Source: Bacteroidaceae bacterium
GTDB lineage: Bacteria > Bacteroidota > Bacteroidia > Bacteroidales > Bacteroidaceae
Assembly: GCA_017416735.1 (NCBI GenBank)
Contig: JAFQBF010000119.1
Span: forward strand, 1-41,539
Reading direction: 5' to 3'
DNA: 41,539 bases
The notes below the pieces were generated by a model. The model was not told the DNA's origin and did no database searches. It saw nothing but the letters and a program-made list of their open reading frames with translations. Positions 1-41,539 of this stretch are shown piece by piece. The position numbers were made by a program, and so were the translations under genes. Within the stretch, counting starts at the first letter, position 1, and every line of letters begins with the position of its first letter.

Positions 1-54
1 GCACACAAGGGTCAGCAAAAACGCGAAAACCTTTACAAATCCTTTGTTCTGCAT
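1..54 (-). CDS. secDF: N-terminus of probable SecDF protein-export membrane protein (truncated by window edge)
   Basis: An ATG at 54-52 on the minus strand opens a frame that runs off the window after 18 codons. The peptide starts MQNKGFVKVFAFLLTLVC: a short basic start, then a hydrophobic stretch, as expected for a first membrane segment. From memory, Bacteroides SecDF fusion proteins start almost identically (MQNKG then a hydrophobic run). SecDF is an inner-membrane motor that uses the proton gradient to help complete Sec-dependent export. A TAnnTTTG box lies 57 bp upstream of the ATG. The identification rests on 18 residues, so another inner-membrane protein is possible. Confidence 0.55.
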   Translation of the reverse strand, partial: MQNKGFVKVFAFLLTLVC

Positions 55-110
55 TTTACTTTTAATTTATTATTTTTACTTTTGATTAATTCCTGATTTA
101 TACAAGGTTG

Positions 111-118
111 CAAATATA
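111..118 (-). promoter_or_regulatory. -7 box of the secDF promoter
   Basis: Read on the minus strand this is TATATTTG, a perfect match to the Bacteroidota -7 element TAnnTTTG. It lies about 57 bp upstream of the secDF ATG. No clear TTTG sits at the -33 position. Confidence 0.45.
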
Positions 119-173
119 GAGATTTTTTCACAATCCAACGGCGGAAAAAGAAAATATTTAGCCATTTCGGGGC

Positions 174-206
174 AAAAAAGGCTGCAAACAGGGTTTTTAC
201 AGCCTT
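174..206 (-). terminator. Intrinsic terminator of the rhomboid/EEP operon
   Basis: Minus-strand hairpin with arms AAGGCTG and CAGCCTT (178-184 and 200-206), followed on the minus strand by a run of six T (179-174). It overlaps the stop codon of the EEP-family gene, closing the minus-strand operon before secDF. Confidence 0.65.
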
Positions 207-1299
207 ATTCTGGACTTTTTCCCCATGAAATGTGACACCAGATGGGGTAATGGTCGGATGCAGAGGTCGTGTCGTCCACCTTGCAATCATGCACTTTCAG
301 ATTTTTGCTGGTCAGGATGTGGTCTATACGGACATACAGACGGTTCTGGTTGTATGAAAGCCCCAATCCGTTGCCCGATTCCACAAACGCATCGTTCAGT
401 TCGTCGTGCAGGATACGATGCGTATAAGAAACCGGCGTATCGTTGAAGTCGCCGCACACCACGACGTATTTCTCCTTCGCTTCCTTTACCGCCTCGAGTA
501 ACTTGTCCGCCTGAGCAGCACGGATAGCGGTAGCCTCTGCCATCTTATGCAGGAGCTTACGGGTACCGGCAAACACCTTATTACCATCGGGAGCATCCAT
601 CATATCCTGATAAGTCTCCACGTCCGACTTCAGGATCTTGTTCGATTCCAAGTGGTTGTTGATGACCAGCAACGTGTCTTTCCCGACCTTGACACGATAG
701 GCCACGGAACCATTCCGGTTACTCTTATATTTAATAGGTATAGCAGAGAGAATGGGATAACGGGAATAGATGCCCAATCCGTTCAGCCCTTTGCCCAACG
801 GCAGGTAATGTCTGTATTTATAATCACGGAGTGCGTAATCAATGTCCTTCTTCTTCAAGTTATTGCCCCAGATATATTCTTGCAGACAGATGATGTCGGC
901 ATCGCAGTTTTGGAGATAAGCCAAAACATCGTTGGATTTTTCTTTCGTGTGACGGGCTTTCAAGCCAAACGCCCTCGTGTTATAAGAAAGTATCTTGACG
1001 GCATCCTCAGGGGCATCATCACTGAACAGATTGATCGGGAAATAGGTACGGATACTGCCCCAACACAACAACAGGACCAGAACGGGGAACAAGGCATAAC
1101 GACGATAAGCCACCAACCAAAAGACCAGGTAAAGCAGGTTGGGTATCAGCAAAACCGGAAAGAAAATTCCCAAACACGACCAAACCGGATGCGTATGAGG
1201 GTCAAAATAAGGACTATATGCCGACAACATCAAAAGCAAGGCCACCAATACGTTGCCCGCCAACAAGATATATCCCAACAATTTTCCTATCCACTTCAT
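205..1299 (-). CDS. Endonuclease/exonuclease/phosphatase-family membrane protein
   Basis: 364 residues. The N-terminus has three hydrophobic segments within about the first 95 residues, followed by a soluble EEP (DNase I/sphingomyelinase-like) domain. Family motifs are visible in order: LSYNTRAFG, CLQEY (metal-binding Glu), GDFNDTP (Asp/Asn of the active site) and SDHYPIW (catalytic His near the C-terminus). The family hydrolyses phosphodiester bonds in nucleic acids, lipids or inositol phosphates; the substrate cannot be told here. The membrane anchor suggests that the domain works at the envelope. The start lies 2 bp after the stop of the upstream rhomboid gene, so the three genes are probably co-transcribed. 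Confidence 0.9.
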   Translation of the reverse strand: MKWIGKLLGYILLAGNVLVALLLMLSAYSPYFDPHTHPVWSCLGIFFPVLLIPNLLYLVFWLVAYRRYALFPVLVLLLCWGSIRTYFPINLFSDDAPEDAVKILSYNTRAFGLKARHTKEKSNDVLAYLQNCDADIICLQEYIWGNNLKKKDIDYALRDYKYRHYLPLGKGLNGLGIYSRYPILSAIPIKYKSNRNGSVAYRVKVGKDTLLVINNHLESNKILKSDVETYQDMMDAPDGNKVFAGTRKLLHKMAEATAIRAAQADKLLEAVKEAKEKYVVVCGDFNDTPVSYTHRILHDELNDAFVESGNGLGLSYNQNRLYVRIDHILTSKNLKVHDCKVDDTTSASDHYPIWCHISWGKSPE

Positions 1300-1301
1300 G
1301 C

Positions 1302-2195
1302 TTATCTCTTGCTGGCATCGAACAAACGTTTCTTTTCTTCGGTGGTAAGGCTGGCATAACCCGATTTCTTCAGTTTGTCCAAAATACGGTCAATTTCTTC
1401 ACTCTGCTGCTTTTTGCGGGCATTGTAGTCATAATCGGCTGCACGTCCGCCCTTCTCCGCCTTCATCTTTGGCTTCTTGGGCGAAGGCTTGAAACGGATT
1501 CCTCCTGACAACACATCAAACACCCGGTTAATCCACTTGGTCACATCCGTCCCTTTGCGAAGGCTTGCCGCAAAACACCAACCAGCCAACGCACCGCCCA
1601 AATGCGCGATATGACCGCCTCCATTGCCCGAAGTCACGAACAACAAGTCCATCACCACCGCAAAAAGAGCCACATACTTCAACCGCACCGCACCGATGAA
1701 CATGAAGTTCACCCGATATTCCGGCTCACGGACAGCTGTAGCCACCACAATAGCCAACACCGAAGCCGAAGCTCCCAACAACCAAGAAGCGTTTACATAA
1801 GGGCTGAAGTAAGGGAACACATTGTAAGCCAGCATATAGAGCAATCCTCCGCTCAAGCCTCCCAAAATATACAATCCCCGAAGATGGCGGGCCGAAAAGA
1901 AACTCAGGAAAAGCTGGCCGAACCAATAGAGCCACAACATATTGAACAACAGATGCAAGGCTCCGGCATGCAGGAACATATAAGTCACCAACGACCATGG
2001 TTGTTTCAAGAATTGAGGAACACCTGCCGGCAACTCCAAGCATTGCAACCAGGCATAGCCCCCATAATTGAAAAGCATCAGGAAGACACTCACCAAGGTG
2101 GTCACGACAAACACGCCTACATTAATATATATAAGCTGCAGGCTGATGTTGCCCCGGTTGAACCCGTTCTTCAAATCAGAAATAAAACTGCCCAT
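1302..2195 (-). CDS. Rhomboid-family intramembrane serine protease (GASAS variant)
   Basis: 297 residues with about six membrane segments and a basic soluble C-terminal tail (from about residue 215). Rhomboids cleave single-pass membrane proteins inside the bilayer with a Ser-His dyad. Visible motifs: HLLFNMLWLYWFG (loop-1/TM2 region, residues 81-93), GASAS with probable nucleophile Ser143, and HIAHLGG with probable His198. The usual motif is GxSG; here the residue after Ser is Ala. The first 20 bp of this gene overlap the end of the upstream rhomboid gene, which suggests translational coupling and perhaps joint function. The C-terminal tail ends in a degenerate helical segment (residues about 260-297). 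Confidence 0.93.
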   Translation of the reverse strand: MGSFISDLKNGFNRGNISLQLIYINVGVFVVTTLVSVFLMLFNYGGYAWLQCLELPAGVPQFLKQPWSLVTYMFLHAGALHLLFNMLWLYWFGQLFLSFFSARHLRGLYILGGLSGGLLYMLAYNVFPYFSPYVNASWLLGASASVLAIVVATAVREPEYRVNFMFIGAVRLKYVALFAVVMDLLFVTSGNGGGHIAHLGGALAGWCFAASLRKGTDVTKWINRVFDVLSGGIRFKPSPKKPKMKAEKGGRAADYDYNARKKQQSEEIDRILDKLKKSGYASLTTEEKKRLFDASKR

Positions 2196-2853
2196 TGTTG
2201 TTCTTTTTTCGCCAATACATAATCAGGAAGAAACCGAATATCATCCCTCCCAAATGCGCAAAATGCGCGATTCCATCGCCAGAAGCTCCCAGTCCGGAAA
2301 GCAATTCAATCACGGCATAACCTATTACAAAGAACTTCGCCTTGATAGGGAAAGGCAACGGGAAGACAAACATCTCGCTGTTGGGGAACAGCATACCGAA
2401 TGCCAACAGGATACCAAAAACCGAACCCGATGCACCCACTGTAGTCATCATATTCAGATATTCCGCCATCGGAATGATGGCCAAACCAGTATTTACACCT
2501 TCGTAATTCGACAAGGTCAATGCATACTCGGCATATTGTACCACTTCCTGTACCAATCCGGCACCGATGCCACACACCATATAATAGGTAAGGAAACGTT
2601 TCGGCCCCATCACCATCTCAAGTGTGCGTCCGAACATCCATACGGCAAACATATTGAAGAAGATGTGCTGGAAGTCGGCATGCATAAACATATAAGTCAC
2701 CAACTGATATAGCTTGAAGTCCGAAGCCATAAAAAAATGCAGGCCCAACAAGTCGTTCAGGTCTATTCCATATCTACGGGCTACTATATTTCCAAAGAAG
2801 CACAGGACATTGATGATGAGCAGGTTTTTAGTTACTGCAGGCAAATTATTCAT
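2176..2853 (-). CDS. Rhomboid-family intramembrane serine protease
   Basis: 225 residues, almost all membrane-embedded, close to the minimal six-segment rhomboid fold. Motifs: HIFFNMFAVWMFG (63-75), GASGSVFG with probable nucleophile Ser142, and HFAHLGG with probable catalytic His200. It is first in a minus-strand operon with the second rhomboid (20-bp overlap) and the EEP-family gene. A promoter of Bacteroidota type lies 34-64 bp upstream of the ATG. Paired rhomboid genes are commonly seen in Bacteroides; the substrates are unknown. Confidence 0.94.
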   Translation of the reverse strand: MNNLPAVTKNLLIINVLCFFGNIVARRYGIDLNDLLGLHFFMASDFKLYQLVTYMFMHADFQHIFFNMFAVWMFGRTLEMVMGPKRFLTYYMVCGIGAGLVQEVVQYAEYALTLSNYEGVNTGLAIIPMAEYLNMMTTVGASGSVFGILLAFGMLFPNSEMFVFPLPFPIKAKFFVIGYAVIELLSGLGASGDGIAHFAHLGGMIFGFFLIMYWRKKNNNGQFYF

Positions 2854-2886
2854 ATATAGTTCAGTCTTTTAATCCGATAATGGATG

Positions 2887-2917
2887 CAAAAATACAATTT
2901 TATTCTGTTATCCCAAT
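2887..2917 (-). promoter_or_regulatory. Promoter of the rhomboid operon
   Basis: On the minus strand: ATTG (2917-2914), 19 bp, then TATTTTTG (2894-2887). The second box is a perfect TAnnTTTG, and the first matches TTTG at three of four positions. Predicted transcript start is near 2880, giving a leader of about 27 nt. It is divergent from the beta-galactosidase promoter. Confidence 0.6.
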
Positions 2918-2919
2918 AA

Positions 2920-6312
<3,393 letters not shown>

Positions 6313-6322
6313 GCATAAAAAT

Positions 6323-6348
6323 AAAAGGTTGCCAATCGGCAACCTTTT
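6323..6348 (+). terminator. Intrinsic terminator of the beta-galactosidase gene
   Basis: Perfect 11-bp stem (AAAAGGTTGCC / GGCAACCTTTT) with a 4-nt loop (AATC), followed by ATTTTTAA. It lies 11 bp after the stop codon. Confidence 0.85.
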
Positions 6349-6366
6349 ATTTTTAAGTACAAAAAC

Positions 6367-6560
6367 ACATGTCACTCATTGCACGAGCGCCGCAACTCGC
6401 TGATTTTCAACACATCCAAGTGACATGCAAGCCAAAAACCGATGTCACTCATGTCACTCGGATAGAGAAAGTGACATCAGTGACATCAAAAAACAAGCAC
6501 ATGTCATTAGGGAGTATTGATACTCAGACAGTTATACCACCTGTGCAATGAGTAACATGA
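6367..6560. repeat. Nested palindromic intergenic element built from GTGACAT/ATGTCAC words
   Basis: This occupies most of the gene-free stretch after the beta-galactosidase gene. Inner arms 6441-6458 (GATGTCACTCATGTCACT) and 6470-6487 are inverted copies with one mismatch and an 11-nt spacer. Outer arms 6368-6383 and 6544-6559 are also inverted copies, with one mismatch. Further single copies occur near 6417 and 6499. No reading frame of interest is seen. It may be a non-autonomous mobile element or a protein-binding array. Confidence 0.55.
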
Positions 6561-6618
6561 GTTTCCAAACCTTTTGGTTCCGAGCAAATTTAGGGGCAAC
6601 AAAATGATATCAACAACA

Positions 6619-6693
6619 TTCGCCACGGCGAAAATAAAATATGCCTTCGCAAAAATAAAATTCGCGAAGGCGATTTTTTAAATCGCCTTCGCG
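6619..6693 (-). terminator. Hairpin cluster after the winged-helix regulator gene
   Basis: A perfect 14-bp-arm hairpin with a TTT loop (6663-6676 / 6680-6693) lies 72 bp after the regulator stop. Read on the minus strand it is followed by AATTTTATTTTTG, so it can act as the regulator's terminator. A further arm, GCCTTCGC (6643-6650), can pair with 6664-6671 instead, and a small TTCGCC/GGCGAA hairpin lies at 6619-6632. Mutually exclusive pairings are therefore possible. Confidence 0.5.
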
Positions 6694-6764
6694 TTTTCCC
6701 CAAACAAATAGTTTTTCGCCACAACTCTTCTTCAACTTTTTTCAATTCTTGAAGAAGCGTTGCC

Positions 6765-7724
6765 TCAAGAAACTATTTGTTCACCCATATAAGTCAAAGT
6801 GTAGTTATCCTCTCCTTTCAGGTCAATTTGATAGTCAGGAAAGTCTTTCAAGGCATTACGCAGGGTACAGAGAAGGTTACTCACCCGATTTTCCACACCT
6901 AATTCCTCCTTCCAAAAAGCACATCTTATTTCGTCACGCCTTAACATATGACCAGGTTTCTCCACAAACATCAACAAGAGCTGAAACTCTTGATTGCGCA
7001 ACTTACATTCCTTTCCATCAATCTTAAGTTTCTTTGCCTCCTTGTTTAGAATCATCTTGCCAAATTTCACTTTGTTCGGGTCTTCCACTTCCCAAGAAGA
7101 AAAAGAAACCCAAAGCATCACCCCTAAGAAGAGCAATAGACTCCAAAATGCGCCATCGTGCATATTCCTCACGACAAACCATGGAGAAGCGTCCACCCAA
7201 GCCTGCACGCTGACAGTTCTCTTGATATCGAGCACACGGGGGGCGGCTACATGCACAAACGGACGATGAATGGACAAGGAATCATTCAAACTGAACTGCG
7301 ATGCTCCATAATGAGTATAAACAATACCGGTATTGCTTCCCTTTATATATTTTTTCAGTTCTTTTTGTAAAAGAGCATTTAAAGTATCGGGATGGATTGG
7401 ATGGATTTTCGCCAGAAGATATTGAGTAGCCAATCGATTTGCTGTCGTTTCATCAATACTATCCTTAAATTCGAAGTTTTCTTCTCCTTTTTCCGTCACG
7501 ATGGTAACTCCTTTAACTTTCCGTCCCAATTGTCCTGTTGAAAGTTTCAACTCGGCATCGTATCTTTCCTGATAATCTTCCAAGATAGCCTCTTCCAATG
7601 CAACAGATACTGATGCAACAAGAGTCCTTCTTGCGTTCAGATACATATTGAAAAGCCCAAACACCAATGCAGCCCATAGCACATACAGCACCAGTTTCCT
7701 CATTAAAACAACCTTTTTTGTCAT
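6765..7724 (-). CDS. Membrane-anchored winged-helix transcriptional regulator
   Basis: 319 residues from the ATG at 7724. Layout: short cytoplasmic start; membrane segment about 10-28; extracytoplasmic domain about 30-189; second membrane segment about 190-208; then a C-terminal cytoplasmic winged helix (about 220-319) of the OmpR/PhoB C-terminal type, with ECKLRNQEFQLLLMFVEKPG and the recognition-helix region ENRVSNLLCTLRNAL. This is a one-component sensor in a ToxR-like sense, but with the DNA-binding domain at the C-terminus. It is divergent from two NVEALA peptide genes and a lipoprotein, so it probably regulates them. The in-frame ATG at 7772 is upstream of the apparent -7 box (7743-7750) and was rejected. 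ATG at 7703 is an alternative start. The signal sensed is unknown. Confidence 0.8.
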   Translation of the reverse strand: MTKKVVLMRKLVLYVLWAALVFGLFNMYLNARRTLVASVSVALEEAILEDYQERYDAELKLSTGQLGRKVKGVTIVTEKGEENFEFKDSIDETTANRLATQYLLAKIHPIHPDTLNALLQKELKKYIKGSNTGIVYTHYGASQFSLNDSLSIHRPFVHVAAPRVLDIKRTVSVQAWVDASPWFVVRNMHDGAFWSLLLFLGVMLWVSFSSWEVEDPNKVKFGKMILNKEAKKLKIDGKECKLRNQEFQLLLMFVEKPGHMLRRDEIRCAFWKEELGVENRVSNLLCTLRNALKDFPDYQIDLKGEDNYTLTYMGEQIVS

Positions 7725-7742
7725 ATTTTCACATTTTAGGTA

Positions 7743-7750
7743 CAAATGTA
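7743..7750 (-). promoter_or_regulatory. -7 box for the regulator gene
   Basis: Minus-strand TACATTTG, a perfect TAnnTTTG, 18 bp upstream of the ATG at 7724. No TTTG is present at the -33 position, which often goes with dependence on an activator. Confidence 0.5.
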
Positions 7751-7783
7751 TAATATTCCGATGAAATGGCACGTTTTTAGCAG

Positions 7784-7821
7784 CTTAAAAAGAATTTAAG
7801 GCACATTAAATTCTTTTTAAG
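7784..7821. promoter_or_regulatory. Perfect palindrome, candidate operator between regulator and NVEALA operon
   Basis: Two 16-bp arms (7784-7799 and 7806-7821; left arm CTTAAAAAGAATTTAA) are exact inverted copies around the 6-nt centre GGCACA. The element ends 8 bp before the TTTG box of the peptide promoter and lies 33 bp upstream of the regulator's -7 box. That is where an activator would sit for the peptide operon. That the adjacent regulator binds here is inference. Confidence 0.6.
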
Positions 7822-7829
7822 AGCAAAAG

Positions 7830-7861
7830 TTTGGTCACTATATCCACTATATGTAACTTCG
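7830..7861 (+). promoter_or_regulatory. Promoter of the NVEALA peptide operon
   Basis: TTTG (7830-7833), 20 bp, then TAACTTCG (7854-7861), seven of eight against TAnnTTTG. Predicted transcript start is near 7868, about 11 nt before the ATG at 7879. Confidence 0.55.
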
Positions 7862-7878
7862 AGAAAAAAACAGGAATT

Positions 7879-8109
7879 ATGAAGAAAAGCATTATGTTCG
7901 CAACAGCGATGATTGTAGTCGCAGGCACCCTTTTCACGAAGGCAAATAAAGAGACAAAAATGAGTGACACAGTATTAGCAAATGTGGAAGCATTGGCCCA
8001 GTCTGAAAAAATGGAAGATGGCTATTTTTGTTTTGGTACAGGTAGTGTTGTTTGTCCATATTCAGGAAAATTGGTAGGCGGTTATTTAAAAAAGCGTAAC
8101 CTAGAATAA
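7879..8109 (+). CDS. NVEALA-family small exported peptide 1
   Basis: 76 residues from the ATG at 7879. It has a basic start (MKK), a hydrophobic signal segment (about 5-19), then the conserved block MSDTVLANVEALAQSE, which contains the NVEALA signature of this Bacteroidota family. The variable tail carries two Cys (FCFGTGSVVCPY) and a basic end. The family has no established function. The layout, a conserved leader plus a variable Cys-bearing tail, recalls secreted peptide precursors, but no maturation enzyme is adjacent. It is the first gene after the promoter at 7830-7861. An in-frame TTG at 7831 lies inside the promoter and was rejected. Confidence 0.82.
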   Translation: MKKSIMFATAMIVVAGTLFTKANKETKMSDTVLANVEALAQSEKMEDGYFCFGTGSVVCPYSGKLVGGYLKKRNLE

Positions 8110-8131
8110 ACCGATTGTTGAACAATTATTC

Positions 8132-8207
8132 GAGAACCTCATAAAAAGCAGGGTGGAAAGAAACCGTTTTCTTTTGCCGAGAAAATTTCTTCCACCCCAA
8201 GGTTCTC
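8132..8207. repeat. Structured intergenic element between the two NVEALA genes
   Basis: Two nested stems: GAGAACCT (8132-8139) with AGGTTCTC (8200-8207), and GGGTGGAA (8151-8158) with TTCCACCC (8190-8197). Just downstream, AAAGGAGGTG (8213-8222) is an unusually strong Shine-Dalgarno-like sequence for this phylum. It precedes a four-codon frame (ATG at 8230, MDST). It may be an mRNA stabilising or attenuating structure, or a dispersed repeat. Confidence 0.5.
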
Positions 8208-8311
8208 CCACGAAAGGAGGTGTAAAGATATGGATTCTACTTGAATGACGCAAACAGTTCGTCACAAATATAATAATGTATAACAAGAATAACCCTTAAA
8301 AAAGAAAAATC

Positions 8312-8569
8312 ATGAAATCGAATATATTGAAATCAATGGCGGTTGTAGTTACCGCAATCTTTGCTGGATACAATGTGTATTTAGCACAAGCTGAAAAAAA
8401 TGCAATGTCTGACACTTTATTGGCAAACGTGGAAGCTTTAGCACAAAGTGAAGAAACTGAAAAAATATACTGCTGTGGTAATGTAGGTACTTGTATGATT
8501 GTTTATGATTCATCATTTAACAAAAAAGAAGTGGTAGGATTAAAATTTTCTACCCCTTGTCCTCAATAA
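8312..8569 (+). CDS. NVEALA-family small exported peptide 2
   Basis: 85 residues. Signal-like segment about 7-26, then MSDTLLANVEALAQSEE, nearly the same as in the upstream peptide, then a diverged tail with four Cys (YCCGNVGTC and CP near the end). The two peptides share the leader-like block but little of the tail apart from a G-x-C pattern, as expected if the tail is the functional, fast-changing part. It lies 202 bp after peptide 1, with a structured element between, and is followed by a hairpin and then a lipoprotein gene. Confidence 0.85.
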   Translation: MKSNILKSMAVVVTAIFAGYNVYLAQAEKNAMSDTLLANVEALAQSEETEKIYCCGNVGTCMIVYDSSFNKKEVVGLKFSTPCPQ

Positions 8570-8617
8570 ACCATTAAAACAAGTAGTGTTAAATCTGTTC
8601 ATTTAGAGTTAAACACA

Positions 8618-8655
8618 GGATGTGCCAAAATGTTCATGATATCTTTGACACATCC
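8618..8655 (+). terminator. Hairpin between NVEALA peptide 2 and the lipoprotein gene
   Basis: Arms GGATGTGCCAAA (8618-8629) and TTTGACACATCC (8644-8655), one mismatch, 14-nt loop, followed by TTTAA. The T run is weak, so it may be a partial terminator or attenuator lowering lipoprotein expression relative to the peptides. Confidence 0.5.
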
Positions 8656-8674
8656 TTTAACGCATTATTTAAAT

Positions 8675-9736
8675 ATGAAAAACATTATTATCAACTTATT
8701 TGCCTGTTCCCTTCTGTTAGGAGCTTGCGTAGGCAATAATTCTACAATCATTGATTCGCATTTCCATAAATCAGAACATTTGTCACAACAAGTAGACTTC
8801 CCTATAAGCGAAGATTCTATTGGACGAATAGAAGGTATTGTATGCGATGACAACAACTTGATCATTTACGATTTCCACACGGGGAATAGTTATACACTTT
8901 TTGATGCAGAAACAGGTGAGTACATATCTCGGTTTGGAACGATAGGGCAAGGCCCCGGTGAAATTCTTTTAGGTTGTTTTGGTTATTTATCCAATGGAAA
9001 TTTCCTCGTTTACAACAACAGCATGAGCCAAATTCTAGGATACAGAATGGATTCATTACGTAAAGAAAAACGTCCTATACCCGCCCAACGTTTGGCTAAA
9101 TACAAATTACCGGAAATGAACATTTCAAGAATTGTCCCGCTCTGCGACAGTCTATACATAGGTGGCGGATGTCATATCTCAGGTTCACAATACGCTTTAT
9201 TCGACAAGAATGGCAAAGTGCTTGACTATTCCATTGATACATATAATGCAAAAGATGCCTCATTCGACAAATTCACTAAATATTTGTCCAATCAAGGAGA
9301 CTTCGTCAAACACCCACATCAGAACAAATTTGCTTATAGCGTCAATTATTCATCTAATTTGGATTTCTTTGAAGTAAAAGATTCAAAAATCAAACCAATC
9401 AAATTACAACGTTGGAAAAATCCTGTTTTAAAATCTGTGGTTGAAGGTAACGGTACAATGTTTAGTGCTAATCCTACAGAAAAAACAGAAACGGGTTATA
9501 TAAATATCTGTTCTACTTCACAATATGTCTATGCCTTGCATTCCAATAAGCCGTTATACGAAAATTGGCGGAAATCAACAACAGTCTTAGTTTTTGACTG
9601 GGATGGTACACCTATAAAAAAATATATATTACCCCAAGAAGCGTATTATATTGCTGTGAATGAAAAATTACAGAGGTTGTATGCTGCGATAAAGAACAAA
9701 GACAACGGTTGGACAGTTGCCTGCTATGGAATATAA
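8675..9736 (+). CDS. Six-bladed beta-propeller (TolB-like/BF3164-type) lipoprotein
   Basis: 353 residues from the ATG at 8675. A lipoprotein signal (LLLGAC, probable lipid-bearing Cys in the low 20s) is followed by a beta-rich domain with propeller-like blades (for example DDNNLIIYDFHTGNSYTLFD) and the GTIGQGPGEI motif. The protein at 34002-35018 has a counterpart, MLGGGPEDF, and is a paralogue. This family often accompanies NVEALA peptide genes in Bacteroides, and its role is not established. Expected location is the periplasmic or outer face of a membrane. It is AT-rich compared with the flanking mnmA, suggesting an accessory module. Confidence 0.75.
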   Translation: MKNIIINLFACSLLLGACVGNNSTIIDSHFHKSEHLSQQVDFPISEDSIGRIEGIVCDDNNLIIYDFHTGNSYTLFDAETGEYISRFGTIGQGPGEILLGCFGYLSNGNFLVYNNSMSQILGYRMDSLRKEKRPIPAQRLAKYKLPEMNISRIVPLCDSLYIGGGCHISGSQYALFDKNGKVLDYSIDTYNAKDASFDKFTKYLSNQGDFVKHPHQNKFAYSVNYSSNLDFFEVKDSKIKPIKLQRWKNPVLKSVVEGNGTMFSANPTEKTETGYINICSTSQYVYALHSNKPLYENWRKSTTVLVFDWDGTPIKKYILPQEAYYIAVNEKLQRLYAAIKNKDNGWTVACYGI

Positions 9737-9784
9737 AATGTGAGGGTTATGGGGGAAGCCAGAAAGTAATCTGTAAACCCTTTA

Positions 9785-10831
9785 TTAGATGATAATTCCC
9801 CCTCCCAACACCACATCATCGCGATAGAAGGCAGCAGCCTGACCGGAAGCTATGGCAGTAAGTGGTTCATGAAGCTGGACGTGCAAGGTATTGTCGGGTT
9901 GCAAGGTGACGGTGCATCGGTTGGCTTGCTTGCGATAGCGGATTTTCACGATGACATCATCCTGTCCCAAGAGCAAGGCAGGGTTGATGATGTTCCAGTC
10001 CTTTAGCCGCATCTCCGTTTTCTCCAACGATTGCAGGTCTCCCAGCACCACCTTGTTTTCCGACGGGATGATTTCCTTCACGAAAACGGCACGGTTCAAG
10101 TCGATGCCCAAGCCACGGCGCTGGCCAATGGTATAGAAGGGATAGCCTTCGTGCCATGCGATAAAATGGCCCTTTTCATCGAAGAATTTACCTTTTTGGA
10201 TAGCCTCAGCGGGAACTTCCTTTCTCAAGAAAGAACGGTAATCCATCGGACAAAAACAGACCCCGATGCTGTCCTTCTTGGTAGCGGCTTTCAGGAAACC
10301 CCGTTCCTCGGCTATTCTCCGTACCTCCGTCTTGGTGAGGCCGCCCATCGGCAGAAGCATCCGTTGCATGATGTCCTGCGGCAATCCCCAAAGGAAGAAA
10401 GACTGGTCCTTGTCGGCATCGGCTCCGGTGGTGATGTGCCAATGTCCGTCCATCATCCGTTTCCGGACATAATGCCCCGTAGCCAAATGATAGATGCCCC
10501 GTTCATCCGCCAACTGGCGAAGCAAAGGCCACTTCAAATAATTGTTGCATAGCGTGCAGGGAACCGGGGTATGTCCTGCCATATATTCGCGGATGAAATA
10601 GTCGATGATGGTGGTGCGGAAAGTCTCCCGTTGGTCGGACACCAGATGCGGTATGCCCAACCGTCGGCACAAATCACGGGCATCGTCCAGATACTCCGTG
10701 CTGCCGTCCTTCTCGTAAAAACGGAAGGTCACACCCGTCACTTCATACCCGGCATCTTGCAGAAGCAAGGCAGCCACCGAGCTGTCCGTCCCTCCGCTCA
10801 TTCCCAACAAAACGCTCCGATTTTCTTTCAT
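9785..10831 (-). CDS. mnmA: tRNA-uridine 2-sulfurtransferase MnmA
   Basis: 348 residues. It thiolates U34 of tRNAs for Lys, Glu and Gln using ATP and a persulfide carrier. Visible: the PP-loop SGGTDSS at 12-18, the catalytic Cys95 in CTLCNNYLK and the persulfide Cys192 in GVCFC, plus GQRRGLGI. Length is near the family norm (about 350-370). Bacteroides often carry more than one MnmA paralogue, so this may be one of several. It is divergent from cysS with an 81-bp spacer. The -7 box ends 5 bp before the ATG, so the mRNA may be nearly leaderless. Confidence 0.93.
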
Positions 10832-10836
10832 CGGGA

Positions 10837-10887
10837 CAAAGATAATGAAAATAACTTGCAGATAATCGCAATAAATTCATAACTTTG
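10837..10887. promoter_or_regulatory. Divergent promoters of mnmA and cysS
   Basis: Minus-strand TATCTTTG (10844-10837) faces mnmA, and plus-strand TAACTTTG (10880-10887) faces cysS. Both match TAnnTTTG exactly. For cysS a CTTG (10855-10858) sits 21 bp upstream as a three-of-four -33 box; the start would be near 10894, 19 nt before the ATG. For mnmA no -33 match is seen. Confidence 0.55.
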
Positions 10888-10912
10888 CGCTTTCATTCAA
10901 AAAGAAAGCATT

Positions 10913-12391
10913 ATGGAAAATCAACTGACCATTTACAATACATTGACCCGCCGTAAGGAGCTGTTTGTTCCGCTTCATGCTCCGCACGTGGGCATGTATG
11001 TCTGCGGTCCTACCGTTTATGGGGATGCGCATTTGGGACACGCCCGTCCGGCAATCACGTTCGACATCCTGTATCGTTACCTCACTCACTTGGGCTACAA
11101 GGTGCGCTATGTGCGCAACATCACCGATGTGGGCCACTTGGAACACGATGCCGACGAAGGCGAAGACAAGATTGCCAAGAAGGCCCGTCTGGAACAACTG
11201 GAACCGATGGAAGTGGTGCAATATTACCTGAACCGCTACCACAAGGCGATGGAAGCACTGAACGTGTTGCCTCCCAGCATCGAACCTCATGCTTCGGGAC
11301 ACATCATCGAACAGATTCAGCTGGTGGAAGAAATCCTGAAGAACGGCTATGCTTACGAAAGCGAAGGCTCGGTTTACTTTGATGTAGCGAAGTACAACAA
11401 GGACCATCACTACGGCAAGCTGTCGGGCCGTAACCTGGATGATGTATTGAACACTTGGCGCGAGCTGGACGGACAGAGCGAGAAGCGCAATCCGGCCGAC
11501 TTTGCCCTTTGGAAGTGCGCCCAACCGGAACACATCATGCGTTGGCCTTCTCCTTGGAGCAACGGTTTCCCGGGTTGGCACTGCGAGTGTACCGCTATGG
11601 GACGCAAGTACTTAGGTGCTCACTTCGACATTCACGGTGGCGGCATGGACCTTATCTTCCCGCATCACGAATGTGAAATCGCACAAAGCGTGGCATCGCA
11701 GGGCAACGACATGGTTCACTACTGGATGCACAACAACATGATAACCATCAACGGACAGAAGATGGGCAAGAGTTACAACAACTTCATCAACCTGAGCGAG
11801 TTCTTTGCCGGCTCACACCCGTTGTTGACCCAAGCTTATAGCCCGATGACTATCCGCTTTTTCATCCTCCAGGCACACTACCGCAGCACGGTGGACTTCG
11901 GTAACGAAGCTTTGCAGGCTGCCGAAAAGGGATTGCAACGCCTCCAGGATGCCATGAAGGGACTCGACCGCATCACTCCGGGCAAGCAGACCACCATCGA
12001 AGGCGTGAAGGAACTCCGCCAAAAGTGCTACGATGCGATGAACGACGATTTGAACACACCGATTGTCATCGCTCACCTGTTCGACGGTGCCCGCATCATC
12101 AACACCGTCCTCGACAAGAAGGCTACCCTCAGTGCCGAAGACCTGGAAGAACTGAAGAACCTCTTCCACCTGTTCATGTACGATGTGCTCGGTATGAAGG
12201 AAGAAACCGCCAACAACGAAGCCCGCGAAGAAGCTTACGGCAAGGTGGTGGACATGCTTCTGGAACAACGCATGAAGGCCAAGGCCAACAAGGACTGGGC
12301 TACCAGCGACAAGATTCGTGATGAGCTTGCCGCCCTCGGTTTCGAAGTAAAGGATACCAAGGACGGATTTACTTGGAAGCTGAACAAGTAA
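10913..12391 (+). CDS. cysS: Cysteine--tRNA ligase
   Basis: 492 residues, class I synthetase, which charges tRNA-Cys in the cytoplasm. Motifs: the zinc Cys in YVCGPTVYG, the HIGH-type motif HLGH at 40-43, further zinc ligands in HCECTAMG and HHECEIAQ, and KMGKS (283-287) as the KMSKS loop. The C-terminal helical DALR-type domain is present. The length is typical. A rho-independent terminator lies 22 bp downstream. Confidence 0.98.
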
Positions 12392-12413
12392 TGTTCTAAA
12401 AATAGAATAAAAG

Positions 12414-12455
12414 AACTCGATGGAATGGCGATTTTACGTATTTCATCGAGTTTTT
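12414..12455 (+). terminator. Intrinsic terminator of cysS
   Basis: 13-bp arms (12414-12426 and 12440-12452) with one mismatch (AACTCGATG / CATCGAGTT core), 13-nt loop, then a T run to 12455. Confidence 0.75.
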
Positions 12456-12576
12456 CATATCTCCCCACATGTCATCCAAAGCGAAGCGAAGGATTCCAGT
12501 AACACAAACCTTTCCACCCATATACACATACTTAAAAAGAACTATATCCAAACTCTGTCGGAAACCGACGAAAAAG

Positions 12577-12658
12577 TTAATCCGTGCCACGGATTAAGCG
12601 ATTTATGTCTTAGTTTGGTTGATTTCAGTCACGGTTTAGTCAATCCGTGTCTGAAATC
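12577..12658. repeat. Palindromic repeat of the TTAATCCGTG family
   Basis: TTAATCCGTG (12577-12586) and CACGGATTAA (12588-12597) form a perfect palindrome around one base. A second inverted pair, GATTTCAGTCACGG (12621-12634) with 12645-12658, has one mismatch. Two close relatives of the first palindrome occur 25 kb away at 37767-37787 and 37831-37849, so this is a dispersed repeat. No gene is seen here. Confidence 0.6.
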
Positions 12659-12813
12659 AAAGAATAGATGCTGAAGTATAAGTTTATGTACTGTCCTTCA
12701 TGTTTTTATAAGTAGAAAGAGATTGAAAGAAAACTCCTTGGTATTTTACTCGAAACGTTCTTTCGTTTTATTCAAGACTCTGGAACCCTTCCAAAGAATC
12801 AAGATGCAAAAAC

Positions 12814-13014
12814 AGCCTTCACAAGTTTCACCGATAAATAACTATCTGTGTTACAATATCTCTATGTGAAACTTCAGGCTTCACGGAGGGTTCACCAAGT
12901 TTCACACACTCATTTTGCATTGGTGAAACTTGGTGAATCTTGGTGAATGCCCCAAGTTTCATACGGAAACTCTATTAATCAGCAAGTTAGGGAGGCGTGA
13001 AACTTGTGAAGGCT
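12814..13014. repeat. Large nested palindrome built from GTGAAACTT/AAGTTTCAC words
   Basis: Outer arms 12814-12831 (AGCCTTCACAAGTTTCAC) and 12997-13014 are perfect 18-bp inverted copies. Inner arms 12891-12905 (TTCACCAAGTTTCAC) and 12923-12937 are perfect 15-bp inverted copies. A further GTGAA/TTCAC pair spans 12866-12884. The roughly 200-bp size and nesting resemble the element at 6367-6560, with different words. The stretch 12455-13130 contains no convincing gene. Confidence 0.6.
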
Positions 13015-13130
13015 TTTTCCGCACCTTTTTATTTAAAAATTTCATAGATAACACTTGCTATATTCGGAAAATATTTACCTTTGAAGAAATAATATTCTTA
13101 TTGGAGCGTTGCATTGTTAAAAAGAAAACG

Positions 13131-13411
13131 TATCTTTGTAAGTGTCTAGCTGGAGAAATGGCTAGGCACATATAAGAAAGCGTTTTTTGCTTTATCCTGA
13201 AATAGAAATCGCCAATTTCAAGGAAAGGGATAGAGACAATAGCAACGCTCATTCTGTATATATGTATATAATGTTAAAGGGACAGCCTATGTTGTACCCT
13301 AATGCGTTGTATATATTCCAGTGTGAGAATATTGTTTCTTCGTTCATTTTTCCGAGGCGTTTGGCGATGCCCTATTTCGATGAGCAGGACAAGTCTCACA
13401 CTTTCTTTTTA
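13131..13411 (+). ncRNA. Candidate small RNA with its own promoter and terminator
   Basis: TATCTTTG (13131-13138) is a perfect -7 box, with GTTG (13108-13111) as a partial -33 box 19 bp upstream. The presumed transcript (from about 13142) begins with a hairpin (GTGTCTAGC 13142-13150 with GCTAGGCAC 13161-13169, one G-U pair). An AAAGC/GCTTT hairpin and a CAACGC/GCGTTG stem follow. It ends with AGTGTGAGA (13320-13328) paired to TCTCACACT (13394-13402), closing an inner GTTCAT/ATGAGC stem, and then TTCTTTTT. Frames across it are unconvincing. A housekeeping RNA such as 6S is conceivable but not shown. It could instead be a long leader of the WG-repeat gene 64 bp downstream. Confidence 0.5.
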
Positions 13412-13474
13412 TAGTTACTTTTGTTTAACTGCTGACTTTGGAGACTTATAGGCGATTATAAGATTAGAGCAGTT

Positions 13475-15223
13475 ATGAAAAAAGTACATCTTTTGCTATT
13501 CACAGTTATTTTAGTCTTTGCTAGTTGTAGCAGCAATTCAGAAAACATGATTACACACCTTCCTTATCAAGTCGAAAAAGATGGAAGATGGGGATTAATA
13601 GATTGGGGAGGAAATCCTTTGGTTGAAGAAGAATTCAAACACCGACCTTCGGTAGTTATTGACGGAATGTTTTGTGTGAAGAATTCGGATGACATGTATG
13701 AAATCTATACAGCAGAAAAGAAACCTAAACAAATTGGGGAAGAATATCTGTATGTTGGTCATTTCGCTAATGGCCTTGCTCCTGTAGTAAAAAAAGATAG
13801 CCGTATTACCTATATTAATAAAGAAGGGGAAACTATCATTGAGCTCATTAAATATGTAGCAACCCCCATAGTGAAAGCATGGCCATTCAACAATGGAATT
13901 GCTTTTGTAGAAAATGCATCAGGAAAAGTGGGAGCAATTAATGCTAAGGGAGAATATGTAATTCCTCTTATCTATTCTTCAATATCTCATGCGGGTGACG
14001 GTATTCTTTGTGCACGAAATGAAAAAAATAAAGTAGGTTACATCGACTATAAAGGTCAAACATTGATAGAACCGAAATATTCTAATGGATATAGTTTTGG
14101 CAAGAAAGGTTATGCCGTAGTAGAAATGGACGGAAAACATATTTTGATTGATAAAACAGGCAAGGAACTTTTCAAGCTAAAAGATGACATGAAAATCATT
14201 GGAGATTGTTCTGATGAGAATTTAATTCCTTATTGCCTTGACGATGACTCGTATGGCTACTTAAATTTGAAAGGTGAAAAAGCTATTAAACTTTCATCCA
14301 ATATTAAAAAACCGACTTCATTCCTTAACGGATATGCAATATTTAAAAATAGCGATGGAGATTATGGTACCATAGATACCCAAGGAGAAGTAGTAATAAG
14401 AGCAAAATATGATAACCTTAAATTGATTGATGGTTTTGATTTCCTGCTTTTTGAAGATGATAATGAATGGGGACTTTTGTCTTATTCAGGTGATGTAATC
14501 AAGCGTGCATCTTACAAATACATTTTACCTTTTCAGAAAGGCAATAAATATACTTATGCCAAGGATGGAGATGAATGGATTTTAATTGACCAGAAAGGAG
14601 AGGATACCAAAATAGTGGATGTTGAAACAATCGCCTCAGACGATTATGGTTATAGCTATGTTGTAGAAAGTGATTATTTAGATATTGATGCAGAAGTTAA
14701 AAATATTATGTCTGCACTTAACGAAGATGGTACAATTGATAAAATGACTTTTGATATGACTCCTGGGGAATTTGCCAATGTATACAATAAAGACTATAAA
14801 GTTGACGATTTAAAAGGTAGTAATTCAGTTAGTACATATATTAGTTCCCTTAAATATTCAGAAAGAACAATTGGCATTAAATATAATGACGACGTTATAA
14901 CAGCTAACTATAAACAAGAGTGGGTTTCAAGTCGCTGGGGAGGCTATTATGACAATGTTATAGACGGATACTCATACAACAATATAATCAAACAAAAAGA
15001 AATGAGATATTTCAATAAATTAAAAGGGAAATTATCAGATCGTAAAAAAGAAATCCTTGAAGCTACGTGGAAATATCTTGAAAACAACAGCTATACTAAA
15101 ATTGAAAGATGGAAGTCTGAAGACGCTGATTTTGAAACCACTAATTATAGTAAGAATAATCATACATTACAAGTTACGATAAGCAAAGACGGAGTATTAC
15201 GAATATGGACATGGAGAAAATGA
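13475..15223 (+). CDS. WG-repeat lipoprotein
   Basis: 582 residues. Lipoprotein signal peptide (VILVFASC, probable lipid-bearing Cys18). Residues about 35-400 hold about eight WG/KWG-type repeats (for example GRWGLIDWGGNPL, NKVGYIDYKGQTLIEPKY, DYGTIDTQGEVVIRAKYD, EWGLLSYSGDVI), which form beta-strands in short blades. The last 180 residues are a distinct polar domain not recognised. WG repeats are usually binding scaffolds; no enzyme activity is implied. A TACTTTTG box at 13416-13423 could give the gene its own promoter. The base composition is clearly AT-richer than cysS or pfkA, as for the next two genes. The stop overlaps the next start as ATGA. Confidence 0.85.
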   Translation: MKKVHLLLFTVILVFASCSSNSENMITHLPYQVEKDGRWGLIDWGGNPLVEEEFKHRPSVVIDGMFCVKNSDDMYEIYTAEKKPKQIGEEYLYVGHFANGLAPVVKKDSRITYINKEGETIIELIKYVATPIVKAWPFNNGIAFVENASGKVGAINAKGEYVIPLIYSSISHAGDGILCARNEKNKVGYIDYKGQTLIEPKYSNGYSFGKKGYAVVEMDGKHILIDKTGKELFKLKDDMKIIGDCSDENLIPYCLDDDSYGYLNLKGEKAIKLSSNIKKPTSFLNGYAIFKNSDGDYGTIDTQGEVVIRAKYDNLKLIDGFDFLLFEDDNEWGLLSYSGDVIKRASYKYILPFQKGNKYTYAKDGDEWILIDQKGEDTKIVDVETIASDDYGYSYVVESDYLDIDAEVKNIMSALNEDGTIDKMTFDMTPGEFANVYNKDYKVDDLKGSNSVSTYISSLKYSERTIGIKYNDDVITANYKQEWVSSRWGGYYDNVIDGYSYNNIIKQKEMRYFNKLKGKLSDRKKEILEATWKYLENNSYTKIERWKSEDADFETTNYSKNNHTLQVTISKDGVLRIWTWRK

Positions 15224-15960
15224 AAGCTAAAGAAGATATAGCATACGACCAATTCAAAGAAATGGAGAAACGGTATCATACTTGGATGAACTACTATTCT
15301 CTATTTAATGGTGCGTTATTAGTAGCCTATTGCACTATATTGGTTAGTACAGGGCAAGTCATTGAAATGGGTGGAGGAATCTCTACAGAAAATGGAATCA
15401 CTGGAAATGCCAGATTATTTCAATTGGAATGTACTTATTGGAATATTCTTTCCCTCATTGCTGTTCTTGGTTGTGTTGCATCCTATTGCTGGTATTTATC
15501 AGCAATAGGACATTATCATTGGATTGGTCGTTGGAGAAAAGTTTTAATGAAGCAAGAAAATTATCCTAAATTGGATTTTAGAGATGTAGAAATATGCAAT
15601 TTTACAAATAGGGCTATGCATTATCATTCCACTTTTAAGATAACAAAATTCTTTATTTTTATAGTTTTATTGTCATGGATTTTTGTTTGCTATAGCTCCA
15701 TTACAATAGACAATTTTCAAGTTGATTGTTGCAAAATAATAAAAGTCTCGTGTATCGGAATAGGATTATGTTTGTCGGAACTATTAATGCATCTTTTCGT
15801 TGGTTCAGATTTCTCAATATTCAATCAAAAGACTAAAGGTGACAAAGACCATTTCTTACTATTTCTTTTAAATATATGGTGCAAAATCAAAGAGACTTTA
15901 TTAATATTCTGCTTTATTATTTTGTTAGTCGTAGCTCTTAACATATGTCAGTATGGATAA
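15220..15960 (+). CDS. Uncharacterised multi-pass membrane protein coupled to the WG-repeat gene
   Basis: 246 residues from the ATG at 15220; in-frame ATGs at 15205 and 15211 are alternatives. The chosen start makes an ATGA overlap with the upstream stop (15221-15223), typical of translational coupling. About four or five hydrophobic segments are visible: YYSLFNGALLVAYCTILV, WNILSLIAVLGCVASYCWYL, FFIFIVLLSWIFVCYS, a moderately hydrophobic stretch near IGLCLSELLM, and LLIFCFIILLVVALNIC at the C-terminus. The N-terminus is a charged cytoplasmic helix. It loosely resembles RipA-type membrane proteins, but I cannot confirm this. Function unknown. Confidence 0.75.
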   Translation: MKAKEDIAYDQFKEMEKRYHTWMNYYSLFNGALLVAYCTILVSTGQVIEMGGGISTENGITGNARLFQLECTYWNILSLIAVLGCVASYCWYLSAIGHYHWIGRWRKVLMKQENYPKLDFRDVEICNFTNRAMHYHSTFKITKFFIFIVLLSWIFVCYSSITIDNFQVDCCKIIKVSCIGIGLCLSELLMHLFVGSDFSIFNQKTKGDKDHFLLFLLNIWCKIKETLLIFCFIILLVVALNICQYG

Positions 15961-15980
15961 TAGAGTAAATACTTATCTGA

Positions 15981-15988
15981 TATTTTTG
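15981..15988 (+). promoter_or_regulatory. -7 box before the MORN-repeat gene
   Basis: TATTTTTG, a perfect TAnnTTTG, 34 bp before the ATG at 16023. No TTTG is found at the -33 position. Confidence 0.4.
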
Positions 15989-16022
15989 AATAATAATTAA
16001 AAACAATAAATACTCTACAATC

Positions 16023-17366
16023 ATGAAACAATTTTTTTACTTATTACCATTGATTTGTGCTTTATTAGTCGTTGGACCAATCGAAGCCAAGAAGAAGAAA
16101 TATCCTAATGGAGATTATTATGAGGGTGAATGGAAAAAAGGCGCACCACATGGAATTGGTACTATGAAATATGCCAATGGAGATGTATATACCGGGAATT
16201 GGGAATTAGGTGAGAAAAATGGACATGGCATTTTGAAATATAAAAATGGAGACACATATGATGGGAATTGGGTAAGAGGAATAAAAAGTGGACGAGGAAT
16301 CATGAAATATGCTAACAAGAATGTATATGAAGGGAATTGGGTATCAGGAATGATAAACGGTCATGGAATTATGAAATATGCCAATGGAAGTGTATATGTT
16401 GGTATGTGGCAAAATGGGAAAAAACATGGGCAAGGCAGTATGTCTACCAACGGATTTAATCAGAACTTAGAAACAGGTGAATGGAGTAACGATAAACTAT
16501 ATAACGGTAAAGCAATCAAAGAAACCCAATTAGGGCAAGCAATAACAGAATACAAAGTAGGTTTAGGAAAAACTTTCTTAAAAAATAAAAATGATGGTTG
16601 GGAATTTAAAGGACAAATATCGGACAATTATCAACCTCTTTTGGGAACAATAACAAAAGGAGATCACAAGATATTTATAAACAATTATTCGGGAAAGTAC
16701 ACTGCAACCTTATATTTTAAGAATGGAAGTAAAGAATTCGAAGAGATACCATCGCCCAATGAAGCAAGTGATTTTAAAAAATGGGTAGCTTCCACTTTCT
16801 TAAAAATAGCAAACACAGATGTGAAGAACGATCAGATTTTGGCACAAGAAAGAGCTAAAGCAGCACAACAAATAAAAGAATTTGAATTACAGAAGAAGAA
16901 AGAAGAAGCTGAAATGAAAGTGCGAGAAGCTGAAATAAATAGAAGCAGAATGATCAATCAAATCCCACATTATATTTGGGAAGCAACAGATATTCGTTCG
17001 GCCTATGAAAATAATCCAGCAAGATTCAGAAGCCTTACTCAAAATAAATATGTAATTATCGGAGGAACGATTGCGGATATAGATGAATCAAAAAATTTTG
17101 AGTATAGCCAATTATGGCAAGATTGGGTTGAATATAAATACTATACAATCCGGTTGTCAGGTGGAGTTTACTTTGAATCAAGAGATGCAGAATTCGTTTC
17201 CAACTTAAATAGGGGACAAGAATTATTATTTGTTTGCTCGTATACCGATGAACAATATTTCAATCGACCACTTTTTGATTTGAGAATGTATGCTGGTAGT
17301 ACTCAAGGTATCATCAAGTTAATGTTAGACAATGGCATATCACTCTCCAAGTTAGTTAAAAGATGA
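16023..17366 (+). CDS. Exported MORN-repeat protein with coiled coil and OB-like C-terminal domain
   Basis: 447 residues. Signal peptide about 1-22. Five MORN repeats of about 23 residues (about 32-146; pattern YANGDVYTGNW...GHGI), which fold as an open beta-sheet and often bind membranes or lipids. A charged coiled coil, rich in Lys, Glu and Ala, lies near residues 275-310. The C-terminal part (about 315-447) has YENNPARFRSLTQNKYVIIGG followed by beta strands, resembling the tRNA_anti-like (OB) domain of exported bacterial proteins; that is inference. It follows the membrane-protein gene by 62 bp, with a possible own promoter. AT-rich like its two neighbours. Confidence 0.85.
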   Translation: MKQFFYLLPLICALLVVGPIEAKKKKYPNGDYYEGEWKKGAPHGIGTMKYANGDVYTGNWELGEKNGHGILKYKNGDTYDGNWVRGIKSGRGIMKYANKNVYEGNWVSGMINGHGIMKYANGSVYVGMWQNGKKHGQGSMSTNGFNQNLETGEWSNDKLYNGKAIKETQLGQAITEYKVGLGKTFLKNKNDGWEFKGQISDNYQPLLGTITKGDHKIFINNYSGKYTATLYFKNGSKEFEEIPSPNEASDFKKWVASTFLKIANTDVKNDQILAQERAKAAQQIKEFELQKKKEEAEMKVREAEINRSRMINQIPHYIWEATDIRSAYENNPARFRSLTQNKYVIIGGTIADIDESKNFEYSQLWQDWVEYKYYTIRLSGGVYFESRDAEFVSNLNRGQELLFVCSYTDEQYFNRPLFDLRMYAGSTQGIIKLMLDNGISLSKLVKR

Positions 17367-17377
17367 TTGATCTCACA

Positions 17378-17437
17378 AGGAACTTCAGACGGGAACAGCA
17401 GTGCAACGCACTGAATACCAACCCGTCTGAAGTTCCT
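17378..17437. repeat. REP-like cruciform between convergent genes
   Basis: Perfect 16-bp arms AGGAACTTCAGACGGG (17378-17393) and 17422-17437 enclose a second perfect hairpin, CAGTGC-AAC-GCACTG (17399-17413). It sits between the convergent MORN and ATPase genes, 11 bp after one stop and 18 bp before the other. There is no good T run on either strand. It is more like a REP-type repeat than a plain terminator, but could still block read-through. Confidence 0.6.
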
Positions 17438-17455
17438 GATAAAGTAATACAAAAG

Positions 17456-19018
17456 TTATTCCTCTACAATCTTCCAATCGCCAATGGAACGGGTAGCACT
17501 ATCGAAGTTCACACCAATCTTGAAAACCTTGCGACCGTCCGCCTTGAAAGGAAGGGCATACTGCTTGCTGTCTATTTGCGCCAAGGCCTCATCGGGAGTA
17601 CCATCGTACTTGAACTCGAACACATAGACCGCATCCGCCAAGCGAACCACTATATCGGCTCGCCCAACAGCACTCTTTACCTCAGCATCCACATACTGAC
17701 CCATCAAGCGGAACAGCAGATAGAAAATGGTCTGATAATGTTTCTCCGTCTTGTTCTCCAGATCGTAAGGGATGGAAGCGAAGAACGAACGGGTGCGTTC
17801 CAAACAACTTTCGATGTCGCCTTTTCGCAAATCGCGAATGAAGGATACCACATAAAAGGTACTGTTCTCGCCAGGCTTATGCACATATCCGGGAAGAAGG
17901 GCCTCAATGAATCCCTTCCGTACTTCCTTATTCGGATAGCCCAACGTATAGATATTAAAATCGCGGTCATATCCTTTGATGGTCAAGTAACCGCTTTGAT
18001 AAAGCACCGGTACTGGACTAATGATGTGTTCAGTCGGAGCATCGAATTGTTCGTCGGTAGCTTCCATACTTTCCAATTCACGAATATTGAAGCCGGATTC
18101 TCGCAACAATTCAAGCAAGAATGTGGGCGTGCCGGAAGAAAACCAATAATTCTTATACTTCTTAGCATTAAACGCATTGAACAGACTGAACGGATTGTAA
18201 ATGTCCTCGCTATTTTCACTGAAATGATACCCATCGTATTGCTCCTTCAAGTGCGCGCAAGCTTCTTCGTATGTTTCCTCATTGGCCTCAGCCATCCGTT
18301 CAATATCCTGTTTCAGTTGCGTCAGCAGTTCGTGTTCAGTAATACCGCAAAGAGCACTGAATTCATCGCGCATACTAATGTTCTGAAGATTGTTCAGTTC
18401 GCTAAAGATACTCAATTGGCTGAATTTGCTGATGCCGGTAATGAGAAGGAAACGAAGGTATTTGCCTGCTCCCTTCAACGGACTGAAAAAGTCACGGACG
18501 ATATTGCGGAGCTGTTTTTGTAATTGGGTATCGCTGTTAGTATCAAGCAAAGGCGAATCATATTCGTCTATCAATACCACTACCTGCCTACCTGTCTTCT
18601 CGTATGCACGACGGATGACTCCTTCGAAACGACTGCTGAATGTATCCTCTCCTTTTGCTTTTCCGTAGATTTCTTCCCAACGGGCTATCTCCAGATTAAT
18701 GCGAGTATCCAGCGAATGTACATCCGTGTACTTACTTTTGCTGAAGTCCATGTGCAGCACCGGATATTCCGTCCATTCCGTTTCGAGACGTTCCATCGCC
18801 AGCCCTTCGAACAGATGTTTCTTTCCCTGAAAGTAGGCTTCGAGCGTAGAGACCAACAAGCTCTTGCCGAACCGACGGGGACGACTCAGGAAATAAATCT
18901 TATCGGAATGTGTCAACCGATAAATTAAATCCGTCTTATCAACATATACACAACCATTGTTGCGTAAATCCTCAAAATTCTGAATCCCGATGGGATAACG
19001 TCTGTAATTCGCTTCCAT
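17456..19018 (-). CDS. AAA-ATPase-like protein with C-terminal PD-(D/E)xK nuclease-like domain
   Basis: 520 residues. The N-terminal AAA-ATPase-like domain (about 5-240) has the family's modified Walker A, RPRRFGKS (46-53), and the Walker B VVVLIDEYDSP (Asp151/Glu152). The C-terminal domain carries GRADIVV (Asp455) and EFK (Glu468/Lys470), the PD-(D/E)xK nuclease core. This architecture is present in many copies in Bacteroidota genomes; its role is not established, and defence or DNA-repair roles have been suggested only by domain content. It is single, with a near-perfect promoter. Confidence 0.92.
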   Translation of the reverse strand: MEANYRRYPIGIQNFEDLRNNGCVYVDKTDLIYRLTHSDKIYFLSRPRRFGKSLLVSTLEAYFQGKKHLFEGLAMERLETEWTEYPVLHMDFSKSKYTDVHSLDTRINLEIARWEEIYGKAKGEDTFSSRFEGVIRRAYEKTGRQVVVLIDEYDSPLLDTNSDTQLQKQLRNIVRDFFSPLKGAGKYLRFLLITGISKFSQLSIFSELNNLQNISMRDEFSALCGITEHELLTQLKQDIERMAEANEETYEEACAHLKEQYDGYHFSENSEDIYNPFSLFNAFNAKKYKNYWFSSGTPTFLLELLRESGFNIRELESMEATDEQFDAPTEHIISPVPVLYQSGYLTIKGYDRDFNIYTLGYPNKEVRKGFIEALLPGYVHKPGENSTFYVVSFIRDLRKGDIESCLERTRSFFASIPYDLENKTEKHYQTIFYLLFRLMGQYVDAEVKSAVGRADIVVRLADAVYVFEFKYDGTPDEALAQIDSKQYALPFKADGRKVFKIGVNFDSATRSIGDWKIVEE

Positions 19019-19042
19019 AATCCGTTCTCATTGCTCCTTTTG

Positions 19043-19073
19043 CAAATATAAGCGATTATTCCTAAATGGCAAA
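19043..19073 (-). promoter_or_regulatory. Promoter of the AAA-ATPase gene
   Basis: On the minus strand: TTTG (19073-19070), 19 bp, then TATATTTG (19050-19043), a full match to both consensus boxes. Predicted start is near 19037, giving a 19-nt leader. Confidence 0.7.
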
Positions 19074-19097
19074 AGCTTATGCCAAAGATATTACCGC

Positions 19098-19913
19098 TTA
19101 ATCCTCTATGATAGAAGTCATCGGATGGCGGTTACCCTCTACCGTCTCCAAAAAAGCCTTGGCAGAACCAAAATTCAGGAACAAGTCCAGACGCACCGGA
19201 AGATGGTTCTTGTCATCGGTGACATAGAAGGTGATAACCTCCTTTTCCTTACCTTTCTTATTATATTCAACCAGCGAGAACACCAAACAACGGTATTTCA
19301 CATCGTTCTCGGCCTTGAAGTTCTTCTTTCCCCGATAAATCAAAGTCTGGTCTTCTACTTTGCGGCCAGTTGCCATCGGGAAATGTATCTTATCTCCTTT
19401 CTTATAGGAAGTAGGGTCGAACGAACGGGCCTGCAAAAGTATGCTTAACATATCGAACACGCATTGCTCCAGCGTGTCGGTGGCATATACCGTTTCACGG
19501 TCCTTGCGCCAACGCTGCTGGTTGACAATGCTTTTGCCGTCCTGAAACTTGAACCAAGCCTCATCTACCGTATAACGGCTTCCTTCCTCCGCTCCTTTAC
19601 GGAAATAAACAGGTTCCAGACGGTCGGTTGTAATACAAGTAATGGTATCGCGCATCTTGAAAAAGAAATCGACCTTGCTATTGCTTACCGCCAACAACGT
19701 GGTTTTGTAGCAATTCTTACCCTCGTAAGTGACGGGCTCCAAGTTCATCTTGGCTTCACCAGCCTTCACCCAAATGAACTTCCAGTTGAACTTCAATTCA
19801 TACGTCAAACGTTCTCCTGGTTGTATGGCATCGTTCTTGGCGGCGCACTGCGCACCGGCAGACAATGTCCCCAACCATATTCCGCACAATATTCCTATAA
19901 TCAGCTTTTTCAT
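19098..19913 (-). CDS. DUF3108-type exported protein
   Basis: 271 residues with a signal peptide (MKKLIIGILCGIWLGTLSAGA) and a beta-rich body with the features of DUF3108 proteins: GERLTYELKFNWKFIWVKAGEA near the start, and PVRLDLFLNFGSAKAFLE near the end. These are predicted periplasmic barrel-like proteins of unknown function. Its ATG overlaps the stop of the Ig-like lipoprotein gene by 4 bp (19910-19913), so it is the third gene of a coupled operon after the GH3-like enzyme and the lipoprotein. Confidence 0.85.
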   Translation of the reverse strand: MKKLIIGILCGIWLGTLSAGAQCAAKNDAIQPGERLTYELKFNWKFIWVKAGEAKMNLEPVTYEGKNCYKTTLLAVSNSKVDFFFKMRDTITCITTDRLEPVYFRKGAEEGSRYTVDEAWFKFQDGKSIVNQQRWRKDRETVYATDTLEQCVFDMLSILLQARSFDPTSYKKGDKIHFPMATGRKVEDQTLIYRGKKNFKAENDVKYRCLVFSLVEYNKKGKEKEVITFYVTDDKNHLPVRLDLFLNFGSAKAFLETVEGNRHPMTSIIED

Positions 19914-21841
19914 GATGTTCTTCCTAATTTCTTGGCACGTTCCTTGTTTCTTTCTTGTACCTTCTTGACTTCTTCAGGCTTCTGTTTCTTGATTTCATCC
20001 AATTTCTGCTTATCAACTGGTGTTGAATGGATATCCCAAGTCTCTTCAAAGTCAAAGTTTGCCTTCATTTCCCATGATTTCGGCAGGTAATAAACCTCTT
20101 CGGGTTGCATACGCTTTTCTACATTTCCTGTATCCCACTTACCATTTCCATTCCTATCCATAAACATACGGACATAATATTTGGTATTAGGAGCCAAATA
20201 ATAGAAATCGGCCGTACCCTCAGGAGTAACCCGCTGCTGACGGATTACCTTGCCAGCCGCATCCAACAGTTCAACGATGGCAGGTTGGTTTACACCACGT
20301 ATATTGAAGAACAAAGTACCATATTCATCCAGTTTTTTCACCTTGAAACTTTGGTCCACCTTGTCCGTATGCAAACCATACAGCCCCGTAATCGCTGTCG
20401 AATCTATCTTTAACTGATATTCTCTATCCGGTTGCCAATCGGCCAAGATTTCGTATCGACGCGGTATCACAGAATCGGCCACCAATATAAATGGTTTTTC
20501 TACCCAAAGCGTATCTTCCTTCACACTGACATGAATGGAAGATGTATCAATCCGAGCCAAAGGCTCATCAAAACTTAACACAACATTCCGGTTGATATCG
20601 AAAGCGGAAGGAGCATCCACATTCATCTTCAAGAATAAAGTAGGTTCCGGTTTGGGAGCCTCACCTTTCTTTTCACGCTTCTTGCGTTCCTTTTCCTTCT
20701 TTTCCTCTTCCTGTTTCTTCAGTTTGTCACGTTGCTCGCGAGTCAGTTTATTGGCCAAATACAAGGTGTCGGTCTTAGGAACCAATTGGTCGAGCGTATC
20801 GGTATAAAGATAGTCCACCTGAATGGCCAAAGTATCCATCTGATATACCAAGGAATCCTTTACCCAATAACAAATAGAGTCATTGCCCTCATTTGCTTCA
20901 ATCACAAAGGCATCCTTCTCATCGAAATTCAATCCCTTCAATGTTGGCAACGTATCGGCCTTGGCGCTGAATGTCAGAATGAAATGATTTTCCTTGTCAC
21001 GTTCCTTCCGCGACAGATATTGGCGGGTATTTTCTTCCTTGAATGCACGAAGAATGATGTCATCGGGCATAAAGCGAGTATAACCTACCGTCTTGATGGT
21101 ATCGATGGTCAGCGTATCTTTCCAAAGAGTATCCTGACGGGTGGCAGGCATCATCGAAGGGATAATGATGGAATCGCTGAAAGCTACCGTTTCCGTCTTT
21201 GAATCGTACAGATAGTTTTGATTGCCATCCATCAAGGCATAAATGCGATATTTGCCAGGAGCTACACCGCGAATGGAGAAACGGCCACGACTGTCTGTCC
21301 GTGAAACGCGGTCGAATGGCAATGTATTCAAAGCACTGTCATTCAAGTTCATGTGCAAGCCTACCTGAATACCCTTGATGGGTTCCAAATCTTCTGCATT
21401 GAGAACAGCACCTGAAACCTCCATAGTATCGATGGTTGCCCCCGTAGAGAAAGAATAGGTAAAGTTTCCCATCGGATTACCTTCGTTGTTATCTACAATG
21501 GCATCCGAGAAGTCAATGGTATAGGTTGTAGCATGCTTCAACGTATCAAACAGTTGTGCCACCACCTTCTTTCCTACTACCTTGATTTCAGGTTGTTCCA
21601 ACTGTGGAGGCGAAACGACGACCTTTTCCGAAGGCTTCTCCAATTTAATGAATTCATCAAATTCCAATTCTATTTTCTTTTCCTTGACATTTACCGCATG
21701 CAGACGGGGACTACTTCCAACAAACTTGGGAGGCATCTCATCATACGGCCCTCCATCCGGAGTTCCCATACTGGCACAGGAATAACCGATGATAACCATC
21801 ATCAGGAGCAAAGGCCACTTATGTTTTTTCCAGTATCTCAT
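19910..21841 (-). CDS. Ig-like (SbsA/Big_5-type) domain lipoprotein
   Basis: 643 residues. It starts with a lipoprotein-type signal (MMVIIGYSC, probable Cys23) followed by GTPDGGPYDEMPPKFVGSSP. This is the usual opening of a Bacteroidota lipoprotein family with an N-terminal Ig-like domain (about 35-130: IELEFDEFIKL, VVSPPQ). A carboxypeptidase-regulatory-like strand region follows (ISGAVLNAEDLEPIKGIQVGL, about 135-220), then a Lys/Glu-rich linker (about 360-395), and further beta domains. The C-terminal tail is basic and Lys-rich. Probably surface- or periplasm-facing; exact function unknown. It has 4-bp overlaps with both neighbours. Confidence 0.85.
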   Translation of the reverse strand: MRYWKKHKWPLLLMMVIIGYSCASMGTPDGGPYDEMPPKFVGSSPRLHAVNVKEKKIELEFDEFIKLEKPSEKVVVSPPQLEQPEIKVVGKKVVAQLFDTLKHATTYTIDFSDAIVDNNEGNPMGNFTYSFSTGATIDTMEVSGAVLNAEDLEPIKGIQVGLHMNLNDSALNTLPFDRVSRTDSRGRFSIRGVAPGKYRIYALMDGNQNYLYDSKTETVAFSDSIIIPSMMPATRQDTLWKDTLTIDTIKTVGYTRFMPDDIILRAFKEENTRQYLSRKERDKENHFILTFSAKADTLPTLKGLNFDEKDAFVIEANEGNDSICYWVKDSLVYQMDTLAIQVDYLYTDTLDQLVPKTDTLYLANKLTREQRDKLKKQEEEKKEKERKKREKKGEAPKPEPTLFLKMNVDAPSAFDINRNVVLSFDEPLARIDTSSIHVSVKEDTLWVEKPFILVADSVIPRRYEILADWQPDREYQLKIDSTAITGLYGLHTDKVDQSFKVKKLDEYGTLFFNIRGVNQPAIVELLDAAGKVIRQQRVTPEGTADFYYLAPNTKYYVRMFMDRNGNGKWDTGNVEKRMQPEEVYYLPKSWEMKANFDFEETWDIHSTPVDKQKLDEIKKQKPEEVKKVQERNKERAKKLGRTS

Positions 21842-23352
21842 CCTTTCCGATTCAAACTTAACATTTCTTCTATATAATCACGCGAATTACTCAAACGAGG
21901 AACTTTGTGCTGTCCTCCCAGTTTACCCTTTTCCTTCAACCAATCATGGAAAAGTTTCGGACGTGCCACCACAATTTCCAAGGGTTGCAAGGTGATGTCC
22001 TTATAACGTTTCGCCTCATAATCCGAATTGATTTCCTGCAACGTTTTGTCCAAGACATCGGCAAATTTCTCCAAAGAGTCGGGCATCACGGCAAACTCTA
22101 TCAACCATTGGTGGCGGCACTTGGCATCGGCATCCATAAATACCGGGGCTGCCGAATACTCTGCCACTTGAGCACCTGTTTCCTTACAAGCACGAGCCAA
22201 GCCTTGTTCAGCATTGTCTACCATCAGTTCTTCACCAAATGCATTGATAAAATGCTTGGTGCGACCGGTGATGATGAACTTATAAGGGTCTTTTGATGTG
22301 AACTTCACCGTATCGCCAATCATATAACGCCACAAACCACAAGTAGTACTGATGAGCATGGCATAATTCTTACCCAACTCTACTCCTGACAATGGAACTA
22401 CATGTGGATTCGGAGAATCAAACTCGTCCATCGGAAGGAACTCGAAGAACACCCCATAGTCAATCATCAGCATCATGGCAGGATCGGCAGGATCGTTCTG
22501 CAAACCGAAGAAACCCTCACTGGCATTGTAAGTCTCCATATAATGCATCTTGTCCGAACGGATTAGCTGCTTATATTGTTCACGATAAGGTGTGAATGCC
22601 ACTCCTCCGTGAAAGAATACTTCCAAATTTGGCCATACTTCTGCCAGATTGTCCGTGCCTTTCAATTCCATTACCCGCTTGAGGACGGCCAACATCCAAG
22701 AAGGCACCCCGGAGATATTGGTAATGTCTTTGTCCATCGCCACACGGGCTATCTTTTCCATCTTTTCTTCAAAGTCGCTCAACAAGGCAATCTTCTTTTC
22801 GGGTACACGGATGAGATTTACCAACGGATTGATATTTTCAATCAAGATAGCCGAAAGGTCGCCTACCAAACTATTCTTAAGATTATAGTTGGGAGCATGG
22901 CTACCACCCAATATCAGCGTCCTTCCTGAAAAGATACGACTCTGCGGGTTTTGTTGCAAATAAAGGGCAACGGCATCACGTCCACCAGCGTAATGTACAT
23001 TCTGCAGTCCTTCTTTACTCACTGGAATAAATTTACTCTTGTCATTGGTTGTACCCGATGACTTGGCATACCATACCACCTCACCCGGCCACAAGATATT
23101 CTTTTCTCCATGACGCATACGGTCCACATACTCCTTGATTTCCTCGTATGTCTGTACCGGCACCCGCTGTTGGAAGTCCTGATAATTCTTTATGGTTCGA
23201 TAGTCATGCTTCAACCCCCATTCAGTACCTTTGGCCTTTTCCACCAAACGGCAAAGCACTTTATTCTGAATGGCCTCAGATTCCATTGCATACTTGGCTA
23301 TGGCCTTTTGACGCGGCTTGAAAAAAGCTCCTATAATTTTAGTTTCGTTCAT
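21838..23352 (-). CDS. GH3 (auxin-responsive)-family acyl-adenylating enzyme
   Basis: 504 residues from the ATG at 23352. Similar to plant GH3 acyl-acid amido synthetases of the adenylate-forming superfamily: the ATP loop SSGTTNDKSKFIP, the YNASEGFFG motif and the hinge region TGRTKHFINAFGEE are visible. These enzymes activate a carboxylic acid with ATP and join it to an amine or amino acid; the bacterial substrate is unknown. It is first gene of a three-gene unit with an exported lipoprotein and a DUF3108 protein. The further in-frame start at 23403 lies upstream of the -7 box (23383-23390) and was rejected. Confidence 0.9.
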   Translation of the reverse strand: MNETKIIGAFFKPRQKAIAKYAMESEAIQNKVLCRLVEKAKGTEWGLKHDYRTIKNYQDFQQRVPVQTYEEIKEYVDRMRHGEKNILWPGEVVWYAKSSGTTNDKSKFIPVSKEGLQNVHYAGGRDAVALYLQQNPQSRIFSGRTLILGGSHAPNYNLKNSLVGDLSAILIENINPLVNLIRVPEKKIALLSDFEEKMEKIARVAMDKDITNISGVPSWMLAVLKRVMELKGTDNLAEVWPNLEVFFHGGVAFTPYREQYKQLIRSDKMHYMETYNASEGFFGLQNDPADPAMMLMIDYGVFFEFLPMDEFDSPNPHVVPLSGVELGKNYAMLISTTCGLWRYMIGDTVKFTSKDPYKFIITGRTKHFINAFGEELMVDNAEQGLARACKETGAQVAEYSAAPVFMDADAKCRHQWLIEFAVMPDSLEKFADVLDKTLQEINSDYEAKRYKDITLQPLEIVVARPKLFHDWLKEKGKLGGQHKVPRLSNSRDYIEEMLSLNRKG

Positions 23353-23382
23353 TATTTCGTATCTCCACTTTATTATAACGTG

Positions 23383-23390
23383 CAAAATTA
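23383..23390 (-). promoter_or_regulatory. -7 box of the GH3-like operon
   Basis: Minus-strand TAATTTTG, a perfect TAnnTTTG, 30 bp upstream of the chosen ATG. No -33 TTTG is seen. Confidence 0.45.
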
Positions 23391-23489
23391 ACCTTTTATC
23401 CATTAATAGTCGTCATCTGAGTCCATTTTTTATAGTTTTTTCTTATCTTTACGGCAGAAAACAATGTGACCATTAAAATATCGGAGACA

Positions 23490-24497
23490 ATGAAAATAGG
23501 AATCTTGACATCCGGCGGCGATTGCCCAGGCATAAATGCCACCATCAGAGGTGTTTGCAAAACAGCTATCAACCATTATGGCATGGAAGTATATGGCATC
23601 CATAGCGGATTCCGCGGTTTGCTGGACAATGATATCACTCCCCTAACCGAAGAAGACTTGACCGGGTTACTGAACAGAGGAGGCACCATTTTGGGAACTT
23701 CCCGCGAAAGACCCTTCAAGAAACGCCTTTCATCGTCACAGAACAAACCAGCCTTGATGCTCAAGACCATCCAAGAAATGCAACTGGACGCCCTTGTGTG
23801 CATCGGAGGGAAAGGTACCCAGAAAACAGCCGCCAAGCTTGCACAGATGGGAGTCAATATCGTTTCCATCCCCAAAACGATAGACAACGATGTATGGGGG
23901 ACCGATATGTCCTTCGGTTTCGACACGGCCGTAACCATAGCAACCGAAGCCATCGACCGCCTGCATTCCACGGCCAGTGCACACCAACGAGTCATGGTCA
24001 TTGAAGTAATGGGACATAAGGCCGGATGGATAGCCTTGCACTCCGGGATGGCCGGTGGAGGAGACATCATCCTCATCCCTGAGCTGGAATACAACATCCG
24101 AAATATCGGGAATGCCATCATTGAACGTCTGAAAAAAGGCAAGACCTATTCCATCGTAGTGGTAGCCGAAGGTATCAAGACCACCGACGGAAAGAAAGCA
24201 GCCGAATACATTGCCCAGGAAATAGAATACGAAACAGGCTTCGAAACTCGCGAAACTGTACTTGGATACATTCAGCGCGGAGGTGCACCTACTGCTTTCG
24301 ACCGCAATCTGGCCACCCGTATGGGAGGACATGCCACCGAAATGATAGCCAACGGGCAGTTCGGCAGAATGGTCACTCTACAAGGAAGTAAAATTGGTTC
24401 CATCCCATTGGAAGATGTAGCCGGCCGTTTAAAGTTAGTCAGCGAAAACCACGACCTGATTCTTCAAGGAAAACGGATGGGAATCTGCTTCGGATAA
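23490..24497 (+). CDS. pfkA: 6-phosphofructokinase
   Basis: 335 residues from the ATG at 23490; an in-frame GTG at 23466 adds 8 residues that precede the universal MKIGILTSGGDCPG start. It phosphorylates fructose 6-phosphate in glycolysis. Motifs: GGDCPGINA (9-17), GGKGT (106-110), PKTIDND (128-134) with catalytic Asp132, and GYIQRGG. Gly109, at the site that separates ATP from pyrophosphate users, fits ATP use, whereas Lys129 in PKTIDND is typical of the mixed-substrate/PPi branch. It is convergent with rnc, sharing a terminator. Confidence 0.93.
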   Translation: MKIGILTSGGDCPGINATIRGVCKTAINHYGMEVYGIHSGFRGLLDNDITPLTEEDLTGLLNRGGTILGTSRERPFKKRLSSSQNKPALMLKTIQEMQLDALVCIGGKGTQKTAAKLAQMGVNIVSIPKTIDNDVWGTDMSFGFDTAVTIATEAIDRLHSTASAHQRVMVIEVMGHKAGWIALHSGMAGGGDIILIPELEYNIRNIGNAIIERLKKGKTYSIVVVAEGIKTTDGKKAAEYIAQEIEYETGFETRETVLGYIQRGGAPTAFDRNLATRMGGHATEMIANGQFGRMVTLQGSKIGSIPLEDVAGRLKLVSENHDLILQGKRMGICFG

Positions 24498-24503
24498 AAA
24501 AAC

Positions 24504-24531
24504 AAGAGGATGTGTCTTAACGCATCCTCTT
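24504..24531. terminator. Bidirectional terminator between pfkA and rnc
   Basis: Arms AAGAGGATGTG (24504-24514) and CGCATCCTCTT (24521-24531), with one G-T wobble and a 6-nt loop. An A run on the left serves minus-strand transcripts and TAATTTT on the right serves plus-strand ones. It overlaps the rnc stop codon. Confidence 0.75.
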
Positions 24532-25462
24532 AATTTTCTGCTTCAGAATAGGCAGCCTCTTCGGCGGCACTGATAATTTCTTCCAAGTTCTCCGGGCGAC
24601 GGACAATCTCCACCTCTACAACCAATGGTGTTTCTTCCACTTGTGGTCCAATCAAAACTGGCTGTTCTTCCGGTTCTTCACGTTTGGCTTTAGCCGCAAA
24701 AATACTCTCAACAAACGCCGAATCTTTCTTGATTCTATTCAATGTTTCGTGCGCTGCAATCTGTTGGGACTCCTTCTTAGAATAGCCCTTACCCTTACAA
24801 GCATGAATACCTTCAATTTGAACCTCTGATTCAAAAACCGGACTATTGAACTCGTCATTCGACTGACTGAGCAAGTCGAATACGATTTCCACCTTATTCT
24901 TCTGTGTCCATTCTATCAGTTTCGACTTGAAGTTGACCTCCTTTCGGGAAATTCTTTCCAGATTCAAGTATTGCCCGATGATGCGGTGCTCCATAAAATA
25001 TTTGCAATAATCGTAGCCTCTATCCAAATAAATGGCTCCGACCAATGCCTCGAACGCATTTCCTCCCATATAGCTGTTATGTGCCGACTGGCGGGCGTTG
25101 AACTTGATAAGCTTCAATAGCCCAATCTGCTCAGCAAGACGGTTCAATGATTCGCGCGATACAATCTTGGAGCGCGTGTTGGTGAGGAAACCTTCACGTT
25201 TCCCGTCAAACTTCTGATAAACAATATCGCCTACCACCGCATCCAGGATGGCATCACCCAAGAATTCCAACCGCTCATTGTTCAGGGGGCGCCCTTTCTC
25301 CGTTTTGACCGAAGACGACTTATGAAGCAAAGCCTGTTCATAAATCTTTAAGTTGTGGGGATAAAACCCCAACATCCGATAAAAACAAAGATAAGACTCC
25401 TTGTCCTTTCGGAAAAGAAGTCTTACTCTATCTTTCAAATTGCCAAACTTTTTATTCAGCAT
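24530..25462 (-). CDS. rnc: Ribonuclease III
   Basis: 310 residues. It cleaves double-stranded RNA in rRNA and mRNA processing. The signature NERLEFLGD (62-70) carries Glu66 and Asp70, and the second acidic site is in NAFEALVGAIYLDRG. A double-stranded RNA-binding domain (about 180-250) ends with the usual KGYSKKESQQIAAHETL. An acidic 60-residue C-terminal tail (rich in Glu and Val) makes it longer than E. coli RNase III (226). Its first codons overlap the fabF end by 11 bp; acpP-fabF-rnc is a widespread operon. Confidence 0.96.
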   Translation of the reverse strand: MLNKKFGNLKDRVRLLFRKDKESYLCFYRMLGFYPHNLKIYEQALLHKSSSVKTEKGRPLNNERLEFLGDAILDAVVGDIVYQKFDGKREGFLTNTRSKIVSRESLNRLAEQIGLLKLIKFNARQSAHNSYMGGNAFEALVGAIYLDRGYDYCKYFMEHRIIGQYLNLERISRKEVNFKSKLIEWTQKNKVEIVFDLLSQSNDEFNSPVFESEVQIEGIHACKGKGYSKKESQQIAAHETLNRIKKDSAFVESIFAAKAKREEPEEQPVLIGPQVEETPLVVEVEIVRRPENLEEIISAAEEAAYSEAEN

Positions 25463-26717
25463 ATTTCTTCAAGATTACACATGCATTGTGTCCACCGAAA
25501 CCGAACGTATTGCTCAACGCGGCACGTACTTCACGCTTCTGAGCCTTGTTGAATGTAAAGTTCAGGTTATAGTCGATGTTCTCATCGTTATCACCTTCTT
25601 CGTGATTGATGGTCGGAGGAACAATGTCGTTCTTTACTGCCAATGTAGCCACCAATGCTTCTACCGCACCTGCTGCACCAAGCAAGTGACCGGTCATCGA
25701 TTTGGTAGAGCTGATGTTCAACTTATAAGCATGTTCACCGAATACTTCCTTGATAGCCTTTGCTTCAGAGATGTCACCCACCGGAGTAGATGTTCCGTGC
25801 ACATTGATATAGTCGATATCTTCAGGCTGCAAGTTAGCGTCTTCCAATGCATTCTGCATCACCAGCTTGGCTCCCAATCCTTCAGGGTGGGAAGCTGTCA
25901 GATGGTGTGCATCGGCCGACAAGCCTGCACCTACCAATTCAGCATAAATCTTGGCACCACGAGCCTTGGCATGTTCCAATTCTTCCAAAATCAAGCAACC
26001 TGCACCTTCTGCCATAATGAAACCATCGCGGCTCGCGCTAAACGGACGTGAAGCACGTGTCGGGTCGTCATTGCGAGTTGACAAGGCATGCATGGCATTG
26101 AAACCACCTACACCACTTGGACAAATAGCCGCTTCGGCACCACCTGCCACAATAACATTCGCCTTACCCAAACGGATATAATTGAATGCATCGGCAATGG
26201 CATTCGATGAAGAAGCACATGCAGATGTAGTAGTGAAGTTAGGACCATGGAAACCATACATGATAGAGATATGGCCTGAAGCAATGTCTGCAATCATCTT
26301 GGGGATAAAGAACGGATTGAACTTCGGACCGAGCTCGTCCTTGTATCCGGCATAGCTGAACAATTCATCTTCCAAAGTACGGAGACCGCCAATACCTACA
26401 CCATAAATTACACCAATCTTGTTCTTATCTACCTTATCAAGATCCATAGCCGAGTCCTCAATCGCTTCCTTGGCAGCTACGATGGCATACTGGGTGTAAA
26501 GGTCCATCTTGCGCGCTTCCTTGCGGTCGAGGTGATCGTTAGCCTTGAAGCCTTTCACCTCGCAAGCGAATTGAGTCTTGAATTTGGACGCATCAAAATA
26601 AGTAATAGGCCCTGCTCCACTTACTCCATTTACCAGGTTTTCCCAAGTTTCGGCAACATTGTTACCTACCGGAGTAAGAGCACCAAGGCCCGTTACTACT
26701 ACTCTTTTCAATTCCAT
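25452..26717 (-). CDS. fabF: Beta-ketoacyl-ACP synthase II
   Basis: 421 residues. Condenses acyl-ACP with malonyl-ACP in fatty-acid elongation. The Cys-His-His triad is visible: Cys167 (TSACASSS), His307 (NVHGTSTPVGD) and His344 (SMTGHLLGAAG). The glycine-rich C-terminus, SNTFGFGGHNA, is intact. It lies 24 bp after acpP, its protein substrate, and overlaps rnc. Confidence 0.98.
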   Translation of the reverse strand: MELKRVVVTGLGALTPVGNNVAETWENLVNGVSGAGPITYFDASKFKTQFACEVKGFKANDHLDRKEARKMDLYTQYAIVAAKEAIEDSAMDLDKVDKNKIGVIYGVGIGGLRTLEDELFSYAGYKDELGPKFNPFFIPKMIADIASGHISIMYGFHGPNFTTTSACASSSNAIADAFNYIRLGKANVIVAGGAEAAICPSGVGGFNAMHALSTRNDDPTRASRPFSASRDGFIMAEGAGCLILEELEHAKARGAKIYAELVGAGLSADAHHLTASHPEGLGAKLVMQNALEDANLQPEDIDYINVHGTSTPVGDISEAKAIKEVFGEHAYKLNISSTKSMTGHLLGAAGAVEALVATLAVKNDIVPPTINHEEGDNDENIDYNLNFTFNKAQKREVRAALSNTFGFGGHNACVILKKYAE

Positions 26718-26741
26718 TATAAGATATAAAGAGGAAGAAAA

Positions 26742-26975
26742 TTATTTGTTAGCTTCGATGTAAGCAACTGCATCACCAACTGAGCCAATCTTTTCAGCCT
26801 GATCGTCTGGAATAGAGATACCGAATTCCTTTTCGAATTCCATAATCAATTCTACAGTATCCAATGAGTCAGCACCAAGGTCGTTAGTGAAGCTAGCTTC
26901 CATTGTAACTTCTGATTCTTCTACACCCAATTTATCAACGATAATAGCTTTTACTCTTTCTTGAATTTCAGACAT
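26742..26975 (-). CDS. acpP: Acyl carrier protein
   Basis: 77 residues from the ATG at 26975. An acidic four-helix protein that carries acyl chains on a phosphopantetheine arm at Ser37 in GADSLDTVE. Farther upstream in-frame starts would add a basic extension not found in ACPs and lie beyond the promoter. First gene of acpP-fabF-rnc. Confidence 0.97.
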
Positions 26976-27027
26976 AACTTTTAATTTTTTAGTTAATAAT
27001 CGAATTATTTTATTTCCTTTGCGTTTG

Positions 27028-27059
27028 CAAAGGTGCAAACATTTATTAACTTGACCAAA
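27028..27059 (-). promoter_or_regulatory. Promoter of the acpP-fabF-rnc operon
   Basis: Minus strand: TTTG (27059-27056), 20 bp, then CACCTTTG (27035-27028), seven of eight to TAnnTTTG. Leader of about 47 nt. Confidence 0.6.
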
Positions 27060-27128
27060 TATTCGAGCAAATAAATGCGATTTTTTGCACATTTTTTTGT
27101 TTTATGTGCACCAAAACCATTTTATAAT

Positions 27129-27695
27129 ATGAAAAACATAGCCATTTTAGCCTCTGGCGAAGGAACCAACGCCGAACGTATTATCCGCCATTTTGCCACA
27201 CATCCAGTGGTGAAAGTAGCCGTTGTAGTAACCAACAAAGCCGATGCCGGTGTCATCCGCCGTGCCGAATCATTGGGAGTACCTGTCGAAGTGCTTCTGC
27301 CTTCCGCTTTCCGTGAAGGAAGAGCTACCGAAGTTCTCCATCGATACGACACTGATTTTGTAGTATTGGCCGGTTTCCTGCTCCGCATTCCCGACGATAT
27401 GCTGACAGCCTATCCGCAAGCCATCGTGAACATCCACCCATCGCTTCTGCCCAAATACGGTGGGAAAGGTATGTACGGCAGTCGAGTACACGAAGCCGTC
27501 CTATCAGCCGGTGAACCCGAAAGCGGCATCACCATACACTATATCAATGAACATTACGACGAAGGAGGAATTATCCTGCAAGCTCGTTGCCCGGTGATGC
27601 CGGACGATACACCCGACACCTTGGCCACCCGCGTGCATCAGTTGGAGTATGAACATTATCCAAAGGTGGTGGAAAAACTATTGCTTTCTATGTAG
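27129..27695 (+). CDS. purN: Phosphoribosylglycinamide formyltransferase
   Basis: 188 residues from the ATG at 27129. It transfers a formyl group from 10-formyl-THF to GAR in purine synthesis. Motifs: SGEGTNAERI (9-18) for phosphate binding, the catalytic Asn101/His103 in NIHPSLLPKYGGKGM, and Asp144 in EHYDEGGII. Typical length. It is divergent from acpP and convergent with pdxB, 21 bp apart with no terminator-like hairpin seen between them. An in-frame ATG at 27075 would add 18 residues not typical of the family. Confidence 0.95.
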   Translation: MKNIAILASGEGTNAERIIRHFATHPVVKVAVVVTNKADAGVIRRAESLGVPVEVLLPSAFREGRATEVLHRYDTDFVVLAGFLLRIPDDMLTAYPQAIVNIHPSLLPKYGGKGMYGSRVHEAVLSAGEPESGITIHYINEHYDEGGIILQARCPVMPDDTPDTLATRVHQLEYEHYPKVVEKLLLSM

Positions 27696-27716
27696 TTTCT
27701 TGACTTCTCAAACCAA

Positions 27717-28700
27717 TCATATAGCAGCACTTTCCCGCCGTACGGGATAATGACCACGGAACCACTCGAACTTTTCGGGCGAAGCCTTCAACCATTCGCT
27801 GTCCCGGGTAGGATCGTAATCACTCGGTCCTTCGGGCGGTGTCACGTCAAACTCGGCTTCGATGCCGAAGAAACGGCACAAGGCTTCCAGAGACATACGA
27901 GTGGCATTTGCCTTGCCATCTGCCGAGTAACCGGCAATGTGCGGCGTAGCAATGAAAGCCACCTCCATCAGCTCACGGCTGATGTGCGGCTCGTATTCCC
28001 ACGTATCGATGACGGCACCCTTTACCCGTCCGGCAGCCAAGGCAGCCAACAAGGAAGCCGTATCGACGACCTCACCCCGACTGGCATTTATCAAAAAAGG
28101 ACGGCGCTTCAAGGTGAAAAGGAAATCTTCATCGGCCAAATGGAAAGTCCTGTATTTGCCTTCGCGATTCAAAGGTGTGTGAAGGGTTATGACATCACAC
28201 TCGCTGGCGATGGTCGCCAAATCGACAAAGCCTCGCTCGCCCCTGTCCGCACGGGGAGGGTCGTTCAACAACACCTTCATACCTAATGCTTCGGCCATAC
28301 GTACCACACGGCTGCCTACGTGCCCTACGCCTACGACCCCCAATGTAGCTCCTTCCAACCGAAAACCCTTGCGGCTTTCCAGAAGCAACAAAGAGGAACG
28401 GACGTATTGCTCTACCGAGCCTGCATTACACCCCGGGCAGTTGGTCCAAATGATTCCAGCTTCCCGACAATAATCCGTATCGATATGGTCGTAACCGATG
28501 GTGGCGGTGGCAATGAACTTCACCCTACTGCCTTCGAGCAAGTCACGGTCGCATCGGGTACGGGTACGGACAATCAATGCATCCGCATCTTTTACCGTCT
28601 CGTTGGTAAACCCGGAACCAGGCAAATAAACCACTTCATCGGCTATTCGCTCAACAGCCTCTTTTATATAAGGTATTTTATTGTCGATAATTACTTTCAT
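27717..28700 (-). CDS. pdxB: Erythronate-4-phosphate dehydrogenase
   Basis: 327 residues, somewhat shorter than E. coli PdxB (378), with a trimmed C-terminal dimerisation region. It oxidises 4-phosphoerythronate in pyridoxal phosphate synthesis. NAD loop GVGHVG (124-129); catalytic Arg208 (NASRGEVVD), Glu237 (DTWEYEP) and His254 (TPHIAGYS) are all present. The SRGEVV and ATPHIAG context separates it from generic D-lactate or phosphoglycerate dehydrogenases. It follows the RNase H gene by 10 bp on the minus strand. Confidence 0.92.
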   Translation of the reverse strand: MKVIIDNKIPYIKEAVERIADEVVYLPGSGFTNETVKDADALIVRTRTRCDRDLLEGSRVKFIATATIGYDHIDTDYCREAGIIWTNCPGCNAGSVEQYVRSSLLLLESRKGFRLEGATLGVVGVGHVGSRVVRMAEALGMKVLLNDPPRADRGERGFVDLATIASECDVITLHTPLNREGKYRTFHLADEDFLFTLKRRPFLINASRGEVVDTASLLAALAAGRVKGAVIDTWEYEPHISRELMEVAFIATPHIAGYSADGKANATRMSLEALCRFFGIEAEFDVTPPEGPSDYDPTRDSEWLKASPEKFEWFRGHYPVRRESAAI

Positions 28701-28710
28701 ATTCCTTCAT

Positions 28711-29343
28711 TTATTTCCGTCCGAAATCAGCAGGTACTTCTCCCCACACATCGGTCTCCCACTTCAAGAGAGGGATATCACTGTATGTATGCGTCTTGAG
28801 CCAAGTCTCGGCCCGTTCTATCAAGCGGAAAAGCTCCTCAGTCTTAGGAGTACGCTCCAACTTGGTCTTGCATTTTTTCTGCTTCACCCAACTTAAGGCA
28901 TTTCGGCTGTCCGAATAGACGGTCATACAGATCCCTTTCTGCTTCATCAGCGCCAAGGCGTGGACGATGGCCAGGAACTCGCCGATGTTGTTCGTGCCAT
29001 ATACAGGACCGAAATGAAAAATTTCCTGTCCGGTTTGCAGATAGACCCCCCGATATTCCATCGGTCCGGGATTGCCGCTGCAAGCTGCATCCACCGCCAC
29101 GCAATTCAAATCGAAATTTTCGGGAAGTGCTTGCGGGTGCTGATGACTGGCAGCCGGTTTCTGATTGCCAATGTATGCGTAAGGTGAGGATGCGAAGGCC
29201 TGCTCGGCTTCTTCTTGCGTTTCGAAAGATTTGTATTGTGCCCCTTCGTAACCCTTGGTCTGTAATTGGCAATCAGTCCAGGAAGTATAAATTCCTGGAC
29301 TGACACCTTTCCATACTACATAGTATTTTTGTTTCTTGCTCAT
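28711..29343 (-). CDS. rnhA: Ribonuclease H with N-terminal viroplasmin-type domain
   Basis: 210 residues from the ATG at 29343. The N-terminal 50 residues (KYYVVWKGVSPGIYTSW...AQYKSFETQEEAEQAF) form the hybrid-binding/viroplasmin domain known from eukaryotic RNase H1 and some bacteria. The C-terminal RNase H fold has the acidic active site Asp85 (VDAACSGNPG), Glu122, Asp145 (SDSRNAL) and Asp198. It cuts the RNA strand of RNA-DNA hybrids. It lies 8 bp after the GH2 gene and 10 bp before pdxB, so it is probably co-transcribed with both. Confidence 0.92.
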   Translation of the reverse strand: MSKKQKYYVVWKGVSPGIYTSWTDCQLQTKGYEGAQYKSFETQEEAEQAFASSPYAYIGNQKPAASHQHPQALPENFDLNCVAVDAACSGNPGPMEYRGVYLQTGQEIFHFGPVYGTNNIGEFLAIVHALALMKQKGICMTVYSDSRNALSWVKQKKCKTKLERTPKTEELFRLIERAETWLKTHTYSDIPLLKWETDVWGEVPADFGRK

Positions 29344-29351
29344 CGGAATGA

Positions 29352-31166
29352 TTACTTCTTTGCTGGAGCAGCCCAAGCCGGAACCTTTCCGAAAATAGCC
29401 TTCAGCTTTTCCGGTTCGAACTTAGGCTTGCGGTCGTAAGTAAAGATACCATTCTGCTCCTGTTCCACATCGGTGAGCTGCGTGTAGGTATATCCGTTGA
29501 TATAGTCGAAGCCCAGAATCACATCCGTCAGCGCTTCCAGACGGGTGTAGAATTCATCCAATGTCTTCGGGCCTTGTCCATAACCCCACGTGTTCGATGC
29601 ATATTGCTCGATGACCCACTTGATGCCACCATATTCATCCAAGTAGTAAGGCTGACCGGCGTATGCCGCTTCACGGTCCTTGGCCAACGTAGGTACTTCA
29701 CCCGGATTCTTGATGGTCAGTCTATCCTTCAGCTTGTCTGGATTCTGTTCATAGTTATGATACGACCAAATGTCGGTCTTCACGTGATAGCCTCCACTCA
29801 CATCGTGTACAGGGCGATAGTCGAGCGCCTTGGTCAAATCATAGACATCGCTGACGAAACGGTCCTGATGACGTGCGGCCTCCACTCCCTTCGGTCTCTC
29901 CCAAGTTTCATTGAAAGGCGTCCACATAATGATGGAAGGATGGTTGCGGTCGCGTTCCACGATTTCCTGCCATTCGGTAAGGAAGTTGCGGGCTGTAAGC
30001 TCCTTGTTGGTATCGGCTCCCCAGCTGGAAGATTCACCCCAAGTGATATAGCCCAACTTGTCTGCCCAATAATGGAAGCGTTCTTCAAACACCTTCTGGT
30101 GCAGACGGGCACTGTTGAATCCGACACTCATACTGAGTTCGATGTCACGCTTGAGGTCTGCATCCGTCGGAGCTGTCCATACACCATCGGGATAGAAGCC
30201 CTGGTCGAGCACCATACGGAGGTATAACGGCTGGTTGTTGAGATATACGCGGTTACCTTCGATATGAATCTTACGCATACCTGTATAAGAAACGACTTTA
30301 TCCACCACTTTTCCTGAAGCATCCACAACTTCATATTCCAAATCATAAAGGAACGGGCTTTCGGGCGACCAAGTCTTGACGTTCTTCACAGGCAGGATGA
30401 CGGTCATTGGTGTAGTGGCTTTCACTTTCTTGCTTGCCACCACCTTGTTGCCGTCCTTCAGCTTCACTTGCAGCGAAAGCCCCTTTTCCAAAGCGTGGAA
30501 CTTGGGTTCCAAGACAAAACAGCTGTTATCCAAATCGGGCTTCACATACACTTCCTTCAAGCCCGCAGGTGCCACAGCTTCCATCCATACGGTTTGCCAG
30601 ATGCCCGTCACACGGGTATAGTAACATCCTTCGGAATAGTACACCCGCGACTGCTTTCCACCTGTCTGTTCACCCTGACGGATGTCATCCTTCACACAAA
30701 CCACGATATTGGCTTTCTCGCCGGCTTTCACATAGGGAGTCATATCCACCGCAAACGATGACGTGCCACCCCAGTGGCGACCGGCCAAATGTCCGTTCAC
30801 ATAGATGGTACTGTAATAATCCACCGCACCGAAGTTCAACATAATCTTCTTGCCTTCCCAAGCGGCCGGCACATCCACCTTCCGTTGGTACCACATACAG
30901 TTGATGAAATCCTTATATTCCACTCCCGACAGCTTGCTTTCGGGGCAGAAAGGTACGGTGATGTTTCCATCGAAACCTTCACTCTTGGCCAAGCCACGTT
31001 CTAACCCTGTATCTCCGAAGTCGAACGTATAAGTCCACTGACCATTCAGATTCACCCAGCTATCACGCACGAACTGCGGACGCGGATGCTCCGGTCTCGG
31101 AATTTCGGTCTGCGCCCACAAAGTCAACGCACAGAGGCACATACACAACAAACAGACATTTCTCAT
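29352..31166 (-). CDS. Exported glycoside hydrolase family 2 enzyme
   Basis: 604 residues with a signal peptide (cut near WAQ, residue 19). GH2 order: sugar-binding jelly roll (about 30-215), Ig-like domain (about 215-320), TIM barrel to the end. Probable acid/base is Glu420 (WTPFNETWERP) and probable nucleophile is Glu511 (YLDEYGGIKW). It is shorter than LacZ and lacks the C-terminal domains, resembling the beta-galactosidase/glucuronidase-like GH2 proteins of Bacteroides; the sugar specificity cannot be told. It sits in an otherwise housekeeping unit (argS 52 bp upstream, rnhA 8 bp downstream). Confidence 0.9.
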   Translation of the reverse strand: MRNVCLLCMCLCALTLWAQTEIPRPEHPRPQFVRDSWVNLNGQWTYTFDFGDTGLERGLAKSEGFDGNITVPFCPESKLSGVEYKDFINCMWYQRKVDVPAAWEGKKIMLNFGAVDYYSTIYVNGHLAGRHWGGTSSFAVDMTPYVKAGEKANIVVCVKDDIRQGEQTGGKQSRVYYSEGCYYTRVTGIWQTVWMEAVAPAGLKEVYVKPDLDNSCFVLEPKFHALEKGLSLQVKLKDGNKVVASKKVKATTPMTVILPVKNVKTWSPESPFLYDLEYEVVDASGKVVDKVVSYTGMRKIHIEGNRVYLNNQPLYLRMVLDQGFYPDGVWTAPTDADLKRDIELSMSVGFNSARLHQKVFEERFHYWADKLGYITWGESSSWGADTNKELTARNFLTEWQEIVERDRNHPSIIMWTPFNETWERPKGVEAARHQDRFVSDVYDLTKALDYRPVHDVSGGYHVKTDIWSYHNYEQNPDKLKDRLTIKNPGEVPTLAKDREAAYAGQPYYLDEYGGIKWVIEQYASNTWGYGQGPKTLDEFYTRLEALTDVILGFDYINGYTYTQLTDVEQEQNGIFTYDRKPKFEPEKLKAIFGKVPAWAAPAKK

Positions 31167-31218
31167 ACTCTTTTATTTTTAAGGTTAATAATCCCAAAAT
31201 GCAAGCAAATGTGTCGAA

Positions 31219-33039
31219 TTACATACGTTCCGGCACTTCGATGCCCAACAAGCCCATAGCGAGCTTCACAATCTTGCCTACGTTCTGACTCAAAGCCAAG
31301 CGGAAGACCTTCAAGGCTTCGTTCTCTTCGCGCAGGATGCTGAAGTCGTGATAGAACTGGTTGTATTCCTTCACGAGGTCGTACGCATAGTTGGCGATGA
31401 CGGACGGATTGTAGTCCGTGCCTGCCTGCTTCACGGTGTTCTTGAAGTCGGCCAACATCTGAATCAAGCCCTCTTCCTTGGCACTGAGCTGGAGACCGGC
31501 CGGAATCACCGACGGAATTTCGATGCCCTGTTCAGCAGCCTTGCGGAGAACGGACTGGATGCGTGCATAGGTATATTGGATGAACGGACCTGTATTACCA
31601 TTGAAGTCGATGGACTCCTTCGGGTTGAACGTCATATTCTTACGGGCATCCACCTTCAAGATGAAGTACTTCAACGCACCGAGACCCACGATGCGGGCAA
31701 TGTTGTCCGCTTCTTCCTGCGTCAAGCCATCCAGCTTGCCGAGTTCGGCCGAAGTCTCCTTGGCGGTTTCTATCATAGCAGCCATCAAGTCGTCGGCATC
31801 CACTACCGTACCTTCGCGGCTCTTCATCTTGCCTTCCGGCAATTCCACCATACCGTAAGAGAAGTGAACCAATCCCTTACCCCATTCGAAGCCGAGCTTG
31901 TCCAGCAAGATAGACAATACCTGGAAGTGGTAATTCTGTTCGTTACCTACTACATAAATCATCTTGTCGATGGGGAAGTCCTGGAAGCGGAGCTTGGCGG
32001 TACCGATGTCCTGAGTCATATATACCGATGTACCATCGCCACGGAGCAAGAGCTTATGGTCAAGACCCTCAGCGGTCAGATCGGCCCACACGGAGTTGTC
32101 CTCCTTGCGGAAGAAGAATCCCTTTTCAAGACCTTCCATCACCTTTTCCTTTCCTTCGAGGTAGGTTTGTGATTCGTAGTAAATCTTGTCGAAACCGACA
32201 CCCATCTGAGCGTATGTTTCATCGAAACCGGCATATACCCAGTTGTTCATCTTTTCCCAAAGGCCACGTACTTCCGGGTCATTGGCTTCCCACTTGCGGA
32301 GCATTTCACGGGCTTCGAGCATCAACGGAGAGTTGGCTTCGGCCTTGGCCTTAGCTTCTTCTTCGTTCATTCCCTCCGCTTGGTAAGCGGCCATCAATTC
32401 CTTCACTTCGGCCTTGTAGTGCTTGTCGAAAGCCACATAGTAATCGCCGATGAGGTGGTCACCCTTCTTGCCGCTCGATTCCGGAGTTTCGCCATTGCCA
32501 TACTTCAACCAAGCCAACATCGACTTGCAGATGTGGATACCACGATCGTTCACGATGTTGGTCTTCACCACCTTGTTGCCATTGGCAGCCATCACATTGG
32601 CCAATGCCCAACCGAGGAGGTTGTTGCGGACGTGACCCAAGTGGAGGGGCTTGTTGGTATTCGGTGAAGAATATTCAATCATCACGAGTGGAGAATTTTC
32701 ATCGGCCTTGGTGATACCGTATTCAGCATCGGTATGGATGCTGTTGAGGAGTTCAATCCAGCAATCCGAAGCGATGGTGAGGTTCAGGAAGCCCTTCACG
32801 GCGTTGTAGTTCGACACGAGTTCCGGTGCATTCTGCTTCAGGTATTCACCGATTTCCTGAGCAGTCTGTTCAGGACCCTTCTTGCTCATTTTCAGGAATG
32901 GGAACACCACGAGGGTCAAGTGACCTTCAAATTCTTTCTTGGTCTTCTGGAGTTGCACCATCTTTTCGGGCACTTCCTGACCATACAGCGTATTCAATGC
33001 CGCAATCACGGTTGCGGTCAGTCTTTGTTCGATATTCAT
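31219..33039 (-). CDS. argS: Arginine--tRNA ligase
   Basis: 606 residues from the ATG at 33039. Class I synthetase, charging tRNA-Arg. The N-terminal additional domain (1-110), EYSSPNTNKPLHLGHVRNN with HLGH at 133-136, KMKSREGTVV as the KMSKS-type loop, and a C-terminal DALR anticodon-binding domain are present. A -7 box TATCTTTG lies at 33079-33072 on the minus strand, giving a leader of about 27 nt. An in-frame TTG at 33063 was rejected as being too near the predicted transcript start. Confidence 0.97.
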   Translation of the reverse strand: MNIEQRLTATVIAALNTLYGQEVPEKMVQLQKTKKEFEGHLTLVVFPFLKMSKKGPEQTAQEIGEYLKQNAPELVSNYNAVKGFLNLTIASDCWIELLNSIHTDAEYGITKADENSPLVMIEYSSPNTNKPLHLGHVRNNLLGWALANVMAANGNKVVKTNIVNDRGIHICKSMLAWLKYGNGETPESSGKKGDHLIGDYYVAFDKHYKAEVKELMAAYQAEGMNEEEAKAKAEANSPLMLEAREMLRKWEANDPEVRGLWEKMNNWVYAGFDETYAQMGVGFDKIYYESQTYLEGKEKVMEGLEKGFFFRKEDNSVWADLTAEGLDHKLLLRGDGTSVYMTQDIGTAKLRFQDFPIDKMIYVVGNEQNYHFQVLSILLDKLGFEWGKGLVHFSYGMVELPEGKMKSREGTVVDADDLMAAMIETAKETSAELGKLDGLTQEEADNIARIVGLGALKYFILKVDARKNMTFNPKESIDFNGNTGPFIQYTYARIQSVLRKAAEQGIEIPSVIPAGLQLSAKEEGLIQMLADFKNTVKQAGTDYNPSVIANYAYDLVKEYNQFYHDFSILREENEALKVFRLALSQNVGKIVKLAMGLLGIEVPERM

Positions 33040-33071
33040 ATTGTTATAAGTACTTATTTTCAATGAAGTTG

Positions 33072-33079
33072 CAAAGATA
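33072..33079 (-). promoter_or_regulatory. -7 box of argS
   Basis: Minus-strand TATCTTTG, a perfect TAnnTTTG, 32 bp before the ATG at 33039. No TTTG at the expected -33 spacing. Confidence 0.5.
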
Positions 33080-33100
33080 CAAGTTTTGCGTCAAAACACC

Positions 33101-33781
33101 TTATTCTTCCCTTGAAAAATCAATGGCCCGGTTGATGTAATCCAAGAAAGGCTTGGTGGTGGCAAACTTGGATGCTATGCGCTTGGCCAAGTCTTCCCCT
33201 TCCCAAAAGTCATCATCCGGCATACTTGTCAAGCAATAATATTTCAGACGGAGATATTCAGAGTAAGGTGCGTCTGCCGGAAAACCTTTCGGGTTTCGCT
33301 TCAAAGCGCCTTCACGTTCGAGTTGAAACGTGCTGTCGGCTTGTTGAATCGCCCTGTCGAAATCACCATCCCCATTCACGATATCTTCCCGAAGGATTTT
33401 CAGCACTTCGGGGTCACAACAATAATCGCCTGCCGCCAGCATATGACAATAAGGATAACAATCATCTCCTCCCGTACTGATGTGGAAATAATATCCCGAA
33501 TTGCCCGACTTCTTTCCGCCCTTGGCAATAAAAGCCCCGAAGTGACACTTGTACGGACTCTTGTCGGACGAGAAACGCACGTCGCGATAGATGCGATAAG
33601 TACAATCCTTCGCCGTAAGGCTTGCCATATCGGGGTCGAAGGCGGATATTTCCCGGATGACTTCTTCCACCAGCTGATGGAAACGCTCCTGGTGCTTCAG
33701 GAACTCGTCCTTATGGGCATTGAACCATTCGCGGTTATTGTTGGCCTGTAGCTGACGGAGATAGTTGATGATTTCTTTCAT
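33101..33781 (-). CDS. DUF2461 (TIGR02453-type) family protein
   Basis: 226 residues, cytoplasmic. Conserved features of this family: NNNREWFNAHKDEF near the start, TYRIYRDVRFSSDKSPYK in the middle (about 82-98), GYYFHIS and the GFPADAPYSEYLRLKYY stretch near the C-terminus. Function unknown. It lies 62 bp upstream of argS on the same strand and may feed transcription into it. A perfect -7 box TATTTTTG lies at 33818-33811. Confidence 0.88.
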   Translation of the reverse strand: MKEIINYLRQLQANNNREWFNAHKDEFLKHQERFHQLVEEVIREISAFDPDMASLTAKDCTYRIYRDVRFSSDKSPYKCHFGAFIAKGGKKSGNSGYYFHISTGGDDCYPYCHMLAAGDYCCDPEVLKILREDIVNGDGDFDRAIQQADSTFQLEREGALKRNPKGFPADAPYSEYLRLKYYCLTSMPDDDFWEGEDLAKRIASKFATTKPFLDYINRAIDFSREE

Positions 33782-33810
33782 ACGCTTACTTATTCTTTTC
33801 TTAAACAGGA

Positions 33811-33818
33811 CAAAAATA
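33811..33818 (-). promoter_or_regulatory. -7 box of the DUF2461 gene
   Basis: Minus-strand TATTTTTG, 30 bp before the ATG at 33781. No matching -33 box. Confidence 0.45.
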
Positions 33819-33882
33819 AGGTTTTTCCTTTAAATAATGGCGTAAAATATGGAATAACGGCTTGTTTATTCTTTATTTATGC

Positions 33883-33890
33883 TATCTTTG
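33883..33890 (+). promoter_or_regulatory. -7 box before the micro-ORF chain and propeller lipoprotein
   Basis: TATCTTTG, a perfect TAnnTTTG. Predicted transcript start near 33897, about 17 nt before the ATG of the first micro-ORF (33914). That is a usual leader length here, and suggests that the micro-ORF is the first translated frame. Confidence 0.5.
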
Positions 33891-33913
33891 CCTCCAAATC
33901 AAGGAACAAGGAT

Positions 33914-33946
33914 ATGGGCAAGAACAGACAAATCGAACAAATATGA
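33914..33946 (+). CDS. Micro-ORF 1 (10 codons), possible leader peptide
   Basis: Encodes MGKNRQIEQI. Its stop (33944-33946) overlaps the ATG of micro-ORF 2 as ATGA. It has no domain and may be chance, but its position just after the promoter and the coupled layout argue for a translated leader. Confidence 0.35.
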   Translation: MGKNRQIEQI

Positions 33947-34005
33947 AAGTACAAACCCGTGTCTTTGCAATCTGTGTACAGGTAAGCAATAAAAAAATAG
34001 TATGA
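33943..34005 (+). CDS. Micro-ORF 2 (20 codons), possible leader peptide
   Basis: Encodes MKVQTRVFAICVQVSNKKIV, mildly hydrophobic in the middle with basic ends. Its start overlaps the stop of micro-ORF 1, and its stop (34003-34005) overlaps the lipoprotein ATG (34002), both as ATGA. Two such overlaps in a row suggest that translation of the lipoprotein is coupled to these frames. Confidence 0.38.
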   Translation: MKVQTRVFAICVQVSNKKIV

Positions 34006-35018
34006 AGAAAAATATAATCCTTGCCTATTTGTCTATAACACTTCTGTCATACACTTCCTGTTCGAAGAATGATGAAGTAGAAAGACTTACAACCGAACCG
34101 ACAATGGTAAAAACGGAGTTAATGACCTCAATGCCAGGAGAACTCTTAGTTGTAGAAGACAGACTTGTATGGTTCGACCTCAACGCTGATTCTTTCCTCC
34201 ATGTTGAAAATGCAACGACTGGAGAAAATATTCTGGAAACAGGAATGTTAGGTGGAGGACCTGAAGATTTCACTGCACCATTTATCTCGTGGTATCCCAA
34301 TAAAAGAGTATTGATTTCGGATTGCTTTGCCGAACGCGCAATGGTTTTATTCTTGGAAAAAACGGGCAAAATGAGCCATTTGGACATTCCTTTCTCCAAG
34401 AAATCCTTGCAATGCGTTGGCGAAAACCAATATATCCAAAGTAATATTGACGGAAGCCATCCTTTTATTTACTGGAACAATAATACCAAAAATACATTCG
34501 GAAAATATCCGTTGGAAAATGAAGAGATAAGCAATGCCAATGAAGTGTTTCAAGGAATCCATTCCTACAATCCCTACAATGGTTATTTGATTCAAAGTTT
34601 TCCTGAATTATCCCACATAGCACTTTACCAATTTGTGGAGGGAAAATTTAGAGAAGTTTGGACAAAAGAACTACCTGGGTTAGAATATCAAATAAACCGG
34701 GATAGAATATTAAGAATCAACGAAGTACGAAATCCAGCTCCTAGTGCCATTGCACTAACCAAGGATTATATCGTTACAATAGACAGAGACAAACAAACAA
34801 AGGAAACTACTGCTGAAAGCCACTCAAACAATCGCTTTCTACGCAATTTTTCCAAATCACCCCAAACTTTATTTGTCTATGATTATAATTTCCAACTAAA
34901 AAGAATCATACACACCCGCATCCCAATGTTCAGATTGGCAGCAAAAGGGAATGACAATGTTGTCTATTTCATAGGTGTTAAAGATGAATTTTGCATCGCA
35001 AAATGTAGATTGGATTAA
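34002..35018 (+). CDS. Six-bladed beta-propeller (TolB-like/BF3164-type) lipoprotein, second copy
   Basis: 338 residues. Lipoprotein-type signal (LLSYTSC, probable Cys20). Beta-rich propeller-like body with MLGGGPEDF, corresponding to the GQGPGEI motif of the protein at 8675-9736, and similar blades (LISDCFAERAMVLFLEKTG; LFVYDYNFQLKRI). The two are distant paralogues. No NVEALA peptide is found here; two micro-ORFs precede it instead. AT-rich compared with argS. A strong hairpin terminator follows the stop. Function unknown. Confidence 0.75.
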   Translation: MKKNIILAYLSITLLSYTSCSKNDEVERLTTEPTMVKTELMTSMPGELLVVEDRLVWFDLNADSFLHVENATTGENILETGMLGGGPEDFTAPFISWYPNKRVLISDCFAERAMVLFLEKTGKMSHLDIPFSKKSLQCVGENQYIQSNIDGSHPFIYWNNNTKNTFGKYPLENEEISNANEVFQGIHSYNPYNGYLIQSFPELSHIALYQFVEGKFREVWTKELPGLEYQINRDRILRINEVRNPAPSAIALTKDYIVTIDRDKQTKETTAESHSNNRFLRNFSKSPQTLFVYDYNFQLKRIIHTRIPMFRLAAKGNDNVVYFIGVKDEFCIAKCRLD

Positions 35019-35026
35019 TTTTTGTT

Positions 35027-35058
35027 GAAAATGTGTTGGAAATGACCAACACATTTTC
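35027..35058 (+). terminator. Intrinsic terminator of the propeller lipoprotein gene
   Basis: Perfect 13-bp stem GAAAATGTGTTGG / CCAACACATTTTC with a 6-nt loop, 8 bp after the stop; followed by TTCCAATTT. Confidence 0.65.
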
Positions 35059-35416
35059 TTCCAATTTATGATTCTCCATCCGGCATTTTATTTAAAATTG
35101 CACCCTTCATAGACTTATTATCGATTCGGCTATCGCAAGTCGAAAAGTTATAGACAGGCTCAAAACGTATGGGCATTTATTGTAATTTCATCCCAACCGA
35201 CCGAGAACTCCTCCGTAAGTGGGTAAAAAACATAGGTTACGGAGATATAAAAACTAAAAATACTACTCCGTAACCCATATTTTTTAACGTATGTCCATAG
35301 TATCTTCCTCCATATTCAAGAGGTGAAATGAATGACCTTCACTTCATCACTTGCGGCATTCCAACTGGTTATCAAGCTGTTGGAGTGCCGCAAGTTTATA
35401 TGGATAATGCTACAAA
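35059..35416. other. Gene-free stretch between convergent lipoprotein and CotH genes
   Basis: Contains a 10-bp inverted pair GGTTACGGAG (35235-35244) with CTCCGTAACC (35266-35275), and the CotH terminator hairpin at 35350-35394. A 34-codon frame starting at the ATG near 35170 exists, but has no features of a gene and overlaps the first hairpin. Confidence 0.5.
35350..35394 (-). terminator. Hairpin terminator after the CotH gene
   Basis: 16-bp arms (35350-35365, CTTGCGGCATTCCAAC; 35379-35394) with one G-T wobble and a 13-nt loop, 22 bp after the CotH stop on the minus strand. The T run is weak. Confidence 0.55.
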
Positions 35417-37240
35417 TTACAATTTACTAATAGCTCCATCCAACCATTGAAGCTTTTCTTCGTATGCTTTTCTCATTCTTTTCACGGCTTCTTCATAGTT
35501 CATCGACTCATCGCCATTTACGGTTTGGGTAATAGGCCACATCAAATGGTTCATCTTTTCGGATGGGCTAATTCTTTCACCTTCACTTTCAATGAATGCT
35601 GAAATCTTGTCAAACTCGGGTTTCAACAACGCCCAACGTTCTTTGACTCTTGCAACGAATGTAGAGTTTTGGAAAAGTCTCGGATAATACAATGCTCCTT
35701 TAACAGTAAAACCGGCTCCTGGCAGGAATGTACCCCAGTCAAAATCCCAGGCAGGCCCTGCTTTTAATTTGCCAAGCTTGTCTTTTACCATATAGGTGCT
35801 TTTCGGATGGCCGGGTTCACCATTTTCTGCCAATTCGTGTACAAACCACCAATCGATGTATGAGTCAATGTCCATATATTCCATAAACTTACCGGCAGCC
35901 AGCTCTTCATCGTTGTAAAGAGAGACTTCCATCGTATTGATGTAGTTTTGCATATAAGCAAATTGCTGTTCATTCACTTCATCCGGGTCTTTGAACATAT
36001 AAGGAAGTTGACGGATGGCAGACTTGAACTTGTTCACTTCGTCATAATAAACATCGAGTTCCATAATATATCCGCCTGTGATGTCATCACCTTCGGTAGC
36101 ATCTTCATCCAATTCGTTGATGTTTACACGGTTCTTGTCTACTTTGATATGTTCGCAAAGGTAATAGTTGCCGATATGCTTACCGTTCAAGATTACATCC
36201 ACAAATTCTCCGTGAGGATTCCAATCAAGCCCTGTGGAATTGGCTATTTGGAAAGCAACCCGATTGCGAAGTAAAGTTCTGTCCATCCAGTTAGCCAGCA
36301 ATACCCATCTCTTGTGCTTCGGCATCCCAAGAATTTCAGACTTTTCATCCAGTTTCAGTGCGTATGGCTTCTTAGGATAAGCCCAAGTGGAATTACCGCG
36401 ACCACGGATGCTGGTTGTTCCTGCGTAGTCTTCTGTGCCGTCAGGATTAAGAATAGTGATAGTTGCTTCTTCCAACCAATCTTCGTGTTTGCTGGGGATA
36501 GTAGCTTGATTAGGAGTATCAATGATAACAACCGGAAGCCCCGAATATGATAATGTAACCGTATAAGTTTCTTCATTACCTTGTGCAGAAACAACCTTAT
36601 AACTAACGGGTGAAGAAAAGTCATTGATAGTGACAGAACTTTCTTGCTCTATACCATCAACGAGGACCTTTTCAGCATTGCTCTCGAAGCTGGCTTTCAG
36701 TTGTGGTTTGCTAATAAATGGAGTGCTGATTTGAATTTCATTACCTTCAATAACGACATCAATATCCTTCAATACGGCTCCAGAATTGTTTTCCTTCAAG
36801 AATGAAAAAGAGAACAAGGAAGTTCCCGAAAAATAGATATCAATCGGAGTTGATTGAATTTTTGTCATATCTTCATTAGTTATAACAAAAATAAATTGCT
36901 CCTTGTAATTCTCGGACAACTTAAGGTCCGTAATAGTAGCTTGGTATCTTCCTTTCTTTCCCGATACAGGCTCAACCTTCGTCAATCGGTAATTCTCATC
37001 GCCGGAATTGATAATTTCCAACTTTATTTGGCACTCAGGAAGAGATACGTCATAATTGAATACGGCATCCTCCGGAGTTACACTGAATTCGATGATGTTT
37101 TCCAATCCACTTCCCATAACCAAATTCTGAGTGGACAAGTCGCCGATACTAGCTGGAACACTTGGCACGTCATCATCGCTACACGCCGTAATCAATGCCG
37201 TACACAAACAAAACACATAGTAGAATAAGTATTTTTTCAT
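35417..37240 (-). CDS. CotH-family lipoprotein
   Basis: 607 residues. Lipoprotein signal with ALITAC (Cys20) followed by SDDD. The N-terminal half (about 25-235) holds two beta-sandwich domains, including a stretch ending in the SYKVVSAQGNEETYTVTLS pattern common in Bacteroidota surface proteins. The CotH kinase-like domain (about 240-600) has RGRGNSTWAYPKKPYALKL, KRWVLLANWMDRTLLRNRVAF, GNYYLCEHIKVDKNRV and AWDFDWGTFLPG. CotH proteins in spore coats phosphorylate other proteins; in Bacteroidota the role is not known. It is preceded by a roughly 340-nt structured leader that probably controls it. Confidence 0.9.
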   Translation of the reverse strand: MKKYLFYYVFCLCTALITACSDDDVPSVPASIGDLSTQNLVMGSGLENIIEFSVTPEDAVFNYDVSLPECQIKLEIINSGDENYRLTKVEPVSGKKGRYQATITDLKLSENYKEQFIFVITNEDMTKIQSTPIDIYFSGTSLFSFSFLKENNSGAVLKDIDVVIEGNEIQISTPFISKPQLKASFESNAEKVLVDGIEQESSVTINDFSSPVSYKVVSAQGNEETYTVTLSYSGLPVVIIDTPNQATIPSKHEDWLEEATITILNPDGTEDYAGTTSIRGRGNSTWAYPKKPYALKLDEKSEILGMPKHKRWVLLANWMDRTLLRNRVAFQIANSTGLDWNPHGEFVDVILNGKHIGNYYLCEHIKVDKNRVNINELDEDATEGDDITGGYIMELDVYYDEVNKFKSAIRQLPYMFKDPDEVNEQQFAYMQNYINTMEVSLYNDEELAAGKFMEYMDIDSYIDWWFVHELAENGEPGHPKSTYMVKDKLGKLKAGPAWDFDWGTFLPGAGFTVKGALYYPRLFQNSTFVARVKERWALLKPEFDKISAFIESEGERISPSEKMNHLMWPITQTVNGDESMNYEEAVKRMRKAYEEKLQWLDGAISKL

Positions 37241-37304
37241 ACACTTTAAATGTACGATGGGGCTACAGCATCGAAGTTAAAGAAAAGAAAACAAGACACA
37301 TATA

Positions 37305-37645
37305 AATAAAAACGTGAAGCCCATCCGTCGCTCGCTTCACTACTCAAGGCGCCTGAGAATTGCCTAACCTGTCGAAACGAGCAACTCCGAACTTCACGCC
37401 GATACGAATATATCAAACCCAACATATACCCATTATGCCTACGGTGCAGACACACCATAGGCTAACAGGCATAATGAGGGCTGTTTATACAACATACCCA
37501 ACGTCATTCTTTGTTGCTTTGTTCTTGACAGGTTTGAAAGTTTTCTCAGGACTTCGAGTAGTCAAAACCAAAGCGTAAGAATACGCCATTATTTATATGT
37601 CCGTCCCCACCACCTCTACTTCAAGACGAAGTCTCGGCGTGAAGA
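37305..37645 (-). ncRNA. Structured RNA / attenuator-like leader upstream of the CotH gene
   Basis: On the minus strand a perfect -7 box (37658-37651) predicts a start near 37645. The RNA would open with CTTCACGCCGA (37644-37634), exactly complementary to TCGGCGTGAAG (37402-37392). It ends with a terminator: GTGAAGC (37340-37334) paired to GCTTCAC (37320-37314), then GTTTTTATTT. Other stems: CATTATGCCT/AGGCATAATG (around 37475 and 37435), GTTGCTCG/CGAGCGAC, and CTCAGG/CTTGAG. Because the CTTCAC and GTGAAG segments each occur twice, alternative folds with or without the terminator are possible. It could be a stand-alone RNA or a leader for cotH. Confidence 0.5.
37485..37589 (-). CDS. 34-codon ORF inside the CotH leader RNA
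   Basis: ATG at 37589, stop at 37485. The peptide starts MAYSYALVLTTRSPEK and is basic, with no membrane segment. It begins about 55 nt after the predicted transcript start. It may be a leader peptide whose translation decides the RNA fold, or a chance frame. It is not recognised as any known small protein. Confidence 0.3.
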   Translation of the reverse strand: MAYSYALVLTTRSPEKTFKPVKNKATKNDVGYVV

Positions 37646-37650
37646 CAGGG

Positions 37651-37658
37651 CAAAGATA
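37651..37658 (-). promoter_or_regulatory. -7 box of the CotH leader RNA
   Basis: Minus-strand TATCTTTG, a perfect TAnnTTTG. A CTTG (37680-37677) 18 bp upstream is a partial -33 box. Confidence 0.55.
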
Positions 37659-37765
37659 AGCATTATTGTTATAAAACAAGAAAATACGGGAAAAAAAACA
37701 TTTCGACAAGCAGATCTAAACTTCTGCAGGTATAGAAGAAAAGTATGAAACTTCCGCATTCATAA

Positions 37766-37851
37766 GTTAATCCGTGGCACGGATTAACCAAACTTAGTCA
37801 CAAATCAACCAATCCGTGACACAAATCACGTAATCCGTGTCACGGATTAAC
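37766..37851. repeat. Two copies of the TTAATCCGTG palindrome
   Basis: Copy one: 37766-37788, arms GTTAATCCGTG and CACGGATTAAC around one G. Copy two: 37831-37849, arms TAATCCGTG and CACGGATTA around one T. A further half-site, AATCCGTG, lies at 37811. The same palindrome occurs at 12577-12597. Confidence 0.65.
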
Positions 37852-37920
37852 TTTCAGATGCAGGCTTTTGAGAGTTTATATATAGGCACGAAGAAGAATG
37901 TGAGTAGTCAGAAACGAGAA

Positions 37921-37958
37921 CTGCACAAAAAAAGTGCAGTGCCCGATACGGCACTGCA
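37921..37958 (-). terminator. Intrinsic terminator of the U32-family gene
   Basis: On the minus strand: TGCAGTGCC (37958-37950), 6-nt loop, GGCACTGCA (37943-37935), then C and seven T. A competing hairpin, CTGCAC-A7-GTGCAG (37921-37939), shares one arm. The distance of 110 nt from the stop is long but nothing better is seen. Confidence 0.7.
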
Positions 37959-38067
37959 ACTATTTGATAAACAGCATATATGACACAAGTGATAAAGTGA
38001 AGTCATTTCATTTGCTTTTGTCATTTCCATATTTTTTCTTTTGAGTGAGGATTTGCTAAAACAGTCT

Positions 38068-39327
38068 TTATTTCTTCTTCAAGTCCTCCGGAGCCACCAA
38101 CTTATAAAGTTTGTCGCTCGGACGAATCTTTTCCGACACCTTGAACGATACACGCTGGCCTTTCTTTACTTCAGCAACAGGCTTCAAATCCACACGGGCC
38201 TCATCGAGCGTCAAGAAGAGGGCACCGGTAGTAGGGCCTGTTATCAAGAGCTTGTCGCCCACCTTCATTTCGGCAGCTTCTACCAAGAACTCGGCCACAC
38301 CGATGTTGGAGAAGTAACGGATGCCCTTGCCCACATATACCTTGCGTTCGGTGGCTTCCGAGCCATAGTTGCGGCTCCATTCGCCCAAACGCTGACCGAG
38401 GTAATAACCATTCCAGAATCCACGGTTAAAGACGGTCTTCAGGCGAGTGTCCCACGCTTCTTTCTTTTCGTCGGTGAAGGTACCTTCCAAATAGGAACGG
38501 ATGGCTTCCTTGTAACATTCCACTACCGTACGGACGTATTCAGGACCACGGGCACGGCCTTCAATCTTGAACACCCGCACACCGGCTTCTATCATCTCGT
38601 CCATAAAGTGGATGGTCTTCAAGTCCTTGGGCGACATAATGTATTTGTTATCGACTTCGAGTTCGATTTCACTATCCTTGTCACGCACTTCGTAAGCACG
38701 ACGACAAATCTGCATGCAAGCACCCCGATTGGCAGAGGCATTCATCTCGTGCAAGCTGAGATAGCACTTGCCCGATACCGCCATACAAAGTGCTCCGTGA
38801 CAGAACATCTCGATGCGAATCAGCTCGCCCTTCGGGCCCTTGATTTGTTCTTTCTGAATCACGTCATAAATTTCACGCACCTGCTTCAAGTTGAGTTCAC
38901 GGGCCAAGACCACCACATCGGCAAAGCGGGCATAGAACTTCAAGGCTTCAGCGTTGCTGATATTCAGCTGGGTAGAAAGATGCACTTCCTGACCTACCTC
39001 GTTACAATAAGACATCACCGCCACATCGGCCGCAATCACCGCACTGATACCGGCTTCCTTGGCTGCATCCACAATGGTTCGCATCAACTTAACATCCTCA
39101 TCGTAGATAATCGTATTGATAGTCAGATAGCTTTTGATGCCATGCTCATCGCAGATTTGGGCAATTTCACGCAGGTCGTTGATGGTGAACGTACTGGCCG
39201 AACGGGCACGCATGTTCAAACTCTCGATACCGAAATAGATGGAATCGGCACCTGCCTGGATAGCGGCCGCCAACGACTCGCGGGAGCCGACAGGAGCCAT
39301 GATTTCGAAGTCTTTTATATCGTACAT
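38068..39327 (-). CDS. Peptidase U32-family protein, probable tRNA uridine hydroxylase (TrhP/YegQ-like)
   Basis: 419 residues from the ATG at 39327. The N-terminal TIM-barrel-like part opens with MAPVGSRESLAAAIQAGADSIYFG, as in U32 proteins. The Cys set Cys176, Cys181, Cys204 and Cys208 (FCHGALCMA; NRGACMQIC) fits the Fe-S-binding site of this family, and a C-terminal beta-barrel domain (about 335-415) is present. E. coli YegQ/TrhP hydroxylates U34 of tRNA using prephenate-derived chemistry; the same role here is inferred from domain layout. It is divergent from dusB, another tRNA-uridine enzyme. Upstream in-frame starts lie beyond the promoter. Confidence 0.88.
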   Translation of the reverse strand: MYDIKDFEIMAPVGSRESLAAAIQAGADSIYFGIESLNMRARSASTFTINDLREIAQICDEHGIKSYLTINTIIYDEDVKLMRTIVDAAKEAGISAVIAADVAVMSYCNEVGQEVHLSTQLNISNAEALKFYARFADVVVLARELNLKQVREIYDVIQKEQIKGPKGELIRIEMFCHGALCMAVSGKCYLSLHEMNASANRGACMQICRRAYEVRDKDSEIELEVDNKYIMSPKDLKTIHFMDEMIEAGVRVFKIEGRARGPEYVRTVVECYKEAIRSYLEGTFTDEKKEAWDTRLKTVFNRGFWNGYYLGQRLGEWSRNYGSEATERKVYVGKGIRYFSNIGVAEFLVEAAEMKVGDKLLITGPTTGALFLTLDEARVDLKPVAEVKKGQRVSFKVSEKIRPSDKLYKLVAPEDLKKK

Positions 39328-39351
39328 AACACGTTTTGTTGAAGTTGTGTG

Positions 39352-39380
39352 CAAAGGTAGCAGTTTTTTCTGTATTTTTG
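39352..39380. promoter_or_regulatory. Overlapping divergent promoters of the U32 gene and dusB
   Basis: Minus-strand TACCTTTG (39359-39352) and plus-strand TATTTTTG (39373-39380) are both perfect -7 boxes, only 13 bp apart and facing away from each other. Each promoter's -33 region would lie on the other's -7 region, so polymerase probably cannot use both at once. Confidence 0.6.
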
Positions 39381-39391
39381 CAGCAGAAATG

Positions 39392-39459
39392 CACCACAGA
39401 TTACACAGATTAACACAGATAAATGAAAAAATCCGTGCCAATCTGTGTAATCTGTGGTG
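39392..39459. repeat. 20-bp-arm inverted repeat in the dusB leader
   Basis: Arms 39392-39411 (CACCACAGATTACACAGATT) and 39440-39459 are perfect inverted copies with a 28-nt loop. Repeats of this ATTACACAGATT type occur in many unrelated bacterial genomes. It lies between the dusB promoter and its ATG, so it would form a strong hairpin in the mRNA leader. Confidence 0.75.
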
Positions 39460-39477
39460 AAAAACAAGCAGCAGACA

Positions 39478-40461
39478 ATGAAAATCAGAAATATAGACTT
39501 AGGCGAGCAACCCATTGTGTTGGCTCCGATGGAAGATGTGACCGACCCTGCTTTCCGACTGATGTGCAAACGGTTCGGTGCGGATATGGTATATACCGAG
39601 TTTGTATCAGCAGACGCCCTCATCCGTTCGGTCAACAAGACAATGGCAAAACTGAATATCGACGAGCAAGAACGCCCCGTAGCCATTCAGATTTATGGGA
39701 AAGATGTACCTACCATGGTAGAAGCCGCCAAGATCGTGGAAGAAGCCAAGCCGGATATCCTTGACTTGAACTTCGGATGCCCCGTGAAGCGAGTGGCCGG
39801 TAAGGGTGCCGGTGCAGGTATGCTTCAGAATATCCCTTTGATGCTGGAAATAACGAAAGCAGTGGTGGATGCGGTAAAGATTCCGGTAACCGTAAAGACC
39901 CGTTTGGGTTGGGACCACGACCATCGTATCATTGTGGATTTGGCGGAACAATTGCAGGATTGCGGCATCGAAGCACTGACCGTGCATGGTCGTACCCGTG
40001 CCCAGATGTATACGGGTGAAGCCGACTGGACCTTGATAGGCGACATCAAGAAGAATCCTCGTATCCATATTCCGATTATCGGTAATGGGGATGTGACCTC
40101 CCCTCAACGAGCCAAGGAATGTTTCGAAAGATATGGCGTAGACGGTATCATGATTGGCCGTGCCAGCTTCGGCCGTCCTTGGATATTCAAGGAAGTGAAG
40201 CATTATCTGGAAACCGGCGAAGAACTTCCCCCATTGTCATTCGACTGGAAAATGGAAACTCTCCGCCAGCAAGTGTTGGATAGTGTAAAGTTATTGGACG
40301 AACGTCGGGGTATCCTTCACGTACGTCGTCATTTGGCGAACTCGCCGATGTTCAAGGGTATCCCTAATTTCAAGGAAACCCGCATCGCCATGCTCCGTGC
40401 GGAAACGGTGAAGGATTTGTTCAGCATTCTGGATTATATCAAGGGGAATTATGCCATATAA
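39478..40461 (+). CDS. dusB: tRNA dihydrouridine synthase
   Basis: 327 residues from the ATG at 39478; an in-frame GTG at 39454 lies within the leader's inverted repeat and was rejected. An FMN-dependent TIM barrel that reduces uridine to dihydrouridine in tRNA. VLAPMEDVTDPAFR at the start, catalytic Cys101 in LDLNFGCPVKRVAGKGAGAGML, and HGRTRAQMYTGEADW with the flavin-site residues GNGDV and GRASFGRPW. The C-terminal helical domain is present. The exact Dus subtype is by similarity to the DusB group. Confidence 0.94.
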   Translation: MKIRNIDLGEQPIVLAPMEDVTDPAFRLMCKRFGADMVYTEFVSADALIRSVNKTMAKLNIDEQERPVAIQIYGKDVPTMVEAAKIVEEAKPDILDLNFGCPVKRVAGKGAGAGMLQNIPLMLEITKAVVDAVKIPVTVKTRLGWDHDHRIIVDLAEQLQDCGIEALTVHGRTRAQMYTGEADWTLIGDIKKNPRIHIPIIGNGDVTSPQRAKECFERYGVDGIMIGRASFGRPWIFKEVKHYLETGEELPPLSFDWKMETLRQQVLDSVKLLDERRGILHVRRHLANSPMFKGIPNFKETRIAMLRAETVKDLFSILDYIKGNYAI

Positions 40462-40475
40462 TTCCCCCTTTTATT
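40443..40475 (+). terminator. Intrinsic terminator of dusB
   Basis: 10-bp perfect stem GGGGAATTAT / ATAATTCCCC (40443-40452 and 40458-40467), 5-nt loop, followed by CTTTTATTTTT. It overlaps the dusB stop codon. Confidence 0.85.
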
Positions 40476-40608
40476 TTTCATCATTGTTAAAATAAGAATC
40501 TCAATCCCAATTAAATCTAAAAAAGGCCTAGTTCATTACTTTTTCCTTTCATTTTCGCATTCAATTTTCTATCTTGGAGAAGTATTAATCAACTTAAAAT
40601 TGCGATTT

Positions 40609-41208
40609 ATGAAACGACTTGTCATTTTCGGAATTATTATTGCTATAAGCAGTATCATATCTCCTATAAAGGGACAGACTTATTCCTATTATCAGACTTC
40701 ACAAAGTTATGAAAAAGAAGACTATACATACCAATGTGATGTACCTCCTTATAAACTTATCAAACTCTATAATAAAGGAAACCAACTAGTTTACCAAGAC
40801 ATGACATATAAAGATAGTGGAAACATTTTTGACGGACTGGCTATTGAAGGCCCCTCGGATATGTACCGAAAAATGGAATCCATCATAAATGGTGCTTTTA
40901 CAGAAGAAGAAGCTGCCACTTTAAACGTCAATCTGGGAATTACCCTATATCTTAATCCTCAAACAGGAGATGTAATGGAAGTTTGTTTTGATTTTCTAAA
41001 TCAATCACCATATTCCAATATCCCAGTGGAACGATACCGGGATTTAGAACTCCAACTAAAATCTGAACTTAAATTTACTCCTTCAGAAATAGGGAGACAA
41101 CTCAATTTTATTCGGTATTATTGGATGCAAATCCCAACAGGCGTTTCAAACTACATAGACCGTGATTTAGACAATCCGACCTATATAGGTGAACCAATAG
41201 AACCATAG
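40609..41208 (+). CDS. Exported protein of unknown function
   Basis: 199 residues from the ATG at 40609 (an in-frame TTG at 40600 is an alternative). Signal peptide about 1-22 (VIFGIIIAISSIISPIKGQ). The mature part is polar and beta-rich, with no motif recognised; LGITLYLNPQTGDVMEVCFDF and the FTPSEIGRQLNFIRYYWMQIP region look like a small alpha/beta domain such as those of TonB-C-like or uncharacterised periplasmic proteins, but this is not firm. AT-rich relative to dusB, so probably accessory. A near -7 box TATCTTGG lies at 40570-40577. Confidence 0.65.
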   Translation: MKRLVIFGIIIAISSIISPIKGQTYSYYQTSQSYEKEDYTYQCDVPPYKLIKLYNKGNQLVYQDMTYKDSGNIFDGLAIEGPSDMYRKMESIINGAFTEEEAATLNVNLGITLYLNPQTGDVMEVCFDFLNQSPYSNIPVERYRDLELQLKSELKFTPSEIGRQLNFIRYYWMQIPTGVSNYIDRDLDNPTYIGEPIEP

Positions 41209-41222
41209 TATAACATCCATTA

Positions 41223-41252
41223 GGAGAGAATATGCACATTTATATTCTCTCC
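41223..41252 (+). terminator. Hairpin after the unknown exported gene
   Basis: Perfect 11-bp stem GGAGAGAATAT / ATATTCTCTCC with an 8-nt loop, 14 bp after the stop. No T run follows on the plus strand, so it may only stabilise the message or serve the convergent gene. Confidence 0.4.
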
Positions 41253-41310
41253 AAAACAAAAATCACAGATAGCTATGAGAAAATCATCGGATTAATAACT
41301 TTATTTTAAA

Positions 41311-41539
41311 CTAATCAATCTTATTCAATACCAATCGAAAGTCCCGCGAGGCAAACCACTTTTTGTACATCCAAGTGGAAAGGATATAGATAGCCACAGC
41401 CGAAATCCAACCGGCAAAAACATCTATCAAATAGTGTGCCTGAATATACACCGTAGCACAACAAAGCAGCACATAAAAAGGTGTCAATCCATAACACAAT
41501 TTCTTATTGACACGCCAAGCCATAATCATCAAAATAGTA
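41311..41539 (-). CDS. C-terminal part of a PAP2-superfamily phosphatase (5' end outside the window)
   Basis: The frame stays open to the window edge at 41539, so the start is missing; 75 codons are visible. CATVYIQAHYLIDVFAGW matches the third PAP2 motif, where the His and Asp act in phosphate-ester hydrolysis, and it is flanked by two membrane segments. A charged tail (KKWFASRDFRLVLNKID) ends the protein. PAP2 membrane proteins dephosphorylate lipid phosphates or transfer phospho-head groups; the substrate is not clear. Confidence 0.75.
   Translation of the reverse strand, partial: TILMIMAWRVNKKLCYGLTPFYVLLCCATVYIQAHYLIDVFAGWISAVAIYILSTWMYKKWFASRDFRLVLNKID

Follow-up and report, generated by a model that had tools for sequence, protein, structure and literature searches.

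What is the function of a locus in which a membrane-bound regulator is transcribed divergently from two short exported peptides and a propeller lipoprotein? We addressed this question in the window, that is, the whole 41,539-nt stretch of contig JAFQBF010000119.1 from a Bacteroidaceae bacterium (GCA_017416735.1). Such a layout, with a transmembrane switch, exported mini-proteins with variable ends and their own matched lipoprotein, was not found in the literature searched; it looks like a regulated system of weapon and immunity, or of signal and receptor. A search for the name NVEALA found no paper, and one for PF14055 returned Plasmodium/malaria and enzyme-profile titles, probably owing to an identifier clash. 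Searches on propellers, BF3164, the regulator, bacteriocins and pheromones gave no relevant title among the matches listed; one paper (PMC12578637) deals with propellers of the BAM complex. The explanation that we favor as a whole, and rate at just under an even chance, is a regulated exported-peptide locus carrying exchangeable peptide-partner cassettes, with immunity as the preferred role of the partner.

Organization of the locus

Every part of the layout given in the original prediction, namely the regulator (REG), the two peptides and the propeller lipoprotein, was found in the window (Table 1). In profile searches, both peptides exceeded the PF14055 (NVEALA) cut-off of 27 bits, with 44.4 and 40.4 bits, respectively, and the lipoprotein matched PF15869 (TolB_like/BF3164) with 78.7 bits (cut-off 29.2) and narrowly passed the cut-off of PF17170. 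Read from its start at 8675, the lipoprotein has, by eye, an LLLGAC lipobox, pointing to a lipoprotein signal. The anticipated architecture of REG also held up: two hydrophobic segments (residues 5-23 and 191-209) enclose 167 residues, consistent with the extracytoplasmic domain of about 160 residues that had been proposed, and a winged helix (PF00486, 31.5 bits, cut-off 26.2) occupies residues 253-312 of the 335-aa ORF, C-terminal to the transmembrane segments. PF00486 was the only model above its cut-off, no receiver domain being found in the profile search, and PDB profile matches of the winged helix include PhoB.

Table 1. Positions of the features discussed, numbered from the first letter of the window
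Feature	Position	Strand	Remarks
REG ORF	6765-7772	-	likely ATG at 7724, giving 6765..7724, 319 aa
Class A NVEALA peptide	7879..8109	+	76 aa, conserved tail type CxGxGxVxCP
Class B NVEALA peptide	8312..8569	+	85 aa, hypervariable Cys-rich tail
Six-bladed-propeller lipoprotein, TolB_like PF15869, class B partner	8675..9736	+	within ORF 8630-9736
Orphan propeller lipoprotein	34002..35018	+	67% identity to G616 class B partner
Terminator-like hairpin behind REG	6663..6693	-	14 pairs, 8 GC; consensus match only
Perfect Bacteroides-type -7 box TACATTTG for REG	7743..7750	-	consensus TAnnTTTG
Candidate operator	7784..7821		four TTAA half-sites and a perfect 16-bp inverted repeat
Imperfect -7-like box AAAGTTTG, class A promoter	7826..7833	+	

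Candidate operator and promoter between the divergent genes

The half-sites of the candidate operator lie at 7785, 7796, 7806 and 7817, with spacings of 11, 10 and 11 bp, and the TTTG of AAAGTTTG stands exactly 8 nt past the last T[AC]AG. The Bacteroides-type -7 consensus is TAnnTTTG. Direct repeats recur upstream of other REGs: after two near-duplicate regions were dropped, the combined z was 4.7 at lag 11 and 10.3 at lag 22 in 20 NVEALA-linked loci, and 9.3 and 8.4, respectively, in 18 other loci, while all remaining lags ranged from -2.9 to 3.4. Among 36 loci, left after four near-duplicate upstream regions were dropped, T[AC]AG-N8-TTTG faced the divergent gene in 12 and the version one repeat longer (N19, that is, 8+11) in 10, compared with 0-3 loci at other spacings and none at N8 on the opposite strand; a larger set gave 10/48 and 8/48 loci for N8 and N19. 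A third of the loci show the fixed-spacing motif, the remainder having different repeat units or none that is clear. It was found upstream of 6 out of 31 class A genes and of none of 74 class B genes.

Members of the PF00486 family bind direct-repeat DNA near the target promoter, and the lag 11/22 repeats with the fixed 8-nt spacing are candidate sites for such binding by REG. With the repeat core at this fixed distance ahead of the divergent gene's TTTG box, REG is probably an activator of the peptide operon, and we consider a PhoB-like activator acting through the 11-bp repeats to be likely on sequence grounds. The postulated link between regulator and operon thereby gains support at the level of DNA sequence. 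Autoregulation as the main role of the repeats is disfavored, since the fixed spacing is directed solely at the divergent gene.

Linkage across genomes and two classes of peptide

The original prediction would have lost its footing had the linkage been confined to one genome, which is not the case. REG, NVEALA genes and propellers are linked repeatedly within the genus and at single loci in other genera and another family, and Phocaeicola vulgatus ATCC 8482 is among the genomes with this arrangement. There (NC_009614) REG occupies 98189-99187 on the plus strand, and on the minus strand lie class A (97714-97935), the thioredoxin-like gene TRX (96844-97710), class B (96354-96602) and the propeller (95171-96265). 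Its recurrence in many genomes suggests more than chance. A divergent NVEALA gene lies within 1.5 kb of 21 out of 40 full-length REGs (one 108-aa fragment, in locus L142, was excluded). No phage-borne relatives were confirmed in viral_contigs.

As had been noticed, near-identical NVEALA blocks (MSDTVLANVEALAQSE in the upstream peptide and MSDTLLANVEALAQSE in the downstream one) precede dissimilar Cys-bearing tails. The peptides had been treated as equivalent, however, and this we abandon: the first belongs to a conserved class A and the second to a hypervariable class B, a split defined by our own patterns and profiles. In a wider census built on 150 NVEALA matches among those listed, a REG lay within 2 kb of 31 out of 35 class A genes but of 26 out of 113 class B genes (this limit, the 8.2 kb used below and the windowing limit were chosen by hand). 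As class A tracks REG and class B tracks the propeller, a single circuit with two equal peptides was rejected. Among the matches listed, Glu stands at +3 past the NVEALA block in 34/35 class A and 93/113 class B peptides, and Cys is present in all 35 class A tails and in 108 out of 109 distinct class B tails. The conserved class A tail has two Cys. Per tail family the Cys count is even in 55/73, odd in 17/73 and zero in 1/73, and class B peptides, whose acidic tails have a mean net charge of -2, probably hold disulfides.

Once the contribution of the winged helix is removed, covariation with the REG sensor persists for the class A tail (partial 0.22, permutation p 0.0005) but not for the leader (partial 0.075, p 0.11), and the tail covaries slightly with the winged helix itself (partial 0.11, p 0.034). 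This weak signal points to class A, the peptide that travels with REG and the best candidate for what the extracytoplasmic domain may recognize, a suggestion that we hold tentatively. It is also possible, if doubtful, that REG senses periplasmic redox or protein folding rather than a peptide, with class A and a thioredoxin-like/DUF1573 lipoprotein as outputs of disulfide stress and class A being at most a redox-sensitive co-factor. The near-universal Cys of both tail classes agrees with this, as does the DUF1573 (thioredoxin-like) lipoprotein often encoded downstream of class A. Moreover, class A is missing from a clade of 15 REGs, and in five of these the divergent gene encodes 397-402 aa, the one tested being AhpC-TSA/Redoxin; with some members of the clade beside redoxin-type genes, what REG senses may be the state of the envelope or its redox balance. 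However, outside this clade 32 out of 42 REGs are linked to class A, the sensor covaries with the tail of class A rather than its leader, and no thioredoxin-like/DUF1573 model matched in the window.

Class B tails and their propellers

Neighboring genes may travel together through linkage alone, a counterpoint to any claim of cognate pairing. Among the matches listed, 93 out of 113 class B genes have a propeller within 900 bp downstream, and the partners tested belong to three Pfam families (TolB_like, DUF5128 and DUF4221). With 5 of the 93 pairs dropped as near-copies, tail and propeller distances were strongly related (Mantel r 0.68; maximum of 3000 permutations 0.107), while the class B leader showed no relation to the propeller (r 0.035). 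Across genomes, propellers were similar in all 30 pairs with similar class B tails, which span 14 tail families as counted by hand, versus 24 out of 3676 other pairs; the thresholds were set after a first run of 46 pairs, and by hand count 21 of the 30 concordant pairs use loci fetched later. The window illustrates how cassettes may be exchanged. The nearest counterparts of its REG (207/304) and of its class A tail (22/35) come from G616, whose class B peptide and propeller are unrelated to those of the window; the latter match G606 instead (21/34 and 172/347, respectively).

Orphans, or propellers with no detectable upstream peptide gene, make up 58 of 196, a count that includes propellers adjoining REG but not nine with less than 1000 bp upstream or 30 with a hidden NVEALA-like frame. 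Of these orphans, 22 resemble a propeller that is paired in another genome. The orphan of the window is 67% identical to the propeller that pairs with another class B peptide in G616, the closest relative, and among plus-strand matches no NVEALA-like frame was found in the 1200 bp upstream of it.

Our results indicate that the class B tail is probably matched in function to the adjoining propeller. Of the roles once envisaged for the lipoprotein, that of immunity factor or receptor is strongly, albeit indirectly, supported by the matching of tails to propellers and by the orphans. Most likely the propeller gives protection, so that class B and propeller would form a weapon-immunity cassette that can be exchanged while the switch in front of it stays constant; this seems to us somewhat short of an even bet. 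Receptor, surface-display or adhesion partners of class B, serving signaling or kin recognition rather than immunity, are rather unlikely: strict matching and orphans are equally expected of ligand-receptor pairs, and the tails are acidic and diverse, but class B nearly always occurs with a partner whereas propellers are often alone. A peptide that keeps its partner and a partner that is often solitary are the asymmetry usual for immunity genes. Distinctly unlikely is a role of each propeller in the folding, maturation or release of its own class B peptide, for which the frequent downstream propeller and the three Pfam families speak; orphans with no substrate gene, one of them in the window, are not expected of it. 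Mere co-inheritance of tail and propeller as close neighbors that move together, with no functional match, is very improbable: leader-only recombination could produce the pattern, given that leaders are more alike within a genome (median similarity 0.59) than between genomes (0.40), yet the pairs agree across genomes in all 14 families and, as orphan propellers reveal, the two genes do separate.

Processing and export

NVEALA contains ALA, an AxA-type motif, some way from the hydrophobic core, and S26 signal peptidase genes are linked to the clusters. Among 150 matches listed, 28 out of 48 stand-alone S26 genes lie within the hand-set 8.2 kb of an NVEALA gene and the other 20 away from any listed one, compared with 2 out of 102 members of housekeeping pairs (24/42 versus 1/57 in an earlier subset of 99). 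The cluster in the window contains no signal peptidase gene. That the NVEALA block may be a type I signal peptidase cleavage site, with the peptidases partly cluster-encoded, strikes us as an evenly balanced proposition. Nothing specific speaks for the lipoprotein as an exporter partner, also envisaged earlier; among genes linked to the clusters, the signal peptidase comes nearest to a processing candidate. Export through C39/ABC systems was rejected, as none of 71 C39 matches had a listed NVEALA gene within 100 kb, and we found no path through the outer membrane.

Proposed mechanism

We suggest that REG, in the inner membrane, would bind the 11-bp direct repeats of the intergenic region, as PhoB does, and turn on the peptide operon. 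Its first product, the two-Cys class A peptide that travels with REG, could act as a signal at the sensor; the second, class B, would be one of many hypervariable peptides with a tail matched to the neighboring propeller, which might protect the producer, or carriers of orphan propellers, from that peptide. Signal peptidase I would cleave at the NVEALA block. More speculatively, and with considerable doubt, NVEALA clusters may represent an unrecognized class of inter-bacterial antagonism or kin recognition in gut Bacteroidales, in which hypervariable disulfide peptides are cut at NVEALA by dedicated signal peptidases, each peptide has a cognate six-bladed propeller lipoprotein as its immunity protein or receptor, and an inverted-ToxR-like transmembrane one-component receptor reads a class A pheromone. 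A family with no described role would thus gain a concrete one, with predictable peptide-lipoprotein pairing, and a promoter code is offered for a family of transmembrane regulators. If the immunity reading is true, this would be a widespread competition system of gut bacteria; if the receptor reading is true, it would be peptide signaling in a phylum where such signaling is little known.

Comparison with known systems

The peptides of the window exceed the cut-off of the NVEALA family, which we here split into regulator-linked class A and hypervariable class B. The tested partners fall among BF3164/TolB_like (PF15869), DUF5128 and DUF4221 lipoproteins, for which no title listed makes a link to NVEALA peptides. 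REG resembles PhoB/OmpR-type regulators in that its winged helix is nearest PhoB/ArlR-type domains and direct repeats of 11 bp border the core promoter at its loci; with no receiver domain found by profile search, it does not qualify as a two-component response regulator. Like ToxR/CadC-type one-component regulators, it is membrane-anchored and has no receiver domain that we could find. In ToxR and CadC, however, the winged helix is N-terminal, ahead of one transmembrane segment, whereas that of REG is C-terminal and preceded by two, which excludes it from this type. Peptide-regulated class II bacteriocin loci with immunity genes share with NVEALA clusters a leader block common to a conserved peptide and hypervariable ones, along with matched partner genes, orphan partners and a dedicated regulator. 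They differ in that NVEALA clusters have no nearby C39/ABC exporter and lack the double-glycine/C39 hallmark, and that NVEALA peptides have a hydrophobic N-terminus and acidic tails, the acidity of class B tails also being unlike most membrane-active bacteriocins. Finally, the partner is a propeller lipoprotein rather than a small immunity protein, and the regulator is the one-component REG rather than a kinase pair.

Locus layout and recurrence

ORF calls and Pfam profiles confirmed the layout seen in the window, a one-component regulator (REG) divergent from two NVEALA peptides and a six-bladed-propeller lipoprotein, with all parts present. The window (contig C49) belongs to a 2.56-Mb genome in 199 contigs, which has eight NVEALA matches, 15 TolB_like matches (11 above cut-off) and two strong REG paralogues elsewhere.

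Features of the window and of other NVEALA clusters
Feature	Position	Strand	Remarks
REG	6765-7724	minus	two hydrophobic segments, 167 residues between; C-terminal winged helix
Perfect TAnnTTTG of REG	7743-7750
Repeat (candidate operator)	7784-7821		direct-repeat analysis
Promoter-like box toward class A	7826-7833
Class A peptide	7879-8109	+
Imperfect inverted repeat	8151-8198		between both peptide genes; 13-nt arms, 77% complementary
Class B peptide	8312-8569	+
Operon propeller	8675-9736	+
MORN-repeat protein	16023-17366	+
Orphan propeller lipoprotein	34002-35018	+	kin to class B partner in closest relative (G616)
Protein with CotH kinase domain	35417-37240	-
Large proteins, other clusters	L030:12606-14459; L162:2996-4060; L203:3443-5392		mostly weak matches to transglutaminase-core and/or F5/8 type C
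DUF1573 lipoprotein	e.g. L030:8610-9476		often directly after class A; thioredoxin-like N-terminal part by eye (TRX)

The linkage recurs in the genus and, at single loci, in other genera and another family. REG relatives were found in 12 of 301 family genomes (single-protein search, E 1e-15), and a profile search of 61 genus genomes gave at least ~40 full-length REGs among the matches listed; a divergent NVEALA gene lies within 1.5 kb of 21 of the 40 examined. Among the matches listed, NVEALA occurs in 34 of the 61 genus genomes; at order level it occurs in 17 of 295 (14 above cut-off). A wider census took in 57 REGs and 150 listed NVEALA genes (35 class A, 113 class B and two unassigned). REG lies within 2 kb of 31 of the 35 class A genes; the exceptions are one whose adjoining REG is seen only as a 108-aa ORF (L142), one on a 3.7-kb contig (L202), one with a weaker REG-like neighbor absent from the census model's matches (L153) and one for which the census found no REG neighbor (L159). 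Thirty-five of the 57 REGs adjoin an NVEALA gene, class B at three and class A at 32 (24 divergent, eight directly downstream on the same strand), and 22 have none adjacent. Named carriers of REG include P. vulgatus ATCC 8482, P. sartorii, P. faecalis and P. massiliensis. Class A-like peptides also stand beside REG in other genera of the family (L036, L163) and in a second family within the order (L164, L165); no REG was seen at the locus from a third family (L166).

Peptide classes and propeller partners

Class A tails (29-44 residues) have two Cys in 30 of 35 cases, otherwise three, and the pattern C.g.G.v.Cp..g.KV. Class B tails span 28-90 residues, and 109 distinct ones form 73 families by single linkage, whose representatives have even (55), odd (17) or zero (1) Cys counts. 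A propeller lies within 900 bp downstream of 93 of the 113 class B genes. Across 88 non-redundant class B-propeller pairs, propeller similarity correlated with tail similarity at 0.68 (permutation maximum 0.107), against 0.035 for the leader. Where tails from different genomes were similar (30 pairs, in 14 tail families counted by hand), the propellers were similar in all 30, versus 24 of 3676 other pairs. Linkage alone could explain part of this matching.

G616 is closest to the window in REG (207/304) and class A tail (22/35), with an unrelated class B peptide and propeller. The window's class B peptide and propeller match those of G606 (21/34 and 172/347; BLASTP 166/337), in which REG is a fragment; REG of its near relative G605 gives 91/288 to the window's. 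REG/class A and class B/propeller thus move as separate units.

Among 196 propellers of at least 280 aa, 58 have no detectable upstream peptide gene, and 22 of these resemble a propeller paired in another genome. The window's orphan, with no NVEALA-like frame in the 1200 bp upstream and no Pfam match at 0.001, is 67% identical (228/341) to a G616 propeller partnered with a different class B peptide, and 56% to a G613 propeller, also paired (L198). A G594 relative (39%) of the operon propeller likewise has no NVEALA-like frame upstream. Fifteen of the 113 class B genes have no propeller-model match although there is room for one; a DUF4221 or DUF5128 lipoprotein follows six. Downstream of the remaining nine the picture varies, with ORFs that are short or resemble transposases (by eye) in some cases and no visible partner in others.

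Regulation and processing

Upstream regions of REG genes show a direct-repeat signal at lags of 11 and 22. The repeat unit varies by subgroup: the window's group has a TTTAAGG-like form, many REGs that lack NVEALA have TTTCAG, and others have CTAAGG or GTCAGC; at some loci no repeat is clear. Of 36 non-redundant loci, 12 have T[AC]AG-N8-TTTG oriented toward the divergent gene and 10 have the N19 spacing, with remaining spacings at 0-3; on the opposite strand the N8 form occurs in none of the 36. An enlarged set of 48 loci gave counts of 10 for N8 and 8 for N19. PhoB is an activator that overlaps the upstream core promoter element, and such an activator would give this fixed repeat-box spacing. 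None of 74 class B upstream regions showed the motif, so transcription of the operon probably begins at the class A promoter. The proportion of class A to class B product could be governed by the inverted repeat that separates the two genes.

In 28 non-redundant pairs, class A tail similarity tracks that of the REG sensor with the winged helix allowed for (partial 0.22, p 0.0005), compared with 0.075 (p 0.11) for the leader; tail against winged helix, sensor allowed for, gave 0.11 (p 0.034). Because the tail, not the leader, follows the sensor, the class A tail might be the ligand of REG. REG may instead sense redox or envelope state, as a well-supported clade of 15 REGs is without class A and five of them stand beside a divergent 397-402-aa gene, of redoxin type in the one tested.

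We compared all 150 listed S26 signal peptidase rows with the listed NVEALA genes. Among these matches, 28 of 48 stand-alone genes lie within 8.2 kb of NVEALA, and 2 of 102 housekeeping-pair members lie near it, both in one genome; none of 71 C39 peptidase matches lies within 100 kb of a listed NVEALA gene. Given this linkage, the ALA that ends the block and a Glu three positions further on (+3; 34/35 class A, 93/113 class B), cleavage at NVEALA by cluster-linked signal peptidases is plausible. The window's cluster has no signal peptidase gene; its genome has such genes on contigs C65 and C68. Signal peptidase I genes (~290-300 aa; one identified by Pfam, the rest by eye or S26 listing) occur inside clusters L030, L153, L154, L155, L159, L162, L163 and L165.

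Discussion

At the level of sequence, these loci are best explained as a switch module that stays constant (REG with class A) and exchangeable class B/propeller cassettes, which would be regulated weapon-immunity or signal-receptor pairs; the acidic tails count against the weapon-immunity reading. The original prediction of a peptide-sensing circuit is upheld in part: the repeats at fixed N8 spacing support a link from regulator to operon, and tail matching and orphans favor the lipoprotein as immunity factor or receptor, while peptide sensing gains a hint from tail-sensor covariation. A partner kept after loss of its peptide is the picture that an orphan immunity gene presents, and the orphan propellers fit it; receptors could give that picture too.
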